64,000 nt of DNA, from positions 1 to 64,000 of the forward strand of contig CAINND010000085.1 in NCBI GenBank assembly GCA_903851035.1, read 5' to 3'. This DNA comes from an uncultured Acidobacteriota bacterium (GTDB lineage: Bacteria; Acidobacteriota; Terriglobia; Terriglobales; Acidobacteriaceae). Position numbers and translations under genes: made by a program. The notes beneath the pieces were generated by a model. That model saw only the letters and a list, made by a program, of their open reading frames with translations. It was not told where the DNA came from and did not search any database. Below, piece by piece: positions 1 through 64,000 of the stretch; the first letter of the stretch is position 1; each line of letters opens with the position of its first letter.

Positions 1-1
1 G

Positions 2-367
2 CTCACCTTCGGCAAGAAGGAGGAGCAGATCTTCCTGGGCCGCGAAATCAACCAGCACCGCGACTTCAGCGAAGAGACGGCCATCAAAATTGATGTCGAG
101 GTGCGCCGCTTTATTGACGCTGCCTACGCCAAGGCCAAGCAACTGCTGGAAGAGCATCGCGACGCCGTGGTGGCAATGGCCAGCGCTCTGCTGGAGCGCG
201 AGGTGCTGGACGCCAGCGAGATCAAGTTGCTGCTGGAAGGCAAGCCCCTGCCCACACGCGAGTTGCCACCCAGCTCCGGTGACACGGGCGGCGTGCAGCA
301 GGTTCTGCGCCCCGAAGCGACTCGCTCCCCTGGATTGAACCCCGGGGAGCATCCGAGTCCGGCCTAA
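2..367 (+). CDS. ftsH: FtsH AAA+ zinc metalloprotease, C-terminal part (5' end outside window)
   Basis: The frame is open from the first bases and gives about 121 C-terminal residues of FtsH, the membrane-anchored ATP-dependent protease that degrades misfolded membrane proteins and regulatory substrates. The end of the M41 peptidase domain is recognisable: an FLGREI-like segment followed by RDFSEETA, the helix with IDVEVRRFIDAAYAKA, and the final helices ending ASEIKLLLEGKPLP. A proline- and glycine-containing tail follows, as is usual in the family. The AAA+ domain and the HExxH site lie upstream of the window. A strong terminator follows directly. Identification is by motif order only, but the segment is characteristic. 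Confidence 0.9.
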   Translation, partial: LTFGKKEEQIFLGREINQHRDFSEETAIKIDVEVRRFIDAAYAKAKQLLEEHRDAVVAMASALLEREVLDASEIKLLLEGKPLPTRELPPSSGDTGGVQQVLRPEATRSPGLNPGEHPSPA

Positions 368-389
368 GGTTGGTTAGAACAAAAACAAG

Positions 390-422
390 GGCGGTCCCAC
401 ACGGGGCCGCCTTTCTTCTTTT
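390..422 (+). terminator. Rho-independent terminator after ftsH
   Basis: A 9-bp GC-rich stem (390-398 with 403-411, one G-T pair) with an ACAC loop is followed by a T-rich tract, 22 bp after the ftsH stop. Confidence 0.8.
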
Positions 423-502
423 GTCGCCATTTGCCCGGCAGCGGGCGGATATGCGAAATTGTTTAGTTCCCCGGTACCCCGGGTTGCCTGAGGAGTGTAG
501 CC

Positions 503-913
503 ATGTCCCGTTTTTCGCCGCTTAAGAACCCCGTCCGCAGCTTGGAGAATGCCTTACATTGGCTGAAGGATCGCGGCTATGAAGTGAGCGAGGTCGGCAA
601 CGGCGCACGCTATCGCATTACACACGCGCAGTGCGTGGCCACCGTCGAGGCTAGTAAGGATGGTTCGACGCGTGTGGTGGAGTTCCCTGCCTGTTTGGTC
701 GGCGGCGAAGTGGCCGACCTGGTGGACAAGGGCTACCAGAAGTTTTTCAAGACCGAGAAGCTTGAGGTTCCGGCCACGGCCGAGCGCCTGACCGAGCTGC
801 ACCAGTTCGCCGAAGAGCTGAAAGAGGCCTTTGGCTACACCAGTCTGTACAACGAAGGTCTGGGCTCGGTGAGCGGCAGCTACCAGTACGACCGCGTCAA
901 AGGGCGCGCGTAA
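503..913 (+). CDS. Conserved hypothetical protein, 136 aa
   Basis: I do not recognise a named family. The product is a small soluble protein of 136 residues with no signal peptide or membrane segment and mixed alpha/beta character. The N-terminal half (SLENALHWLKDRGYEVSEVG, then a strand-rich part) looks like a compact fold. The C-terminal third is helical and acidic, ending in a Gly/Ser/Tyr-rich stretch. The ATG is preceded by GAGGAG at good spacing, and codon use matches its neighbours, so the gene is real. It sits alone between the ftsH terminator and mnmG, about 40 bp before mnmG, and could be co-transcribed with it. Confidence 0.65.
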   Translation: MSRFSPLKNPVRSLENALHWLKDRGYEVSEVGNGARYRITHAQCVATVEASKDGSTRVVEFPACLVGGEVADLVDKGYQKFFKTEKLEVPATAERLTELHQFAEELKEAFGYTSLYNEGLGSVSGSYQYDRVKGRA

Positions 914-958
914 CAATCTTCCCCACTTGTTAGAATAGGCCCACGGGATACGGTGGGC

Positions 959-2911
959 ATGGCCTTCAGCGAACATTACGACGTTGCCGTGGTTGGCGCC
1001 GGTCATGCCGGATGCGAGGCCGCTGTCGCCTCGGCGCGCATGGGCCTGCGCACGGCTCTGTTTACCCTGAACGCTGACCTCATCGCCCAGATGAGCTGCA
1101 ACCCGGCGGTGGGCGGCGTGGCCAAGGGCCACCTGGTGCGGGAGATTGACGCGCTGGGCGGCATCATGGCCGAAGTCACTGACGCCGTCGGCATCCAGTT
1201 CCGTCTGCTGAACACCTCGCGCGGACCGGCCGTATGGTCACCCCGTGCGCAGTGCGACAAGCAAGCCTACCGGCTGAAGATGCGCGAAGTGTTGGAGGCG
1301 CAGCCGAATCTCCAGATTAAGCAGGCCGAGGTGGCCGAGGTGCTGGTGGAAGGCTCTGGCACCGAGCGTCGCGCCATCGGCCTCAAACTGCGCGATGGGC
1401 GAACGATTGCCGCGCGTGCGGTCATCGTGACCACGGGAACATTCCTCAACGGCCTGATTCATTGCGGCGATCAGACCTATCCAGCCGGGCGCAGCGGAGA
1501 GCCGGCCAGCGTGTTGTTAGGCGAAAACCTGAAAGCCCTGGGGCTTCGCCACTGCCGCCTGAAGACCGGAACGCCTCCGCGCTTGGATGGCCGCAGCATT
1601 GACTTCTCTCGCTTTGAGGAGCAGGCCGGCGACCCGGAGCCGACGCCATTTAGCTTCCGCACCCATCGCATCACGGGGCCGCAGGTGAGCTGTTACATTG
1701 CGCACACCACGGCGGAGACGCATCGCATCATTCGAGAAAACGTCCACCGCTCGGCGATGTATAGTGGCAAGATCGAAGGCATTGGGCCGCGCTACTGTCC
1801 TTCCATTGAAGACAAGATCGTCAAGTTCGCCGATAAGACCTCGCATCAGCTCTACCTGGAGCCTGAAGGGCTGACGACGCACGAGATTTACGTCAACGGC
1901 ATGAGCACCTCGCTGCCGGTGGAGGTGCAGCAGGCGATGCTGGAAAGCATTCCGGGCCTGGAGAAGGCCGAGATGCTGCGCCCCGGTTACGCCATTGAGT
2001 ACGACGCCATCGACGCCACGGAGCTCGACCGCACGCTGGAAGTGCGCCAGTTGCGCGGGTTGTACCTGGCCGGGCAGATCAACGGCACCAGCGGATACGA
2101 GGAGGCGGCCTGCCAGGGTTTGATGGCCGGAATCAACGCCGCACTCAAGCTGAAGGGTGAGCCGCCGCTGATCCTCAACCGCAGCGAGGGCTACACGGCC
2201 ATCCTGATCGACGACCTGATCAGCAAGGGGACCAACGAGCCCTATCGCATGTTCACCTCGCGCGCCGAGTTCCGCCTGCACCTGCGCATTGATAACGCCG
2301 ACCGCCGATTGACTCCGCATGGCCGCCGCATCGGACTCATCGGTGACGATGCATGGCGCGACTATGAGGCCAAGCAGCAGCGCTTTGAGCATCTGCGCGG
2401 CGCCCTGGAAGCCGAGCGTGTCGCGCGCGACGACGTGCGCGCGATTGCCGATGCGTCACTCGATGGAATTACGCGCGAGCAGCTTGAGAGTGCCATCGGC
2501 CAGCCCTGGGCGCAGTTGCTGCGCCGTCCGGAGATCACCATCGAGGCCATTGAGCCCATCTGCCGCCGCATGGCGCCGGATTTCTTCTCACGCCCGGAAG
2601 CTACAGCGCGCGCCATTTGGGTGGAGCTGAAGTCGGTGGAGACCGAGGTCAAGTTTTCCGGCTACCTCAAGCAGCAGGAGAAGGCTATCGAGCGCCTGCG
2701 GCTGGCCGAGACCAAGACGATCCCCGAGTGGTTCGACTACTCGAACATTCCCGGCCTCTCGCGCGAAATGAAAGAAAAACTGACGCGCCTGCGCCCGCAG
2801 ACCATCGGCCAGGCCTCGCGCCTGCCCGGCGTTACCCCGGCGGCGGTCAGCCTCATCAACGTGCACGTTGAGCTGCAATCACGGCGGCGCAAGCAGGATG
2901 GCGCGGCCTAG
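959..2911 (+). CDS. mnmG: tRNA uridine-5-carboxymethylaminomethyl modification enzyme MnmG (GidA)
   Basis: FAD-dependent enzyme that, with MnmE, installs the carboxymethylaminomethyl group on U34 of tRNAs reading split codon boxes. The N-terminal dinucleotide-binding motif [12 protein letters not shown] is at residues 8-20, SCNPAVGG follows near residue 45, and TGTFLNG lies near residue 160. The C-terminal helical MnmE/tRNA-binding domain ends in a basic tail. The 650-aa length fits the family. ATG 959 is chosen because [13 protein letters not shown] is a typical start; an in-frame GTG at 953 would add two residues. A TAGAAT hexamer at 931-936 could be its -10 box. The partner gene mnmE is in this window at 13-14.4 kb. 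Confidence 0.96.
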
Positions 2912-3087
2912 CCACTCGTCCAACTGCCAGCGGTTTCTTTTTGCGCTTCAACGGGCAACCATGTTGCTTCACTTGAAAGTTCTCATCCTCTCTCCTACAC
3001 TTTGCTCGTGCTTAGCATGAGTGGCGCAAAACCACCTCGCGCAGCGTTCGGCGTCTTGCCATCATCCAATATTGATAAGGAGCCAGC

Positions 3088-4101
3088 ATGAAGGCCATCG
3101 GATACATTCAGTCGCTTCCCTCCACCGACCCGAAGTCGCTCTTTGACTTTGAGGCCCCCAAGCCAACGCCCGGGCCAAACGATTTGCTGGTGGCCGTCCG
3201 CGCCGTTTCGGTGAATCCCATTGACACCAAGGTCCGCATGCGCGCTCAGGGCACTGAGGCCGCGCCAAAGATTCTCGGCTTTGATGCCTCTGGCGTCGTT
3301 GAAGCCATCGGCAGCGATGTGCGGCACTTCAAACCCGGCGACGAAGTCTTCTACGCCGGCACTCTCGGCTACCAGGGCAGCAATGCCGAGTTCCAACTGG
3401 TTGACTGGCGGCTGGCCGGACACAAGCCGCGCACGATTGGCTTTGCCGAGGCCGCCGCGCTGCCGCTGACTTCCGTCACGGCCTGGGAGCTGCTCTTTGA
3501 TCGGCTGAAGATTCCACTGGGCAAGCCGCAGCAGGCAGGTTCGTTGCTCGTCATCGGAGCCAGCGGCGGTGTCGGCTCCATCCTGGTGCAACTGGCGCGT
3601 AGGCTTTCCGGTGTCACCGTGCTGGGCTCAGCCTCACGCCCGGAGACGCAACAGTGGGTGCTGAAGAATGGCGCGCACCATGCGGTGGATCACTCCAAAA
3701 AGCTGACCGACGAGGTGCGCCGCCTCGGCATCCAGCACGTCGAATACATCATCGGCCTGACGCACACCCATCAGCACTTTGATGACATCGTCGAGCTGAT
3801 TGCGCCGCAGGGCCACTTCGCCCTTATCGACGATCCCGAGCCAATCGACATTCGCCGCTTCAAAGGCAAATCCGCCAGCCTGCACTGGGAGTCGATGTTC
3901 ACCCGCTCCGTCTTCCACACCGCTGACATGATCGAGCAACACCGCATCCTGGAGCAGGTGAGCAAGCTGGTGGACGACGGCCTGCTGCACACCACGCTCG
4001 GCCAGCGCGGCGGCAAGATTACGGCAGAAAATCTGCGCAAGGCCCACCAGGCAATTGAGAGCCAGAAATCGATTGGCAAGATCGTACTGGAAGGCTTTTA
4101 A
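3088..4101 (+). CDS. Zinc-type alcohol dehydrogenase-like / quinone oxidoreductase-like MDR protein
   Basis: A 337-aa cytosolic medium-chain dehydrogenase/reductase. The N-terminal GroES-like domain carries VNPIDTKVR and GFDASGVVEAIGSDV. The nucleotide-binding Rossmann domain has VIGASGGVGSILVQLARR near residues 153-170. The cysteine ligands of catalytic and structural zinc seen in true alcohol dehydrogenases are not evident, so it is more probably an NADPH-dependent quinone or enone reductase of the adh_fam_1 type. The AAGGAG ribosome-binding site lies 6 nt before the ATG. It is a single-gene unit between mnmG and a strong terminator. Its substrate cannot be read from sequence. Confidence 0.85.
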   Translation: MKAIGYIQSLPSTDPKSLFDFEAPKPTPGPNDLLVAVRAVSVNPIDTKVRMRAQGTEAAPKILGFDASGVVEAIGSDVRHFKPGDEVFYAGTLGYQGSNAEFQLVDWRLAGHKPRTIGFAEAAALPLTSVTAWELLFDRLKIPLGKPQQAGSLLVIGASGGVGSILVQLARRLSGVTVLGSASRPETQQWVLKNGAHHAVDHSKKLTDEVRRLGIQHVEYIIGLTHTHQHFDDIVELIAPQGHFALIDDPEPIDIRRFKGKSASLHWESMFTRSVFHTADMIEQHRILEQVSKLVDDGLLHTTLGQRGGKITAENLRKAHQAIESQKSIGKIVLEGF

Positions 4102-4113
4102 TTAACGTTCTTT

Positions 4114-4154
4114 AGCAAAAGGCGAAGCGTCCCCGTGACGTTTCGCCTTTTGCT
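4114..4154 (+). terminator. Terminator after the MDR gene
   Basis: Long inverted repeat: AGCAAAAGGCGAA on the left pairs with TTCGCCTTTTGCT on the right, with additional CGTC/GACG pairing. It is A-rich on the left and T-rich on the right, so it could act in both directions. Confidence 0.75.
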
Positions 4155-4167
4155 GCGTCTTACAAAT

Positions 4168-4183
4168 TGTGACCTAAGTCATA
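4168..4183 (+). promoter_or_regulatory. CRP/FNR-type dyad upstream of the polyferredoxin gene
   Basis: TGTGA-N6-TCATA, with core GTGAC-CTAA-GTCAT, lies about 40 bp before the start of the NapH-like gene. The spacing and half-sites resemble binding sites of the CRP/FNR superfamily. The regulator is unknown and no matching gene is visible in the window. Confidence 0.4.
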
Positions 4184-4221
4184 GCCTGAGCCTTGCTACC
4201 CGCTTAGCCTGATAGTGAAAG

Positions 4222-5352
4222 GTGATTTTTCTTCTTATACAAGTTATGAGTGATCCCGTAGTTATCTCGTCGCAATTATCCGTTCCACCGGCTGTAAACA
4301 AAAAGAAACACGTCAAGCGCCTGGCCAAGGATGTTTCGCAGCGCACGCGGCTCATCATGCAATCGCTGTTTATCCTGCTGAACGTCTGGCTATGCGTGCA
4401 ATTTTATTTTTTTGTTCGCTACTTTGAAGGCGCCGCCGTTGGTCCGCACGTCTCTCGCCCGGCCGGCGTCGATGGCTGGCTTCCCATTGCCGGACTGATG
4501 AACACGCGCTACTTTTTCTCCACCGGCAGAATCCCCTCCGTACATCCCGCGGCGATGATTCTGTTTCTGGTATTTACCCTCTCCAGCCTGCTGCTCAAGC
4601 GCGCTTTCTGCAGTTGGCTTTGCCCGGTGGGAACGCTTTCGGAATATCTGTGGAAAGCCGGCGAGCGACTGTTGGGGCGCAACCTGACGCTGCCCCGCTG
4701 GCTGGATATCGGACTGCGCGGCATCAAGTATCTGCTTCTCGCATTCTTCGTATTCATCATCGGAGGCATGTCGGCCGTTGCACTTCAGAATTTCATGGTG
4801 CAGCCCTACGGCATCCTGGCCGATGTCAAGATGCTGCACTTCTTCGAGCACATCGGCGGCGGTGCGCTCATTACGGTCATCGTGCTGGCCGCGCTCAGCG
4901 TGGTCATCAAGAACTTCTGGTGCCGTTACGCCTGCCCCTACGGCGCGTGGATGAGCCTGGTCAGCGCCGTAAGCCCATGGCGCATTCGCCGCGACGTGGA
5001 GGCCTGCGCCAGTTGCGGCCAGTGCAGCAAGGCCTGCCCGCAGCATCTGCCCGTCGCTGATCTCATCCAGGTGCGCAGCCTGGAATGCACCGGTTGCATG
5101 ACCTGCGTTTCCAGTTGTGCCAGCGAGGGCGCTCTGCAGTTTTCCCTGCCACCACGCAAGGCGGATACGGTGGCTGAACGCTGGCGCGGTCGTATACTTT
5201 CACCCGTTGGCGTGGCCGTAGTGCTTGCAGTGCTCTTCTTTGGCGGAGTGGGCGCGGCCAAACTGACCCATCACTGGCAGACCAATGTGAATGACGATAC
5301 TTACCGCCAACTCATTCCGCATGTGGATGACGATACCCATCCCGGCTTTTAG
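4222..5352 (+). CDS. NapH/CcoG-like membrane polyferredoxin (4Fe-4S binding protein)
   Basis: About 370 residues with four or five membrane segments and a cytoplasmic ferredoxin domain. Two NapH-type motifs sit at membrane borders: CSWLCPVG near residue 133 and CRYACPYG near residue 235. A two-cluster ferredoxin follows, with CASCGQCSKACP and CTGCMTCVSSC near residues 257-300. A final transmembrane helix leads to a short tail. Such proteins pass electrons from quinol or flavin modules to reductases or take part in cofactor assembly; the partner is not nearby. The GTG at 4222 and the ATG at 4246 are both possible starts, and neither has a strong Shine-Dalgarno. A CRP/FNR-like dyad upstream suggests redox or anaerobic control. 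Confidence 0.85.
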   Translation: MIFLLIQVMSDPVVISSQLSVPPAVNKKKHVKRLAKDVSQRTRLIMQSLFILLNVWLCVQFYFFVRYFEGAAVGPHVSRPAGVDGWLPIAGLMNTRYFFSTGRIPSVHPAAMILFLVFTLSSLLLKRAFCSWLCPVGTLSEYLWKAGERLLGRNLTLPRWLDIGLRGIKYLLLAFFVFIIGGMSAVALQNFMVQPYGILADVKMLHFFEHIGGGALITVIVLAALSVVIKNFWCRYACPYGAWMSLVSAVSPWRIRRDVEACASCGQCSKACPQHLPVADLIQVRSLECTGCMTCVSSCASEGALQFSLPPRKADTVAERWRGRILSPVGVAVVLAVLFFGGVGAAKLTHHWQTNVNDDTYRQLIPHVDDDTHPGF

Positions 5353-5491
5353 TTCTATCCGGGCGGGTCTCCAATAAAGTTTCAATCAAAGCGCTTCTAA
5401 CGGGGCGTTTTAATTGCGCATAAAACATCGATATATGTAAATATATAACACATCACCTCCGGCCCGCCTCACCTCTTGTATCCTGTTTCAC

Positions 5492-6124
5492 ATGGATGCC
5501 ACTTCCCTACGGACCCTGCTCGCACCCTACCTCCCCGTGGAGGAGATGGATGATCGCCTGCTCGCGTCCGTGCAAACACATCTCGACCTTCTGCTGCGCT
5601 GGAATCAACGCATGAACCTGACCGGCCTGCGTACGCCAGAGGAGATCGTCACGCGCCACTTCGGCGAATCGCTCTTTGCCGCCAGCCAGCTGCTGGAGCG
5701 TTCGGCGACAACCTCTACCTTCGACCTCGGCAGCGGAGCGGGTTTCCCTGGACTGCCGCTCAAGTACTGGGCACCTGGCATTGCACTGACACTGATAGAG
5801 GGCCACGGCAAGAAGGCGACCTTTCTAAAGGAAGTCGTCCGCAGCATTGGCCTGAAAGGTGTGACGGTGCTCGATCAGCGTGGCGAGCATGTTGCGGAGC
5901 AGGCTGAACTAGTTACCATGCGTGCTGTGGAGAAGTTTGATTCCGTTTTACCTGTCGCCGCCAGGCTGGTCGCTCCCGGCGGTCGCCTTGGACTGCTGAT
6001 TGGGCAGGAACAGTGCGAACACGCTATGACGCTCTTGCCAACTGGTGAGCACTTGGCCATCGCGCTTCCTGGCTCCGCGCAGAGGATTCTCCTCACTTGG
6101 CACAAACCTCTTACTGCGCTCTGA
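5492..6124 (+). CDS. rsmG: 16S rRNA (guanine-N7)-methyltransferase RsmG (GidB)
   Basis: Methylates N7 of G527 in 16S rRNA using S-adenosylmethionine. At 210 aa it has the normal family length. The helical start includes LLLRWNQRMNLTG, and the SAM-binding motif DLGSGAGFPGLPLKYWAP is near residues 76-95, followed by IEGHGKKATFLKEV. Later motifs are consistent with the RsmG fold. There is no Shine-Dalgarno; a TATCCT hexamer at 5479-5484 ends 7 nt before the ATG, so the transcript may be leaderless. It lies just before the parS/parAB locus, the usual origin-proximal arrangement. Confidence 0.95.
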   Translation: MDATSLRTLLAPYLPVEEMDDRLLASVQTHLDLLLRWNQRMNLTGLRTPEEIVTRHFGESLFAASQLLERSATTSTFDLGSGAGFPGLPLKYWAPGIALTLIEGHGKKATFLKEVVRSIGLKGVTVLDQRGEHVAEQAELVTMRAVEKFDSVLPVAARLVAPGGRLGLLIGQEQCEHAMTLLPTGEHLAIALPGSAQRILLTWHKPLTAL

Positions 6125-6144
6125 GATTTGTAACTCTCGTGGAA

Positions 6145-6160
6145 TGTTCCACGTGGAACA
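6145..6160. promoter_or_regulatory. parS: parS centromere site 1
   Basis: TGTTCCACGTGGAACA, a perfect 16-bp palindrome matching the widespread bacterial parS consensus bound by ParB. It is embedded in a perfect 28-bp palindrome spanning 6139-6166. It lies 21 bp after rsmG and upstream of parA. Confidence 0.93.
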
Positions 6161-6224
6161 TTCCACCAGGTACCACCCTGTTGCATAAACGACACGCCGA
6201 GCTCGGTAAGGCGGCAATCTCCGG

Positions 6225-6240
6225 TGTTCCACGTGGAACA
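6225..6240. promoter_or_regulatory. parS: parS centromere site 2
   Basis: A second identical TGTTCCACGTGGAACA, 80 bp from the first, with 2 further symmetric bp on each side (6223-6242). ParB loaded here would spread over the rsmG-parAB region; ParB nucleation near its own promoter also suggests autoregulation. Confidence 0.93.
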
Positions 6241-6272
6241 CCAGCCGGCAGGTTCTTCACAGCTTTCTGCAC

Positions 6273-6281
6273 TTATCCACG
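6273..6281 (+). other. DnaA-box-like 9-mer near parS
   Basis: TTATCCACG differs from the canonical TTATCCACA at one base. It is 32 bp from parS site 2. A single near-match can occur by chance, so it is weak evidence of DnaA binding. Confidence 0.35.
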
Positions 6282-6404
6282 GAATCCACAACCATGCACA
6301 GGGGCTTTCCGGTTGCTTCCCCGGCCTCCCGGCCGTACCTTGTTGTAGATCGCTTTCCGTTATCCGCAGTTCGCTGTCCGCAGCCGCAGCTGCCTGGAGT
6401 TCAA

Positions 6405-7196
6405 ATGTCCCGGGTCATCGCCATTGCCAATCAAAAGGGCGGAGTCGGCAAAACAACCACCAGCATCAACCTGGCGGCCAGCCTCGCCCACACGGGGGTC
6501 AAAACCCTGTTGGTGGATTGCGATCCCCAATCGAACTCCACCTCCGGCCTCGGGCTGGTCAAAGATTCCGAGCGCCCCGGCACATACGCCCTGCTGATGG
6601 GCGACCAGGAAGCTCAGGAGCTGTTGCAACCTACGGCGCTGGAGAGCCTGAAGCTGATTCCCTCCTCGAAGAATCTGATCGGCGCCAACGTTGAACTGGT
6701 AAACGCCGAATATCGCGAATATCGCTTGCGGCATGCCTTACAGCAGATTCGCTCGGATTTCGAGATCATCATTCTGGATTGCCCGCCAGCGCTCGACCTG
6801 CTGACTCTGAATGCCCTGGTGGCCGCCGATAGCGTCCTGGTGCCGATGCAGGCGGAATACTTCGCCCTGGAAGGCGTCAGCGAGCTGCTAGATACCATTG
6901 AGCGCATTCGCCAGACCTTGAATCCCGGATTATTCGTGGAAGGCGTGGTGCTGACCATGTACGACGACCGCACCAATCTGGCGCAGGGCGTAACCGGCGA
7001 GCTGAAGAATTATTTCGGCGAGCTGCTCTATGAAGAGCCTATTCCGCGTAATATCCGGCTGGCCGAGGCGCCAAGCCACGGTAAACCCGTCATTCTGTAC
7101 GATCCCAAGTCGCGCGGTGCCGAAAGCTATGTAGCTCTAGCCGCAGAGGTTATGGCCCGCATCAAGGGGCGCGCATTGCCCCAGCCCACTGTTTAG
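6405..7196 (+). CDS. parA: Chromosome-partitioning ATPase ParA (Soj)
   Basis: A 263-aa MinD/ParA-family ATPase that drives origin segregation with ParB and parS. The deviant Walker A motif KGGVGKTT is at residues 10-17, followed by INLAASLA, VDCDPQSN at about 39-46, and IILDCPPALDLL near residue 120. ATG 6405 is chosen because MSRVIAIANQKGG is the standard family start and GGAG lies 6 nt upstream. An in-frame ATG at 6294 would add a non-conserved 37-residue extension crossing the DnaA-like region. parB follows 12 bp downstream, so the pair forms an operon. The parS sites sit upstream of the start. Confidence 0.96.
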   Translation: MSRVIAIANQKGGVGKTTTSINLAASLAHTGVKTLLVDCDPQSNSTSGLGLVKDSERPGTYALLMGDQEAQELLQPTALESLKLIPSSKNLIGANVELVNAEYREYRLRHALQQIRSDFEIIILDCPPALDLLTLNALVAADSVLVPMQAEYFALEGVSELLDTIERIRQTLNPGLFVEGVVLTMYDDRTNLAQGVTGELKNYFGELLYEEPIPRNIRLAEAPSHGKPVILYDPKSRGAESYVALAAEVMARIKGRALPQPTV

Positions 7197-7208
7197 AGAG
7201 GTGTTTTC

Positions 7209-8108
7209 TTGAACCAACCGCACGATAAACGCAAAGCCCTGGGCCGCGGGCTGGATACCCTTCTTCCGGCCGCGCGCGGCGTAGCCTCCATGGTGCCCCC
7301 GGCACCGCAGCAGCCCGCCGGGGATGCCGTTCGAGAGATTCCTCTCGAGCAGATTGACCGCAACCCGTACCAGACGCGTACCCACTTTGACGAGAAGGCG
7401 CTCACAGAGCTGGCCGACTCCATCCGCGTCTCCGGCGTGGTACAGCCGGTCACGGTACGCCAAATCAATGGCCGCTTCCAGCTCATCACCGGTGAACGCC
7501 GCTGGCTGGCCAGCAAAAAGGCCGGTAAAGCCACGGTTCCGGCCATTGTGCGCCAGGTCAGCAACGAACAGGCGATGGAAATCACCATCATCGAGAACCT
7601 GCAGCGCGAAGACCTGAATCCCGTCGAGCAAGCCCGCGCCTACGAGCGCCTCTCTCGAGAATTCAACCTGACGCAGGAGCAGATGGCACAGCGTACCGGC
7701 AAGGATCGCTCCTCGGTGGCCAACTTCCTGCGTCTGCTGAAGTTGCCGGAGTCGGTGCTGAAGATGGTGGAGGGCAATCAGCTCAGCTTTGGACACGCCA
7801 AGGCCCTGATGGGGCTGGATTCCGCAGAAGGCATTGCCAAGCTGGCACAAAAGGCCGTGCAGCTTTCCATGAGCGTGCGACAGGTGGAGGGTGCGGTTTA
7901 CAACGTCATGCATCCCGAGCCGCCGGCAGAGGCCAAACCGCCCAAGCCCACGGATCCGAATGTCCGCGAGGCGGAACGGATGCTGCAACAATCCCTTGGC
8001 GTCAAGGTGCAGATTAAGGATAACCACGGCAAGGGCAAGATTGTGCTGGAGTATAAATCGCTGGAAGACTTTGACCGCGTGCTGGAGCTGCTGGAAGTAA
8101 AACGCTAG
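7209..8108 (+). CDS. parB: Chromosome-partitioning protein ParB (Spo0J-like), TTG start
   Basis: CTP-dependent DNA clamp that loads at parS. The 299-aa sequence starts with the typical KALGRGLDTLLP. The N-terminal CTPase domain includes IDRNPYQTR, SGVVQPVTVR, GERRWLASKKAG and ENLQREDLNPVEQA. A central helix-turn-helix has AQRTGKDRSSVANFLRLLKLP, and a C-terminal dimerisation domain follows. In most ParB proteins the box reads GERRxR; here the residue after GERRW is Leu rather than Arg. TTG 7209 is supported by a good AGAGAGGTG ribosome-binding site. A terminator follows the gene. Confidence 0.95.
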   Translation: MNQPHDKRKALGRGLDTLLPAARGVASMVPPAPQQPAGDAVREIPLEQIDRNPYQTRTHFDEKALTELADSIRVSGVVQPVTVRQINGRFQLITGERRWLASKKAGKATVPAIVRQVSNEQAMEITIIENLQREDLNPVEQARAYERLSREFNLTQEQMAQRTGKDRSSVANFLRLLKLPESVLKMVEGNQLSFGHAKALMGLDSAEGIAKLAQKAVQLSMSVRQVEGAVYNVMHPEPPAEAKPPKPTDPNVREAERMLQQSLGVKVQIKDNHGKGKIVLEYKSLEDFDRVLELLEVKR

Positions 8109-8130
8109 GCTGGTACGGTGGAAAACGAAA

Positions 8131-8155
8131 GGGCGGCCTCAGGGCCGCCCTTATT
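8131..8155 (+). terminator. Terminator after parB
   Basis: GGGCGGCC (8131-8138) pairs with GGCCGCCC (8143-8150) across a 4-nt loop, followed by TTATTAT. It separates parB from the convergent Cys-rich peptide gene. Confidence 0.75.
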
Positions 8156-8240
8156 ATGGATCGCACTATAGATTGACACATGTCTATCTTGTACAGACAG
8201 CCACATTATTGGCCGCTGTGGCCAGCTCCGCGGCAACACG

Positions 8241-8480
8241 TTAGCTCTTGTTTGCCGGAACGTCTTTCTTGTCGCGCGCGCACTTGCCCTGCTTGCAGCA
8301 ATCCTTCTTGGCCTCAGTGCTCTTGGCGTCCTTGTTCTTCTTGCAACACTCCATTTTCGCGTCTTTGCGCGAGCAGGCTGCGTGATCGTCCTGCTTGGGA
8401 GCCGGCGCCTGTGCTCCCGTCTGCGCCAGCATGCTGGCGGCACACAACATCAATACGGCAATCGTGCCACGAATCTTCAT
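8241..8480 (-). CDS. Small secreted cysteine-rich protein, 79 aa
   Basis: Unrecognised family. From ATG 8480 the product begins MKIRGTIAVLMLCAASMLAQ, a Sec signal peptide with likely cleavage after an AxA-like site near residue 23. The mature part, about 55 residues, is very rich in Lys, Asp and Cys, with the clusters HAACSRKDAKMECCKK, KKDCCKQGKCARDKK. Paired cysteines with an upstream His suggest metal binding or disulfide knots. GGAG is 9 nt before this ATG; an earlier in-frame ATG (8507) lies upstream of that ribosome-binding site and is unlikely. It is convergent with parB and has no obvious operon partner. Confidence 0.65.
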   Translation of the reverse strand: MKIRGTIAVLMLCAASMLAQTGAQAPAPKQDDHAACSRKDAKMECCKKNKDAKSTEAKKDCCKQGKCARDKKDVPANKS

Positions 8481-8594
8481 TCCCCACACTCCTGTGCCGA
8501 TAGGCATAAAGATTATAGCGCGGCTGGGAACCCGCTTTGCAGATGGCTGGCCTAAGACTCAGCCAGCCAGCAAACGTCAATATGCGTGTTTTCT

Positions 8595-8942
8595 TTAGAT
8601 TTCGATGACGTTAGGCAGAGACTCAAGATAACGCACAATCTGGCTGCGCTGCTCATCGCTAGGTTCAACAAATTCCATGCCGCAGCGGAAACCTCTCTGG
8701 TTGCGCACCACCGTCTCTATTTTCATCGGTGTATTTTGCTCGGGCAACTCAAACTCGGCAGACAGGCACAGGCCTATCTCGAGCGGCTCAGACGAGTAAA
8801 CGCTCATGCCGCCCTCGCTCATCTCAAAGCTGCGGACGGTAAAAACGTCTGCATCGGCTGCGCCGGCGCGGCGCAGCTTGATACGGATATCAACCTTCTG
8901 GCGTTTGTGCTTTCGTGTTGGCGAATGGGTGGTCATCGTCAT
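8595..8942 (-). CDS. PilZ-domain-like protein
   Basis: A 115-aa cytoplasmic single-domain protein. A basic N-terminal segment (TRKHKRQKVDIRIKLRRAG) is followed by a strand with FEMSEGGMSVYSSEPL, which matches the second half of the PilZ c-di-GMP motif (D/N)xSxxG in spacing and general character, and a late RCGMEFVEPSDEQRSQI segment typical of PilZ ends. The first arginine motif is only approximate, so c-di-GMP binding is not certain. ATG 8942 is preceded by AAGAAGGTG; GTG 8948 is an alternative. It is monocistronic as far as can be seen. Confidence 0.7.
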   Translation of the reverse strand: MTMTTHSPTRKHKRQKVDIRIKLRRAGAADADVFTVRSFEMSEGGMSVYSSEPLEIGLCLSAEFELPEQNTPMKIETVVRNQRGFRCGMEFVEPSDEQRSQIVRYLESLPNVIEI

Positions 8943-9039
8943 GCTCACCTTCTTGAGCGCAACAGCCCCCTCATACTAACGAACGAACTCGTTTTTTGCC
9001 AGACCCGGAGGTAACCATTTAACAAACAAAAGTCACAAC

Positions 9040-10161
9040 CTAACCATTGCAGTTATCGGAATCGTAACAACCGGGCGACATTGCCTCCACGGTGCGCGTG
9101 GCGTCACCCTCGGCTGCCGCATCCTCCAACAGCTTCGGAGCCAGGAAGAAGCGGTCTACCTCATCCAGTATTTGCCGCGCCTCGCGGGAATCATAAATGG
9201 CCTTGCGCAGCCTAGCGCCGCCCTCCACGCCGTGGGTGAACCAGCTGGCAAACTGCTTCATGCGGCCAATCGCGCCGGGATGCCCCTCCTCCACCAGTAG
9301 TGAGAAGTAGCGTCGAATCATCTGGTAGCGGTCTTCGCGGCTGGCCACCGTGTAGGTGCCAGTGGCGGTGTGCTCGGCAATCTGGCGGAAGATCCACGGG
9401 TTGCTGGCTGCTGCGCGGCCAATCATCACCGCGTCGCAGCCGGTCTCGGCCACCATGGCGCGGGCATCCTCCGGGCTGCGAATGTCTCCATTGCCAATCA
9501 CGGGAATCTTGACCAGCGTCTTTAGCTCTGCAATCCACGGCCAGTGGGCCTGCCCGCTATATCCCTGCATACGAGTGCGGGCGTGCATGGCAATGGCGTC
9601 CAGACCGCAGTCTTCGGCCATGCGGGCCAGTTCGCGGAAGACCAGCTCATCCTCGCTCCAGCCAGCGCGGAATTTGACGGTAAAAGGAATCTTGACGGCC
9701 TTGCGCACGGCCTCGAAGATCTGGCGGATGGCGGGCAGGTCGCGCAGCAGCCCGCTGCCGCCGTTGCACTTGACCACCTTCTTTGCCGGGCATCCCAGGT
9801 TCAGGTCCACCATGTCGAAGCCGTGAGCCTCAATGCGGCGGGCGGCCTCGGCCAGCGATTCGGCGTGCGAACCGAAGAGCTGCGAGCTGATGGGGCGCTC
9901 GTCCTCAAAGAAGTGCAGGTAGCGCTTGGCCGTGGCATCGCGCCAGCGCACGACGCCATCGGCGCTGGTGAATTCGGTCATCAGCAGCCCGCAGCCACCC
10001 ATCTCGCGGATGAAGCGCCGGAAGACCGTGTCTGTGACGCCGGCCATGGGAGCCAGCACAGTGGCGGGAGTAATCCGTACGGCACCCACGCGCAGCTCAG
10101 CCGGAACCTTTACGCCCTCCGGGGCCAGGCGCTCCAGCGGATTGTCAAAATACTTAGTCAC
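9040..10161 (-). CDS. dusB: tRNA-dihydrouridine synthase (Dus, DusB-like)
   Basis: FMN-dependent reductase that forms dihydrouridine in the D-loop of tRNA. The 373-aa TIM barrel shows VLAPMAGVTDTVFRR near residue 35, SSQLFGSHAESLAEA, the catalytic cysteine in NLGCPAKKV near residue 122, VKFRAGW, MHARTRMQGYSGQAHW, GNGDIRSPEDA and MIGRAAASNPWIF, followed by the helical tRNA-binding domain. The start is GTG 10161. No Shine-Dalgarno is seen; TAAAAT lies 6 nt upstream of the start on the coding strand (10168-10173), suggesting a leaderless transcript. The last 30 residues extend past the usual end of the family. Confidence 0.93.
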   Translation of the reverse strand: MTKYFDNPLERLAPEGVKVPAELRVGAVRITPATVLAPMAGVTDTVFRRFIREMGGCGLLMTEFTSADGVVRWRDATAKRYLHFFEDERPISSQLFGSHAESLAEAARRIEAHGFDMVDLNLGCPAKKVVKCNGGSGLLRDLPAIRQIFEAVRKAVKIPFTVKFRAGWSEDELVFRELARMAEDCGLDAIAMHARTRMQGYSGQAHWPWIAELKTLVKIPVIGNGDIRSPEDARAMVAETGCDAVMIGRAAASNPWIFRQIAEHTATGTYTVASREDRYQMIRRYFSLLVEEGHPGAIGRMKQFASWFTHGVEGGARLRKAIYDSREARQILDEVDRFFLAPKLLEDAAAEGDATRTVEAMSPGCYDSDNCNG

Positions 10162-10247
10162 TGTTCTATTTTACCGGGATTTCCAATGGCGGGGCTTTCC
10201 CGCCATGCTGCGTGATAGCAAGCCAAGGCAGTGATGGTGCTGGCCCC

Positions 10248-10276
10248 AATGCAAAGCCCCTGCCGAAGCAGGGGCT
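10248..10276 (-). terminator. Terminator after rpmE
   Basis: A 9-bp GC-rich stem with a C(UUCG)G tetraloop on the minus strand (10255-10276), followed by TTTGC. It lies about 70 bp after the rpmE stop. Confidence 0.65.
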
Positions 10277-10346
10277 GAAAACTTGCGCCGAGGGCGTCTT
10301 CACCCCAGCAAGGATCGCTTGCCGGAGACCCCGACCACCCACGGGA

Positions 10347-10568
10347 TTATTTCTGTACGGGCTTCTCGTTCTTGGCGTACTTGCGGCGGAAGCGCTCGAT
10401 ACGTCCTGCGGTGTCGAGTACCTTTTGCTTGCCAGTAAAGAACGGGTGGCACTGCGAACAGATTTCTACGTGGAGGTCGCCATGGTTGGTGCTGCGCGTG
10501 GTAAACGAGCTGCCACAGGCACACTTGACCAGGATTTCTTCGTACTTGGGGTGGGTTGCTGCTTTCAT
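10347..10568 (-). CDS. rpmE: 50S ribosomal protein bL31
   Basis: A 73-aa ribosomal protein of the large-subunit central protuberance region. [12 protein letters not shown] is a usual start, and [12 protein letters not shown] with the later CSQCHPF gives the zinc-binding cysteine pattern of the C+ form of L31. It ends in [14 protein letters not shown]. An in-frame ATG further upstream (10631) would add 21 non-conserved residues and is rejected. It is a single gene with its own terminator. Confidence 0.95.
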
Positions 10569-10660
10569 AGTCCTCATCCGTCTGTAAACACAGACCTTAT
10601 TAGTATAGCCCGGCGGGGTTTTCTCCGGCAAGCGTGACTATACCTTTTGAAACCATGCGC

Positions 10661-11032
10661 TTAGCGGGGCGCGTCAGCCAGGTTGCGGCTCCGCTCGCGG
10701 GCTGCCCGCACGGCCTGCACCAGATTCCACAGCAGCGCCACCGCACCTGCGGCCACGGCAACCGGAGTGGCAATCGCACGGTAGGCCAGGGCCATGCGCA
10801 CATCGGAGTGGGTGACGACCGAAGTACCGATCATCCAGATGATGCCGACAAAGAGGCCCGCGCCCATGCCGACACCCATCCAGAAGATGGTGATGGCCAC
10901 AACGCGCAACAGCCGCAGCAGGCTCCAGAAGAACCAGCTCTCCTGCCGCGCCGGGCCATCGACAAACAACGTCTTGGTGCCGCGCGCCTCCATCTGCTTC
11001 AACATGGATTCGGTTTTGCTCACATCCAGCAT
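10661..11032 (-). CDS. Hypothetical membrane protein, 123 aa
   Basis: No recognised family. After a hydrophilic 30-residue start, a basic segment leads into two hydrophobic segments at about residues 40-68 (VVAITIFWMGVGMGAGLFVGIIWMI region) and 82-105. The tail is basic, RAARERSRNLADAPR. The strong ribosome-binding site AAGGGGGTG 4 nt before ATG 11032 supports the gene. It is probably a small inner-membrane protein, divergent from the next gene. Confidence 0.6.
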   Translation of the reverse strand: MLDVSKTESMLKQMEARGTKTLFVDGPARQESWFFWSLLRLLRVVAITIFWMGVGMGAGLFVGIIWMIGTSVVTHSDVRMALAYRAIATPVAVAAGAVALLWNLVQAVRAARERSRNLADAPR

Positions 11033-11127
11033 CGGTCACCCCCTTGGGCTAAATGTTACATCGCAAATTACATCGCGCCGGGTAAGCATATCGCCCGTGC
11101 GCGCCGTGCGCTAGAATGTAGTTTCCT

Positions 11128-11874
11128 ATGCCGCATACCATACAGGCAACCACGCACACACCGGCCGAGGTTCTAAGGCTCTCGCCAGTGCAGCAGGTGA
11201 CGAACGGAATCTGCTACGCCGCGAGCGGCGAGGTGAACCTGAGCAGCGGCGAGATGCAGCGCATGGTGGATGCCGTGCCCACGGCCATTGCCGCGGCCAT
11301 GACCCGCAAGGCGTTTTATTTTGTGCCGCTGGTGGTGGCCGATGGCGACCAGACGATGATCGCCGACCGTTATGACGTGCAACTGAGCGACCGCACGGTC
11401 TGCCATCGCAACCTTACGCTGGGCGATGCGCAGTGCGTTTTCATCTCCACCCGTTTGATGGACGACCGCTTTAGCGTGGCCTTTGAGTTCTACATCAACG
11501 TGGCGCACGCCTTTGCCGATCATGCCGGCTTCTCGCAGGTATTTGCCGATCTGGTCAGCAAGCAGGTGGCGGATCGCGTAAAAGGCGAGACCTCGCTCGA
11601 CGCGCACGAGCTGCGCAAGATCATCAGCAGCCCAGCGCCGGATGCGGAGAAAGCTCGGCAGGAATATTTCGAGACCACCTTCGCCGACGCCATCGCCATC
11701 TACCTGCTTTCGCTTTTCCTGGACGTGGATTACTACGAGCTGCGGGAGCGTGACTATCCTTTGCTGTCTCCGCCGGCCATGGCGGAGCGCCTGCGCAAGG
11801 TGGCCGAACTGTTTCCGGCGCCGCGCGGCTTTGAGTTCAACATCTTCTACAAGCGCCGTCCGGAGCCCCGCTAG
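11128..11874 (+). CDS. Conserved hypothetical protein, 248 aa
   Basis: Soluble alpha/beta protein of 248 residues without a signal peptide. I do not recognise the family. The visible segments include DRYDVQLSDRTVCHRNLTLGDAQCVF, a helix with EKARQEYFETTFADAIAIYLLSLFLDVDYYELRERDYPLL, and a basic end. It stops 2 nt before the ruvA ATG, so the two are very probably co-transcribed, suggesting but not proving a link to DNA repair. A TAGAAT hexamer ends 10 nt before the ATG and no Shine-Dalgarno is seen. Codon use matches its neighbours. Confidence 0.65.
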   Translation: MPHTIQATTHTPAEVLRLSPVQQVTNGICYAASGEVNLSSGEMQRMVDAVPTAIAAAMTRKAFYFVPLVVADGDQTMIADRYDVQLSDRTVCHRNLTLGDAQCVFISTRLMDDRFSVAFEFYINVAHAFADHAGFSQVFADLVSKQVADRVKGETSLDAHELRKIISSPAPDAEKARQEYFETTFADAIAIYLLSLFLDVDYYELRERDYPLLSPPAMAERLRKVAELFPAPRGFEFNIFYKRRPEPR

Positions 11875-11876
11875 CC

Positions 11877-12458
11877 ATGATCGCCCACCTGCGCGGAACC
11901 CTGCTGCCCAGCACTCCGGGGCAGGCCATTGTGGAGTGCTGCGGCGTCGGCTACCTGGTCACCATCAGCATGAACACCTTTGCCGCCCTCCCCGAGCCCG
12001 GCCGCGAGGTGAGCCTGCTCATCCACACCCATGTGCGCGAAGATCAGATTGCTCTCTTCGGCTTTGCCGCCGCCGAAGAGAAGCTGATGTTCGAAAAGCT
12101 GCTCGGCGTAAACGGCGTGGGACCAAAGCTCGCCATCGGCATCCTGGGCGGCATGAAAACCCTGGAGCTGGCATCGGCTATCCGCAGCGGAGACACCGTG
12201 CGGCTGACCCGCATGCCCGGCGTGGGCAAAAAGACCGCCGAGCGCATGGTGCTGGAGCTGAAGGACAAACTCGTCGAGTTTGCCGATCTTCCAGCGGCGC
12301 GTCCGCTGCATGCCCTGGCCAACGACGTGTTGAGTGCCCTGATTAACCTGGGCTACCAGCCGCTTGCGGCGGAAAAGGCTCTGGAAAAGCTCAGCGGGCG
12401 CGAGTTAAAGAGCTTCGAAGAACTCTTCCGCGCAGCGCTTGGCGAAATCTCCCGCTAA
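11877..12458 (+). CDS. ruvA: Holliday junction branch-migration protein RuvA
   Basis: A 193-aa DNA-binding subunit that holds the four-way junction for RuvB and RuvC. The N-terminal OB fold begins MIAHLRGTLL and contains VREDQIALFGF. The paired helix-hairpin-helix motifs are NGVGPKLAIGILGGM near residue 80 and PGVGKKTAERMVLELKDKL near residue 115. The C-terminal RuvB-binding helices (INLGYQPLAAEKALEKL, LKSFEELFRAALGEI) are present. It follows the unknown 248-aa gene by 2 nt. ruvB and ruvC are not in the window. Confidence 0.95.
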   Translation: MIAHLRGTLLPSTPGQAIVECCGVGYLVTISMNTFAALPEPGREVSLLIHTHVREDQIALFGFAAAEEKLMFEKLLGVNGVGPKLAIGILGGMKTLELASAIRSGDTVRLTRMPGVGKKTAERMVLELKDKLVEFADLPAARPLHALANDVLSALINLGYQPLAAEKALEKLSGRELKSFEELFRAALGEISR

Positions 12459-12538
12459 GCGCCGCCAAGCTCCGTTCACTACATTTTTTGGCTATTGCGC
12501 AGGATTCCATTCGCGCTGCCTCTCTTATTCAGGCGATA

Positions 12539-13015
12539 ATGAAGTTCATGCTTCTTACGCGCGCCGCCGACTATGCTGTCCGGGTCATGATACAGATGGC
12601 CAAACTGCCGGAGGGTCAGCGCACCTCCCTGCCCGAACTGGCCGCCAACACAAATGCCCCACAGAGCTTTCTGAGCAAAGTTCTGCAAACCTTAACCAAG
12701 GCCGGTTTGGTGCGCTCCTGGCGCGGTAACGAAGGTGGCTTTGAGATTCTGGCGCCGGGACGCAATGCCACACTGCGTACCGTGGTGGAGGCCGTGGATG
12801 GGCCACTCTTTCTCAACGTCTGCCTGACCAGCGGCGACAGCTGTGAACTGGAAAGACATTGCCCGGCGCACGAGGTGTGGGTGCGGGCGCAATCGGCGGT
12901 GATGAACATTCTCGACGAAGTCAGCGTTGCGCAAATGGCCCTGGGACATCAGCAGACGCACGGCGCAAAGCTGCAGCAGATCAGCGAGCTGCCGCCACGC
13001 CAGCAAAACGGCTGA
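12539..13015 (+). CDS. Rrf2-family transcription regulator, IscR-like
   Basis: A 158-aa winged-helix regulator. The N-terminus MKFMLLTRAADYAVRVM is the usual Rrf2 start, followed by the helix-turn-helix with SLPELAANTNAPQSFLSKVLQTLTKAGLVRSWRG. The sensor segment CLTSGDSCELERHC gives Cys-x6-Cys-x5-Cys, close to the [2Fe-2S] ligand spacing of IscR-type proteins, so it may sense iron-sulfur status or redox. ATG 12539 is chosen over an upstream in-frame start at 12488 because the family begins here. It lies 80 bp after ruvA; no isc or suf genes are visible nearby. The target is unknown. Confidence 0.85.
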   Translation: MKFMLLTRAADYAVRVMIQMAKLPEGQRTSLPELAANTNAPQSFLSKVLQTLTKAGLVRSWRGNEGGFEILAPGRNATLRTVVEAVDGPLFLNVCLTSGDSCELERHCPAHEVWVRAQSAVMNILDEVSVAQMALGHQQTHGAKLQQISELPPRQQNG

Positions 13016-13038
13016 CCGTTTTTCAACTCTCCACACAG

Positions 13039-13058
13039 GGCCGCCAGCGCGGCCTTTT
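13039..13058 (+). terminator. Terminator between the Rrf2 gene and mnmE
   Basis: GGCCGC-CAGC-GCGGCC followed by TTTTCT, directly before the convergent mnmE stop. Confidence 0.65.
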
Positions 13059-14414
13059 CTATTTTCCGATGCAGAAGGTGGAAAAGATGACATCGAGGAT
13101 GTCATCCGTGGTCGTCGCGCCGGTCAGCTCGTCCAGCGAGCGCAGCGCGGTGTACAGGTCGAGCAGCAGCATTTCATGCGGCACGCGATTGGCCACCGAG
13201 ATGTTAGCAGCCTGCAATGCTTCAACAGCAACATGCACCGTCTGCTGCTGACGCAGGTTGGTGACCAGCGCGCCCTCCGGTGCTGCGGTGCCGCCGCGAA
13301 TGCAGTGCAATATCTCCTCCCGCAGCACAGGAATGCCATCGCCATTCAACGCGGAGCAGCGCACCACGGGCAGCTGAGTTGCGGGAGCAGACGCTTCGCC
13401 CAAGTCACATTTGTTCGCCACAACCACGGCCACGCGCTCGCGCACATCGTTCAGCAACTCACGATCCACGTCGCTCAGCGGTGCGCTGGAATCCAGCACG
13501 ACCAGCACCAGGTCGGCGTCGGCCAGGGCCTCCATGGATTTACGAATGCCGATGGCCTCAGCTTCATCCAGTGCCACACGCATACCGGCCGTGTCCACCA
13601 GGCGCACGGGCAGTCCGCCCAAAGTCACAGTCTCAGTGACAAGATCGCGAGTGGTTCCCGGAGCGGCGGTTACAATGGCTCGCTCGCGCTCCACCAGTCG
13701 GTTGAAGAGGCTGCTCTTGCCGACGTTCGGACGCCCCACGATGGCCAGCGTCAACCCGGCGTGCACGACGCGGCCAAATGCAAAGCTGGCTTCCAGTTTA
13801 TGCAGCGGTTCGGCAATGGAGGCCAGGGCTGAAACAATTTCCGCCGCGGGCATCTCGCTGACTTCATCTTCCGCAAAGTCCAGGCCGGCTTCCAGGCACG
13901 CAATCAACTCCACCAGCGCGCGCTTGATGGGTTGCACGGTGTGCGACAGTTCACCGTGCAACTGACGGGCTGCGACCTTCGCCTGATACAAACTCTCAGC
14001 ATCAATCAGATCGCGCACGGCTTCGGCCTGCGTCAGGTCCAGGCGGCCATGGAGAAACGCGCGTTGCGTAAACTCACCCGGCGCGGCCATGCGCGCGCCC
14101 CGGGCCACGGCCATCTCCACCACGCGGGCCAGCACCACGGGCGAGCCGTGGCAGCTCAACTCAACTACGTCATCTGTGGTGTAGGAGTGCGGCGCGGCAA
14201 AGTAGGTGACCACGATCTCGTCAATACGATCTCTTGTTACGGTATCCACCAGTTCACAGAAAACAGCGCGATTGGCTTCGAGATCTCGTCCGCCGGGCAG
14301 GCGCAACATCGCCTCGGCAATCGCGCGTGCTTCGCTGCCGCTGAGGCGCACCACACCCAGGCCTCCTCGGCCGGGAGGTGTGGCAATGGCGACGATAGTG
14401 TCATCCAGATGCAT
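13059..14414 (-). CDS. mnmE: tRNA modification GTPase MnmE (TrmE)
   Basis: GTPase partner of MnmG in cmnm5U34 synthesis. The 451-aa chain begins with the TrmE_N tetrahydrofolate-binding domain (MHLDDTIVAIATPPGRGGLGVVRLSG), then helices, then an inserted G domain with GRPNVGKSSLFNRL near residue 225, the switch APGTTRD, DTAGMR and NKCD. It ends in FCIGK, carrying the catalytic C-terminal cysteine typical of MnmE. The length is normal. mnmG is in the same window but separated by about 10 kb. Confidence 0.96.
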   Translation of the reverse strand: MHLDDTIVAIATPPGRGGLGVVRLSGSEARAIAEAMLRLPGGRDLEANRAVFCELVDTVTRDRIDEIVVTYFAAPHSYTTDDVVELSCHGSPVVLARVVEMAVARGARMAAPGEFTQRAFLHGRLDLTQAEAVRDLIDAESLYQAKVAARQLHGELSHTVQPIKRALVELIACLEAGLDFAEDEVSEMPAAEIVSALASIAEPLHKLEASFAFGRVVHAGLTLAIVGRPNVGKSSLFNRLVERERAIVTAAPGTTRDLVTETVTLGGLPVRLVDTAGMRVALDEAEAIGIRKSMEALADADLVLVVLDSSAPLSDVDRELLNDVRERVAVVVANKCDLGEASAPATQLPVVRCSALNGDGIPVLREEILHCIRGGTAAPEGALVTNLRQQQTVHVAVEALQAANISVANRVPHEMLLLDLYTALRSLDELTGATTTDDILDVIFSTFCIGK

Positions 14415-14430
14415 GAGATATTTTCAGTCG

Positions 14431-14856
14431 CTACGAGGCTCGCACAAAACCACCCTGCAAAACCATCTCAGGAATGATGGCTACAGACTTTTCAGGGTGA
14501 CCCGGACGGTAGCGTACGTCAATCGGCATATCTTTGGGGAGAGCGGCGTGCACATCTTCTTTCCTGCGAAAGGTCAGGCTACGAAAGAAGGGAATCTCGC
14601 CGGAGTAATATTCACCATCCACAACGTAAACATAACTGACATTGCACATCGAGCCATCCACGCCGGGCATGATGCTCACCACGCGGCCCTGCACAATTGG
14701 CCAGTACTTTGAGCGAGAGAGCCACCAGCGCCGCGCCAGCCAGCCTCCGCCGCCCACCGCCGGAAATGCCAGCACCTTTGCCAGCTTGACGAAGATAAAT
14801 ATCCACTCCGGGCGGAGCCAGTGCATGTGTAGCCATTCCATCATGCCCTTCATCAT
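14431..14856 (-). CDS. Hypothetical membrane protein, DUF3592-like
   Basis: A 141-aa protein with a tryptophan-rich N-terminal hydrophobic region (WIFIFVKLAKVLAFPAVG) and a basic junction (ARRWWLSRSKYW). A C-terminal beta domain follows (VQGRVVSIMPGVDG, then VSYVYVVDGEYYSGEIPF) and ends in a DVRYRPGHPEKSV motif. That last motif is the hallmark of DUF3592-type proteins, where a Y.P..P motif follows an extracytoplasmic beta domain. Function unknown. The ATG at 14856 is the first ATG; an in-frame TTG at 14877 is possible. It lies between mnmE and khpB on the same strand. Confidence 0.6.
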   Translation of the reverse strand: MMKGMMEWLHMHWLRPEWIFIFVKLAKVLAFPAVGGGGWLARRWWLSRSKYWPIVQGRVVSIMPGVDGSMCNVSYVYVVDGEYYSGEIPFFRSLTFRRKEDVHAALPKDMPIDVRYRPGHPEKSVAIIPEMVLQGGFVRAS

Positions 14857-14874
14857 AGCGCCGCCGTATAGCTG

Positions 14875-14906
14875 CAAAAGAAAATAGCCGGAGATTTTCT
14901 CCGGCT
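14875..14906 (-). terminator. Terminator after khpB
   Basis: A 9-bp stem AGCCGGAGA / TCTCCGGCT (14886-14906) with a 3-nt loop, followed on the minus strand by ATTTTCTTTT. Confidence 0.8.
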
Positions 14907-14925
14907 CTGCGTACTACCATTTTGC

Positions 14926-15594
14926 CTAGTAGCGACCGCGGCCACCACCGCCACGGCTTCCGCCGCGTCCGCCACCGCCACGTCCGCCGCGACCACCGCC
15001 GCCGCTTCGGCCACCGCTGCGTCCGCCAAAACCACGGCCGGAATTACGTCCACCAAAGCCGCGTCCCGCGCCAGGAGCCGCAGGTGCCGGTCCACGATAA
15101 TCCTTGGGATAGACGACCAGGTGACGATCGCGTCCTTCGCCTTCGCTCTCCGTGCGCAGGCCCTCGGTCTCTTTCAGCGCCAGGTGCACCACGCGGCGCT
15201 CGCGGCTGTTCATGGGAGCGAACGCATAAGGTTCGCCGCTGTCCAGAACCTTATCCGCCGCCGCCTGGGCCTTCTCCACCAGCTCGTCGGTGCGATCCTG
15301 ACGATAGCCGTCGGCGTCAAAAACAATGCGCTCGTTATCTTCCAGCAGGTCGCCCGCCGACTCGACGGCAACCAGCTCTAGGGCATTCAGCAGCTCGGCG
15401 TCGCGATCGGTCAGCAGCTCGGCGTCTGGCCCGCTGAAGTCCACCAGGATCGCCGGGCGATCCCATTCCGCACCCGGGTCCACCGGAGGATCGACGGCGA
15501 TGCGATACTTCAGCTTGAAGCCGCCAAGCCGTACGATGTTGTTCAATAGCTCGTTGATCTCTTTTGCCGCTTCAATCTTGTCTTCCATTGACAT
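14926..15594 (-). CDS. khpB: KhpB/Jag-type RNA-binding protein (KH-R3H) with RGG-rich tail
   Basis: A 222-aa RNA-binding protein of the Jag/KhpB family, usually encoded beside yidC as here (20 bp after it). The short N-terminal helix is followed by a KH-like segment (residues about 25-110) and an R3H domain with RERRVVHLALKET near residue 130. The Firmicute Jag_N domain is absent. The last 50 residues are almost only Gly, Arg, Ser and Phe in RGG and GRGFGG units, reminiscent of eukaryotic RGG-box RNA-binding tails. That tail is unusual for the family and may give extra RNA binding or promote condensates; this is inference. Confidence 0.85.
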   Translation of the reverse strand: MSMEDKIEAAKEINELLNNIVRLGGFKLKYRIAVDPPVDPGAEWDRPAILVDFSGPDAELLTDRDAELLNALELVAVESAGDLLEDNERIVFDADGYRQDRTDELVEKAQAAADKVLDSGEPYAFAPMNSRERRVVHLALKETEGLRTESEGEGRDRHLVVYPKDYRGPAPAAPGAGRGFGGRNSGRGFGGRSGGRSGGGGRGGRGGGGRGGSRGGGGRGRY

Positions 15595-15613
15595 GGGTCG
15601 TTCTCCTCGGCGG

Positions 15614-17395
15614 TTAGCGCCGCTTCTCTGCCGCCTTCAGTGCGCGCTTTTCGGCGATGGCGCGCATCTCGCGCCCCATCGGAGTCTGGTTCATGATGAG
15701 CTGCTGAATAATCTGCACGACGGTGCCGGTGATGATGTACAGGCCCAGGCCGCTGGCCACGCTCCAGGTAAACATGGCGAACATCAGCGGAGTCATCATG
15801 TTCATCATCCGCTGCTGCTCCTTGCTCATGCCGCTGGCGGGCATCATGCGCTGCATCAGCACCATGCCGACGATGGTCAGGATGGGGATGATGTGCTTCG
15901 GGTCCGGCGCGCTCAAGTCGGTCAGGTAGAGCCAGCCGGCCTGGCGCAGCTCAATGGCGTTGCGCAGCATGGTGTAAAAGGCGAAGAGGAACGGCATCTG
16001 GATGATGAGCGGCAGGCATCCGCCCACCGGGTTGACGTCGTGCTCCTTGTAGAGCGCGGCGACCTCCTTGTTCATCTCCTGGCGGCGCGGGTCATCCAGT
16101 TTGAACTTCTTGTACTTCTCCTGGATGGCCGACATGTGCGGCGCCACCTTCTGCATCTTCATCGCGCTCTTAATCTGCGAGATGCGCAGCGGCAGCAGGG
16201 CGGCGTTAATCAGCACCGTCACCAGCACGATGGTCCAGCCCCAGTTCGGTGTCCAATGCTGCTGCGTCCAGCGCACCCAGGCAAACAGCGGGCGGCCGAT
16301 GAAGCCGAACATTCCAAAGTCGAGCGAGCCGCCCAGGTCCACACCGTTCACGCTGTGTACCGAGTCGAGCACGTCCACGGCCTTCGGACCGGCGAAGAGG
16401 CGCACGGAGCTCGGGCCGTTCATCGTTCCGGCGGCCACGCCCAGCACCTCGGCCTTGGTCTTATCGCCCTGCGGCTTAGAAGGGTCCTTGGCAATCTCAA
16501 TCGAATTGCGCAGCTCGGCGTAGGTCGTGCTCTGCGGATCGGTGGGCAGGAAGATCGCGCCAAAATATGCGTCGCTGACGCCTACCCACTGATAGCTGCC
16601 GCTGGTCATGCGGCCGCCGCTGATGCTGGCGCCCTTCTTGTCCAGCTTCAGGCGGGTCACATCCTTGCCGGTGGCAACGTAGTCGATGCGCTGCTCGGCG
16701 TAGCTGGGCATGCCTTCCGCGTCGCCAAAGCCGGCGGGCCATGCGGGCAGGGCCGTCACCCACTGATTGCCGCGGCGCACGCTGGTCTTAATGCCGATGA
16801 CGTAGCTGTCGTCAAAGGTGAATTCCTTCTTCACCGCCACGTCGCCATCAGCGTACTCAAAGCTCACATTCTTCGGCGAAGCGCCGGAGATGGCAGGGCT
16901 GCTGACGTAGAGCGCCGAATTCAGCTTCGCGCTCAGCGTGGCGTCGCCCGTCCACAGCGAAAGCGGAAGCCCATACTGGCCAGCCGCCTGCTGGTGGATC
17001 AGCTCCAACCCGGGCTTGCCTTCGTTGTCCTTGTATTTTTTCAGGATCCAGCTCTTCACCTGCGCGCCGCGATTGGTGAAGGTGATGCGGTACAGATCGT
17101 TCTCCACCACGGTGCTGCTCTCGGTGGAGGCCTGCACGCTGGTTGCGGGCTGGCTCACCGGTGCGGCCTTGCCTGCGGCGATGCTGCTGGCCGCCGGAGC
17201 GGTCACGGCAGCCGAAGCGCCTTGCGGCTGTGCCACCCTCTGCTCGGTCTTGGTATCGTTTTTTTGCTCGTTCTTGGGCTGCGGCTTACTTAAAAACTGT
17301 TGCGCCAAGACGAGCAGGATCATGGAGACGGCAAAGACGAGGATGACGCTCTTGTCCATGCCGGGCTGATTCTGCGGATTCTGGATCTCGCTCAC
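15614..17395 (-). CDS. yidC: Membrane protein insertase YidC
   Basis: A 593-aa insertase of the Gram-negative type. It has an N-terminal transmembrane anchor (MDKSVILVFAVSMILLVLAQ), a low-complexity linker rich in Ala, Gln and Lys, and a large periplasmic beta domain. The conserved five-helix core begins near residue 365 with WGWTIVLVTVLINAALLPL and contains KYKKFKLDDPRRQEMNKEVAALYKEH and NPVGGCLPLIIQMPFLFAFY. The start is GTG 17395 with no clear Shine-Dalgarno; MDKSV at 17359 is an alternative. It belongs to the rpmH-rnpA-yidD-yidC-khpB run. Confidence 0.95.
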   Translation of the reverse strand: MSEIQNPQNQPGMDKSVILVFAVSMILLVLAQQFLSKPQPKNEQKNDTKTEQRVAQPQGASAAVTAPAASSIAAGKAAPVSQPATSVQASTESSTVVENDLYRITFTNRGAQVKSWILKKYKDNEGKPGLELIHQQAAGQYGLPLSLWTGDATLSAKLNSALYVSSPAISGASPKNVSFEYADGDVAVKKEFTFDDSYVIGIKTSVRRGNQWVTALPAWPAGFGDAEGMPSYAEQRIDYVATGKDVTRLKLDKKGASISGGRMTSGSYQWVGVSDAYFGAIFLPTDPQSTTYAELRNSIEIAKDPSKPQGDKTKAEVLGVAAGTMNGPSSVRLFAGPKAVDVLDSVHSVNGVDLGGSLDFGMFGFIGRPLFAWVRWTQQHWTPNWGWTIVLVTVLINAALLPLRISQIKSAMKMQKVAPHMSAIQEKYKKFKLDDPRRQEMNKEVAALYKEHDVNPVGGCLPLIIQMPFLFAFYTMLRNAIELRQAGWLYLTDLSAPDPKHIIPILTIVGMVLMQRMMPASGMSKEQQRMMNMMTPLMFAMFTWSVASGLGLYIITGTVVQIIQQLIMNQTPMGREMRAIAEKRALKAAEKRR

Positions 17396-17452
17396 GATGC
17401 TGTGCCGATCGGGGCGGAGTCTGCCGCCCGCTGGAAATTTCCCACTGGGAAG

Positions 17453-17773
17453 TTAATGTCCTATGCATGCACGGCCGGCCTCAGCCAGCGGCGCCTTCTG
17501 ATGCAAATCCTGAGGATGCACATCCGTGCAATCCATATGCCCGTGGCTGCCGGCAAAATGCTCCGGCACGGGATCGAGCCCGCGCCCGCCGAAGGGCTGG
17601 CAGCGCAACAGCCGCCATAGGGCCAAAACAATTCCACGCGCCGCGCCATGCCGCACAACTGCCTCAGCGGCGTACTCCGAGCAGGTGGGCGTGTAGCGGC
17701 AGGCCACTGGCAGCCATGGCGAGAGCACGCGCTTGTAGCCGGCCAACAGCCAAAGCACAAAACGCTTGATCAT
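17453..17773 (-). CDS. yidD: Membrane protein insertion efficiency factor YidD
   Basis: A 106-aa protein with the family signature: amphipathic N-terminus [21 protein letters not shown], then [19 protein letters not shown] and [17 protein letters not shown]. It aids YidC-dependent insertion at the inner membrane. Its ATG overlaps the rnpA stop in ATGA, so translation is probably coupled. The C-terminal 35 residues after DPVP extend past the common end and are rich in His and Asp. Confidence 0.93.
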
Positions 17774-18267
17774 GCCTGGGCCTCCGGACGAGCACGGCGC
17801 GCGGGGCGATCACCGCCCATGCGCTCTGCGTTCTGCCGAATCACGCGGAAGGCCCGCTCGACCTCCTCGGAGATCGCGGTGAAGTCAGCCTTCAGCAGGC
17901 TCTTCTTCGGATTGATGACCACGTCGAGCGGCATGGGCAGGTTGGCCAGCGCGCCAAGATGATGGCGCACTGCCTCTCTGGTACGCCGCCGCATGCGGTT
18001 CCGTTCCACGCTGTCGCCCAGGGCGCGGCTCACGGTAAAGCCCACGCGCACCGGCCTGGCCTCTATGCGCGGGCGCAGACGCGGCGAAGTGCCCGCCCCG
18101 AAGGGCGTGGCGTCGGCATCGGCCTGGCGGCGCAGATAGAAGACGGTCATGTTCCCGGAGAAGTGGCGCCGCCCCTGTTCGTAGACCTTCCGGAAGTCGG
18201 CGTGCTTGCGCAGGTGCGCCGACTTAGGAAAGACGCCTTGGGGAGTTTCGCTCACGCTTGTATCCAC
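17770..18267 (-). CDS. rnpA: Ribonuclease P protein component
   Basis: The small basic protein subunit that assists RNase P RNA in tRNA 5' maturation. The 165-aa chain contains [43 protein letters not shown] (the RNR signature) and [22 protein letters not shown] proline- and arginine-rich insertion between residues 50 and 70 and a basic tail make it longer than the 120 residues usual in the family. The start is GTG 18267. It follows rpmH by 123 bp and overlaps yidD by 4 nt. Confidence 0.94.
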
Positions 18268-18390
18268 CGTGGCGCAGGCGCCGCGGCGCCCGGCCCAGGC
18301 CTGTCTCAGGCTCTCACGCCACCGCCATACAGGCCGGAGGCGTTTACCGCGGTTGTCTGTGGCTGGGAACGGGTGTGATCCTGCGGTTGA

Positions 18391-18546
18391 TTAATCGCGG
18401 AAGCCGGCGCTGACGGAAACGCGCTTGCGTCCCTTGGCGCGGCGACGCGACAAAACGGCCTGGCCGCTCTTGGTCTTCATGCGCGCCCGGAATCCGTGCA
18501 CTTTGGCACGGCGGCGGCGATTGGGTTGAAACATACGCTTAGGCAT
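18391..18546 (-). CDS. rpmH: 50S ribosomal protein bL34
   Basis: A 51-aa, highly basic protein starting [20 protein letters not shown] and containing [21 protein letters not shown], the L34 signature. AGGAG lies 10 nt before the ATG. It is slightly longer than the usual 44-46 residues by a C-terminal extension. It is the first gene of the run to khpB, with a promoter just upstream. Confidence 0.96.
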
Positions 18547-18593
18547 TGAACTGGTTGCTCCTGCTTCAAGATTGGGTGAATGCGCAAGTAAAA

Positions 18594-18623
18594 AGTATAA
18601 ATGATTCGCCCCCTCAGGGCCAA
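18594..18623 (-). promoter_or_regulatory. Promoter of the rpmH operon
   Basis: On the minus strand, TTGGCC (18618-18623) and TATACT (18594-18599) are separated by 18 bp, about 50 bp upstream of the rpmH start. Confidence 0.6.
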
Positions 18624-18789
18624 TCCGCTCCCCAAAAGCTCTTTTCCGGGACTCCGCCGGGGGCTCGATGAAAAAAACTTCCCCCCACTGCACAGGGAGT
18701 GATGCAACCTGCAATTTGGCTCTTGACGAAGTGCCATCGGAAGGCGCAAAACGTAAAACACGAGTCGCAGGAATCGTTCGGAGGAGCTC

Positions 18790-18818
18790 TTGGGCCAGCC
18801 AGATAATCGTGCTAGTAT
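18790..18818 (+). promoter_or_regulatory. Candidate dnaA promoter
   Basis: TTGGGC (18790-18795), 17-bp spacer, TAGTAT (18813-18818). It would give a leader of about 240 nt before dnaA that contains the DnaA-type box at 19011, compatible with autoregulation. Confidence 0.4.
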
Positions 18819-19010
18819 CCGTTTGCGGCGATGTTGTTCCGGCCTATGGCCGCGCCGGTAGTTTTACCAGCGGCTCCCCGCTCCGCAACACAAAGCTCCA
18901 CAGGTAACTGATCGTCGAGCCTGTGCGGCTGTAGATTTTGTTCAGCGACGACATTTTGAAATCCGTCCAGCCAGGCCCCAAAAGGGGCTCCTCCGCGGCA
19001 TTTTCCACAG

Positions 19011-19019
19011 CGCCGGGCA
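19011..19019 (+). other. DnaA-type box upstream of dnaA
   Basis: TTTTCCACA fits the relaxed DnaA box TTWTNCACA and lies 43 bp before the dnaA ATG. Confidence 0.5.
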
Positions 19020-19062
19020 GGGGTTTTTGCGGCCTGTAGCTTTTTAGGACAACGGTTGGTAC

Positions 19063-20448
19063 ATGTCAGCATTGGCTACATCCACCTCGAATCCGTGGTT
19101 GCAAATCCTCAACGCACTTGAGAAGAAGGTCAACCGTCACTCCTACGACACATGGTTCAAGCCCACGCGCTTCAGCCACGACGCCGACGGAAAGCTCTTC
19201 GTCTCCGTCCCCTCACAGGAGTTCTGCACCATCGGCGAGCGCTACAACGACCTGATCCTTGAGGCCATTGAGAACCTTGGCATGGAGTACCGCGACGTGG
19301 AGTTCGTACCCGCGCCGCCCGAGCCTGAAGCTCCTCCGGCCATTGTGCGCCACAACGGAGGCTTTGCCGCCCCCGCGGCCGCCCCGGCGCGCACCGGCAT
19401 TGCGCAGAGCCGCTTTGACTTTGACGGTGCCGCCCAGCTCAATCCGCGCTACACCTTCAACGGATTCGTCATCGGCACCGGCAACCAGTTCGCTCATGCC
19501 GCCGCCCTGGCCGTGGCCACCCAGCCCGGCAAGGCCTACAACCCGCTCTTTCTGTATGGCGGCGTTGGCATGGGCAAGACGCACCTGATGCAGGCCATTG
19601 GCCACGAGGTGAAGTTGCGCCAGCCGGAGGCTTCGATCCTCTACCTCAGCTCGGAGAAGTTCACCAACGAGCTGATTAACAGCATCAAGCACGACAAGAT
19701 GGTTGGCTTCCGCGACCGCTTCCGCGGCGTGGACGTGCTGCTGGTGGACGACATTCAGTTTTTGGCCGGTAAGGAGCGCACCCAGGAGGAGTTCTTCCAC
19801 ACCTTCAACGCCCTGCATGAGACCAACCGCCAGATCGTCATCGCCAGCGACCGCTCGCCCAAGGAACTGGCCGACATCGAGGATCGCTTGCGCTCGCGCT
19901 TTGAGTGGGGCTTGATCGCCGACATTCAGCCGCCCGACCTTGAGACCAAGATCGCCATCCTGCAAAAGAAGGCGGAGAGCGAGAACGTCAGCCTGCCCGA
20001 TGACGTCTGCCAGTACATCGCCAGCAGTATCCGCAGCAATGTGCGCGAACTGGAAGGGGCGTTGATTCGCCTCTCGGCCTACGCCTCACTGACCGGCACG
20101 GAGATCACACTGGCCACCACGCAGCAGGTGTTGAAGAACATCATCGACCAGCAGAGCCGCAAGGTGACCATTGAGGCCATTCAGAAGGCCGCCAGCGAGC
20201 AGTTCGGCCTGCGCATCCCGGAGATCAAGGCGAAGAACAACTCGCGCCAGATCGTCTTCCCGCGCCAGATTGCGATGTACCTATGCAAACACCTCACCGA
20301 GGCCAGCCTGCCGGAAATCGGCCGCCAGTTCGGCGGAAAGCACCACACCACGGTGCTGCACTCGATTGACAAGATCAGCGAACTGCGCAAGACGGACAAG
20401 GATTTGAACAGGTTACTCAACAAGCTGACCGAACAACTCGGCAACTAG
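19063..20448 (+). CDS. dnaA: Chromosomal replication initiator DnaA
   Basis: A 461-aa AAA+ initiator that binds DnaA boxes and opens oriC. Domain I is at residues 1-85, with WLQILNALEKKVNRHSYDTWF. A short Ala/Pro-rich domain II follows. Domain III has Walker A GGVGMGKTHLMQAIG near residue 167 and Walker B VDVLLVDDIQFLAGKERTQEE near residue 225. Domain IV carries the DNA-binding signature KHLTEASLPEIGRQFGGKHHTTVLHS. The start ATG 19063 is conserved in position; AGGA is 12 nt upstream. It is followed by dnaN and gyrB on the same strand. Confidence 0.98.
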   Translation: MSALATSTSNPWLQILNALEKKVNRHSYDTWFKPTRFSHDADGKLFVSVPSQEFCTIGERYNDLILEAIENLGMEYRDVEFVPAPPEPEAPPAIVRHNGGFAAPAAAPARTGIAQSRFDFDGAAQLNPRYTFNGFVIGTGNQFAHAAALAVATQPGKAYNPLFLYGGVGMGKTHLMQAIGHEVKLRQPEASILYLSSEKFTNELINSIKHDKMVGFRDRFRGVDVLLVDDIQFLAGKERTQEEFFHTFNALHETNRQIVIASDRSPKELADIEDRLRSRFEWGLIADIQPPDLETKIAILQKKAESENVSLPDDVCQYIASSIRSNVRELEGALIRLSAYASLTGTEITLATTQQVLKNIIDQQSRKVTIEAIQKAASEQFGLRIPEIKAKNNSRQIVFPRQIAMYLCKHLTEASLPEIGRQFGGKHHTTVLHSIDKISELRKTDKDLNRLLNKLTEQLGN

Positions 20449-21046
20449 AAACCACGCCCGGTGAACGCTTTACGCGTCCCGGGCATTTTTGTGCCTGCTT
20501 TCTCCTCGACCATCGCCTGTGGAGCGGCTGTGTGAATTGAGTACAAGTCGGTGGAAACCGCCAGGGCTGGAAAATTATCCTCATTCCGCGATATTTTGAG
20601 CACTCTTATTCCCCGCTGTTTTGGTCCCCAAGTTGATAAAAATAAACTACTAATCTCTTTTTCCACTTTTCCGCAGTGCCTACTGCTACTTCTATGTTTT
20701 TATAGTGTTTTGCAGTTAGAGGGTCTTAGTAACAATTAAGTCCACGGCTACGACTTTTTCAGAAATCAGAGTTCGGATTGGTTGTGGCATCATCCTGGGG
20801 GCCAATAATTTAGCGGGAACGCACAAAATAATCCATATAGGTGTTGAACCATATACTTGGCTCTCGCTTGCGTGGCTGGAGAGTGGTAGAGTTGCAGTGT
20901 TTTCAACGCGCAGAGCCAGCTTGAGGGATAGTCACAGCTTTCCACAGCCGTCCTCAGCCCTGGACTCTGTTATAAGTGCAAGTGATAGCCAATGAAGGGT
21001 TTTAAGGGCTATCATGCGGAAGACTGCCACCGTTCAAGGAACCGCC
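20449..21046. other. oriC: dnaA-dnaN intergenic region, candidate oriC
   Basis: 598 bp without genes, markedly richer in A and T than the flanks, especially 20570-20830. DnaA-like 9-mers with one mismatch occur: TTATCCTCA near 20576, TTTTCCACT near 20660 and CTTTCCACA near 20938. No perfect TTATCCACA is seen. The dnaA terminator occupies 20456-20490. A dnaA-dnaN gap of this size and composition is a common oriC position in bacteria. The call is inferred from location and composition. Confidence 0.55.
20456..20490 (+). terminator. Terminator after dnaA
   Basis: Outer stem GCCCGG/CCGGGC (20456-20461 with 20479-20484) with an inner ACGC/GCGT stem, followed by ATTTTT. Confidence 0.7.
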
Positions 21047-22159
21047 ATGGAGATCACGGTCAGTAAAGCCGACCTGCTGAAGGAACTCACTGCGACCCAG
21101 GGCGTCGTCGAACGTAAGACGACCATCCCCATCCTGTCCAATTTTCTTTTTGAAGCCGCCGATGGCGAGTTGACGATCACTGCCACGGACTTGGATCTGA
21201 GCCTGCGTACCAGTTGCAAGGCCACGGTCAAAAAGGATGGCGCCTGCACGATTCCCGCCCGCAAGTTGTACGACTACGTAAAGTTGCTGGGCGATGGTGA
21301 CGTTGCCATCAAGGTGCTGGAAAATCATTGGGTCAACATTCGCGCCGGCCGCAGCAACACCAAGATGGTCGGCATGGCGCGCTCGAACTTCCCCAGTGTG
21401 CCAACCTTCCCCACTTCGGGCGTAGTGAAGATTCCCGCGGCGGCCTTCCGCATGCTGATCAGCAAGACGGTATTTGCCATCAGCAACGAAGAGTCGCGCT
21501 ACACGCTGAACGGCGCGCTGATGGTGTTGAAGCCGGAGTCGATCACCATGGTCGCCACCGACGGACACCGCCTGGCTCACATCGTGCGCGACGGGCTGGC
21601 CTTTGATATCACCGGCGAAGTGAAGACATTGATTCCGCGCAAGGCCATGGTGGAACTGCTGAGCTTGCTCAGTGCGCCGGACATCGAATACGTTGAATTT
21701 GCCAAGGACGACGCGACGCTGTTCTTTCGCCTGGGCTCGCGCCTGCTGACCTCGCGGCAGTTGACGGGGCAGTTCCCCAACTACGAGGCCGTGCTGCCCA
21801 AGGAGCACAACAAGAGCGTCAGCGTGCGCACCAGCGAGCTGCAGTCGGCTATTCAGCGCGTGGCGCAGTTTGCCGACGAGCGCTCGGGCGCCATCAAGAT
21901 GCGCTTTGAGAAGAACGAGGTGCGCGTCAGCTCCAGCTCCACCGAGACCGGCGAATCCGAGGACTCGATTGAGACCGATTACGACGGCGAGACGCTCTCC
22001 ATCGGCTTCAACTCGCAGTACCTGGTGGAATTCCTGAAGGCCACGGAGAGCGACACGGTGCGCATCGAGTTCAAGGACTCGCAGTCGGCCGGGCAGCTCC
22101 GCCCCGAGGGAATCGACGAGTACAAGTACCGCTACGTCGTGATGCCAATGCGCATCTGA
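21047..22159 (+). CDS. dnaN: DNA polymerase III beta subunit (sliding clamp)
   Basis: The ring-shaped processivity clamp. ATG 21047 gives 370 aa, matching the family, and is preceded by AAGGA at 6 nt; ATG 21014 would add 11 unusual residues. Visible segments include MEITVSKADLLKELTATQGVVERKTTIPILSNFL at the start, TDLDLSL, MVATDGHRLA near residue 170, and the C-terminal YKYRYVVMPMRI with the P-M-R end typical of clamps. A terminator follows. Confidence 0.97.
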   Translation: MEITVSKADLLKELTATQGVVERKTTIPILSNFLFEAADGELTITATDLDLSLRTSCKATVKKDGACTIPARKLYDYVKLLGDGDVAIKVLENHWVNIRAGRSNTKMVGMARSNFPSVPTFPTSGVVKIPAAAFRMLISKTVFAISNEESRYTLNGALMVLKPESITMVATDGHRLAHIVRDGLAFDITGEVKTLIPRKAMVELLSLLSAPDIEYVEFAKDDATLFFRLGSRLLTSRQLTGQFPNYEAVLPKEHNKSVSVRTSELQSAIQRVAQFADERSGAIKMRFEKNEVRVSSSSTETGESEDSIETDYDGETLSIGFNSQYLVEFLKATESDTVRIEFKDSQSAGQLRPEGIDEYKYRYVVMPMRI

Positions 22160-22182
22160 GGATAGCCTGAGGAAAATTTTTC

Positions 22183-22212
22183 GGCGGAGCCCACACGGGC
22201 TCCGCCATTTTG
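22183..22212 (+). terminator. Terminator after dnaN
   Basis: Perfect 10-bp stem GGCGGAGCCC/GGGCTCCGCC with ACAC loop (22183-22206), then ATTTTG. Confidence 0.85.
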
Positions 22213-22216
22213 TTGG

Positions 22217-22225
22217 TGTGGATAA
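22217..22225 (-). other. Perfect DnaA box between dnaN and gyrB
   Basis: TGTGGATAA on the plus strand is the exact complement of the consensus box TTATCCACA. It is the only perfect match I found in the origin region and lies just beyond the dnaN terminator, 178 bp before gyrB. It may belong to the origin or regulate gyrB. Confidence 0.6.
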
Positions 22226-22393
22226 AGGCCCGAAGAAGCGCGTTTTCTCTAGTGTTTTCTTATCCATCGTGCGGCGGAAAATACTATCTGAAAGGGCACA
22301 ATCAACAGGGACGAAGAGATGGCGCAAAAGTCGGTTTTAACTGTATTAATATCAATTACTTACAAAGAGTCACGCGGAGGCGTTTTGTGCTAA

Positions 22394-25066
<2,673 letters not shown>

Positions 25067-25084
25067 CTCCGCGACAGAAACACG

Positions 25085-25121
25085 AACGCCGCAGACGCTT
25101 AATTGCGCTGCGGCGTTTTTG
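25085..25121 (+). terminator. Terminator after gyrB
   Basis: AACGCCGCA (25085-25093) pairs with TGCGGCGTT (25109-25117), followed by TTT; it separates gyrB from the convergent efp. Confidence 0.8.
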
Positions 25122-25149
25122 CGTGTGCAAAAAGCTGTGAATCGGTGCG

Positions 25150-25728
25150 CTAAGCGCGGCCGGCGAAGTCGCGCGTCTCCGTGCTGACCTTGATCTTTTC
25201 GCCGGACTTGATGAAGAGCGGCACGCGGATTTCGATGCCGGTCTCCAGGGTGGCAGCCTTGGTGACGTTGCCGCCGCCGGCGGTGTCGCCGCGCGCGCCC
25301 GGCTCGGTGTAAGTGACGGAGAGCTCGACCTGGTTGGGCAGCTCGATGCCGATGGGCGAGCCGTTGAACTTGACGACCTCGATGATGGCGCCTTCAAGGA
25401 GGAAGTCGAGAGCGTCGCCAATCATTCCCGCGCCCAGTGTGTGCGTCTCAAAGCTGTCCTGGTCGAGGAAGTGAGAGCCGTCGCCATCGCTGTAAAGATA
25501 GCTGGCCTTCACCTGATCCAAGTCGGGCTCCTTGAACTTGTCGCTGGCCTTGAAGGTCTTGTCGAAGACGGCGCGGGTGAGCAGATTGCGCATCTTCAGG
25601 CGGACAAGCGTCTGCCCGCCGCGGGCGGTGGGGGTGTTCACCTCGGCATCCAGGCAGTGGTAGGGCACGCCATCGAGCTCGAAAAACATCTTGCGCTTTA
25701 TGTCAATTGCATCCAGTAGTGCGGCCAT
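25150..25728 (-). CDS. efp: Elongation factor P with PTARG (YeiP/EfpL-like) loop
   Basis: A 192-aa factor that rescues ribosomes stalled at consecutive prolines. The three-domain EF-P layout is intact, ending EIRVPLFIKSGEKIKVSTETRDFAGRA. ATG 25728 has AGAGGAAAC just upstream; an in-frame start at 25773 is less likely. The beta-loop that reaches the peptidyl-transferase centre reads TPTARGGQT (residues 32-40), with Arg36 where classical E. coli EF-P has the PGKGQ loop with modifiable Lys34. It resembles the SPTARGA loop of E. coli YeiP/EfpL. No modification enzyme (EpmA or EarP) is seen in the window. Confidence 0.92.
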   Translation of the reverse strand: MAALLDAIDIKRKMFFELDGVPYHCLDAEVNTPTARGGQTLVRLKMRNLLTRAVFDKTFKASDKFKEPDLDQVKASYLYSDGDGSHFLDQDSFETHTLGAGMIGDALDFLLEGAIIEVVKFNGSPIGIELPNQVELSVTYTEPGARGDTAGGGNVTKAATLETGIEIRVPLFIKSGEKIKVSTETRDFAGRA

Positions 25729-25781
25729 GTTTCCTCTCACAAAAACGGCGCACATCGCGGCGCGCCTGCCCAATAAGAATA

Positions 25782-26033
25782 TCAGCCGCAGGGCGCGGCA
25801 GGCGAGGGGGACGAGGCGGATACTTCGATAACAGGCGAGGAGTTTGAGGGCGAAGTCGCGGCAAAGACCCAGCGCTCGCCCAGCAAGGGATGCGCTGTGA
25901 ACAGCCGCTCGAGTATGGCAACGGCGGCCAACTGGAAGGCCATGCCGATCAAGCCGACGAGATTAAAGCGGCACCAGCGGACAAACACCGTGCGCACTGG
26001 CGCTGCAAAGAACGAACTCACACTGGCGCTCAT
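25782..26033 (-). CDS. Truncated GtrA-like membrane protein, possible remnant
   Basis: 83 residues starting at ATG 26033, which overlaps the upstream stop in ATGA. The first half (VRWCRFNLVGLIGMAFQLAAVAILERLF) resembles the first membrane helix of GtrA-type proteins, flippase-associated membrane proteins of four helices and about 130 residues. The normal middle helices are missing: after AHPLL the chain goes directly to GERWVF, like the end of the GtrA core, and then to a low-complexity Ser/Pro tail. An internal in-frame deletion is the simplest reading. It could still be a small membrane protein, but is more likely decaying. Confidence 0.5.
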   Translation of the reverse strand: MSASVSSFFAAPVRTVFVRWCRFNLVGLIGMAFQLAAVAILERLFTAHPLLGERWVFAATSPSNSSPVIEVSASSPSPAAPCG

Positions 26034-26704
26034 GGCAGCGGCTCCTGGCGGCTCAGTTCTCCGGCATGGCGCAGGGTGGAAAACATCGCCATGGCAAACA
26101 TTCCCATCGAGGCGATAAGGCCGCCGAGATCGAAGAGCAGCAGGCGATGGCCGGCGACGTGGCACCAGGGGCTGCGCAGCAGGGCCAGGTTGCCAAGGCA
26201 GAGAAGCAGGCGGATTTCCGTTGGGCCAAAGATTCCTTGCGACAGATGGAAGCGGCCGACGGTATGCGTTGCCAGATAGCTCTCTCCGCTGAGCAGCAGA
26301 AAGGCGACCAGCATGATGGCCGCCGTTGCCGGATGCAAAAAACCGGAGAAGGCGAGCCCGCCCATCAGCGCAATTGAGCCAAAGAGGTCAGCCATGTGGT
26401 CCACGTAAAAGCCGTAGCGGGGTCGCTGCTGATTGCGCACGCGCGCCAGCGTGCCATCCAGGCTATCGCCCAGCCAGTTCATGGCGATGCACAGGATTCC
26501 CACAAGGAGCCATCGGCGGTCGCGGGAGGCAAAGGCGTAGTAGGCCCCTGCGGCGATTTGTGCAAGCAGGCCAAGGCCGGTGAGCTGGTCGCTGGTGAGC
26601 CACGCGGGCGCGCGGTGCGCCATCCAAACCAACGCACGCTTTTCTACCTGGGCGCTCAGCGAGTGGTTGATGCGAACTTCCGGCGTGTAGTGTGTGGTGG
26701 TCAT
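26030..26704 (-). CDS. CDP-alcohol phosphatidyltransferase family protein
   Basis: A 224-aa integral membrane enzyme with the family active-site motif DGxxAR...GxxxDxxxD: GDSLDGTLARVRNQQRPRYGFYVDH, near residues 80-105, followed by MAD. Such enzymes transfer a phosphoalcohol from CDP-alcohol to a second alcohol in phospholipid or inositol-lipid synthesis; the substrate cannot be told. About six hydrophobic segments are visible. It overlaps its neighbours on both sides by ATGA, so it forms a tight operon with the START-like gene upstream and the GtrA-like gene downstream. Confidence 0.85.
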   Translation of the reverse strand: MTTTHYTPEVRINHSLSAQVEKRALVWMAHRAPAWLTSDQLTGLGLLAQIAAGAYYAFASRDRRWLLVGILCIAMNWLGDSLDGTLARVRNQQRPRYGFYVDHMADLFGSIALMGGLAFSGFLHPATAAIMLVAFLLLSGESYLATHTVGRFHLSQGIFGPTEIRLLLCLGNLALLRSPWCHVAGHRLLLFDLGGLIASMGMFAMAMFSTLRHAGELSRQEPLP

Positions 26705-27543
26705 CGCGGGTTCCTTTCACGGTTGGCATTGGAGTGCGCTTGCGCGGCGTGCAGTGCGTTGCAGCTTGCGTGCAGAGTGAACTCCAGCGACTCACGTGGA
26801 ATGCTCTGGACAAAGGGTCCGATGAGCCAACCCAAGCCGCGCGGCACATCGCGCGTCAGCGATACGGTTTCCAGTTGCAGGTAGAGTCCGCCGTCGGCCT
26901 CGGCGTAGCTCCAATCACTGCGCAGCCTCCAGAGAAAGCCATGCGCTTCGGCTTCTGTGAGCGCATTCTCTGCGCCAGTGCCGGGAGAAGCGATCTCCAC
27001 AATGCGTGTACTGCGAGAAACGGTGTAGCCAAGCGTGGGCGAAGGGCGCAGATGGTCAACCTCGTACTCGGTGTCCAGCACAACGGTGAGCACCTTTTTC
27101 TGGAGCAGCCGTAGCGCGATGTGACTGTGCGCCGCGCCGGAGGGAAGGGCTTCACTGGTTAGCACGCGGGCCGCGGCGACCTGCGGCGCGTAGATGCGCG
27201 GGTAAGAGCCAATATCGCGAAGTATGCGCTCGAAGTCCTGGGCGCGGGCTCCGGCGACAAATGCTGAGCCGCGCCAGTGATGCAGCATGGCTCCGGAGAC
27301 GTCTGCGTCCTTGGGTGTCAGTGCCTCAATGAGAATTTCTCCTCGGCGCAGACGTGCTCTTTCATCGGTAGTGAGTACGACGAAGGTCTCCGGCGAGCGG
27401 TGCTGCCAGGCCAGGCGGCGATCGAGTGCGGCGCTGTGCTGCTCGAAGACAGCCGAGGCCTGGGCCGTAGGGGCGACAAAGGCGGCGAGCGGCGCACAGG
27501 CGAATGCAATCAGCAGCGCGATACCTGTGACGAGCTGGTTCAT
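26701..27543 (-). CDS. Secreted START/SRPBCC-like protein of unknown function
   Basis: 280 aa from ATG 27543. The start MNQLVTGIALLIAFACAPLAAF with a later AxA is a signal peptide. The mature part is a single alpha/beta domain. Its C-terminal segment, GFLWRLRSDWSYAEADGGLYLQLETVSL followed by RDVPRGLGWLIGPFV, resembles START/SRPBCC lipid-binding folds seen in unnamed acidobacterial proteins. No catalytic residues can be named. An earlier in-frame start exists but would bury the signal peptide. It is first in the operon with the phosphatidyltransferase, consistent with a lipid-related job. Confidence 0.6.
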   Translation of the reverse strand: MNQLVTGIALLIAFACAPLAAFVAPTAQASAVFEQHSAALDRRLAWQHRSPETFVVLTTDERARLRRGEILIEALTPKDADVSGAMLHHWRGSAFVAGARAQDFERILRDIGSYPRIYAPQVAAARVLTSEALPSGAAHSHIALRLLQKKVLTVVLDTEYEVDHLRPSPTLGYTVSRSTRIVEIASPGTGAENALTEAEAHGFLWRLRSDWSYAEADGGLYLQLETVSLTRDVPRGLGWLIGPFVQSIPRESLEFTLHASCNALHAAQAHSNANRERNPR

Positions 27544-27763
27544 CCTGCGGCGATACAAGATGTATGTGCGAGTTGGGGGTAAAGTCTGGTGTCTCATGCG
27601 GCGACCATACGAGAGAGTGGCCGAAGCGGCAATCCCCGGCAGGTGAAACAATCGGCATAAAATCCTCACGGTGCAAGTGATTGGTGAGCGGAGGCTTGGG
27701 CGTATTTCTCCATCGTCAAAGGGCTTGGGTGTAGGCGGAGAATTCGATACACTGGCGGCACCA

Positions 27764-28642
27764 ATGAGCAGCCATCCCTCGGATTCCGGGCCCAGCACGC
27801 GCGGCTATCGCTTTGCCAGCTTTGAGGTTGACGTGCGTTCGGGCGAACTGCGGCGGCAGGGCATTCGCCTCAAGCTGAACGCGCAGCCCTTTCAACTGCT
27901 GTTGTTGCTATTGGAACGGCCAGGCGAGGTGGTGACGCGCGAGGAGATCTGCCGAGCACTATGGCCCGAGGGCACGTTTGTGGATTACGAGCACGGCGTG
28001 AACTCCGCGCTGAACCGCCTGCGCGAGGCACTGAATGACACGGCCAGCCATCCGCGTTATGTTGAGACCCTGGCGCGGCGAGGTTACCGCTTTCTTCTTC
28101 CGGTGGAGCGGATCGAAGACCTTGGAGAAACCCCGCCGGTACCGCCTCCGGTGAATGCCGAGGCAGGCGGCTCAGAAGCCGAAGCAGAGGCCACAGCGAT
28201 CCTCGCTTCGCCCGGCGAGTTGCCAAAGGCCAGCACGCAGATGGTGACCGTGCTCTTCCTGCTGCTGCAGGGGATGTACGCTGCCATGTATGTAGGCGCG
28301 CTGGCCAATCTGCCGGAGATTGACGACCTGCTGAGTGCCTTGCACGCCTGGCCGCACACCTACACGCTGATTGTGTTGACGGCTGCGTTACTGCTGCCGG
28401 TGCGAGCCTTCGCCATCTTCCTGGTCACCTTCCACGCTCCCGGCGTGCGAGAGAAGTTCCTGCGCCTATGGCCGGCCACGCTGGTGGCGGACATTCTGTG
28501 GGCGGCCTCGCCTTTTCTGCTGCTGCATCACATCAACTTCGGTCTGGCGCTGGCCGCCACGGTCATCCTGGTGTATTCGCCGTTTGCGCAGCGCGCGCTG
28601 GTGCTGATGGGTGCAGGCAACGTGGAACGGCAGCTTGGATGA
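27764..28642 (+). CDS. Winged-helix (CadC/OmpR-type) regulator with membrane domain
   Basis: 292 aa from ATG 27764. Residues about 12-110 form a Trans_reg_C winged helix: YRFASFEVDVRSGELRR, PFQLLLLLLERPGEVVTREEICRALWP, HGVNSALNRLREALND and YVETLARRGYRFLLPV. A linker rich in Glu and Pro follows, then four hydrophobic segments between residues 155 and 285, with no periplasmic domain of note. This is a one-component membrane regulator architecture rather than the common cytosolic TPR fusion. It is divergent from the START/phosphatidyltransferase operon across 220 bp, so that operon is a possible target. Confidence 0.8.
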   Translation: MSSHPSDSGPSTRGYRFASFEVDVRSGELRRQGIRLKLNAQPFQLLLLLLERPGEVVTREEICRALWPEGTFVDYEHGVNSALNRLREALNDTASHPRYVETLARRGYRFLLPVERIEDLGETPPVPPPVNAEAGGSEAEAEATAILASPGELPKASTQMVTVLFLLLQGMYAAMYVGALANLPEIDDLLSALHAWPHTYTLIVLTAALLLPVRAFAIFLVTFHAPGVREKFLRLWPATLVADILWAASPFLLLHHINFGLALAATVILVYSPFAQRALVLMGAGNVERQLG

Positions 28643-28800
28643 CCTATCAAGCCCATGGCGTGCGCAAGATGCAGGGCGCAAGGCGCATCGCGCCGTCCCT
28701 CTTCCACGGGCCGCTCATTCTGTTGGCTTGTTTACGGCATCACCAGTAAGACGGACGGGCAAAATGCCGCAACAGATGTTACAAAGGTAGGCAGGCCATT

Positions 28801-29961
28801 ATGTCCGAGGAAAAGATACCTAAACCCGTACGAGCGCATCACCTGATAGCCCTGGCATTGCTGCTGGCATTTGCCGCGCAGTGCGGATGGTTTATTTACT
28901 CCGTGCCGCTGACGCAGGTGGAAGCCGAACAGGTACTGCGCGGCGTGGCTCGCTGGCAGTTGCATCCTGCAACCGAGGCCGCGCAGCCCCCGCTGACCCC
29001 GCTGGTGGCCGCCGCGGGTGTGGCCGTGCTGGCGCGGCATGGGCAGGCAACAGACCTGTTCTGGCTGGACCGTCACCGCTGGCTCATCCGTGCTCCGTTT
29101 CTGCTGGCGGGCCTGTGCCTGGGGCTTTCGCTCTATTATGTGGCGCGGCGGCTGTATGGCGGCGCAGGAGGATTTGTAGCTCTTGGGCTGTTTGCCTTCT
29201 GCCCCGGCATGGTGGCGCGCTCCGCGCTGGCCGGCGGACAGATCTTTGCTAGCTGGGGCGCCTTTGGAATAATTTTTACGGCCATCGCCACGGCGCACAC
29301 CCTCTACGCACCGCGCGAGGTCATCCTGTGGAACTGGAAGCGCATCGGATTGCTGGCCGTGGCCATCACCTTTGCCGTGGGTTCCAGTTGGCCGCTGGTG
29401 TGGCTGCTGCTGCCGGCGGCGGGCTTCATGCTGTGGGCGGTGCCGCACCGGCGCATTGCGGCCATGGTGATTCTTGCAGCGGGTGCAGTGCTAGCCTCCG
29501 TGGCGCTGGCTGTGTGTGAGCTGGGCAACCTGGCGGCTTTCAACGCGGGTGCGGCGCATGCCTTCAGCATGGGCAGCAGCGCGCAACTGCCGCGGGCGCA
29601 GGTGCTGGGACGCATGATCTTCTTCTTTTTTGCCGACGCCGCCCCCGGTGCCTTGCTGCTGAGTGGCGTGGTGCTGGCCGCATGGTGCGCATGGCGGCGG
29701 GTACGCTTCTTCGGCAACACGGCGCCACTGATGGTTTTTGTGCTGCTGGTGGCCATGGGGTTGTTCTTTCCAGAGAGCGGCGCCAGCACGGTGTTGTTTG
29801 CCAGCGTGCCGTTCCTGCTGCTGTTTGTGGGCGGGGTCATGGCCGATCTGATTGAGAGCCGCTGGCAGGCTCCGGCACTGGCCGTTGTGTTTGCCGTCAT
29901 GGCAGCGCAGGCGGCCTACAGCGTCAGCGGACTGATGCGCGTCTTCAGCAAGAACTTTTAA
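28801..29961 (+). CDS. GT-C-like multi-pass membrane protein (ArnT/PMT-like)
   Basis: 386 aa with about ten hydrophobic segments. The first loop after helix 1 contains VPLTQVEAEQVLRGVARWQLHP, where GT-C glycosyltransferases carry an acidic catalytic residue. Conserved features such as RAPFLLAGLCLGLSLYYVARRLYG near residue 100 match dolichyl-phosphate-mannose-type GT-C proteins. It is shorter than most ArnT-type enzymes, which run to 500 residues or more with a soluble domain. It is therefore a likely lipid-linked sugar transferase without certainty of substrate. It is preceded by a 158-bp gap and followed by folC. Confidence 0.6.
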   Translation: MSEEKIPKPVRAHHLIALALLLAFAAQCGWFIYSVPLTQVEAEQVLRGVARWQLHPATEAAQPPLTPLVAAAGVAVLARHGQATDLFWLDRHRWLIRAPFLLAGLCLGLSLYYVARRLYGGAGGFVALGLFAFCPGMVARSALAGGQIFASWGAFGIIFTAIATAHTLYAPREVILWNWKRIGLLAVAITFAVGSSWPLVWLLLPAAGFMLWAVPHRRIAAMVILAAGAVLASVALAVCELGNLAAFNAGAAHAFSMGSSAQLPRAQVLGRMIFFFFADAAPGALLLSGVVLAAWCAWRRVRFFGNTAPLMVFVLLVAMGLFFPESGASTVLFASVPFLLLFVGGVMADLIESRWQAPALAVVFAVMAAQAAYSVSGLMRVFSKNF

Positions 29962-30024
29962 CTCCCCGTCGCCCAGAGAACAAAGCCACATCCGGGCTCG
30001 CGCAGTGCGATAATCAACAGCGGC

Positions 30025-31389
30025 ATGACCACTTATGTTGCGGCCGTCGAACGCCTCTACGCCCTGGGGCATGAACTGCATCACGGACCCTCGCGCAAGT
30101 TCGACCTGGCGCACATGCGCCTGCTCTGCGGTGAACTGGGCGATCCTCAACTGAAGACGCCGGCTGTGCTAGTGGCTGGCACCAACGGCAAGGGCTCCAC
30201 GGCGGCTACACTGGCCAGCATACTGAAAGCCAGCGGACACCGCACCGGCCTTTACACCTCACCCCATCTTCTCAGGATCAACGAGCGCATCCAGCTCGAC
30301 GGGCGGCCCATCCCGGATGAGGCCTTTGCCGCCACCTACGACCGCGTGACCACAGCAGCGCAGGAGCTAGTAGAGGGCGGCGTGCTGCCCCACCTGCCAA
30401 GTTTCTTTGAGACCCTGACGGCAATGGCCTTTGATTACTTCGCCCGCGAGCAGGCGGAGATTGCTGTCCTTGAAGTGGGCATGGGCGGCCGTCTGGATGC
30501 GACCAACATCGTTGAGCCGATCGTCTCCATCATCACGGATATTGATCTTGATCATCAGAATTACCTGGGCGACACCATCGCGGCCATCGCCGGAGAAAAG
30601 GCCGGCATTTTGCGAGCCGCACGCCTGGCTATTACCTTGCCGCAGCATCCAGAGGCGAACCAGGTATTGGGCGAGCGCATGATGGAGCTGGGCGCGCATG
30701 CGGTGAGCGCCACTCGCAATCTTCCACCGCTGGTGCCGGGAGCAGACGCCGCAATATCGTTTGCCGCAGGGGCCACGCGCTATCCGTTGCAGGTGCTGGG
30801 GCAGATGGTGGAGATCGCATCGCCGCTGGTGGGCCGCCACCAGTTACGCAATCTCGCACTGGCCATCACGGCCGCCGAGGAGTTGGCCGGGCTGGGCTAT
30901 CGCATTACGGCCATGAGCATTGCGCAAGGTGTGCGGCAGACCGCGTGGCCGGGCCGCTTCCAGCGCTTGGCGGCTACATCCAGCCGACCAGAGGTGGTGC
31001 TGGATGTGGCACACAACCCCGCCGGTGCCTGGGCGCTGCGCGCCGCGCTTAGCGAGCAGTATGAGGGGCGGCCCATGGTTCTGCTGTTTGCCGCCATGGC
31101 CGATAAGGCCGTCGCGCAGATGGCGCAGATTCTGTGGCCAGCCATGCAGCGCGTGGTCTTGACGCGCGTCAGTGGCAATCCCCGGGCCGCCCAGGTTGCG
31201 GAGCTGGCTGCGCTGGCCGCTGAGCTCGGCGTGCCTCACTCGGAGGCTGCCACCGTGCCGGAAGCCGTGTCCCTTGCCTGCCAGCAGGCACACGAACTGG
31301 GCGCGGAGGCGTTGCTGGTTGTGGCGGGCTCCATCTACCTGGCCGGTGAAGCGTTGCCTACGCTCGCGGAAGCTGATGCAAAATCATGA
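30025..31389 (+). CDS. folC: Folylpolyglutamate synthase / dihydrofolate synthase FolC
   Basis: A 454-aa Mur-ligase-family enzyme that adds glutamate to (dihydro)folate. The P-loop VAGTNGKGSTAATLASIL is near residues 51-68, followed by GLYTSPHLLRINERI, EVGMGGRLDATN near residue 152, and VLDVAHNPAGAWALRAAL near residue 328. Downstream of the C-terminal domain the gene ends 57 bp before a small membrane protein gene. A GATAAT/TAATCA motif ends 8-10 nt before the ATG. The length fits the family. accD, often the neighbour of folC, is here at 45-46 kb. Confidence 0.95.
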   Translation: MTTYVAAVERLYALGHELHHGPSRKFDLAHMRLLCGELGDPQLKTPAVLVAGTNGKGSTAATLASILKASGHRTGLYTSPHLLRINERIQLDGRPIPDEAFAATYDRVTTAAQELVEGGVLPHLPSFFETLTAMAFDYFAREQAEIAVLEVGMGGRLDATNIVEPIVSIITDIDLDHQNYLGDTIAAIAGEKAGILRAARLAITLPQHPEANQVLGERMMELGAHAVSATRNLPPLVPGADAAISFAAGATRYPLQVLGQMVEIASPLVGRHQLRNLALAITAAEELAGLGYRITAMSIAQGVRQTAWPGRFQRLAATSSRPEVVLDVAHNPAGAWALRAALSEQYEGRPMVLLFAAMADKAVAQMAQILWPAMQRVVLTRVSGNPRAAQVAELAALAAELGVPHSEAATVPEAVSLACQQAHELGAEALLVVAGSIYLAGEALPTLAEADAKS

Positions 31390-31446
31390 TGCGATAATCA
31401 CTGCTCCTTCAGTATGCTTTACTGGCAGGATGAAAGAGCAGGAGCA

Positions 31447-32055
31447 ATGAAGGGAATTCTGGCCAGAGCGGCGTTGTTTGTGGCCTTTGCCGCCAGTGCG
31501 GTGGGTGCCATGGTCACCTTCCGGTATGCGGGCTTTGGTGTGCTGGCGGTGATCATCGTCAGCTACATGTGCGTGCTGGTACTGGTGCTGGCCATCGTGC
31601 TGAATTATCCCCGGCAGTCGCACATGGCCGTGGTCAACGAATTTGCCGACGAGCTGCAGGCGCGCGGCCTGCTGGTGTATTCCACGTACCGCGCCGACCG
31701 CGCCTTTCGCGTAGAGGCCCTGGGCGAAGACGGGCCGCATTACTTCCTTGAGCTGGAAAACAACGATGGCGTGCTGCACCTGAACGGCGTGTACCTGTAC
31801 GACTACGAGCCCGGGCCGCAGAGCGTGCGCCATTTTCCATGCACGGAGTTCACCGTGCGCACCCACGCCATGGAAGGCTATGTGGTGGACCTGTTGTGCG
31901 GCGGACTGGTGATTGAGCCCGAGGTTGAAGCTCCGCCCTTTACGGAAGATGATTTTGCCGAGGGTCGCGTGCCCGCCGATGGCGAGATTCTGAGCCGTAT
32001 CAGCTACGACGAAGTGCGCGCCCAGCGGCTGGCAGCTCGCCAGCCCGTGCAGTAA
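31447..32055 (+). CDS. Hypothetical membrane-anchored protein, 202 aa
   Basis: No recognised family. From ATG 31447 (strong GGAG at 4 nt) the N-terminus has two membrane helices (LARAALFVAFAASAVGAMV, then VLAVIIVSYMCVLVLVLAIV). They are followed by a soluble C-terminal domain of 140 residues with alternating strands (YFLELENNDGVLHLNGVYLY) and an acidic end. The regular GC3 pattern and good start support a real gene. It could be co-transcribed with folC. An upstream in-frame start adds 11 residues without a Shine-Dalgarno. Confidence 0.6.
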   Translation: MKGILARAALFVAFAASAVGAMVTFRYAGFGVLAVIIVSYMCVLVLVLAIVLNYPRQSHMAVVNEFADELQARGLLVYSTYRADRAFRVEALGEDGPHYFLELENNDGVLHLNGVYLYDYEPGPQSVRHFPCTEFTVRTHAMEGYVVDLLCGGLVIEPEVEAPPFTEDDFAEGRVPADGEILSRISYDEVRAQRLAARQPVQ

Positions 32056-32091
32056 CCTTCAACTATCAGGCAAAGCTGTTTGCGTCCTGCC

Positions 32092-32544
32092 TCAGTGGCC
32101 GCCGTGGTAGGGGTGGTTGTTGAGGATGGTGAAGGCCCGGTAGATTTGCTCGGCCGCAACTGCCCGTGCAAGCTCATGCGGCAGCGTGACGCGCCCCAGG
32201 GAAAAGCGCTGCGCCGCGCGCTTCAGCAGCGACTCGCTCCAGCCATCGGCGGGTCCAATGGCAAAGATCAGCTCCTGCGAGCCGCGCTGCTGATGGGTAC
32301 GCACAAACTCCGCCAGTTCCTCGCTCGTCCACAGTGTGCCGCGTGAATCCAGCGCGACGAGCACGGGAGCCGTTCGCCCCGGACGCTCCAGCAGCTTGAC
32401 CAGCGCATCCTCCGTCGACAACTCCGCGCTCTCCGTGGGTGAGTAGCGCGCCGCGCGCAGGATGAAGTCGGCGGCAATGGCCTCGGCATGGGCATCCTTG
32501 GCTCCGCCACGGCGTCGCGTAATCGAGATGAGGCGTACCTTCAT
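32092..32544 (-). CDS. rlmH: 23S rRNA (pseudouridine-1915-N3)-methyltransferase RlmH
   Basis: A 150-aa SPOUT-family methyltransferase acting on 70S ribosomes. MKVRLISITR is the family start, and ATG 32544 has GGAG at 4 nt. LVALDSRGTLWTSEELAEF, IFAIGPADGWSESLLKRA and the C-terminal LPHELARAVAAEQIYRAFTILNNHPYHGG form the knot and SAM site. The end with NHPYHG is diagnostic. It is last in a minus-strand series with rsfS, nadD and obgE. Confidence 0.95.
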   Translation of the reverse strand: MKVRLISITRRRGGAKDAHAEAIAADFILRAARYSPTESAELSTEDALVKLLERPGRTAPVLVALDSRGTLWTSEELAEFVRTHQQRGSQELIFAIGPADGWSESLLKRAAQRFSLGRVTLPHELARAVAAEQIYRAFTILNNHPYHGGH

Positions 32545-32597
32545 GGGACTCCGTTGCCCTGGAAACAGTTGCGGCTGCCGTCGTGGCCATAGTGCAA

Positions 32598-32631
32598 TCA
32601 AAAGAACAGCGCGGACCACGCGGGCCCGCGC
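32598..32631 (-). terminator. Possible terminator after rsfS
   Basis: Minus strand: GCGCGG / CCGCGC stem with an 11-nt loop, then TG and TTCTTTT. It lies between rsfS and rlmH. Confidence 0.45.
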
Positions 32632-32649
32632 CGTGCAGAGCTCAACGAA

Positions 32650-33351
32650 CTACTTGCGCTTGGCGGCCTTCTTTACGGCTTTCTTGACCGCGGGCTTCTT
32701 TGCGACAGGCTTTTTCACCGCTGCCTTCTTCGCAATTGTCTTCTTCGCGACGGTCTTTTTGGCCGCAACCTTCTTTACCGTCGCCTTCTTGGCTGCGGGC
32801 TTGGCGGCTTTCTTGGCAGCCTTCTTCACGCTCTTCTTCGCCACAACCTTCTTTACCGCCGCTTTCTTAGCAGCAGGCTTCTTCGCCACGGCTTTCTTTG
32901 CGGCAGGCTTCTTCACGGCAGCCTTTTTGGCTGCCGCAGCTACAACCACGGGCTCGGGTTCGGCGGCCGCTACTGGCTTCGGCTTACCCAAAAGCTCTTC
33001 GGCCGTCACCCGGTGAGCGCTCTTCCACAGCCTTTCCAGGTCGTAGTAGGCGCGGCGTTGCGCGTTGAAAATGTGCACCACAAAGTCCACATAGTCGAGC
33101 AGGATCCACTCGGCCGTGTTGTAGCCTTCGCGGGCGTTGGGCTCCACGTGCAGATCCTTGCTCAGGCGTTCATCCACCTCATCGGCAATGGCCTGCACCT
33201 GCCGCGGATTGCTGCCGCTGCAGATGAGGAAGTAGTCGGTGAAGGTGCTGGACTCGTGCGGAAGCTGAAGGAGCGTAACGTCGAGGGCTTTCTTGTTGTT
33301 GACCGCCTCAAGGGCGACGGCAACCTGCTTGCGGATTTCCTGTGTTGACAT
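32650..33351 (-). CDS. rsfS: Ribosome silencing factor RsfS with long Lys/Ala-rich tail
   Basis: RsfS binds uL14 and blocks subunit joining. Residues 1-118 are the conserved core (DYFLICSGSNPRQVQAIADEV, EWILLDYVDFVVHIF, YYDLERLW). Family members are usually about 110-130 residues, but this one has 233. After a Pro/Glu linker, residues 141-233 are repeats of (A/V)(A/V)KK with an occasional P, like histone H1. The tail is in frame with a typical GC-rich codon pattern and is not an artefact of a wrong stop. It probably binds rRNA or DNA non-specifically; that is inference. Confidence 0.9.
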   Translation of the reverse strand: MSTQEIRKQVAVALEAVNNKKALDVTLLQLPHESSTFTDYFLICSGSNPRQVQAIADEVDERLSKDLHVEPNAREGYNTAEWILLDYVDFVVHIFNAQRRAYYDLERLWKSAHRVTAEELLGKPKPVAAAEPEPVVVAAAAKKAAVKKPAAKKAVAKKPAAKKAAVKKVVAKKSVKKAAKKAAKPAAKKATVKKVAAKKTVAKKTIAKKAAVKKPVAKKPAVKKAVKKAAKRK

Positions 33352-33405
33352 GCAACTATTGTGCTGACTTTTGACCCGTCAAGGCAAGCATCTTCGTAGT
33401 TGACA

Positions 33406-34140
33406 CTACTGGTGCGGCGGCTCGGGTGCGCCTGCCTCGGCCGGCCCGTCATACAATCCCACCCGCTGGATGTACTCGGCCACCGGTGGAGGAACCAACC
33501 GCTCCAGGCCGTGGCCGTTGCGCGCGGCGCGGCGAATGGCCGTGGCGCTGACATCGTTATAGACGCCCTCAAGCAGATGGATGCTGATGCCCTTGCCGGC
33601 AAACGCTCCGCTCTTATGCAGGCGGCGCGTGGCGGCCAGCGTGGGGCGCAACGACTCCGGCAGGGCCATGGCAACGCCATCCAAAGGAAAGCCCGGACGA
33701 CTGGCAACGATAAACTCGGCGGCCTTCAACAGCTCAACGGGCTGACGCCACTTGGCGATGTGCTGAAAGGCGTCCATACCGAGGATGCAGAAGAGGCGCG
33801 TGGTGGACGGCAATAGATTGCGCAGACGGTGCAGGGTATCCACCGTGTAGCTGGCCTGTGCGCCAGAGGCGCGAATGCTCTCCGGGGCTTCCAGCAGTGA
33901 CGGTACAAAGCGCGGCTCGCCCTGCAGGGCCAGCGCCAGCATGGCGTAGCGATGATAAAAGTGCGTGACCCGCTGTTTGACCTTGAGCGGCTGCACAAAG
34001 GCAGGCACAAAGTAGATGCGGTCGAGTTGGAAGCGCTCGATGGCGGCGCGCGCGACGGCCAGATGGCCCAGGTGCACGGGGTCGAAGGTGCCGCCGTAGA
34101 ATGCGACGCGTTCCAGAGTGGGGTGGGAAGGAAGACTCAT
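33406..34140 (-). CDS. nadD: Nicotinate-nucleotide adenylyltransferase NadD
   Basis: A 244-aa enzyme making deamido-NAD from NaMN and ATP. The nucleotidyltransferase motif VAFYGGTFDPVHLGHLAVARAA is near residues 12-33, IYFVPAFVQPLK follows, and the second ATP motif NDVSATAIRRAARNG is near residue 200. GMDAF lies near residue 120. It is placed between obgE and rsfS, the common obg-nadD-rsfS arrangement in bacteria. It is longer than the E. coli protein by internal insertions and a Pro-rich end. Confidence 0.94.
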   Translation of the reverse strand: MSLPSHPTLERVAFYGGTFDPVHLGHLAVARAAIERFQLDRIYFVPAFVQPLKVKQRVTHFYHRYAMLALALQGEPRFVPSLLEAPESIRASGAQASYTVDTLHRLRNLLPSTTRLFCILGMDAFQHIAKWRQPVELLKAAEFIVASRPGFPLDGVAMALPESLRPTLAATRRLHKSGAFAGKGISIHLLEGVYNDVSATAIRRAARNGHGLERLVPPPVAEYIQRVGLYDGPAEAGAPEPPHQ

Positions 34141-34148
34141 GAGGGCTC

Positions 34149-34189
34149 AAAAAAATGCGGCGCGGACCCGCATACACAGGCCCGCGCCG
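34149..34189 (-). terminator. Terminator after obgE
   Basis: Minus strand: CGGCGCGG pairs with CCGCGCCG across a structured loop, followed by CA and a run of seven T. It lies between the obgE stop and the nadD start. Confidence 0.7.
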
Positions 34190-34203
34190 TGGTTGGGTTC
34201 AAA

Positions 34204-34317
34204 CTACTTCTTGGCGGCCTTCTTCGCCGGCTTCTTCGCGGCCTTCTTGACAGCCTTCTTCACGGCCTTCTTAGCAACCTTCTTGACAGCCTTCTTCGCA
34301 GCCTTTTTCGTAGCCAT
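34204..34317 (-). CDS. Possible internal-start 37-aa Lys/Ala-rich (histone H1-like) peptide
   Basis: In-frame ATG 34317 inside the 3' end of obgE with AAAGGGAG 7 nt upstream, better than many starts in this window. The peptide [17 protein letters not shown] and on is almost entirely Lys, Ala and Val, similar to small H1-like proteins of bacteria. Either obgE has been fused to a once separate gene by loss of its stop, or the peptide is an alternative product. Evidence is sequence only. Confidence 0.4.
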
Positions 34318-35421
34318 TGGTATTCTCCCTTTTGATTTTGGTTTTAGTTTGGTTCTGGGCTTGGCCGCCTTGACGGCTTTGACCGGAACCTCTTCTTCAC
34401 CGACCGGGGGCCGGCGAACCTGTTCGACACGCTTTGCCATGGCCCAGGCCAATTCATCGACCCCGGCTCCGGTGACGGCGGAGATCTCGTAAAATTCGAG
34501 ACCAAGCTTGCGCGCGTGCTTGCGCAGCTTTTCCACCTTCGCCGGATTCGCGGCGTCCATCTTGCTGGCCACCACGAGCATCGGCTTGCGCTCCAACCCA
34601 GCACCGAACTTTTTCAGTTCGCGCTGGATCACGTCGAAATCCTTGACCGGATCGGGCCGCCCACTGGCATCCGAGCAATCCACCAGATGCACCAGGCAGC
34701 GGGTGCGTTCAATGTGCCGCAGGAACTGAGTGCCCAGTCCCAGGCCATCGCTTGCACCCTCGATCAATCCGGGAATGTCGGCAACCACAAAGCTGACGAC
34801 ATTCGGCATCTCTCCCAGTGCCACCACGCCAAGATTCGGCTGCAAGGTGGTAAAGGGGTAATCCGCAATCTTTGGCCGCGCGGCCGAAATGCGAGAGATC
34901 AAGGTGGACTTGCCCGCGTTCGGGTAACCCACCAGTCCCACGTCGGCCAGCAGCTTCAACTCCAGCCGCAGGTGTAGCTCTTCCCCCGGCCGGCCCGGCT
35001 CATGCTCACGCGGAGCCTGATGCGTTGGCGTGGCAAAGTGCTGATTGCCTCTTCCACCGCGTCCGCCGCGCGCCACAACGATGCGCTCGTTGGGCTTGCT
35101 GAAATCATGCACCAGGTCACCGGTCTCTTCGTTATAGACCATGGTGCCCACCGGAACCTTCAGCGTGATGCTTTCGCCTTCCGGCCCGGTGCAGTTGGAG
35201 CCTAGCCCGTGACGTCCGCGCTGTGCCTTGTACTCGGGATTGAAGCGGAAGTGTACGAGTGTGTTGTGGCGTTCACTGGATTCCATGAAGACATCGCCAC
35301 CACGTCCGCCGTCTCCGCCGCTCGGTCCTCCACGGGGAACAAACTTCTCACGCCGGAAGGCCATGCAGCCGTTGCCGCCACCACCGGAGGCAACGCGAAT
35401 TTTTGCTTCATCTACGAACAT
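34204..35421 (-). CDS. obgE: Obg-family GTPase ObgE/CgtA with Lys/Ala-rich C-terminus
   Basis: A 405-aa ribosome-assembly GTPase. The Obg glycine-rich fold is at residues 1-158 ([35 protein letters not shown]). The G domain has [42 protein letters not shown] and the NKxD-equivalent ASKMD. The core ends near residue 345. A Lys/Pro linker leads to residue 369, an internal Met (34317) that starts a 37-residue Lys/Ala repeat. That Met has its own strong Shine-Dalgarno (AAAGGGAG, 7 nt), so the tail may also be made on its own. It is preceded by a 441-bp gap. Confidence 0.93.
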
Positions 35422-35500
35422 TGATACCTATGAACTACTGTCTGGGATATTTCACCATAAGTGGTGCAAGAAAAGTAGATGGCAAATAGAGAAAGTCTAA

Positions 35501-35520
35501 ACATTGACACATCTCAATGT
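35501..35520. repeat. Perfect inverted repeat upstream of obgE
   Basis: ACATTGA-CACATC-TCAATGT, two 7-bp arms with a 6-nt spacer, 80 bp upstream of the obgE start. It looks like a dimeric regulator operator; there is no T-run, so it is not a terminator. Confidence 0.5.
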
Positions 35521-35805
35521 TATTTGGCGAGCCTCGTGCTTGGAGTGTGGCGCACTACCAGTGAGAGGGAATGCAGTGCACGCCGTGAGGCGCGAGAAAA
35601 ACACACGCGTTTCATCCGCTGTTCATGCGGCTTTGCGATGCATCGCGTGCGGAAGAGAAATGCGCGCAAAAATATCAGCCGCCGCGCAGTCTGTAAACCA
35701 TGAAGGAAAGGGCAAAGGGAGTGTAACGCCCGGGCGAAAAAAATATTTTGCAAAACACTTGCATTGGGTCGTGCAACGGTCAAAGTGAGAGCCAAACGTT
35801 GCCGG

Positions 35806-35840
35806 CACGCACAAAGGCCCCGCCGCGAGGGCGAGGCCTT
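35806..35840 (-). terminator. Hairpin after rpmA
   Basis: Strong stem AAGGCCtCGCC / GGCGgGGCCTT with CTCGC loop on the minus strand (35814-35840), followed by TTTGTG rather than a long T-run. It is possibly a terminator or RNA-end stabiliser. Confidence 0.45.
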
Positions 35841-35862
35841 GATGACAAAAACTCGCGATGGC

Positions 35863-36126
35863 TTACGCCTTGGCGAGGGGATCGATGGCGACAAACTTGC
35901 CGAGCTGACCGCGATCGACGAACTTCACTTTGCCGTCCACCTTGGCAAACAAAGTGTCGTCCTTGCCGCGGCCAACGTTGAGGCCCGGCTTGATGCGCGT
36001 GCCGCGCTGACGGACGATGATGCTGCCGCCGGTGACCGTCTCTCCGCCAAAAGCCTTGACGCCGAGTCGCTGCGCGTTCGAGTCGCGGCCGTTGCGGGAT
36101 GTTCCTTGACCTTTCTTGTGTGCCAT
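35863..36126 (-). CDS. rpmA: 50S ribosomal protein bL27
   Basis: An 87-aa protein reaching the peptidyl-transferase centre. It starts [20 protein letters not shown], with no cleavable Firmicute-type N-terminal extension, and contains [29 protein letters not shown]. It is 50 bp downstream of rplU, the normal rplU-rpmA pair. Confidence 0.97.
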
Positions 36127-36176
36127 AACAGTTTCCTTCCGTGGCGCTCCGCCAAGGGCGCCTTAAAAATCAAAAA

Positions 36177-36632
36177 CTACTTCTTCGTGGATTTCTTCGC
36201 AGCGGCCTTTTTCGCCGGAGCCTTCTTGGCCGGAGCCGCAGCTTTCGCAGCAGCCTTCGGTGCCTCGGGCTCAGCCGCAACCTTCTTCGCCTTGGGAGCC
36301 TTCACCGCGAGCTCGGGAGCCTTTTCGCTCTTGCCGCCCGCCGAAATCTCGCTGATGCGAACCTGGGTGAACGGCTGCCGATGACCGTTCAACTTTTTGT
36401 ACTGCTTCTTGCGCTTGAAGTGGAAGACCAGAATCTTGTCGGCGCGTCCATCGCCCAGCACCTGGCCGACAACCTTGGCATCTGCAACCTTGCCCAGCTT
36501 GCCGTCCTCGGCGCTGACCGCCAGAACTTCGAACTCGATCTGGCCGCCATCATGGGCCGCCTTTTCAATCTTCACAACGTCGCCCGGAGCGACGCGATAC
36601 TGCTTACCGCCAGCGCGGATCACCGCGTACAT
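36177..36632 (-). CDS. rplU: 50S ribosomal protein bL21 with Lys/Ala-rich extension
   Basis: The 151-aa chain has a normal L21 core at residues 1-103: MYAVIRAGGKQYRVAPGDVVKIE, KILVFHFKRKKQYKKLNGHRQPFTQVRI. ATG 36632 is preceded by GGAGG at 7 nt. An extra 45 residues follow, rich in Ala, Lys and Pro (KAPKAKKVAAEPEAPKAA, APAKKAPAKKAAAKKSTKK). E. coli L21 is 103 residues, so this is a clear extension. It resembles the tails of RsfS and ObgE in the same cluster. A promoter with a 200-nt leader lies upstream. Confidence 0.94.
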   Translation of the reverse strand: MYAVIRAGGKQYRVAPGDVVKIEKAAHDGGQIEFEVLAVSAEDGKLGKVADAKVVGQVLGDGRADKILVFHFKRKKQYKKLNGHRQPFTQVRISEISAGGKSEKAPELAVKAPKAKKVAAEPEAPKAAAKAAAPAKKAPAKKAAAKKSTKK

Positions 36633-36849
36633 AGCAAAGCCTCCATCCATCAAATCTACGCCCTGGCGCGCCCTGCGGCGGCCCCTGGCGGAGCCCATCT
36701 GTAACCAATTCTTTGTGCGTGCACTTCCTCGTAGATCGATTGATCTGAAGAGGGACTGGTCTTGCGTGGCGCCGCCGAAACCAACGGAGCGCGACCAGCC
36801 TGATGCGAGGTGCCCCTGACGGGGCCTAGCAGTACAGGCAAACCATTAA
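36633..36849 (-). other. rplU 5' leader (about 200 nt)
   Basis: The predicted transcript from the promoter at 36850-36879 carries a long untranslated leader with a GCCCC-TGAC-GGGGC hairpin near its 5' end (about 36811-36824). Ribosomal-protein leaders often bind the product protein, so this is a candidate autoregulatory leader; the hairpin does not match one I can name. Confidence 0.4.
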
Positions 36850-36879
36850 ATTCTAACGTTTTCCTCAGGCCGAGGTCAA
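36850..36879 (-). promoter_or_regulatory. Promoter of rplU-rpmA
   Basis: Minus strand TTGACC (36874-36879), 18-bp spacer, TAGAAT (36850-36855). It lies just beyond the stop of the PP2C phosphatase gene. Confidence 0.65.
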
Positions 36880-36892
36880 ACCCGTAGTCGGC

Positions 36893-39511
36893 TCAGCCCG
36901 TGACACGCGCCACCACCACGGTCATATCGTCGAACTGGGGCGCTTCAGCGGTAAAGGCATCGGCGGCGGCGATGATGCGGCGGACCATCTCAGCCGACGG
37001 CTGGCCGTGGCAGTTCTTCAGCGTTTCCAGCAGCTTATCCTCGCCCCACTCCTCGTCGCTAGCGTCCATGGCTTCGCTGATGCCGTCGGTGTAGGCGGCC
37101 AGAATGTCACCCGGAGCAAGCTGCACCTGCGCCTGGGTGTAGGGGAAGCTGGGCAGCATTCCCACCACCGTGCCCCCGGCCTCCAGGCGGCGCAGTTGCC
37201 AGCCTTCCGCCGCCGGGGTCAGCAGCATGGGAGGGTTGTGTCCGGCGTTCACGTAGGTCAGCAGCCGCGACTTTGGATCGTATTCGGCAAAGAAGAAGGT
37301 GGCGTAGCGCTCCGGCGAGCTGACCTCGTAAACGAGCTGGTTCACCCTGGCAACAACGGAGGCCAGATCCTCCGGCCCGGTCACTGTTTGTCCGCGCAGG
37401 CTGGCCTGCAGGCTGGCCATCATCAGCGCGGCGGAGATGCCTTTGCCGCTGACGTCGCCGATGGCGATGCCGAGTCGTCCGCCGGGCAGCGGCAGAAAGT
37501 CGTAGTAGTCGCCGCCAACGCCGCGCGCGGGACGGCAGGCGCCAAAGTAGTCCAGCCCATTGACCTCCGGCAGAATCTGCGGGAAGAGGCGCTCCTGTAC
37601 CTGGCGGGCGATCTCGACCTCACGCTTCATGGCCTCGCGCTGCGCGGCCTCTTCGGCGAAGGCGCTGGTCAGCCTCGCGTTTTCCAGCGCAAGCCCGGTC
37701 TGCGTGGCCACCGAGGCGAGCAGTTGCAGATCGGTGCGGGAGTAAGGTTCCTCGCTGCGCTTCTGGCCGAGTGAGAGAAAGCCCTGCAAGCGTCCCGCTG
37801 CCTGCAAGGGGATGAGGAGCTCACAGCAAAGTTGAGCAAGTGCGTCGCGCTCGGTAGCATCGAGCAGCCCCGGGCGGTTTACCCAGTTGTTGGGATCGTC
37901 GAGATAAACGCGCTGCGGCTGCCGCGCTTCGTTGAGCTGATGCACGGTGGCTGAGTCCTGCGCGAAGCCGACCACGGGCGTGGTATCGAACCCCATCGCA
38001 TAGGCTGGTTCATAGCTCCCCGTAGCCGCCGTCAGCACGGCAATCTTTTCCACGTGCAAGGACTCGGATATTTTGCGCGTCACGGTCTCCAGCAACGGAT
38101 GCATCTCCACGATAGTGCGCACCTGCTCGCTCAGCTCCATGAGCAGATGCTCGGCGTTGTAGCTGTCGCGGAAGAAGCGGCGGTCCACCCAATGGCCCAG
38201 CCGCTTGGCGCCGAAGCCAACAAGGAAGATCAGTGGAATTCCAATGCCCATAACCGGCATCATGCGATGGGCATTCATGCCGGGATGATCTGCCAGTTTG
38301 ACCATGCCAAGGGCCAAAGCGGCGGTAAGCAGTGCCTGCACCAGCCGGATGCCGCGTTGCGCCAGCGTATAGCGCAGTCCCTGGCGAACCACGACGCGAA
38401 TGTCCATGGCGCGGTAAGCAACAATGATGTAGGCAAGCGTAACGGGGAAGAGCAGGGTCAGCGTCAGGCAGGGCAGCTCAATCCATCCGGGAAATTGATC
38501 CAGCCCTTTGTGTTGTATTCCGCTCGCAATGACCAGCGCAATCGAGGGGCCCAGTGACAACAACATGCCGCCATAGAGCAGCCGCAAACGGCGCCGGGCA
38601 TCTTTTGTGCTGGCTACAAAATACTTGGCGATGATGAGGACAAAGAAGCCGAGGATGGCCGTAAGAATGATCATGCCGAAGAGCGGCGAGATGGCCTTGA
38701 GAGTGTCCGGCGGCAGAATACGGTTCAGCCTTGCCGTGGCGGCATAGCCACTCAGTCCGGCCTGCGACTCGATCATGCCAAGACAGGCCATCAGCAGCAG
38801 CGGACAGACGACCAGGTACTTCATCCACGGATGACGACGCTCAAAGGGAAGTTGTTCGGGAAAATACACGCCCAGCAGGAAGAGCCACAGCACCCAGGTG
38901 GCCGCAAAGAACCCCTTGTAAAGCACGGCCAGGTCGCTGGCGACTGTGCCGTTCAAATTCTCATAGCTGAGGCCGAATATCTGGCTGAAGCCGATGAGCA
39001 GGCCAAGAAAAATCCACGCCAGCCGTTCTTGAGGACGCAGCAATGCTACCGTGAAGCCCAACGTAATGCAGGTCACGGGTAGCAGGACGTGCAGCAGCAG
39101 GACGAACAGCCAGTGGTCGCTACCGCTGTGCACGCGCGCAACCAGAGGAATCTGAACGTGCTGTACTCCGCCGTTCTTATGGCGGACCGTGAGGCTAAGG
39201 CGATCCCCCGCGTGCGCGTCTTCAATGCTGCCGATAACCTGCGTGACGCGTTCAAAGGGCTTACCGTTCACCTCCAGCAACGTGTCGCCCTTGCTGACGC
39301 CTGCCTTGGCCGCCTCGGGCTCAACGTCGGTGATCACCGGCGCATTCCCGGACATGGAGCCGGGCGCCAGCACGCGGCCGATGTGGCCACTCATGTAATT
39401 CATCACAAAAATGACGTGGCGAGTCTCGTACAGGATGGTAATCAGCAGTAGCGCCAGCAGCAGGTAGAGCTGCGGCGAAATATTTCTGCGTGTGGCTGTC
39501 TCCTCCGGCAT
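36893..39511 (-). CDS. Membrane PDZ-GAF-PP2C (SpoIIE/RsbU-type) serine phosphatase
   Basis: 872 aa. An N-terminal helix (LYLLLALLLITILYETRHVIFVMNYM) leads to a PDZ domain (VITDVEPEAAKAGVSKGDTLLEVNGKPF, residues about 55-100). About eight more membrane helices lie between residues 130 and 430. A GAF domain (residues about 455-600, LLETVTRKISESLHVEKIAVLTA) and a coiled segment (EEAAQREAMKREVEIARQVQERLFP) follow. The PP2C catalytic domain has GDYYDFLPLPGGRLGIAIGDVSGKGISAALMMA and FPYTQAQVQLAPGDILAAYTDGI. Such phosphatases act on anti-sigma antagonists or other phosphoserine proteins. ATG 39511 is preceded by GGAAAGG. No partner is nearby. Confidence 0.88.
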   Translation of the reverse strand: MPEETATRRNISPQLYLLLALLLITILYETRHVIFVMNYMSGHIGRVLAPGSMSGNAPVITDVEPEAAKAGVSKGDTLLEVNGKPFERVTQVIGSIEDAHAGDRLSLTVRHKNGGVQHVQIPLVARVHSGSDHWLFVLLLHVLLPVTCITLGFTVALLRPQERLAWIFLGLLIGFSQIFGLSYENLNGTVASDLAVLYKGFFAATWVLWLFLLGVYFPEQLPFERRHPWMKYLVVCPLLLMACLGMIESQAGLSGYAATARLNRILPPDTLKAISPLFGMIILTAILGFFVLIIAKYFVASTKDARRRLRLLYGGMLLSLGPSIALVIASGIQHKGLDQFPGWIELPCLTLTLLFPVTLAYIIVAYRAMDIRVVVRQGLRYTLAQRGIRLVQALLTAALALGMVKLADHPGMNAHRMMPVMGIGIPLIFLVGFGAKRLGHWVDRRFFRDSYNAEHLLMELSEQVRTIVEMHPLLETVTRKISESLHVEKIAVLTAATGSYEPAYAMGFDTTPVVGFAQDSATVHQLNEARQPQRVYLDDPNNWVNRPGLLDATERDALAQLCCELLIPLQAAGRLQGFLSLGQKRSEEPYSRTDLQLLASVATQTGLALENARLTSAFAEEAAQREAMKREVEIARQVQERLFPQILPEVNGLDYFGACRPARGVGGDYYDFLPLPGGRLGIAIGDVSGKGISAALMMASLQASLRGQTVTGPEDLASVVARVNQLVYEVSSPERYATFFFAEYDPKSRLLTYVNAGHNPPMLLTPAAEGWQLRRLEAGGTVVGMLPSFPYTQAQVQLAPGDILAAYTDGISEAMDASDEEWGEDKLLETLKNCHGQPSAEMVRRIIAAADAFTAEAPQFDDMTVVVARVTG

Positions 39512-39585
39512 CGGCACCTTTCCCCGTGAACCAAAAGAATCGAGTCAGCAAAAATGTCCGGCTATCGCAAACCGATGAACAAAAT

Positions 39586-39855
39586 TCAGTCCCGTCCTCG
39601 GTAGCGCAACTTCAGGTACAGGATGGCACATTGCAGGGCCAGCGTCACGGCGTTTGGCAGGATGACCGGCAGCAGGCGCAGCCATAGTCCATAGGCCAGC
39701 CACAACACGATGCCCACGGTGAAGATCAGCAGCGTACCAAGGTGGAGATCATCCGCCCGTTTGCGCTGCCAAACATGCAGCACCTGCGGCAAAAAGGCGA
39801 TGGTCGTCAGGGTGCCTGCGGCGTATCCCACCAGCGTCGCAGCATTGGCCATCAT
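39586..39855 (-). CDS. SemiSWEET-type sugar transporter, 89 aa
   Basis: A three-helix PQ-loop protein that works as a dimer. The PQ motif is in TIAFLPQVLHVWQRKRADDLH near residues 17-37, and helices 2 and 3 (LLIFTVGIVLWLAYGLWL, LPVILPNAVTLALQCAILYL) follow with a basic end. The length matches bacterial SemiSWEETs. The ATG shares a base with the TGA of the upstream TSUP gene, so the two are translationally coupled. Sugar transport is the family function; the substrate is unknown. Confidence 0.85.
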   Translation of the reverse strand: MMANAATLVGYAAGTLTTIAFLPQVLHVWQRKRADDLHLGTLLIFTVGIVLWLAYGLWLRLLPVILPNAVTLALQCAILYLKLRYRGRD

Positions 39856-40631
39856 CACGCCGCTCCGTAGCTCTTCCAAAAGAAGTAGGCGCTCATGCCA
39901 AAGCCGATGGTGATGACGATCCAGCGCACATGGGCATGCTTCATCTTCTGCGCAAAGAAGGCGCCACAATAGCCGCCTGTCAGCGCGCCCAGCACCATCA
40001 CCCCGGCGTGGCCCCAGTAGATGACTCCCTTGGCGACGAAGGCGAAGATGGCGATGCCGTTACAGGCCGCCGCCTGCACCGTCTTGTAGGCGTTGATGCG
40101 GTGAATGTGCGTCATGCCCAGCAACGACAGCAGGGCCATCATCAGGATGCCTGCCCCGGCGCCGAAGTATCCGATGTAGAAGCCGACGAAGAGTTGTGCC
40201 GCCGCCGCGCTCTTGGTGGTCAACGGGGCTTCGCCGCCCTCCGGCCGTAGAGCCCGCGTGATATGGCCGCTGAAGGCGAACAACAGCGTCGCTGTAAGCA
40301 GCAGCCAGGGGATAAGGCGGACAAACGTCTGCTGCGGCGTGATGAGCAGCGTAAGCGCCCCGAGCAAGCCACCAACCAGTCCCGTGGCAAGCAGTGGGAT
40401 GAGCACCTTGTGCGCCTCGTTGCCCTTCAACTCGCCGCGATAGGCGCCAATGCTGCCCATGATGCCGGGCCACAGGGCAATCGTATTGGTGGCGTTGGCC
40501 TGGATCGGCGGCACGCCCACCATCAGCAGGGCGGGGAAGCTGAGAAAGCTGCCGCCACCGGCAACGGAGTTCATCAGGCCGCCTACAACGGCAGCGGCAA
40601 ACAGGAAAATGGCTTGGTGTAGTGTGGGCAC
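39855..40631 (-). CDS. TSUP-family (TauE/SafE) membrane transporter
   Basis: 258 aa from GTG 40631. It has eight hydrophobic helices with the twice-repeated TauE/SafE motif: GGLMNSVAGGGSFLSFPALLMVGVPPIQANATNTIALWPG near the start and GFYIGYFGAGAGILMMALLSLLG near residue 150. The family exports or imports sulfite, sulfonates and related anions. The GTG at 40631 is favoured because TACAAT (40638-40643) lies 6 nt upstream, as in other leaderless genes here. ATG 40709 would add 26 unconserved residues. It is coupled to the SemiSWEET gene. Confidence 0.85.
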   Translation of the reverse strand: MPTLHQAIFLFAAAVVGGLMNSVAGGGSFLSFPALLMVGVPPIQANATNTIALWPGIMGSIGAYRGELKGNEAHKVLIPLLATGLVGGLLGALTLLITPQQTFVRLIPWLLLTATLLFAFSGHITRALRPEGGEAPLTTKSAAAAQLFVGFYIGYFGAGAGILMMALLSLLGMTHIHRINAYKTVQAAACNGIAIFAFVAKGVIYWGHAGVMVLGALTGGYCGAFFAQKMKHAHVRWIVITIGFGMSAYFFWKSYGAA

Positions 40632-40720
40632 GCCACTATTGTAAGCGAGGTGCAGCCCCGCGTGCGCCACCACAAATGTGGCGTGTGACACCAAGCCATT
40701 CGCCAACATTCAGAGTTTGA

Positions 40721-41260
40721 TTATGGTGCCTTGGCCGCCGTGCTGCTGCGCGTGTAATGAAAGACCGTTGTTGAGCGCTTGCCGCCATCCAGATAGCTCC
40801 ATGCCTCGTCGTGGTGGTCGGGGTCGAGGAAGTCGATCACCAGCCCCACCATGTGTCCGTCGTTGGGACCGATGTTGCTGCCATCCTTGAACTCGAAGAC
40901 CAGCCGCGTCGGCGTGGACGACATCAGCTTCATCCGCGGCTGGTTGTGCGCCGCGCAGTAATGCGTCGCCAGCAGCTCGTCCAGGTCGGGATGAAACATG
41001 GTGACCATCTCATACGGAGTGCCTTCGGCCATCACGTGCATCAGGGCGCTGCCGCCGCCGGTCATGCGAACCTTTACCTGCGACACCTGCTCCTTGCCGT
41101 TTTCCACCACCGTGCCCTGCCACTGGCCAACCAGCGTCTTCAAGGTCTTCCACGCCTCAGTCTGCGCCACCGAGCGATGCTCGTGCTGTGCTGAGACCGC
41201 CACCGGGACGGCAGCGGCCAGGGCGGCCATCACCAGAACTTTACGCATTGAGTTAATCAT
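40721..41260 (-). CDS. Secreted DUF1579-like protein
   Basis: 179 aa from ATG 41260 with GGAGG upstream. The N-terminus MRKVLVMAALAAAVPVAVSAQHEH is a signal peptide. The mature part has WKTLKTLVGQWQGTVVENGK, VRMTGGGSALMHVMAEGTPYEMVTMFHPD and HDEAWSYLDGGKRSTTVFHYTR, matching DUF1579-type lipocalin-like periplasmic proteins of unknown function. It lies downstream of gyrA's terminator on the same strand and is probably transcribed alone. Confidence 0.7.
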   Translation of the reverse strand: MINSMRKVLVMAALAAAVPVAVSAQHEHRSVAQTEAWKTLKTLVGQWQGTVVENGKEQVSQVKVRMTGGGSALMHVMAEGTPYEMVTMFHPDLDELLATHYCAAHNQPRMKLMSSTPTRLVFEFKDGSNIGPNDGHMVGLVIDFLDPDHHDEAWSYLDGGKRSTTVFHYTRSSTAAKAP

Positions 41261-41332
41261 CTCCACCTCCACAGGTGCGCAAGATGGTAGCACCGCGCGC
41301 ATCACCATGAAAGCAGTGCGCGGAGAAAAAAG

Positions 41333-41360
41333 AAAACCCGGCCACCAGGACCGGGCTTTT
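41333..41360 (-). terminator. Terminator after gyrA
   Basis: Minus strand GCCCGG...CCGGGT stem with a 9-nt loop and TTTTCTTTTTT after it. Confidence 0.75.
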
Positions 41361-41412
41361 ATCTTGCAGTGAAACTGCTTATTCCTCACCGGGCAATAAA
41401 TCGCCCAGCCGC

Positions 41413-44040
41413 TTACTCGTCCAGCAGCGTCGGTTCGTCGCCGTTGCCGTTGGTCTCCTCGCGTGGCAGCACCACGGCGGCAGCCACCTGGTCTTCACCC
41501 TCCAGTTGCAGCAGCTTGACGCCCTGGGTTGCGCGCCCCGCCTCGCGGATGCTGTCGGTGCCCATGCGAATGATCTTGCCGAACTGGCTGATCAGCATCG
41601 CCTGGCTCTCATCGCTTACCAGCAGGATGGCCACCACCCGGCCGTTCTTGGCCGTGGTCTTCAGGTTGATCACACCCTTGGCTCCGCGTCCGGTCAGGCG
41701 ATAGTCATCCACCGGAGTGCGCTTGCCGTAGCCGTGCTCGCTGATGGTGAGGATCAGGTTCGGCGCCGGCACTTCGCCTTCCACGTTCTTCTTCTTGCCT
41801 TTGATGTCAGCCGCCAGATTCTTCGGCGTTACCACCATGCCGACGATGTAGTCCTTTTCCGCCAGCTTCATGCCGCGCACGCCGTAGGCGGGGCGTCCCA
41901 TGCTGCGCACATCGGCCTCGTCAAAGCGTACGGCCAGGCCCAAGTGCGTGGCCAGCAGGATGTACTGCTCGCCGTCGGTAATCTGCGCGCTCACCAGCTC
42001 GTCGTCCTTCTCAATGCCAATGGCGATAATGCCGCGCGACATGACGTTGCTGAAGTCCTTGAGCGGAGTCTTTTTGACCGTGCCCGAGCGCGTGGCAAAG
42101 AAGATGTACTTGCCCTCCTCCTCCAGGTCCTTCACGTTTAGGAAGGCGCAGACCGATTCGCCCGGTTGCAGGCTGACCAGGTTGCCGATGTGGCGGCCCT
42201 TGCCGGCGGCGCTCACGTCGGGAATCTCGTACACCTTCAGCCAGTACACGCGTCCCGTGTTGGTGAAGATCAGGATGTAGTTGTGCGTGCTGGCCACGAT
42301 CAGGTGCTCGACGAAGTCTTCTTCGCGCGTGCTCATGCCTTTGCGGCCGGTGCCGCCGCGGCGTTGCGAGCGATAGGTGCTGACAGCCGTGCGCTTCAGG
42401 TAGCCGGTGTGGCTTACGGTGACCGCGACCTGCTCATCGGCGATCAGGTCCTCGATCTGCAGCTCCTTGGCCTCATCCTGAATGACGGTCTTGCGCGGGT
42501 CGGCGTACTGCTTGCGGGTTTCCTTCAACTCCTCGGTCAGCACAGAGCGCAGCTTTTTGTCGGAGCTGAGGATGAGTTCGTACTCGGCAATGCGCTGCTT
42601 CTGCTCGTTCAACTCGGTCAGGATCTCGTCGATCGAGAGCCGGGTCAAACGGTGCAGTTGCAGTTCCAGGATGGCATCGGCCTGCTTGGTCGTGAAGGGA
42701 TTCTCGGCGTCCACCACCGGCGGCTTACCCGAAAGGTTGATGGTGATCTTTTTGCCGGCGAAATAGGCGACAAGGTTCTCGCGGGCCTCGGCGCGATTGG
42801 CGCTGCCGCGAATGATGGCGATGACCTGGTCGAGGTGGTCGAGCGCCTTCTGGTAGCCCTCCAGAATGTGGGCGCGGTCGCGTGCCTTTTGCAGCAGGAA
42901 GGCCGTGCGCCGGCGAATGACGTCGATGCGGTGATCGATAAAGTGCTGGATGGCCTGCACCAGGCCCATCTCACGCGGCTGGCCGTTGACCACGGCCAAA
43001 AAGATCATGCTGAAGCTCTCTTGCAACTGCGTGTGCTTGTAGAGCTGGTTCAGCACGATCTCCGGCTGCGCGCCACGCTTCAGTTCGATGACGATGCGCA
43101 TGCCGTCGCGGTCGCTCTCATCGCGGATGTCGCTGATCTCCTCGATGATCTTGTCGTTCACCAGGTCGGCGACGCGCTCAATCAGCCGTGCCTTGTTCAC
43201 CTGGTAGGGAATCTCGGTGACGATGATGGCGTCGCGATCTTTGTTGAAGTGTTCGATGGCCACCTTGGCGCGCATCAGGAAGCGGCCGCGGCCGTTGGTG
43301 TAAGCGTCCTTGATGCCGCGGCGGCCGTGGATAAAGCCGCCGGTGGGGAAGTCCGGCCCCTGCACGATCTCCAGCACGCGCTCGAGCGAGGTCTTCGGGT
43401 CCTTCACCATCTCAATGGCCGCGTCCAGAATTTCGCCCAGGTTGTGCGGCGGAATGTTGGTGGCCATGCCCACGGCGATGCCGTTGCTGCCATTCACCAG
43501 CAGCGTGGGAAAGCGCGTGGGCAGCACGGTGGGTTCCACCGTGGAGTCGTCAAAGTTGGCGACAAAGTCCACCGTGTCGCGGTCAATATCGGCCAGCAGC
43601 TCGCTGGCAATGGCCGTCAGGCGGGCTTCCGTGTAACGGTAGGCGGCCGGCGGATCGCCATCCACGCTGCCGAAGTTGCCCTGCCCGTCCACCAGCGTGT
43701 AGCGCAGGCTGAAGTCCTGCGCCATGCGTACCAGCGCGTCATACACACTGCTGTCTCCGTGCGGGTGATACTTGCCCAGCACTTCACCGACCACCTTGGC
43801 GCACTTGACGTGCTTGCGGTTGTGCAGCAAACCCATGTCGTGCATCGCGTACAGAATGCGGCGATGCACCGGCTTAAGGCCGTCACGCACGTCGGGCAAA
43901 GCGCGGCCAATGATGACCGACATCGAATAGTCGAGATACGAGCGCCGCATCTCATCTTCAATGTTGATGGGCTGGATGTTCTGCGGAGGCAGGTTGCCGC
44001 CACTCAGCGGCAGCAGGGGGTTGTTGGTGTCGTCGGCCAT
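41413..44040 (-). CDS. gyrA: DNA gyrase subunit A
   Basis: An 875-aa DNA-cleaving subunit. [11 protein letters not shown] is taken as the start (44040). The breakage-reunion domain has [96 protein letters not shown] with the catalytic Tyr in [19 protein letters not shown] GyrA box near residue 570 marks it as gyrase, not topoisomerase IV. The C-terminal beta-pinwheel repeats follow and the end is acidic. The quinolone-determining segment reads GDSSVYDA. Confidence 0.97.
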
Positions 44041-44344
44041 CGGGAGTTCTGAATCTCTTTTCCGGGGCGCGCAACCCATCACGGGCCATGCGCCTCACAG
44101 TGGCACGGCGGATAAATTTCCCAAAATTTTGCGCCGCTGCGGACCGTGTTCCGGCCCCAAAACACCCCCATGGAATCGCTCCCCGGGGATTGGCGCTAAG
44201 CTACTGCACTGTGGGAAATTAGCCGCTGAAATGCACAACTGATTATAGCACGCCGAGGGGGCGAAAAGGCGGCGGAGAAGAAGATGTAAGTAGTCTTTTA
44301 TTCAGCAGCTTACAAGTTGTACAGCGGAGGCCCTTGACAACCCC
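44041..44344. other. gyrA upstream region (304 bp)
   Basis: No gene. It contains a perfect -10 element on the minus strand, TATAAT (44242-44247), which would give gyrA a leader of about 195 nt; no good -35 is seen. A T-rich stretch at 44286-44306 follows the FUSC-like gene. Confidence 0.5.
44242..44247 (-). promoter_or_regulatory. Candidate gyrA -10 element
   Basis: TATAAT on the minus strand, 200 bp before gyrA. The region 17 bp upstream does not match TTGACA well. Confidence 0.4.
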
Positions 44345-44890
44345 TTACAGCCTTTCGGAATCCACCCTGCGGCGGAACAATCCGCCGGTGGCGTAACTGA
44401 CGGCAACAGCCACGGCCGAGCCGATGACAACCTCCATCGTGCGCTGCAAAGCGGCCTCCAGCCCGAGGTGCGCGGAGTGCGACGCGTAGGCGGGAAACAT
44501 CACAATGGCCGAGGTGATGGGCGCAATCCGCCAACTGATGGGAACCTTCACCAGGTCGGCCGAAACGATGACCGCAACGGCCATGGCACCCAGCACGCTC
44601 CACTCCGAGCTGCCAAAAACTTTCAGGAAAACCATCGCCACCAGGCAGCCGATAAAAGTATTCAACATGCGGGAAACAAAAGCCTTCCACGCCGATTCCA
44701 CCTTCACCTCGGTGACCACCACGGCGCTGATGACGCCCCACAGCGGATCCAACTTCAGTCCGGCCGAGAGAATCAGCCACACCAGCACGCCGCTGATAAT
44801 CATGCGCGTGGCATAGCGCAGGCCGCTCAAGCGGCGCTGTGCCAGCAGCATCATCCGATACGAAGTTCTTTGCGCGGCTCGCAGTTTCAT
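44345..44890 (-). CDS. FUSC-like membrane protein
   Basis: 181 aa from ATG 44890 (AGGA upstream at 6 nt). Six hydrophobic segments include ATRMIISGVLVWLILSAGL and LWGVISAVVVTEVKVESAWKAF with MLNTFIGCLVAMVFLKVFG. This order resembles FUSC/aromatic-acid exporter N-terminal domains, which in full-length proteins are repeated. Here only one unit is present, so it is a short member. Function unknown. A longer start at 44968 is possible. Confidence 0.65.
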   Translation of the reverse strand: MKLRAAQRTSYRMMLLAQRRLSGLRYATRMIISGVLVWLILSAGLKLDPLWGVISAVVVTEVKVESAWKAFVSRMLNTFIGCLVAMVFLKVFGSSEWSVLGAMAVAVIVSADLVKVPISWRIAPITSAIVMFPAYASHSAHLGLEAALQRTMEVVIGSAVAVAVSYATGGLFRRRVDSERL

Positions 44891-45086
44891 GCGCGATCCT
44901 GTTGCAACCATTGCCCAACTGCTCAACTGATTCCACCTGACTTTAGCGCAAGAAGCACGGCCGCCCAATATGCATCGAAGGCGGCCCAGCGTGCTTGCGC
45001 GGATTCTCTCTGCCTGATGTCTTGATTGTAATGGCCGAACCAGCGCGCAGCTTTATCGCTAATTTTTATGGCTGCGATGGAGAGGC

Positions 45087-45128
45087 AAAGAAAAACGCCC
45101 AAGGCTCATAGAGGCAAGCACTTGGGCG
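45087..45128 (-). terminator. Terminator after accD
   Basis: Minus strand: CGCCCAAG and CTTGGGCG pair (45096-45103 with 45121-45128) and are followed by TTTTTCTTT. Confidence 0.8.
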
Positions 45129-45181
45129 GACTATTCCAAAATGAACCGGGCATCCGATCTGCCGGTGCGCGGCCGGAGAAG

Positions 45182-46021
45182 CTAACTCATCCAGGCCAGC
45201 GCGCGGCTGATGTAGGCGCGCATATCGCGGCGGTGCACGACGGCATCGAGAAAGCCTTTTTCCAGCAGGAACTCGCTGCGCTGGAAGCCCTCCGGCAGCT
45301 TCTGGCGGATGGTCTGCTCGATCACGCGCGGGCCCGCAAAGCCGATCAGCGCACCGGGTTCGGCAATGTTGAGGTCGCCCAGCATGGCAAAACTGGCGGT
45401 GACGCCGCCCGTGGTGGGGTCGGTCAACACGCTGATGTACGGCACCTTGGCGTCATCCAGGCGGCCCAGCGCGGAGCTGATCTTGGCCATGGTCATCAGG
45501 CTGATGGTGCCTTCCATCATGCGCGCGCCACCGGTGGCGCTGATGATGACGAGCGGGATGCGTTCGTTTAGAGCCTTTTCCACCGCGCGGGTAATGGTCT
45601 CGCCGACGACGGCTCCCATGCTGCCGCCGATAAAGCCGTACTCCATGGCGCTGACCAGCACTTCGCGGCCTTCGACCTTGCCGCGCGCGTTGATGATGGC
45701 GTCCTTGCGGCCCGTGGATTTTTGCGAGGCCTTGACGCGACCCTTGTAGGGCTTCAGGTCGGTGAAGTTGAGCGGGTCGGTGGTTTCGAGGTTGCCGTCT
45801 TCTTCCGTGAAGACACCTTCATCAAACAGGTAGCCAAGGCGCGTGCGGGTGTCGATGCGGAAGTGCTTCTCGCACTTGGGGCAGACGTTGAGGTTGGCCT
45901 CAAGGTCCTTCTTCCAGATGATCTGGCGGCAGCCCTCGCACTTGACCCAAAGGCCTTCACTGCGAACGGTGCGCTCGCCACTCGAATCCAGTTGCTGCTC
46001 TTCGCGCTTAAACCAGCTCAT
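45182..46021 (-). CDS. accD: Acetyl-CoA carboxylase carboxyltransferase subunit beta
   Basis: A 279-aa zinc-finger subunit that with AccA transfers carboxylate from biotin to acetyl-CoA, starting fatty-acid synthesis. It starts MSWFKREEQQ (ATG 46021, AGAGAGG at 4 nt). The zinc ribbon has CEGCRQIIWKKDLEANLNVCPKC. The crotonase-fold core contains GGSMGAVVGETITRAVEKAL, SATGGARMMEGTISLMTMAKIS and LTDPTTGGVTASFAMLGD. It lies 11 bp after cobO on the same strand, an unusual pairing. Confidence 0.96.
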   Translation of the reverse strand: MSWFKREEQQLDSSGERTVRSEGLWVKCEGCRQIIWKKDLEANLNVCPKCEKHFRIDTRTRLGYLFDEGVFTEEDGNLETTDPLNFTDLKPYKGRVKASQKSTGRKDAIINARGKVEGREVLVSAMEYGFIGGSMGAVVGETITRAVEKALNERIPLVIISATGGARMMEGTISLMTMAKISSALGRLDDAKVPYISVLTDPTTGGVTASFAMLGDLNIAEPGALIGFAGPRVIEQTIRQKLPEGFQRSEFLLEKGFLDAVVHRRDMRAYISRALAWMS

Positions 46022-46032
46022 GTGCCTCTCTT

Positions 46033-46569
46033 CTAGTACTCGATTCCCCGCTGCGCCTCGATGCCCTTCTGGTAGGCGTGCTTGACCTCGCGCATCTCGG
46101 TCACGGTGTCGGCCAGTTCGACAATTGTGGGGTGCGCGTTGCGCCCCGTCAAGATGACGTGGACCATCTCCGGCTTGCGGCGCAACACCTCGGCCACCTT
46201 CTCCGGGTCGAGCATCTTGTAGCTGATGGCGTAGTTGATCTCGTCCAGGATGACCAAATCCCACTGGCCGCCGAGGATGGCCTCTTCGGCCTCTTTCCAG
46301 CACTCTTCCACCATGCGCAGGTCTTCCGGATCGGTCTCCGCGCCGCCGACCTTCACGAAGCCGCGGCCCATCTGCTTCATTACGAAGTTATCGCCGAATG
46401 CCTGCACCGCGTCGAGTTCGCCGTAGTGCCAACTTCCCTTTAGAAACTGCAACATAAGGACCCGCAGGCCGTTGCCCACGGCGCGCAGGGCGGTGCCCAT
46501 GGCTGCCGTAGTCTTGCCTTTTCCTGGTCCTGTATTGACTATGACCAAACCCTTACGGACATCGCCCAT
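46033..46569 (-). CDS. cobO: Cob(I)yrinic acid a,c-diamide adenosyltransferase CobO/BtuR
   Basis: A 178-aa enzyme that adds the 5'-deoxyadenosyl group to corrinoids. The P-loop NTGPGKGKTTAAMGTALRA is near residues 12-30, then LQFLKGSWHYGE, LVILDEINYAISYKML near residue 105, and ILTGRNAHPTIVELADTVTEMR. The last segment and the C-terminal IEAQRGIEY are typical of the CobA/CobO family. AGGAG is 14 nt upstream, farther than ideal. No other cobalamin genes are near. It probably shares a transcript with accD. Confidence 0.94.
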   Translation of the reverse strand: MGDVRKGLVIVNTGPGKGKTTAAMGTALRAVGNGLRVLMLQFLKGSWHYGELDAVQAFGDNFVMKQMGRGFVKVGGAETDPEDLRMVEECWKEAEEAILGGQWDLVILDEINYAISYKMLDPEKVAEVLRRKPEMVHVILTGRNAHPTIVELADTVTEMREVKHAYQKGIEAQRGIEY

Positions 46570-46772
46570 GGTGTTCTGTTAATCTCCTATTAACACGGAC
46601 GTCTTCCGGGCGCCGGGCCGCCAACGATGAAACGGGCAGCCAGCCCCCCTCCGGTGCATGCACGATTGTATATGGTGCCGCCTTAAGCCGCACCCTTTCC
46701 GAGCATGGCCGCCAGCAGCGGCGGTGCCACAATGGCCCCTGCGCGTCCGGCTTAAAGATTGAGGATTTTGCT

Positions 46773-47870
46773 TTGCGCTTTACCGCCTTCCATCAACGTA
46801 TGTTGCTCGCCTGCCTTCTGCTGGCCTCGGCCGCGGTTTTCTCTATTGACGCAATGGCCGCTGACGGCAAAACGCTCTTCGAGCAGAAGCGCTTCCACGC
46901 CCTGTATAACGTGGCGCAGGAGCGGTTGAGCCGCAATCCGCAGGATGCCGAAGCCCTGATGTGGATGGGCGCCGTTTATGACGCGAAGGGCGAGTACGAC
47001 AAGGCGGTGGAGTACGGTCGCAAGGCCACCGAAGCGGCGCCGAACAGCGCCGAAGCGCATTGCCAACTGGCCGACACACTGGGCGACAAGGCCTTGAATC
47101 TGGGCATACTGGGCGGCGGAATTCCCGTGGCGCGGCAGATGCGGCACGAGCTCGACCTGGGCATTCAACTGGATGGGCGCAACATCCGCTGCCTGAAGGA
47201 AAGCATGGGGCTGTACGAGCAGTCGCCGGCGGTGATTGGCGGCTCGCATACGAAGGCTCGCGAATCGTTGCAGACGATCTACGCCATCAACCAGGCGGAG
47301 GGCGCGCTGGCCGAGGCCGCGCTGCTACAGATGCAGAAGCGTCCGCTGCCGGAAATTGAAGCCAAGCTGCGCAGGGCGGTGCAGTTGAATCCGCATCTTT
47401 ACCGCGCGGTAGTGGATTTGACCAGCATCCTGGCCAGCGACAGTTACCAGCGCTGGGCGGAGACTGAACACTTTGCTCGCATCGGCATTGCGGCCGATGC
47501 CGGACGCGTGGGCTGCCACGGCTACCTGGCCGCGGCGCTGGCGCACCAGCAGAAGTGGGCAGAGCTGGACGCAGAGCTGGCGGCCAGCGCACGGGAGATT
47601 CCCGACAACTACATGCCTTATTACATTGCAGCCCAGGCGCTGCTGGATATGCACACTGAGCCGGCACGCGCCGAACGCTATCTGCGCGAGTACCTGGCGC
47701 ACGAGCCCGAGGCCGGCGCCCCCAGCAAGGCGATTGCGCACTGGAAGCTGGGCCTGGTGATGGAGCGTGAAGGCCGCATGGCAGACGCAATTCGCGAAGT
47801 GCAGGCTGCCGCCGCCGGGTATATCGGCGATCCGGCATTCAAAAAAGATTACAAGCGCATTGCGGGCTAG
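46773..47870 (+). CDS. Secreted TPR-repeat protein
   Basis: 365 aa from TTG 46773, preceded by GAGGA at 7 nt. The N-terminal segment RMLLACLLLASAAVFSIDAMAA is a signal peptide. Tetratricopeptide-like helices follow: HALYNVAQERLSRNPQDAEALMWMGAVYDAKGEYDKAVEYGRKATEAAPNSAEAHCQLAD is a clear TPR pair near residues 42-100. More helical repeats reach the end. It is most likely a periplasmic scaffold, with no enzyme motif. It is divergent from cobO over 200 bp and followed by a terminator. Confidence 0.8.
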   Translation: MRFTAFHQRMLLACLLLASAAVFSIDAMAADGKTLFEQKRFHALYNVAQERLSRNPQDAEALMWMGAVYDAKGEYDKAVEYGRKATEAAPNSAEAHCQLADTLGDKALNLGILGGGIPVARQMRHELDLGIQLDGRNIRCLKESMGLYEQSPAVIGGSHTKARESLQTIYAINQAEGALAEAALLQMQKRPLPEIEAKLRRAVQLNPHLYRAVVDLTSILASDSYQRWAETEHFARIGIAADAGRVGCHGYLAAALAHQQKWAELDAELAASAREIPDNYMPYYIAAQALLDMHTEPARAERYLREYLAHEPEAGAPSKAIAHWKLGLVMEREGRMADAIREVQAAAAGYIGDPAFKKDYKRIAG

Positions 47871-47896
47871 GGATTACTGAAAGAATGAATTTTTCA

Positions 47897-47926
47897 ACGG
47901 CACCCCGACCAGGGTGCCGTCGCTAT
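47897..47926 (+). terminator. Terminator after the TPR gene
   Basis: ACGGCACCC pairs with GGGTGCCGT (47897-47905 with 47912-47920); only a short T tract follows. Confidence 0.6.
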
Positions 47927-47966
47927 TTGTGCTATACCGGTAAAATGGGCCGGTAAAATAAAAGCC

Positions 47967-48500
47967 ATGAGTTACGCCTCACTACGCCGCGCCAAACTGG
48001 TGGACGCCGCCGCACTTGCCGAGTTTTCCGCACGCGTCTTCTACTTAAGTTGCCCGCAGACCTCCGCCGAGGACCTGGCTAAGTATGTAGCCGGCGAATT
48101 GAACGCTGCGCAGTGGGAGTCCATTCTCAGCGACGCCAATCAGGCGACCGTGCTGGCGGAGTCGGCGGGTAAGATCGTTGGCTTCGCGGTCATTGCCATC
48201 CAGCGCGATCATCCTTCGCTCGAGGTGCAGGGTGCGGCCGAATTCCGCAAGCTCTACGTGGAGGCCAATCATCACGGCACCGGCGTGGGGGCGCAACTGT
48301 TTGAAGCAGCGCTGGCCGTGGCCGAGGCGCATCGCCGTCCGGTGTGGCTGGGGGTCTTCCAACTGAACAAGCGCGCCATCGCCTTCTATAAAAAATATGG
48401 ATTCGAAATCGCCGGTGAGCAGATCTTCCAGGTGGGCAGCGACCCACAGAAGGATTACCTGATGCTGCGCGCGGCCGGACCATTGCTGCTGCCGGAATAA
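47967..48500 (+). CDS. GNAT-family N-acetyltransferase
   Basis: A 177-aa acetyltransferase. The N-terminal LRRAKLVDAAALAEFSARVF is followed by VGFAVIAIQ, the acetyl-CoA-binding strand-loop FRKLYVEANHHGTGVGAQLFEAALAVAE (motif A, with Q/RxxGxG/A in relaxed form) and the C-terminal VWLGVFQLNKRAIAFYKKYGFEIAGE. The substrate is unknown. TAAAAT (47954-47959) ends 7 nt before the ATG and there is no Shine-Dalgarno, so the message may be leaderless. Upstream is the TPR terminator; plsC follows after 87 bp. Confidence 0.85.
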   Translation: MSYASLRRAKLVDAAALAEFSARVFYLSCPQTSAEDLAKYVAGELNAAQWESILSDANQATVLAESAGKIVGFAVIAIQRDHPSLEVQGAAEFRKLYVEANHHGTGVGAQLFEAALAVAEAHRRPVWLGVFQLNKRAIAFYKKYGFEIAGEQIFQVGSDPQKDYLMLRAAGPLLLPE

Positions 48501-48586
48501 CCCTGCCGCCGAGGAAGGCTCCACGGCAATCAGGCTTTCCGCGGGAGAGATTCTCCTCGCGCGCGGCAATCGTTTATCCTGTCTCC

Positions 48587-49390
48587 ATGCCTCCGCACCG
48601 CCAAGCCACGCTAGCCACGCGCCTTGCCAGCTACCTGGTGCGCAATCCGCTGATTGGCCTGTACACTCTGGTGCTGGGCTCGCTGTCACTGGCCAGTTCC
48701 TACTTTGATCGCTCGGGGCGCTGGCAGCATGCACTGGCGCGGCTGTGGTCGCGGCTGATTCTGTGGACCTGCGGCTCGCCCTTTCAGGTGTACGGGCTGG
48801 AGCGGCTGGACCTTTCTCATCCCGCCATCTACGCGGCCAATCACTCGTCGGCCCTGGATATACCCGTGCTCTACGCCGGACTGCCTTTTCAGTTCCGCAT
48901 CATGGCCAAGCAGGAGTTGTTTAAGCTGCCCATCCTGGGCAGTCACCTGAAGCGCAGCGGACAGATTTCGATTGACCGCACGGATGCACGCGCCAGCCTT
49001 CGCTCGCTTTCGGCGGCGGCGCAGACCATCCGGGCCGGCATGCCGCTGGTGGTCTTTCCGGAGGGCGGACGCAGCACGGACGGCCACATGCAACCCTTTC
49101 TCGGCGGCACGTTTTATGCGGCCATCAAGGCGCAGGCGCCCATCGTGCCCATGGCAATCGTGGGAGCCTTCGACGCCCTGCCGATGAACACCTTCACCAT
49201 CCACCCCACGCGCTTTGAGCTGCACATCGGCGACCCGATTCCGACCGAGGGACTGGTGAGCCGCGACATGGAGGCCCTCTCCGCGCGCGTGCACCAGGCG
49301 ATGAGCGAGCTCTTCTACGCGCACACGCAGTTGACCACGCCGAGGCCCGCGGGTGAAGTCGAAGTCGAAACAACAAAAAGCGAAGCCTAA
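48587..49390 (+). CDS. 1-acyl-sn-glycerol-3-phosphate acyltransferase (PlsC-like)
   Basis: A 267-aa membrane-associated acyltransferase of phospholipid synthesis. The catalytic Hx4D motif is ANHSSALDIPVL near residue 82, FKLPILGSHLKRSGQISIDR is near residue 112, and FPEGGRSTDGHMQPFLGG is near residue 157. N-terminal hydrophobic helices anchor it. TATCCT (48575-48580) ends 6 nt before the ATG with no Shine-Dalgarno. It is convergent with the methyltransferase gene downstream. A specific lysophospholipid acceptor cannot be chosen. Confidence 0.9.
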   Translation: MPPHRQATLATRLASYLVRNPLIGLYTLVLGSLSLASSYFDRSGRWQHALARLWSRLILWTCGSPFQVYGLERLDLSHPAIYAANHSSALDIPVLYAGLPFQFRIMAKQELFKLPILGSHLKRSGQISIDRTDARASLRSLSAAAQTIRAGMPLVVFPEGGRSTDGHMQPFLGGTFYAAIKAQAPIVPMAIVGAFDALPMNTFTIHPTRFELHIGDPIPTEGLVSRDMEALSARVHQAMSELFYAHTQLTTPRPAGEVEVETTKSEA

Positions 49391-49438
49391 TCAATCCAGC
49401 TTAATTGTTATGAAGCAAGTGTTGGCAGGTGAGCTCGT

Positions 49439-50260
49439 CTAGCTGCGCTCGGCCGTGGCGATGACCATCTGAGCCTGGATGCGCACGTATTCGCCATCGT
49501 AGTGCTCACGCATGGAGGCCAGCACGGCCTCGTTGACCTCGGCGTTGTCGGCTACTTTTTCAATCAACGGACGGAAGGGCATGGTGATGCTGCGGAAGTA
49601 GTCCCACAGCTCCTCCGGTGTGCCGTGCCAATCCCAGCAGATGTGGTGCAACTGCTCGTGCACATCGCGGAAGCCGGCTTCGGTGAGATGCGAGGTAAGG
49701 CGCCCGGCCTCGCCGTATTGCAGCATCTGGCGGGCTGTGGGGGGAATTTCAAACTCAGGGTGCAGACGCAGAATGGTGCCGATGGTCATGTGGAAGTAAG
49801 GCTGGTCAAGGCCACCCCAGACGAGCAGTGCCACGCGTCCGCCGGGGCGCAGGACGCGGCGCAACTCGCCGAGTGCCTGCACCGGGTTGCCGAAGAACAT
49901 GACGCCCAGGCGGCTGGTGACGCGGTCAAAGCTTTCGCCACGAAAGCCGAGGGCGTGCACGTCTGCCTGTTGAAAGTGCAGATTGGTGAGTCCGCGCTGC
50001 TCGGCCCGCTGGCGCGCCACTTCCAGCGGTCCGGCGGCCATGTCCACGCCGGTCACCTCGCCGGTATCGCGCAGCAATTCGGCCAGGCTGATGGCGGGCT
50101 CGCCGGCGCCGCAGGCAACGTCCAGCACGCGCATTCCGGGCGCGATATGGGCGGCCGCAACAATGGCGCGGGTGACGTCCGTGCCCATCTCCGCCGACTG
50201 GCGGCGAAAGCGCTCGCCGGCGTTGAGTCGCGCGAAGTCGTTCCATATCTGCTCAGCCAT
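49439..50260 (-). CDS. Class I SAM-dependent methyltransferase
   Basis: 273 aa from ATG 50260 (GAGGGAG at 6 nt). The Rossmann core has MRVLDVACGAGEPAISLAELL near residues 43-63, VTGVDMAAGPLEVARQRAE, LHFQQADVHALGF and FDRVTSRLGVMFF; an upstream in-frame stretch is excluded. It looks like a UbiE/COQ5-type family member. The substrate may be a small molecule or a quinone; no ubi or men genes are near. It ends convergent with plsC. Confidence 0.85.
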   Translation of the reverse strand: MAEQIWNDFARLNAGERFRRQSAEMGTDVTRAIVAAAHIAPGMRVLDVACGAGEPAISLAELLRDTGEVTGVDMAAGPLEVARQRAEQRGLTNLHFQQADVHALGFRGESFDRVTSRLGVMFFGNPVQALGELRRVLRPGGRVALLVWGGLDQPYFHMTIGTILRLHPEFEIPPTARQMLQYGEAGRLTSHLTEAGFRDVHEQLHHICWDWHGTPEELWDYFRSITMPFRPLIEKVADNAEVNEAVLASMREHYDGEYVRIQAQMVIATAERS

Positions 50261-50341
50261 GCCGCTCTCCCTCAAAATCGTGCGTCTTCCCATGCTACCG
50301 CTCTTTGTCGCCGCACCCCGCCGGGGGTACCATTCTTTTTC

Positions 50342-51138
50342 ATGAAGCCACGCATCGCCATTCCCATGCCAAACTCCGATGCGGAGTACTGCACCCGCGC
50401 CCTGCCGGACTATTTGAATTCGCTGGTAGCGGCCGGAGCAGAGCCCGTTCTGCTGCCGCTCGATCTGACTCCACAGGAGGCGGCGCAGCGCATCAAGCAA
50501 TGCGACGGCATTCTGCTGCCCGGCTCACCCACCGACGTGGAGCCGCAGAAGTATGGCGCGGAGCGGCAACCAATACGGCCGCGGCCGATGCGGCACGAGA
50601 CAACCTGGACGAGCTGCTGTTGCAGGACGCGCACGCCATGCGCAAGCCGCTGCTGGGCATCTGCTACGGAACGCAGTCACTGAACGTGTGGCGCGGCGGC
50701 AGCCTGGTGCAGGACATCGAGTCTCCTGTGCAGCATCAGCGTCCTGACGACAAGCCGCGCGGATTTGTGATTGAGCACGAGGCCGTGGTGGAAGCCGGCT
50801 CACGGCTGGCGGAGCTGACCGGCGCCGGCGAGATCACGGTGAACTCCAGCCATCATCAGTCGGTCAGCCGCGTGGGTGACGGACTGCGCATTGTGGCGCG
50901 CTCGCCCAGGGATGGCGTTATCGAGGCCGTGGAAGGCACCGCCGCCGGACATTGGGTGCTGGGCGTGCAGTGGCATCCCGAGCGCAACTCGGCGACCAAT
51001 GAAATTTCACGGCGCATCTTTGAGCGGCTGGTCGAGGAGGCGGTTGCCTTCCATCACAAGCTGCGCGTACAGGCGCCTGACTTTGAGAATGTAAACCGGG
51101 ACAACGCGCCCCGTGTGGGCGCAAAAGAGGAGAAGTGA
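50342..51138 (+). pseudogene. Frameshifted gamma-glutamyl-GABA hydrolase-like (class I glutamine amidotransferase, peptidase C26)
   Basis: Reading from ATG 50342 gives MKPRIAIPMPNSDAEYC up to SPTDVEPQKYGAERQP, a PuuD-like N-terminus. The frame then ends, but the sequence resumes in the next frame with NTAAADAARDNLDELLLQDAHAM, the nucleophile loop KPLLGICYGTQSLNVWRGGS, SSHHQSVSRVG and VQWHPERN, ending at 51138. The two parts join if one base is missing near 50570-50572 (after CAACC). A real -1 change or a sequencing error are both possible; apart from it, catalytic Cys, His and Glu are in place. TACCAT ends 8 nt before the ATG. The SDR gene starts within its stop. Confidence 0.85.
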
Positions 51139-51908
51139 TGGCACTGGCATTGGAGCTTGGCGGACGCGTGGCACTGGTGAGTGGCGGCTCGCGCGGCATA
51201 GGAGCGGCCACCGTAAGGCTGCTGGCCGAGGCCGGAGCGAGTGTGATGTTCAACTATCAGAAGTCGGCGGCGGCGGCCGAGCGGCTGGTGCTCACCTGCG
51301 GCAGGGATCGCACCAGTTGTGTGCAAAGCGATCTGATCGGCGAAGGCGCGGAAGAGATGCTGGTGGAGCAGACGGTCACACGCTTCGGCCACATCGACAT
51401 CCTGGTGGTGAATCACGGCGTGTGGCCGTCGCAGGATCGTCCCGTGGAGGAGATGCGCGACGAGCAGTGGCGCTCCACCATGGCCATCAATCTGGATAGC
51501 GCATTTCTGCTGGTGAAGGCTGCCGTACGCGAGATGAAGCGCACCCGCCGCGGCGGAGACATCGTCATGGTCAGTTCCACGGCGGCGCAGCGCGGCGAGG
51601 CCTTCCATTGCGACTACGCCGCCACCAAGGGCGCCATCATCAGCATGGTCAAGGGACTCAGCACGGAGCTGGCGCCGGACGGCATTCGCGTCAACTGCGT
51701 GGCCCCCGGATGGGTGGCCACCGACATGAGCGCGTCCACGATGGCTGACCCTTTCAAACGGCAGCGCATCTGCCAGTCAATTCCACTGGGACGCATAGCC
51801 ACGCCGGAAGAAGTCGCCGGGCCAATCGTCTTCTTGTGCACGCCGCTCGCGGGCTTCATCACCGGAGAGGTCTTGAACGTGAATGGCGGCGCGGTGCTGG
51901 TGGGCTAA
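51138..51908 (+). CDS. SDR-family oxidoreductase (FabG-like)
   Basis: A 256-aa short-chain dehydrogenase. NADP-binding VALVSGGSRGIGAATVRLLAEAG is near residues 12-34, VNHGV is near residue 92, and the active site has VSSTAAQRGEAFHCDYAATKG with YxxxK. The cofactor-side segment VNCVAPGWVATDM and the C-terminal GFITGEVLNVNGG are canonical. ATG 51138 (GAGGAG at 5 nt) overlaps the stop of the frameshifted amidotransferase. The substrate is unknown. A secreted protein gene follows almost immediately, suggesting an operon. Confidence 0.9.
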   Translation: MALALELGGRVALVSGGSRGIGAATVRLLAEAGASVMFNYQKSAAAAERLVLTCGRDRTSCVQSDLIGEGAEEMLVEQTVTRFGHIDILVVNHGVWPSQDRPVEEMRDEQWRSTMAINLDSAFLLVKAAVREMKRTRRGGDIVMVSSTAAQRGEAFHCDYAATKGAIISMVKGLSTELAPDGIRVNCVAPGWVATDMSASTMADPFKRQRICQSIPLGRIATPEEVAGPIVFLCTPLAGFITGEVLNVNGGAVLVG

Positions 51909-51924
51909 GCAGATGAAGGTGAGC

Positions 51925-52821
51925 ATGGCGAGCAGAGTGCGTGGTGTGGTGCCAGGGCTTCTGCTGACGGCTCTGTTGCTTTGTGCGGCAACGTTGCTGG
52001 CACAAGCGCCGCAAGCGCAGGATGCGCCGAAGTCAGATGCCGCAACGAAATCAGAAGCCTCGGCGAAGCCCACTACTGTTGAGAGCCACACGCAAAAGGC
52101 GCGGCGCCTGCTGGACGAGATGATTGCCGCGCTGGGCGGTGAGGCCTGGCTGAACTACGCCAACATCGAGCAGCAGGGCAGGACGTACAGTTTCTTCCAC
52201 GGCAAGCCCACCACGGCCGGAACCCTGCTCTGGCGCTACTTCGAATATCCAGGCAAAGAACACCTTGAACTCTCCCGCCAGCGTGATGTCATCTACATCT
52301 ATAAGAGTGATGCCAACGGAGAAGTGCATGGCTACGAAATAACCTACAAAGGCACGGCGGCCGTAGAGGCGAAAGATGTTGAAGAGTTCGTGCGCCGCCG
52401 CGATTTCTCGCTCGAGCGAGCCATGCGCGAGTGGCTCGGCGACCCGCGCACGGTCATCCTTTATGTGGGGCAGAGCGTGGCCGATCAGCAACCGGTGGAG
52501 GTGGTCAGCCTGCTGAACGAGAAGAATCAGCAGGTCGAGATCGGCATAGACCTGTACAGCCACCTGCCCATCAATCTGCGCTACCATTGGCGCGGCCCGG
52601 ACAAGTACCTGGTGACGGATGAGGTCGTCTTCGGCAATTATCACCGGGTGCAGGGCATCCAGACGCCGTATACCATCACACGCCTGCGCGACGGAGAAAT
52701 TACCAGCCAGCGCTTCTTCAACCGCGTCCTCTACAACCAGAAGCTGGCACCGGATTTCTTCGACGCCACCGTGACCTATGATCCTGCGACCTACACCCCG
52801 CGGGAGAAAAAAAAGCCGTAG
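51925..52821 (+). CDS. Secreted protein of unknown function (LolA-like beta fold possible)
   Basis: 298 aa from ATG 51925 (AAGGT upstream); ATG 51913 is an alternative. The N-terminus GVVPGLLLTALLLCAATLLAQ is a signal peptide, then a linker rich in Ala and Ser, then LLDEMIAALGGEAWLNYANIEQQG. A long beta-rich part has DVIYIYKSDANGEVHGYEITYKG and NQQVEIGIDLYSHLPINLRYHW, resembling LolA/LolB-like outer-membrane lipoprotein-binding folds in strand spacing. The basic end is REKKKP. Function is not established. It follows the SDR gene by 16 bp. Confidence 0.6.
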   Translation: MASRVRGVVPGLLLTALLLCAATLLAQAPQAQDAPKSDAATKSEASAKPTTVESHTQKARRLLDEMIAALGGEAWLNYANIEQQGRTYSFFHGKPTTAGTLLWRYFEYPGKEHLELSRQRDVIYIYKSDANGEVHGYEITYKGTAAVEAKDVEEFVRRRDFSLERAMREWLGDPRTVILYVGQSVADQQPVEVVSLLNEKNQQVEIGIDLYSHLPINLRYHWRGPDKYLVTDEVVFGNYHRVQGIQTPYTITRLRDGEITSQRFFNRVLYNQKLAPDFFDATVTYDPATYTPREKKKP

Positions 52822-52933
52822 CCGCCCGCTTTCACCATTCGGCATGGCCCGAAGGTGGCGAATTGACGGTAGATACCGCCAGAAAGCCACGGTGTGTGGT
52901 AATAAATCCACAGTTGAAGTTCACTGAAACACT

Positions 52934-52960
52934 GTAACCTGAAACGTTGCCATAGGTTAC
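52934..52960. repeat. Inverted repeat upstream of lpxC
   Basis: GTAACCT and AGGTTAC, 13 nt apart, 16 bp before the lpxC GTG. It is possibly an operator; not matched to a known family. Confidence 0.3.
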
Positions 52961-52975
52961 GGCATCCTATCCCTA

Positions 52976-53851
52976 GTGAGCTACGAGCAGACAATCCGTG
53001 CGGCCGTGGAGTGCTCAGGCGTTGGCCTGCATAGCGGTGTGCCGGTAAATATGCGCATTGTGCCCGCCTCGGCCGGCACGGGAGTGGTCTTCCGCCGCAC
53101 CGATCTGGACGACTTTGAGGTGGAAGCCACCGGGCGCAACGTGGCCAAGGTCAGCTACGCCACCAGCCTGATGAAAAAAGGCGTGCTCATCTCCACCACT
53201 GAGCATCTGCTTTCGGCCTTTGTGGGCATGGGGCTGGATAACGCCTACGTGGAGCTGGACAACCTGGAGCTACCCATTCTGGATGGCAGCGCGCAGCCCT
53301 TTGTGGAGATGATTCAGCGCTCCGGGCTGCGGCGGCAAAAGCGTCCGCGGCGTTATTTGCGGGTGCTCAAGCCGGTTGAGGTGCGCGAGGGCGACAAGTT
53401 CGTCGGCCTTTATCCGGCGGAGAGCTTCAGCGTGCAGTACCACATCCACTTTCCGCAGCCGATTGGCGAAGAAAACATTACGGTGGACCTGAGCGGCGGC
53501 GACTACGCGCGCGACATCGCTCCGGCCCGCACCTTTGGCTTTTTGCAAGACGTGGAGGCCCTGCGCAACATGGGACTTATCCGCGGCGCCAGCGAGGAGA
53601 ACGCCATTGTGGTGACGGCCGAAGGCGTCAAGAACGGTCCGCTGCGCTTTGCCGACGAATTTGTGCGCCACAAGGTGCTGGACCTGATTGGCGACCTGAG
53701 CCTGATTGGCCACCAGGTGCTGGGCCGCGTGGTGGCCGACCGCGCCGGACACGCCATGCACACCGCCATGGTCAGCCGCCTGATGCGCGACCCCGAAAGC
53801 TGGGAGCTGGTGACACAGATGGATGCAGTTCCCGAAGCGGTCCACGTGTAA
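52976..53851 (+). CDS. lpxC: UDP-3-O-acyl-N-acetylglucosamine deacetylase LpxC
   Basis: A 291-aa zinc amidase that commits precursors to lipid A. SYEQTIRAAVECSGVGLHSGVP is at the start. The zinc residues are in TTEHLLSAF near residue 78 and FVRHKVLDLIGDLSLIG near residues 220-236. LDNAYVELDNLELPILDGSA follows the first zinc His. The GTG start at 52976 leaves little room for a leader. The length is slightly below E. coli LpxC. It shows the organism makes lipid A. A 7-bp inverted repeat lies just upstream (52934-52960). Confidence 0.95.
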   Translation: MSYEQTIRAAVECSGVGLHSGVPVNMRIVPASAGTGVVFRRTDLDDFEVEATGRNVAKVSYATSLMKKGVLISTTEHLLSAFVGMGLDNAYVELDNLELPILDGSAQPFVEMIQRSGLRRQKRPRRYLRVLKPVEVREGDKFVGLYPAESFSVQYHIHFPQPIGEENITVDLSGGDYARDIAPARTFGFLQDVEALRNMGLIRGASEENAIVVTAEGVKNGPLRFADEFVRHKVLDLIGDLSLIGHQVLGRVVADRAGHAMHTAMVSRLMRDPESWELVTQMDAVPEAVHV

Positions 53852-53956
53852 CGTCAGTCGTTTCCTGCGCGGTCAGATTCTGCGCCAACCTCTATAATCA
53901 ATGCTTTGCCGGGCGGCAACATCGTTTGCCGCGCATAGGGCATCCAATCAGGTGTG

Positions 53957-55396
53957 ATGAATTCCATGGACAAGCGGTTTTTCTTCGAGAAGTACGGCAT
54001 TGCCGAGCGCGACCTGGAGAAGTATCTCTCGGCGGCGCTTTCGGCGGGCGGCGACTACGCGGACCTTTACTTTGAGTATCTGAGCTCGACCTCGCTTTCG
54101 GTGGACGAGAGCATGGTCAAGAGTGCCTCGCAGGGCATCAGCGCCGGATGCGGCGTGCGCGTCGTCACCGGCGAGCGCACGGGTTACGCCTACACGGACG
54201 ACCTGGCTCCGGAGCGCATATTACATGCGGCTCGCACGGCGGCACTCATTGCCAGCGGCCCGGCCAAAACTCCGGTGGTCAACCTGAAGCAGAAACCCCT
54301 TCCGAGCCTGTATCCGGTGACCAACGCGGCGGCCGACGCAGAGCTGGCGAAGAAGGTGGAACTGGTCTTACGCGCCGACAAGGCAGCGCGCGCCTACGAT
54401 TCGCGCATTAAAGAAGTTCGCGCCGGATATGCCGACGAGCTGCGTCGCATTCTTGTGGTGGGCAGCGATGGAACCTTTGCCGAGGATGTGCAGCCGCTCT
54501 CGCGCTTGAACGTTTTTGTCATCGCGCGCGACGGCGAGCAGAGCGCCAAGGGCAGCAGCGGAGGCGGCGGACGCCACAAGTTCGAAATCTTTTTGACCGA
54601 CAAGACCCCCGAGCACTTTGCCACCGAGGCGGCGCGCCAGGCGATTCTGCAACTGAAGGCCGTGGCCTGTCCGGCGGGAGAGATGGAAGTAGTGCTCGGT
54701 CCCGGCTGGCCCGGCGTGCTGTTGCATGAGGCGATTGGCCACGGGCTGGAGGCGGACTTCAACCGCAAAAAGACTTCGGCCTTCAGCGAGCTGATGGGAC
54801 GTCGCGTGGCCAGCGACAAGTGCACCGTGGTGGATAATGGCACGCTGAACGAGCGCCGCGGGTCACTGAACGTGGATGACGAAGGCAACGCCACCAACAA
54901 CACGGTGCTGATCGAAAACGGCATTCTGCGCAATTACATGGCGGATAAGCTCAGCGCACACCTGATGGGCCTGCCCAACACCGGCAACGGACGCCGCGAA
55001 AGCTACGAGCACATTCCCATGCCGCGCATGACCAACACCTACATGCTCGCCGGTGACGATCTGCCGGAGGACATCATCAAGAGCGTGAAGCGCGGACTGT
55101 ACGCGGTGAACTTCGCAGGCGGCCAGGTGGACATCACCAACGGCAAGTTTGTGTTTGCCGCCAGTGAGGCTTATCTGATTGAAGACGGAAAAGTGACCGC
55201 TCCGGTGAAGGACGCAACGCTGATTGGCAACGGGCCCGATGTGCTGACCAGGGTCAGCATGGTGGGCAACGACCTGAAGCTGGACGAAGGCATTGGCACC
55301 TGCGGCAAGGATGGACAGAGCGTTCCGGTGGGCGTGGGCCAGCCGACGCTGAAGATTGACCGCATGACGGTGGGCGGCACGGGGAGCGCGGCGTAA
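53957..55396 (+). CDS. tldD: Metalloprotease TldD
   Basis: A 479-aa subunit of the TldD/TldE heterodimer, a peptidase acting on unfolded peptides and in E. coli on microcin and CcdA. The zinc motif HEAIGHGLEADFN (HExxxH) is near residue 258, and GVLLHEAIGHG precedes it. N-terminal DLYFEYLSSTSLSVDESMVKSAS and C-terminal GGTGSAA fit TldD. Candidate starts are GTG 53954, ATG 53957 and ATG 53966; ATG 53957 has AGGTG just upstream. Its stop overlaps tldE by one base, so both are translated together. Confidence 0.95.
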   Translation: MNSMDKRFFFEKYGIAERDLEKYLSAALSAGGDYADLYFEYLSSTSLSVDESMVKSASQGISAGCGVRVVTGERTGYAYTDDLAPERILHAARTAALIASGPAKTPVVNLKQKPLPSLYPVTNAAADAELAKKVELVLRADKAARAYDSRIKEVRAGYADELRRILVVGSDGTFAEDVQPLSRLNVFVIARDGEQSAKGSSGGGGRHKFEIFLTDKTPEHFATEAARQAILQLKAVACPAGEMEVVLGPGWPGVLLHEAIGHGLEADFNRKKTSAFSELMGRRVASDKCTVVDNGTLNERRGSLNVDDEGNATNNTVLIENGILRNYMADKLSAHLMGLPNTGNGRRESYEHIPMPRMTNTYMLAGDDLPEDIIKSVKRGLYAVNFAGGQVDITNGKFVFAASEAYLIEDGKVTAPVKDATLIGNGPDVLTRVSMVGNDLKLDEGIGTCGKDGQSVPVGVGQPTLKIDRMTVGGTGSAA

Positions 55397-56766
55397 TGGC
55401 ATCGACAACGGCAGTGCAAGTGAATCTGAAGGAACTGGCGCAGCAGGTCGTACGGCGCGCAACGGAGTTGGGCGCAACGCAGGCGGAGAGCGTGGTCAGC
55501 GAGGGCTCGGAGTTTGGCGCACAGTTACGCCTGGGCCAGGTGGAGACCCTGAAGGAAGCGGGTGCGCGGGCCCTGGGCGTGCGCGTCTTTGTCGGCCAGC
55601 ATGCGGCCAACACCACGACGAGCGATCTGTCGCCCGAGGGCGTGGAGCATCTTGTAAAGGGTGCCATCGAGCTGGCAAGGATCACCAGTGAAGATCCCAT
55701 GGGCGGGTTGCCCGCAGCCGACGAGTTGGGCCAGCGCACGGAAGAGCTCGACCTCTATTACGAGGATGTGTACTCGCTGCCCAATGAAGAGCGCATTGCG
55801 ATGGCGCGTCGCGCGGAAAAGGCTGCGCTCGACTTCGATCCGCGGCTGACCAACAGCGACGGCTCCAGCTTTGACGCCAGCATTGGACACAAAGTGCTGG
55901 CCAATTCGCTGGGCTTTGTCGGTGAATACCGCTCGTCGTATTGCTCCATCAGCGTGGCTCCCATTGCCACCGACGAGGCGGGCAACATGCAGCGAGACTA
56001 TTGGTACTCGGTGGCGCGCACCTTGGGCAAGCTGGATTCGCCAGAAGAAGTGGGACGCATCGCCGCCGAGCGCACCTTGCGACGGCTGGGCGCGCGCCGG
56101 GTCAAGACGCAGAAGGCGCCGATTGTCTTCGATCGGCAGACCTCCGGAGCCCTGCTCGATCACATCTTCGACGCCGTGAATGGCGACTCCATCTATCGCC
56201 ACGCATCGTTTTTGGCCGGCAAGCTCGGGCAGCCGATCTTCGGCAAGAACGTGACCATTGTTGACGATGGCACGCGCCGCGGCGGCTTCGGCACGCGTCC
56301 CTTTGATGGCGAAGGCGTGCCCACGCGGCGCACCACGGTCGTCGAGCAGGGCGAGCTGAAGAGCTACCTGCTGAACACCTACACGGCGAAGAAACTTGGA
56401 TTGAAGACCACCGGCAACGCCAGTCGCGGATTGGCCGGCACTCCGGGCATCGGCAATGGAAACTTCTACCTCGAGCCGGGCGCGAAGTCGCAGGAAGAGA
56501 TCATCAAGGGCATCAAGCAGGGGCTGCTGGTGACGGAGTTCCTCGGCTTTGGCGTCAACCTTGTTACGGGAGATTTCTCTCGCGGCGCAAGCGGCATGTG
56601 GATTGAAAACGGCGAGCTCGCCTACCCGGTGGAGGAAATTACCGTGGCGGGCAACCTGGGCGAGATGTTCGCCAACATCGCCGAGATGGGCAGCGACCTG
56701 GTATGGCGCGGCAGCATCGCCTGCCCAACGTTGCACATCGAGGGTATGACCATCGCTGGGGAGTAA
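55396..56766 (+). CDS. pmbA: TldE (PmbA) peptidase-associated subunit
   Basis: 456 aa, the non-zinc partner of TldD; the HExxxH motif is absent as expected. Features include QAESVVSEGSEFGAQLRLGQVETLKEAGARALGVRVFVG, SLGFVGEYRSSY and the C-terminal FLGFGVNLVTGDFSRGASGMWIENGE, which match PmbA/TldE. ATG 55396 shares its A with the tldD TAA. A perfect hairpin terminator follows. Confidence 0.95.
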   Translation: MASTTAVQVNLKELAQQVVRRATELGATQAESVVSEGSEFGAQLRLGQVETLKEAGARALGVRVFVGQHAANTTTSDLSPEGVEHLVKGAIELARITSEDPMGGLPAADELGQRTEELDLYYEDVYSLPNEERIAMARRAEKAALDFDPRLTNSDGSSFDASIGHKVLANSLGFVGEYRSSYCSISVAPIATDEAGNMQRDYWYSVARTLGKLDSPEEVGRIAAERTLRRLGARRVKTQKAPIVFDRQTSGALLDHIFDAVNGDSIYRHASFLAGKLGQPIFGKNVTIVDDGTRRGGFGTRPFDGEGVPTRRTTVVEQGELKSYLLNTYTAKKLGLKTTGNASRGLAGTPGIGNGNFYLEPGAKSQEEIIKGIKQGLLVTEFLGFGVNLVTGDFSRGASGMWIENGELAYPVEEITVAGNLGEMFANIAEMGSDLVWRGSIACPTLHIEGMTIAGE

Positions 56767-56781
56767 TGTTTTTCAGCAAAC

Positions 56782-56809
56782 AAAACGGGAGGCTTCGGCC
56801 TCCCGTTTT
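56782..56809. terminator. Bidirectional terminator between pmbA and the PEGA gene
   Basis: A 12-bp perfect stem with a TTCG tetraloop flanked by A-run and T-run; works for both convergent genes. Confidence 0.92.
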
Positions 56810-56830
56810 CATTGGCGTGCGTGCCGCCTA

Positions 56831-57682
56831 CTAATGTGCAGCGGATTCCAGCTCGGCGTTCAGCCGCACGATACCGGCGGTAATCTTTAAAGTGCGTTGC
56901 CAGGGTTGATATCCCTTTTTGCGCACGATGACCGTGTGGTCGCCCGTGGAGAGCGCGACGGTTGTAGGCGTGCTGCCAATGAAGGCGCCGTCAATTTCAA
57001 TTTCAGCGCCATCGGGCGTGGAGGTGACCATCACTCCGGCGCTGATCTGCGGCGTGGCGGGTGCGGCTGACCGGGCGGGCGCGGCCGGGTGCGCGGGCAG
57101 AGCGATGGCGGGCATATCGGGCTCGGCGGAAAGTTCTTCGGCGGCCTGCTCGGCGCGAGCCTTTTCGGCGGCAATCTGTGCCGCGCGCTGCTCCGCCAGT
57201 CGCTGCCGGGCCGCCGCCTGCGCGGCCTGCGCCTGGGCGATCGGCCAGTTCTCCATAATCTGGGCGCAGATGTGCTGCACGGCGCCGCGGAAGGTTCCGG
57301 TGATGCGAACCCGGCCAATGACTTCTCCATTACGGTTGCTGACGATGAGCTGCACGAACTTGGCAAAGCCGCCGCTGGTGCTGTCGGTGATGACCGTATA
57401 GTCGGCATCCTGCTGATTCACGGTTTCGCGGGCGGTGGTGCAGTAGCGATCAAAGTCCTTGGCGACAATCGACTCCATGGACTGGCTGCGCGCTCCAACC
57501 CGGCCGTTGCTGTTGGGTTGCACCTGAAGAAAGACGCGCGGTTGCCCACCCTCGGGAGCCTCCGGCTGCGCGGCCGCCACGGCCTTCTGGTGAGAAGCAT
57601 AGGGCTTGGCGGCCTGGACGACCTGCGCGAAAAAAACGGTAGGCAACAGGGCGAGCGTAAGTAGAACGGAAGCGATTCGCAT
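56831..57682 (-). CDS. PEGA-domain secreted protein
   Basis: 283 aa. The signal peptide MRIASVLLTLALLPTVFFAQ is followed by a domain (residues about 45-155, with FVQLIVSNRNGEVIGRVRITGTF) that I do not name. A long Ala/Gln/Glu coiled stretch (AQAAARQRLAEQRAAQIAAEKARAEQ) and a C-terminal PEGA domain (VTSTPDGAEIEIDGAFIGSTP, HTVIVRKKGYQPWQRTL) follow. PEGA domains are surface-protein beta modules. It is probably a periplasmic or outer-membrane protein. It is divergent from the next gene. Confidence 0.78.
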   Translation of the reverse strand: MRIASVLLTLALLPTVFFAQVVQAAKPYASHQKAVAAAQPEAPEGGQPRVFLQVQPNSNGRVGARSQSMESIVAKDFDRYCTTARETVNQQDADYTVITDSTSGGFAKFVQLIVSNRNGEVIGRVRITGTFRGAVQHICAQIMENWPIAQAQAAQAAARQRLAEQRAAQIAAEKARAEQAAEELSAEPDMPAIALPAHPAAPARSAAPATPQISAGVMVTSTPDGAEIEIDGAFIGSTPTTVALSTGDHTVIVRKKGYQPWQRTLKITAGIVRLNAELESAAH

Positions 57683-57881
57683 GACACGTCTCCAGCGCAG
57701 AGACCTTCGCCCTCACCGGCCCGCATGGCGGACGTGGAGGTGAAAGCAAAGCTCAGCCGCGCGTTGAATCCCCCATAAAACAGTGAGTACATTCTTGGCG
57801 CACGGGCAGGGGAAGTCAACAGAGGAGTGCGCACATGAGCTATCCCACGTTGATTGCCTCCACTGCTAAAATAGCCGTGTC

Positions 57882-58427
57882 ATGAGTGAGCCGTCTGAAA
57901 ATACGAAGCAAGAACACGGCCAGCCGGTTTTGTTTGCCTCGCATGGGCCCATCAAAGAGCCGCGCAACTGGACGCCTCTGCTCGTGGGCTTCGCCTTGGT
58001 TGTAGTGGTGCTGGCAACGATCACCATCTTTGGACGCAGCAAGCCGCAGACCGTGCAGGGACCGGACCCTTACGCGGCGAATCTTGTCGTGGAGCAGGCG
58101 CGGCTCAGCCAGGCGGATAACTTTGTGGGCGCCACTGTGACTTACATTGATTTGACGGTGCGTAACACCGGACAGCGCACGGTGACCGGCGGCATGGTCA
58201 AGGCCACCTTCCGCGACACGCTGGGCCAGGCCGTGCAGACCGATACGCTTCCTCTGCGTGCGCTGGTGAAGCATGCCCTGGGCGGCGAGGACGAATCGGC
58301 CGAGCTGATGGTGGCGCCGCTGGCGCCGGGGCAGACTCGCACGCTGCGGCTCACCGTGGAGCACATCTCCAGCGAGTGGAACCAGGCGCAGCCGGAGTTG
58401 GAGTTCCGCGGGCTGACGCTCAAGTAG
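57882..58427 (+). CDS. Membrane-anchored DUF2393-like protein
   Basis: A 181-aa protein with one helix (LLVGFALVVVVLATITIFG, residues about 33-52) and a C-terminal immunoglobulin-like domain of 120 residues: VEQARLSQADNFVGATVTYIDLTVRNTG, VTGGMVKATFRD, and VAPLAPGQTRTLRLTVEHI. The domain resembles DUF2393-like proteins; function unknown. TAAAAT (57867-57872) ends 9 nt before the ATG, and no Shine-Dalgarno is present. A hairpin terminator follows at 58511. Confidence 0.65.
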   Translation: MSEPSENTKQEHGQPVLFASHGPIKEPRNWTPLLVGFALVVVVLATITIFGRSKPQTVQGPDPYAANLVVEQARLSQADNFVGATVTYIDLTVRNTGQRTVTGGMVKATFRDTLGQAVQTDTLPLRALVKHALGGEDESAELMVAPLAPGQTRTLRLTVEHISSEWNQAQPELEFRGLTLK

Positions 58428-58510
58428 TCTGCGGCGGCTGTGGCGAAACGCGTGGCCGAGCCGCTCCTGAGTGGCGGGTATATCGAGACTTGGCTGATTT
58501 TGGCACAAGA

Positions 58511-58555
58511 AAAACCGGCGCTTAATTCTCCCCCGAGAAGTGTGGCGCCGGTTTT
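58511..58555 (+). terminator. Terminator-like hairpin after the DUF2393-like gene
   Basis: An 11-bp stem AAAACCGGCGC / GCGCCGGTTTT with an inner TTCTC/GAGAA stem. It has A-runs and T-runs on opposite sides, so it can terminate in either direction. Confidence 0.7.
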
Positions 58556-58619
58556 AGCTTCCCCGGTGGTTGCCGGGGAGGCTTAGCCGCTCATCTATAT
58601 CCCCTTGCGGGGCGGCTAA
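58556..58619. ncRNA. Candidate structured RNA (two further hairpins)
   Basis: Hairpin 2 (58556-58583): AGCTTCCCCGG / CCGGGGAGGCT with a short loop. Hairpin 3 (58583-58619): TTAGCCGC / GCGGCTAA with an inner CCC/GGG stem. Together with 58511-58555 they form a three-hairpin block. It may be the 3' end of a transcript or a small RNA; no family was recognised. Confidence 0.35.
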
Positions 58620-59035
58620 AGTTGTACAAATGCCTGCGACCCCGGTCATGTCTTTCATTTGTTCGTATGCCGGGCTGCACTTTCAAGTTGCCCTGTATCG
58701 CATTGAATGACAATCAGAAACGCTTGGAAGACGATTACCATTGAGGTACTGTTGCAGAGGCGGTTTCCTGCGGGTTGCCACAGGATGAGAAGGCTGCTAG
58801 CAGAGGGGCGTTGCGCAAGCAGAGTCACTCCGCGCTGGTATATACTGCAGAGTAATTTTCTATCGGCGCATCGGGCGCCGGAGTCGCGGAATCAACAGGT
58901 GCAGATCCGCGGCTGAAATCCTAATAGTGCTAAGCGCACTGGCAAGTATCCGGCTGGGCAAGGCCGGGTGGAGCGGCGCCGCAGGGCGAAGCTCGCCTGA
59001 CTGCCGGTTGATACAGGGCCTTCAGGGAGGTCCTC

Positions 59036-60154
59036 TTGGATCTGGTTATTATTCGGGGTATTTTTGTCCTTTTAGTAGCAGCAGCCTGTTACTTTCTTCA
59101 GCCTTTCGGCATGGGCCACTATGCGGATGCCGTGGGCGGCGTGTTGCTGGGCGGCGCGGTTGTTCTGTTCGAGATACGCCTGCGCGCGGTGAGCCTGAAG
59201 CGGCTGATCGGCGCGGCGCTGGGCAGCGTGCTGGGCATCATTGGCGCCTACCTGTTCAGCGTGGTCATCCGCAACGCCGTGCCCATGGGCAATCTGCAAA
59301 GCTTCCTCCAACTGATGGTGATGGCCGTGATGGCCTACGTCGGACTGGTGGTGGGCGCGGCCAAGGGTGATCTGCTGAACCTGGCGGCCCTGGGCGGCAT
59401 CTTCGGCGGAGAGAAGCAGAGCCGCCGCAGCTACAAGATTCTGGACACCTCGGTCATCATTGACGGACGCATCGCCGACATCGCCGAGACCGGCTTCCTG
59501 GATGGCGTGCTGACCATTCCAGCCTTTGTGCTGCGCGAGCTGCAACTGGTGGCCGACTCCGCCGACTCGCTCAAGCGCAATCGCGGACGCCGCGGGCTGG
59601 ACATTCTGCAGCGCATTCAAAAACTCACCAACATCCAGGTCACCATCGTGGAAGACGACTTCCCCGCCGTGCGCGAAGTGGACATGAAGCTCATCGAGCT
59701 GGCCAAGCTCTACGAAGGCAAGATCGTCACCAATGACTTCAACCTGAACAAGGTGGCGCAACTGCACGGCGTGGACGTGCTGAACATCAACGAGCTGGCC
59801 AACGCACTGAAACCCATCGTGCTGCCCGGCGAGATCATGAAGGTCTTCATCCTGAAAGAAGGCAAGGAGTACAACCAGGGCGTGGCCTATCTGGATGACG
59901 GAACCATGGTGGTGGTGGACAACGCGCGCAAGATGATCGGCAAGACCATCGAAATCAGCGTGACCAGCGTGCTGCAAACCACGGCCGGCAAGATGATCTT
60001 CGGCAAGTTCGACGAGCGCGGACAGACCGGCATGGCCAAGCCCGAGATGCGGCCTCCGGATTTGCGTAAGAGCAATCCCCAGCCGGCGTCACCGGAACAA
60101 CACGCGCAGGCCGCCGCCGCTCCCGCAGTGGAGAACGAAGAGCACGAGGGCTAG
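59036..60154 (+). CDS. Membrane PIN/TRAM-domain protein (YacL type)
   Basis: 372 aa from TTG 59036, with AGGGAGG 5 nt before it. Four membrane helices (residues 1-115) are followed by a PIN nuclease domain: [24 protein letters not shown] near residues 132-155, an acidic D-x-D/E pattern, and [25 protein letters not shown]-binding domain follows ([25 protein letters not shown]) and a low-complexity tail. It resembles B. subtilis YacL, and YacL is likewise placed just before ispD and ispF in Bacillus. RNA cleavage is inferred. Confidence 0.88.
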
Positions 60155-60178
60155 CCAAAGCAGCAGGAAAAGCAAATG

Positions 60179-60208
60179 GCGCGGACCCAGCGGGTTCGCG
60201 CTTTTTTT
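60179..60208 (+). terminator. Terminator after the YacL-type gene
   Basis: GCGCGGACCC / GGGTTCGCGC stem with AGC loop, followed by seven T. Confidence 0.85.
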
Positions 60209-60282
60209 GTGGATTTCGCAAAGGATGAAAGGCCGCGGATTTGAAGTCCCGGGGCCGCCGTGGATATACTGGCAAACCGCTT

Positions 60283-61020
60283 ATGAAAGTATTCGTCATC
60301 ATTCCCGCCGCCGGACTTGGCACGCGCATGGCCGTAGCTCACGCAGGCCAGGCGCCCACGCGCTCCAAGCAGTTTCTGGAGCTGCAAGGTGTTCCCATCC
60401 TCATCCACACGCTGCGCCGCTTTGCCGCCATCGCGCAGGTGGATTCCATCTGGATTGCCATGCGCAAGGGCGAGATGGATGGCTTCCGCCCCACGCTCGA
60501 CGCGGCCAACATCGCCAAGCCCGTGCACCTCATCGAAGGCGGCGAGCATCGCCAGGAGTCGGTGGGCAACGCCTTGGACGCACTGCCCGCCCATGCCGAC
60601 GACCTGGTGCTCATCCACGACGCGGTGCGGCCTTTCGTCACCGCGGAGACCATCGCCGGGGTTATCGCCACGGCGCAGCGCTACGGCGCGGCCATCGCCG
60701 GCGTGCCCGCCATTGACACCATCAAGCGCGTGGAGCGTCGTGCCGAGGGAGCCGTCGTCGAGGCCACGATTCCGCGCGAGCAGATTGTGCAGGCGCAAAC
60801 GCCGCAGGGCTTCCGCTATGGACGGCTCTCGCCCGTCTTTAACCAAGCGCGCATCGAAGGCTTCCTGGGCACGGACGAAGCCAGCCTGCTGGAGCGCGCC
60901 GGCGAAGAAGTTCATGTAGTGATGGGCTCGCCGCGCAACATCAAGATCACCACGCCCGGCGATCTGGAACTGGCCGAGTTCTACCTGGCGCAGGAGCAGA
61001 AGAAGGGCGCGAAGGCATGA
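60283..61020 (+). CDS. ispD: 2-C-methyl-D-erythritol 4-phosphate cytidylyltransferase IspD
   Basis: A 245-aa enzyme of the MEP isoprenoid pathway. ATG 60283 starts MKVFVIIPAAGLGTRM, the nucleotidyltransferase loop. ALPAHADDLVLIHDAVRPFV is near residue 100, GVPAIDTIKRV is near residue 145, and IVQAQTPQGFRYGRL is near residue 175. A small insertion after GTRM (AVAHAGQAPTRSKQ) is present. TATACT at 60265-60270 precedes the ATG by 12 nt, without a Shine-Dalgarno. Its stop overlaps the ispF start (ATGA). Confidence 0.95.
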   Translation: MKVFVIIPAAGLGTRMAVAHAGQAPTRSKQFLELQGVPILIHTLRRFAAIAQVDSIWIAMRKGEMDGFRPTLDAANIAKPVHLIEGGEHRQESVGNALDALPAHADDLVLIHDAVRPFVTAETIAGVIATAQRYGAAIAGVPAIDTIKRVERRAEGAVVEATIPREQIVQAQTPQGFRYGRLSPVFNQARIEGFLGTDEASLLERAGEEVHVVMGSPRNIKITTPGDLELAEFYLAQEQKKGAKA

Positions 61021-61487
61021 GCATGCGCATCGGCTACGGATATGACTCGCACGAGTTCCGCCCCGGCGTGCCGCTGGTGATTGGCGGCGTACGGCTGGAG
61101 CACACGCACGGGTTGGCCGGACACAGTGATGGCGACGTGCTGCTGCACGCCATCACCGACGCCCTGCTGGGCGCCGTGGCCGTTGGCGACATCGGCAGCT
61201 TCTTTCCACCCAGCGATCCGCAGTGGAAGGGCGCGAACTCCGTGATCTTTCTGGAAGAGGCGATGCGGCAGATTAGCCTGGCGGGTTATCGCGTGGTGAA
61301 CGCCGACACCACGCTGATCATGATGGCGCCGAAGATCGTTCCGCACGCGGAAAAGTTGCGCGCCCGCGTGGCCGAGCTGCTGCGGGTGGAGAAGAGCTGT
61401 GTCGGCATCAAGGCCAAAACCCCCGAAGGCACCGGCACGGACAACGCCGCCATTGCGCACGCCGTGGTGCTGCTGGAGCACATCTAA
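61017..61487 (+). CDS. ispF: 2-C-methyl-D-erythritol 2,4-cyclodiphosphate synthase IspF
   Basis: A 156-aa zinc enzyme following IspE in the MEP pathway. Signature parts are RIGYGYDSHEFRPGVPLVIGGV (Asp and His ligands), GLAGHSDGDVLLHAITDALLGA, GDIGSFFPPSDPQWKGANS and KTPEGTGTDNAAIAH. The length matches the family. The ATG overlaps the ispD stop by 4 nt; the two are co-translated. Confidence 0.96.
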   Translation: MSMRIGYGYDSHEFRPGVPLVIGGVRLEHTHGLAGHSDGDVLLHAITDALLGAVAVGDIGSFFPPSDPQWKGANSVIFLEEAMRQISLAGYRVVNADTTLIMMAPKIVPHAEKLRARVAELLRVEKSCVGIKAKTPEGTGTDNAAIAHAVVLLEHI

Positions 61488-61580
61488 CATCGCAATCGCA
61501 CGACTTTTCGCAGCATTGCAATGTGGCCCGCCCGGCATCCGGCGCGGGCCTTCTTGCGTCCAGCCGTACTACAATGCCGC

Positions 61581-63548
61581 ATGAGGAATTTGCGTCTCCC
61601 GCTTTTGCTTCTGGCCGCGCTGACCGCTTCGGCTCATGCCCAGCGCCCGCCTGCCGACAACCTGCCCAACGCTAGTTTGTTGCAGCAGCCACCGCGCGCG
61701 GAGGCCGCCGCATCCTGCCCGGTGGTGAACGCCTGGAGCACTCCGGCGGAGAAAAGCTGTTATCGCACCACGCCTCGCTACGCGGAGACCATGGCCTATG
61801 TGCATCGGCTGGCCGTGGCCGCGCCGCGCCAGGTGCGATTGGAGACCTTCGGCAAAACCGGCGAGGGCCGCCCGCTGGTGGCCATCGTCGTCAGCCGTAA
61901 CGGAGTCTTCGCCCCGGTGGCAATTCATGCCGCGCGGCGTCCCGTGGTGCTTATCCAGAACGCCATCCACGCCGGTGAAATGGATGGCAAAGACGCCTCG
62001 CTGGCCCTGCTGCGCGACATCCTCATCAGTAAAAAACAGGTGCGGCTGATTGATAAAGCCGTGCTGATCATCGTGCCCATCTACAACGCCGATGGTCACG
62101 AGCACTTTGGTCCCTACAATCGCATCAACCAAAATGGGCCGGAGCAGATGGGCTGGAGGGCCAACGCCACCGGGCTCAACCTTAACCGCGACTACCTGAA
62201 GGCCGATGCGCCGGAGACGCGGGCGTTTTTGCGGCTGTGGCGGCGCTGGTTGCCGGACTTCATGGTGGACAATCACGTCACCGATGGCGCCGACTACCAG
62301 TACGACACCACCTTCACCGTGGAGATCGACGGCCCGGCCGAGTCCTGGGTGCGTCAGTCCTTGGAGCCGGAGCTCTTCCGCCGCGTGAAGGCCACGGGAC
62401 ACAAGATCGCACCGTACCTCGATTTTATGGGCGCCACGCCGGAGACGGGGATTTCCGCCGGAGCGGGCACGCCGCGCTTTTCCACCGGCTTTGCCCGCGA
62501 GCAGAATCGTCCCGGCATGCTGGTGGAGATGCATATGCTCAAGGACTATCGCACGCGGGTGACGGGCAACTACGAGATCATGCGCGCACTGCTGGAGGTG
62601 GTGGATCGCGATGCCGCCAAATTGGTTGCGGCCAACCAGCAGGCCGACCTTGCGACCATTGCGCGCGGCAAGCAGCACACGGCCATGCAGCCTCTGCGCT
62701 GGCAGGCCACGGGAGAGACCGAGCCATTCCAGTTTGATGGTTACCGCTGGCAGGTGGAGCACAGCGACATCAGCGGTGCCGACTGGGTACAGTACACGCA
62801 CGAGCCCATCACCATCACCGTGCCGCGGCAGACGAAGATTCATCCCGCGCTGGAGGTGAAGATTCCCGCCGCGTACATCATCCCCGCCGAATGGACCGAG
62901 GTGATCGCCCGCCTGGAACTGCATGGTGTGCAGATGAAGCGCCTGTCGCGTGAGTGGACGGGCGAGGTGGAAAGCTATCGTTGCCAGGCTCCGCAGTGGC
63001 GCGAGCAGCCCTTTGAAGGCCGCCACGAGGCGATGTGGCAGCGGCATTCGGCGGAGAGCTTTGGTCCAAACCGGACGCAAAAGAACAGCCAGCCACCCTG
63101 CGAAATCGAGAAAACAAAGCGGACGTACGGCGCCGGCTCCGTGGTGGTCACCATGCAGCAGCGCACGGCCCGGATTGCCATGCAGTGGCTGGAGCCGATG
63201 GCGCCGGATTCGGCGCTGGAGTGGGGATTCTTCGACAGCATCTTTGAGCAGAAGGAGTACGGCGAGGGCTATGTGCTGGAGCGGCTGGCGCGGCGCATGC
63301 TGGCCGCCGATGCGAAGCTGAAGGCGGAGTTCGAGCAGAAGCTGGCCACCGATGCCAAGTTTGCCGCCAGTCCGCACCTGCGCCTCAACTGGTTCCTGCA
63401 GCATTCGCCCTGGTGGGACCAGCGCATCGGGCTGTATCCGGTGGGAAGGCTCGATAGCCTGGATGGGCTGCCCGTGCAAAAGCCCACACCGCGCAAGGAA
63501 GCCGATGAAGACCCGGATTACGAGCCTGATATTCCCAACCGTGCGTAG
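61581..63548 (+). CDS. Secreted M14-family zinc carboxypeptidase-like protein
   Basis: 655 aa from ATG 61581. RLPLLLLAALTASAHA is a signal peptide. The M14 domain has RPVVLIQNAIHAGEMDGKDASLALLRDIL near residue 128 (HxxE zinc motif), VPIYNADGHEHFG, RANATGLNLNRDYLKADAPETRAFLRLWRRWLPDFMVDNHVTDGADYQYDTTF (third zinc His), and a late EMHMLKDY segment where the catalytic glutamate would be. The last 300 residues are a beta-rich part common in acidobacterial M14 proteins. TACAAT (61570-61575) ends 5 nt before the ATG. Its peptide target is unknown. Confidence 0.87.
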   Translation: MRNLRLPLLLLAALTASAHAQRPPADNLPNASLLQQPPRAEAAASCPVVNAWSTPAEKSCYRTTPRYAETMAYVHRLAVAAPRQVRLETFGKTGEGRPLVAIVVSRNGVFAPVAIHAARRPVVLIQNAIHAGEMDGKDASLALLRDILISKKQVRLIDKAVLIIVPIYNADGHEHFGPYNRINQNGPEQMGWRANATGLNLNRDYLKADAPETRAFLRLWRRWLPDFMVDNHVTDGADYQYDTTFTVEIDGPAESWVRQSLEPELFRRVKATGHKIAPYLDFMGATPETGISAGAGTPRFSTGFAREQNRPGMLVEMHMLKDYRTRVTGNYEIMRALLEVVDRDAAKLVAANQQADLATIARGKQHTAMQPLRWQATGETEPFQFDGYRWQVEHSDISGADWVQYTHEPITITVPRQTKIHPALEVKIPAAYIIPAEWTEVIARLELHGVQMKRLSREWTGEVESYRCQAPQWREQPFEGRHEAMWQRHSAESFGPNRTQKNSQPPCEIEKTKRTYGAGSVVVTMQQRTARIAMQWLEPMAPDSALEWGFFDSIFEQKEYGEGYVLERLARRMLAADAKLKAEFEQKLATDAKFAASPHLRLNWFLQHSPWWDQRIGLYPVGRLDSLDGLPVQKPTPRKEADEDPDYEPDIPNRA

Positions 63549-63578
63549 GCCAGTGTTGACGAAGCGGTAAATTCTTGC

Positions 63579-63597
63579 AAGATAGGCTTATCTTTTT
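63579..63597 (+). terminator. Possible terminator after the M14 gene
   Basis: AAGATA-GGCT-TATCTT followed by TTT. The stem is short and AT-rich, so it is weak. Confidence 0.4.
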
Positions 63598-63760
63598 CCC
63601 GTGCGACAGTTATTCTGAATGTCTATTGCAATGATCTACCCAAGAGGGGCCACTGGCATGGGTGAAGTGCGCCGCAACGGGGAAGTGGGCCCAACGAGTT
63701 CATTACAGGAGTTCTGCCGCAAGGGACCGGCGTGCGGCGGCCGGCCCGTGGCCTGACATT

Positions 63761-64000
63761 ATGGGAACGAATCCTCAAGGTTTGAATGCAGCACCGGCCA
63801 GCAATCGTCCGGCGATTAAGGTGTTTGTTGCCACCACGGTGATGCTGAGCTTCATCAGCTTCTGGCGTGCGGCGGCCATCGTGCTCAGCGATCTGGCCAG
63901 CTCGGCCTACTACGTGGGCGGCGACGCGGAAAACGTCATCGGCAAGAGTGCGCCGTGGTTTGTGCTGGCCGTCATGCTCTTCAGCTACGCGGTGCGCTCG
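63761..64000 (+). CDS. APC-family amino-acid permease, N-terminal part (3' end outside window)
   Basis: The first 80 residues only: a soluble N-terminus MGTNPQGLNAAPASNRPA, then the first membrane segment (VFVATTVMLSFISFWRAAAIVLSDLASSAYYVGG) and the start of the second (WFVLAVMLFSYAVR). The pattern agrees with APC superfamily amino-acid/polyamine permeases seen in acidobacteria. The frame stays open to the end of the window. The 210-bp leader lacks a Shine-Dalgarno near the ATG and may hold regulatory structure. Confidence 0.7.
   Translation, partial: MGTNPQGLNAAPASNRPAIKVFVATTVMLSFISFWRAAAIVLSDLASSAYYVGGDAENVIGKSAPWFVLAVMLFSYAVRS

Follow-up and report, generated by a model that had tools for sequence, protein, structure and literature searches.

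Soil-bacterium genes for the probable synthesis of a membrane lipid and its probable transport beyond the inner membrane, with a decaying gtrA

In cholinephosphotransferase-1 (CHPT1), His133 has been proposed to be catalytic and its replacement by alanine leaves the enzyme nearly dead, and an equivalent of this residue is, in the excerpt cited, reported to be missing from most bacterial CDP-alcohol phosphotransferases (CDP-APs) (PMC10182977). In the inositol-lipid cluster of Bacteroides thetaiotaomicron, deletion of BT_1524, which encodes a GtrA protein, left the lipids unchanged by TLC according to the cited part of that study (PMC9246714). The polar lipids of Acidobacteria, as described for Edaphobacter in the cited excerpt, include unidentified glycophospholipids and high-mass lipids (PMC11354219). 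A search of titles and abstract beginnings in the open-licence literature found no description of a module combining a START protein, a CDP-AP and a GtrA protein; such a module is the subject of the present analysis.

The window, that is, the whole stretch of 64,000 nucleotides that was analyzed, comes from an uncultured acidobacterium whose genome assembly (G000) comprises 3.26 Mb in 121 contigs. Three minus-strand open reading frames (27543 to 25782) are coupled as the preliminary description had stated, with ATGA overlaps at both joints: gene 1 (26701–27543, −) encodes a START/SRPBCC-like protein of 280 aa with a hydrophobic, signal-like segment at its N-terminus (residues ∼5–23), gene 2 (26030–26704, −) a CDP-AP of 224 aa with the intact motif DSLDGTLAR..RYGFYVDHMAD (PF01066, 2.1e-08), and gene 3 (25782–26033, −) a gtrA remnant of 83 aa. 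The next downstream gene, for elongation factor P (25150–25737, −), is not counted in the module. On the other side, and absent from the preliminary description, lies the divergent gene of a winged-helix (wHTH) regulator (Trans_reg_C; 27764–28642, +; PF00486, 1.6e-16), which is a conserved neighbor. Genes 1 and 2 have a dN/dS of ∼0.18 against the sister species, with dS near saturation, and PHROGs gave zero matches for all three operon proteins. A PMT_2-like membrane protein is encoded at 28801–29961 (+) with a weak Pfam match under the cut-off (8.5e-04), and a relative of it also adjoins the operon in genome G002 (L067). Among the earlier observations the three genes, their joints and the truncation of GtrA stood and a remaining helix pair did not, and in the interpretation the START fold, the CDP-AP enzyme and the GtrA protein without its middle were borne out and an inositol lipid was not.

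The arrangement recurs in relatives. Among the closest 80 of the 309 relatives of gene 1, which are the START loci examined, the enzyme gene lies just downstream of START in 57, a share that leans towards the window's kind because these loci are the closest; 41 of the 57 have the order START–CDP-AP–GtrA with a full-length GtrA, a recurrence beyond chance, and one (L178) has an enzyme gene fragment only. The enzyme is not downstream in the other 23 of the closest 80, three of which are explained by a contig end. Named relatives in the same set of 80 are mostly acidobacteria (Granulicella, Edaphobacter, and Terracidiphilus), and 75 of these loci stand under what we take to be acidobacterial taxon names; the other five are labelled Gemmatimonadetes, Rhodanobacteraceae, Verrucomicrobia, Acidimicrobiia, and Betaproteobacteria, and are probably misnamed bins. 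Across 297 genomes of the phylum to which the window belongs, 63 match the enzyme profile at 1e-30. In 39 further loci picked via the enzyme and not via START (20 distant and 19 nearer), GtrA follows the enzyme in 15 of the distant and 18 of the nearer ones, START lies within the fetched stretch in five but in other arrangements (L081, L085, L218, L220, and L223), and the fetched stretch of the remaining 34 contains no START. A single open reading frame of 444 aa in L085 (7022–8356), from another family of the same class, combines GtrA and START domains and may be a fusion, and L105 (5873–7562) has a tandem pair of START genes.

The START-like fold claimed for gene 1 agrees with structure prediction. 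Its AlphaFold2 model (pLDDT 94.2; alignment of 61 sequences) has the strand–helix order of the helix-grip fold, in which an antiparallel sheet wraps around a long helix at the C-terminus, and the lack of a START-like fold, named beforehand as an argument against the claim, did not occur. The Xanthomonas START protein 3qsz was the top Foldseek match (2.7e-07) and aligned with the model in VIA with Z 16.3 (3qsz_A; rmsd 2.8, 164 aligned), the CERT START domain with bound diacylglycerol aligned with Z 15.0 (rmsd 3.7, 193 aligned), and the top VIA row was the aromatase/cyclase ZhuI (Z 16.6, rmsd 2.7, 157 aligned); the best 50 rows, with Z 13.5–16.6, are START/SRPBCC-type entries judging by title. 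START-like folds also occur as enzymes and receptors. In the proposed SRPBCC/START profile check, a Pfam search with gene 1 itself returned no match, and two of 12 homologues matched PF03364 weakly (best 1.4e-04). Against PDB sequences gene 1 gave nothing, or chance-level matches only. A Kyte–Doolittle scan finds a single hydrophobic segment at the signal-like N-terminus, cleavage may follow AQA in our own reading of the residues, and a periplasmic place of the protein is suggested by this hydrophobic N-terminus.

The assignment of gene 2 to the CDP-APs is upheld by a PF01066 score of 35.1 bits (cut-off 22) and by the family motif DxxDGxxAR...GxxxDxxxD, whose catalytic residues are invariant across 41 aligned sequences. 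Directly after the third aspartate stands His103, which is unusual and likewise invariant in the 41 sequences, as are F159, G160, P161, T162, E163, and R165 of the stretch F-G-P-T-E-x-R; FGPTE.R was found in 75 of a set of 83 enzyme sequences. The structure model of gene 2 has a pLDDT of 88.3.

With respect to the lipid that gene 2 makes, the preliminary description had favored an inositol pathway, in which gene 2 would be a phosphatidylinositol-phosphate (PIP) synthase and the module would export its product, and this now appears improbable. The nearest curated NCBIfam models are those of archaetidylinositol phosphate synthase (46.2 bits) and PIP synthase (30.8 bits), matched by 41 and 40 of 41 enzyme sequences, respectively, but the curated cut-offs of 180 and 170 lie far above these scores and gene 2 falls short of an equivalog assignment. 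The Bacteroides inositol-lipid cluster likewise pairs a CDP-AP with the GtrA protein BT_1524 in the excerpt cited (PMC9246714), and an inositol-phosphate synthase is encoded in G000; it sits on another contig, nearly all genomes of the group (55 of 61) have one, and no inositol gene was recognized in the surroundings of the operon. Two further points speak against the idea, namely, that among the 25 genomes that carry the enzyme at E < 1e-30 three (G002, G025, and G059, drafts 94–97% complete) show no inositol-phosphate synthase, and that the window's own genome holds a better PIP-synthase candidate, G000:C11 (L004, 1414–2052, −), with 153 bits to NF040950 against 46 for gene 2, even though this best candidate is itself below the 180 cut-off. 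A Kennedy-type reaction, in which gene 2 would use His103 as the base to join a small CDP-alcohol (CDP-X, with X other than choline) to diacylglycerol or another lipid alcohol of the membrane, is a serious possibility, judged to fall somewhat short of even. The D3-H-x-x-D4 of gene 2 is as in CHPT1, as far as the cited source describes it, and the histidine is kept in all 82 motif-matching sequences of the 83 (the 83rd, L084, is without the AR of the motif, yet also has DH), whereas none of the four CDP-AP paralogues of the same genome that match the pattern has it, proline or serine standing instead; a fifth paralogue, L002, is outside the pattern and has SPLAD at this position. The family profile of gene 2 (A3) matched human CEPT1 in the PDB with 1.3e-06 and PgsA1 with 0.009, although Xenopus CHPT1 reached just 0.021, and Foldseek with the gene 2 model ranked CEPT1 first and CHPT1 second; the VIA Z scores, in contrast, overlap between classes (CHPT1 8ero 17.6, AF2299 16.5, RsPIPS 16.4, other CHPT1/CEPT1 rows 14.6–15.3). 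Short strands at residues 10–12 and 151–153 of the model lie where CHPT1 has a two-stranded sheet and where RsPIPS and SaPgsA have none, but they sit in lower-pLDDT parts and their pairing is only presumed. Also speaking against this reaction, the glutamate partner of the histidine (xl Glu129) is phenylalanine in 81 of 82 sequences and tyrosine in one, the choline contact Trp50 aligns to Leu25 of gene 2 with Glu43 beyond the aligned stretch, the closest curated bacterial models describe CDP-DAG-type enzymes, and a supplier of CDP-X is represented by no match over the cut-off to TIGR01518 or TIGR02320 in 61 genomes. Gene 2 thus differs from the full CHPT1/CEPT1 motif, given in the cited excerpt as D1xxD2G1xxAR...G2ExxD3HxxD4 with both glutamate and histidine (PMC10182977), by replacement of the glutamate, and since the histidine is kept, gene 2 may work like CHPT1/CEPT1 rather than being a member of that group. 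The invariant histidine together with the best profile match to CEPT1 is a hint from sequence comparison of a Kennedy-type reaction of CDP-X with a lipid alcohol.

Other ideas on the enzyme were set aside. For CDP-glycerol supply, TIGR01518 was over the cut-off in none of 61 genomes, weak nucleotidyltransferase matches being common, in G000 as well; for a phosphonolipid, PEP mutase was over the cut-off in none of the 61 and gave no match of any strength in G000. A class III aminotransferase (cluster c3) stands beside some CDP-AP–GtrA pairs (L069, L072, L073, and L083), and as a phosphonolipid gene it was rejected on the tested protein (L072), which fits general aspartate aminotransferase models best. 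No cytidylyltransferase was recognized by eye in clusters of at least three open reading frames in 20 distant neighborhoods, which come from 20 of the 63 profile-matching genomes and belong to other classes, and apparent CDP-AP fusions of 472 and 612 aa (L222 and L223) seem to come from open frames extended wrongly at the N-terminus.

The divergent wHTH gene is present in 52 of the 57 loci with START and CDP-AP (from the closest 80 of 309). The C-terminal half of its protein is hydrophobic in several segments, with no Pfam domain in the protein besides Trans_reg_C; this half is probably multi-TM, and the protein is a candidate membrane-embedded one-component regulator. In the intergenic regions the pattern CTCAC[CG]GNGCAA occurs with at most one mismatch in 38 of 58 (the window included) and always oriented as the wHTH gene, against a mean of 0.42 of 58 in the shuffled control, a difference to be read with the pattern having been chosen from the same sequences after inspection and the shuffle having been made by single bases. 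The window copy, CTCACGGTGCAA (27665–27676, +), is exact, and by its recurrence across loci the element is a candidate operator or promoter part.

Gene 3 had been described as a truncated GtrA-like gene, a helix pair missing its center. GtrA proteins have a four-TM topology. Gene 3 scores 14.6 bits against PF04138, under the cut-off of 26.1 and short of a full TM domain, and one segment only (residues 23–41) passes the Kyte–Doolittle scan; the protein runs from the first TM through HPLLG straight into ERWVF, which lies near the protein end in the GtrA of relatives, and on into a serine-rich tail. One hydrophobic segment followed by this end motif means that TM2–TM4 are gone. Aligned to relatives, the gap amounts to ∼84 codons, in frame, with a junction near 25876–25890 whose exact point is not fixable. 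Most relatives have a full GtrA gene directly after gene 2, often overlapping its end, and not an intact unrelated gene, so that the truncation and the deleted middle were confirmed by the comparison of relatives that had been proposed; of the helix pair, a single hydrophobic segment is left.

Loss of gtrA is not confined to the window. Its state was scored over 83 distinct enzyme sequences, which were left from 89 rows once 6 whose enzyme domains duplicated others had been removed, and gtrA was called absent if the 1.5 kb that follow the enzyme had no same-strand match to the GtrA profile; enzyme matches below 250 bits (the L178 fragment, L030, and others) were left out of the counts, as was L115, which ends at a contig end and was not scorable. 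Intact gtrA was found in 65, and 17 of the 82 scorable loci have lost or broken it (15 of 59 with START and 2 of 23 without), including named strains that are not MAGs, namely, Granulicella paludicola (L140), G. rosea (L143), and Occallatibacter savannae (L146). In L143 the place of gtrA after gene 2 is taken by a protein without annotation whose start is signal-like, and a stretch similar to it continues in frame after gtrA in L114. Parsimony on the enzyme tree counts 13 changes for gtrA against two for START adjacency, the 13 being soft (shuffled labels have a mean of 15.6, 20 of the 500 shuffles reach a count as low, and three changes are forced by starred branches). Because gtrA is lost repeatedly while START adjacency changes twice, gtrA looks like an accessory of the module, and several independent disappearances have probably occurred while enzyme and carrier stayed, as far as the enzyme tree can tell. 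The lack of a TLC lipid phenotype on BT_1524 deletion, in the portion of that study cited above, agrees with a dispensable gtrA in the present module. In the sister species (G002, L158) gtrA is present in full but carries one in-frame stop, and a score of 168.4 bits with the stop read as X indicates that this copy broke late. The enzymes of the window and L158 are sisters (SH-aLRT 91) and their gtrA lesions differ; separate lesions are likelier than one old event, though a shared first lesion may have lain within the part deleted in the window genome. In G001 and G003, the two further genomes of this genus, gene 1 is without a match and gene 2 has weak matches only, which look like paralogues.

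Gene 3 is an accessory gene turned into an ordinary pseudogene by an in-frame deletion, with genes 1 and 2 intact. A new role for the stub as a genuine small protein with one TM is very doubtful. The frame is open across the junction with GC3 alike (0.77 and 0.74) and an N-terminal stub of a similar kind is kept in L133; there, however, a stop follows immediately, the GtrA match is wholly absent in 14 of the 17 lost cases, in the sister species gtrA is interrupted by an in-frame stop and not by a deletion, and the overall pattern is one of decay. An assembly artefact, by which the deletion would be a draft-genome error, could be suspected from an assembly in so many contigs and from a sister-species stop that comes from a MAG (L158), but it is highly improbable, given that the gene 3 frame is clean on either side of the junction and that genomes of named strains show losses too.

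The reading preferred here, with moderate confidence, is a conserved acidobacterial envelope-lipid module in which the enzyme makes a phospholipid, the START protein carries it, GtrA is an accessory, and the wHTH protein regulates. From its fold and motif, gene 2 would make the phospholipid on the cytoplasmic side of the inner membrane; the secreted START protein could bind lipid in its helix-grip cavity and move or present it in the periplasm, its cargo most simply being the gene 2 product en route to the outer membrane. Judged by its family, an intact GtrA may assist membrane passage of the lipid or of a sugar donor, and control of the operon probably lies with the membrane-anchored wHTH protein, acting via the conserved intergenic element. 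Export by the START protein is plausible as a hypothesis. Against this reading count the loci in which START and the enzyme stand apart, the occurrence of enzymes and receptors among START-like folds, and the fact that, to our knowledge, none of the module members has a ligand, substrate, or phenotype ascribed to it. A more specific version, a bacterial Kennedy-type route in Acidobacteria in which the histidine-using CDP-AP adds head group X from CDP-X to a lipid alcohol, a dedicated START protein, secreted, transfers this lipid or its diacylglycerol from one membrane to another, and the membrane-embedded wHTH protein controls, is tentative and rather unlikely as a whole; if true, it would place lipid synthesis, transport, and sensing in one cassette with START in the periplasm. 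The START–enzyme–regulator cassette is of more interest than the gtrA pseudogene, as it gives a direct genetic handle on one of the acidobacterial lipids of the kind mentioned at the outset. The natural series of gtrA disappearance, for its part, bears on the role of GtrA beside CDP-APs.

Compared with known systems, gene 1 shares the helix-grip fold with Xanthomonas 3qsz, whose solved fragment begins at residue 25, but identity is 15% and the N-terminal part of gene 1 is longer. Gene 2 resembles CHPT1/CEPT1 in D3-H-x-x-D4, in the best PDB match by both profile and Foldseek, and in a possible beta pair over the active site, but these enzymes have 10 TM in the excerpt cited against ∼6 in gene 2, in which the glutamate partner of the histidine and a choline contact are lost. 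Similarly, in BT_1522–BT_1526 of B. thetaiotaomicron the CDP-AP BT_1523 adjoins the GtrA-motif protein BT_1524, whereas that cluster has an inositol-phosphate synthase and a phosphatase, and no START protein is named for it in the cited part of the source (PMC9246714); the BT1523 model matches two of 41 enzyme sequences here, weakly (best 0.0012). With respect to the GtrA/DPMS family PF04138, with Listeria GtcA and Mycobacterium Rv3789 as examples, the gene 3 copies of relatives are full-length and GtrA-like, whereas gene 3 of the window retains the first TM only.
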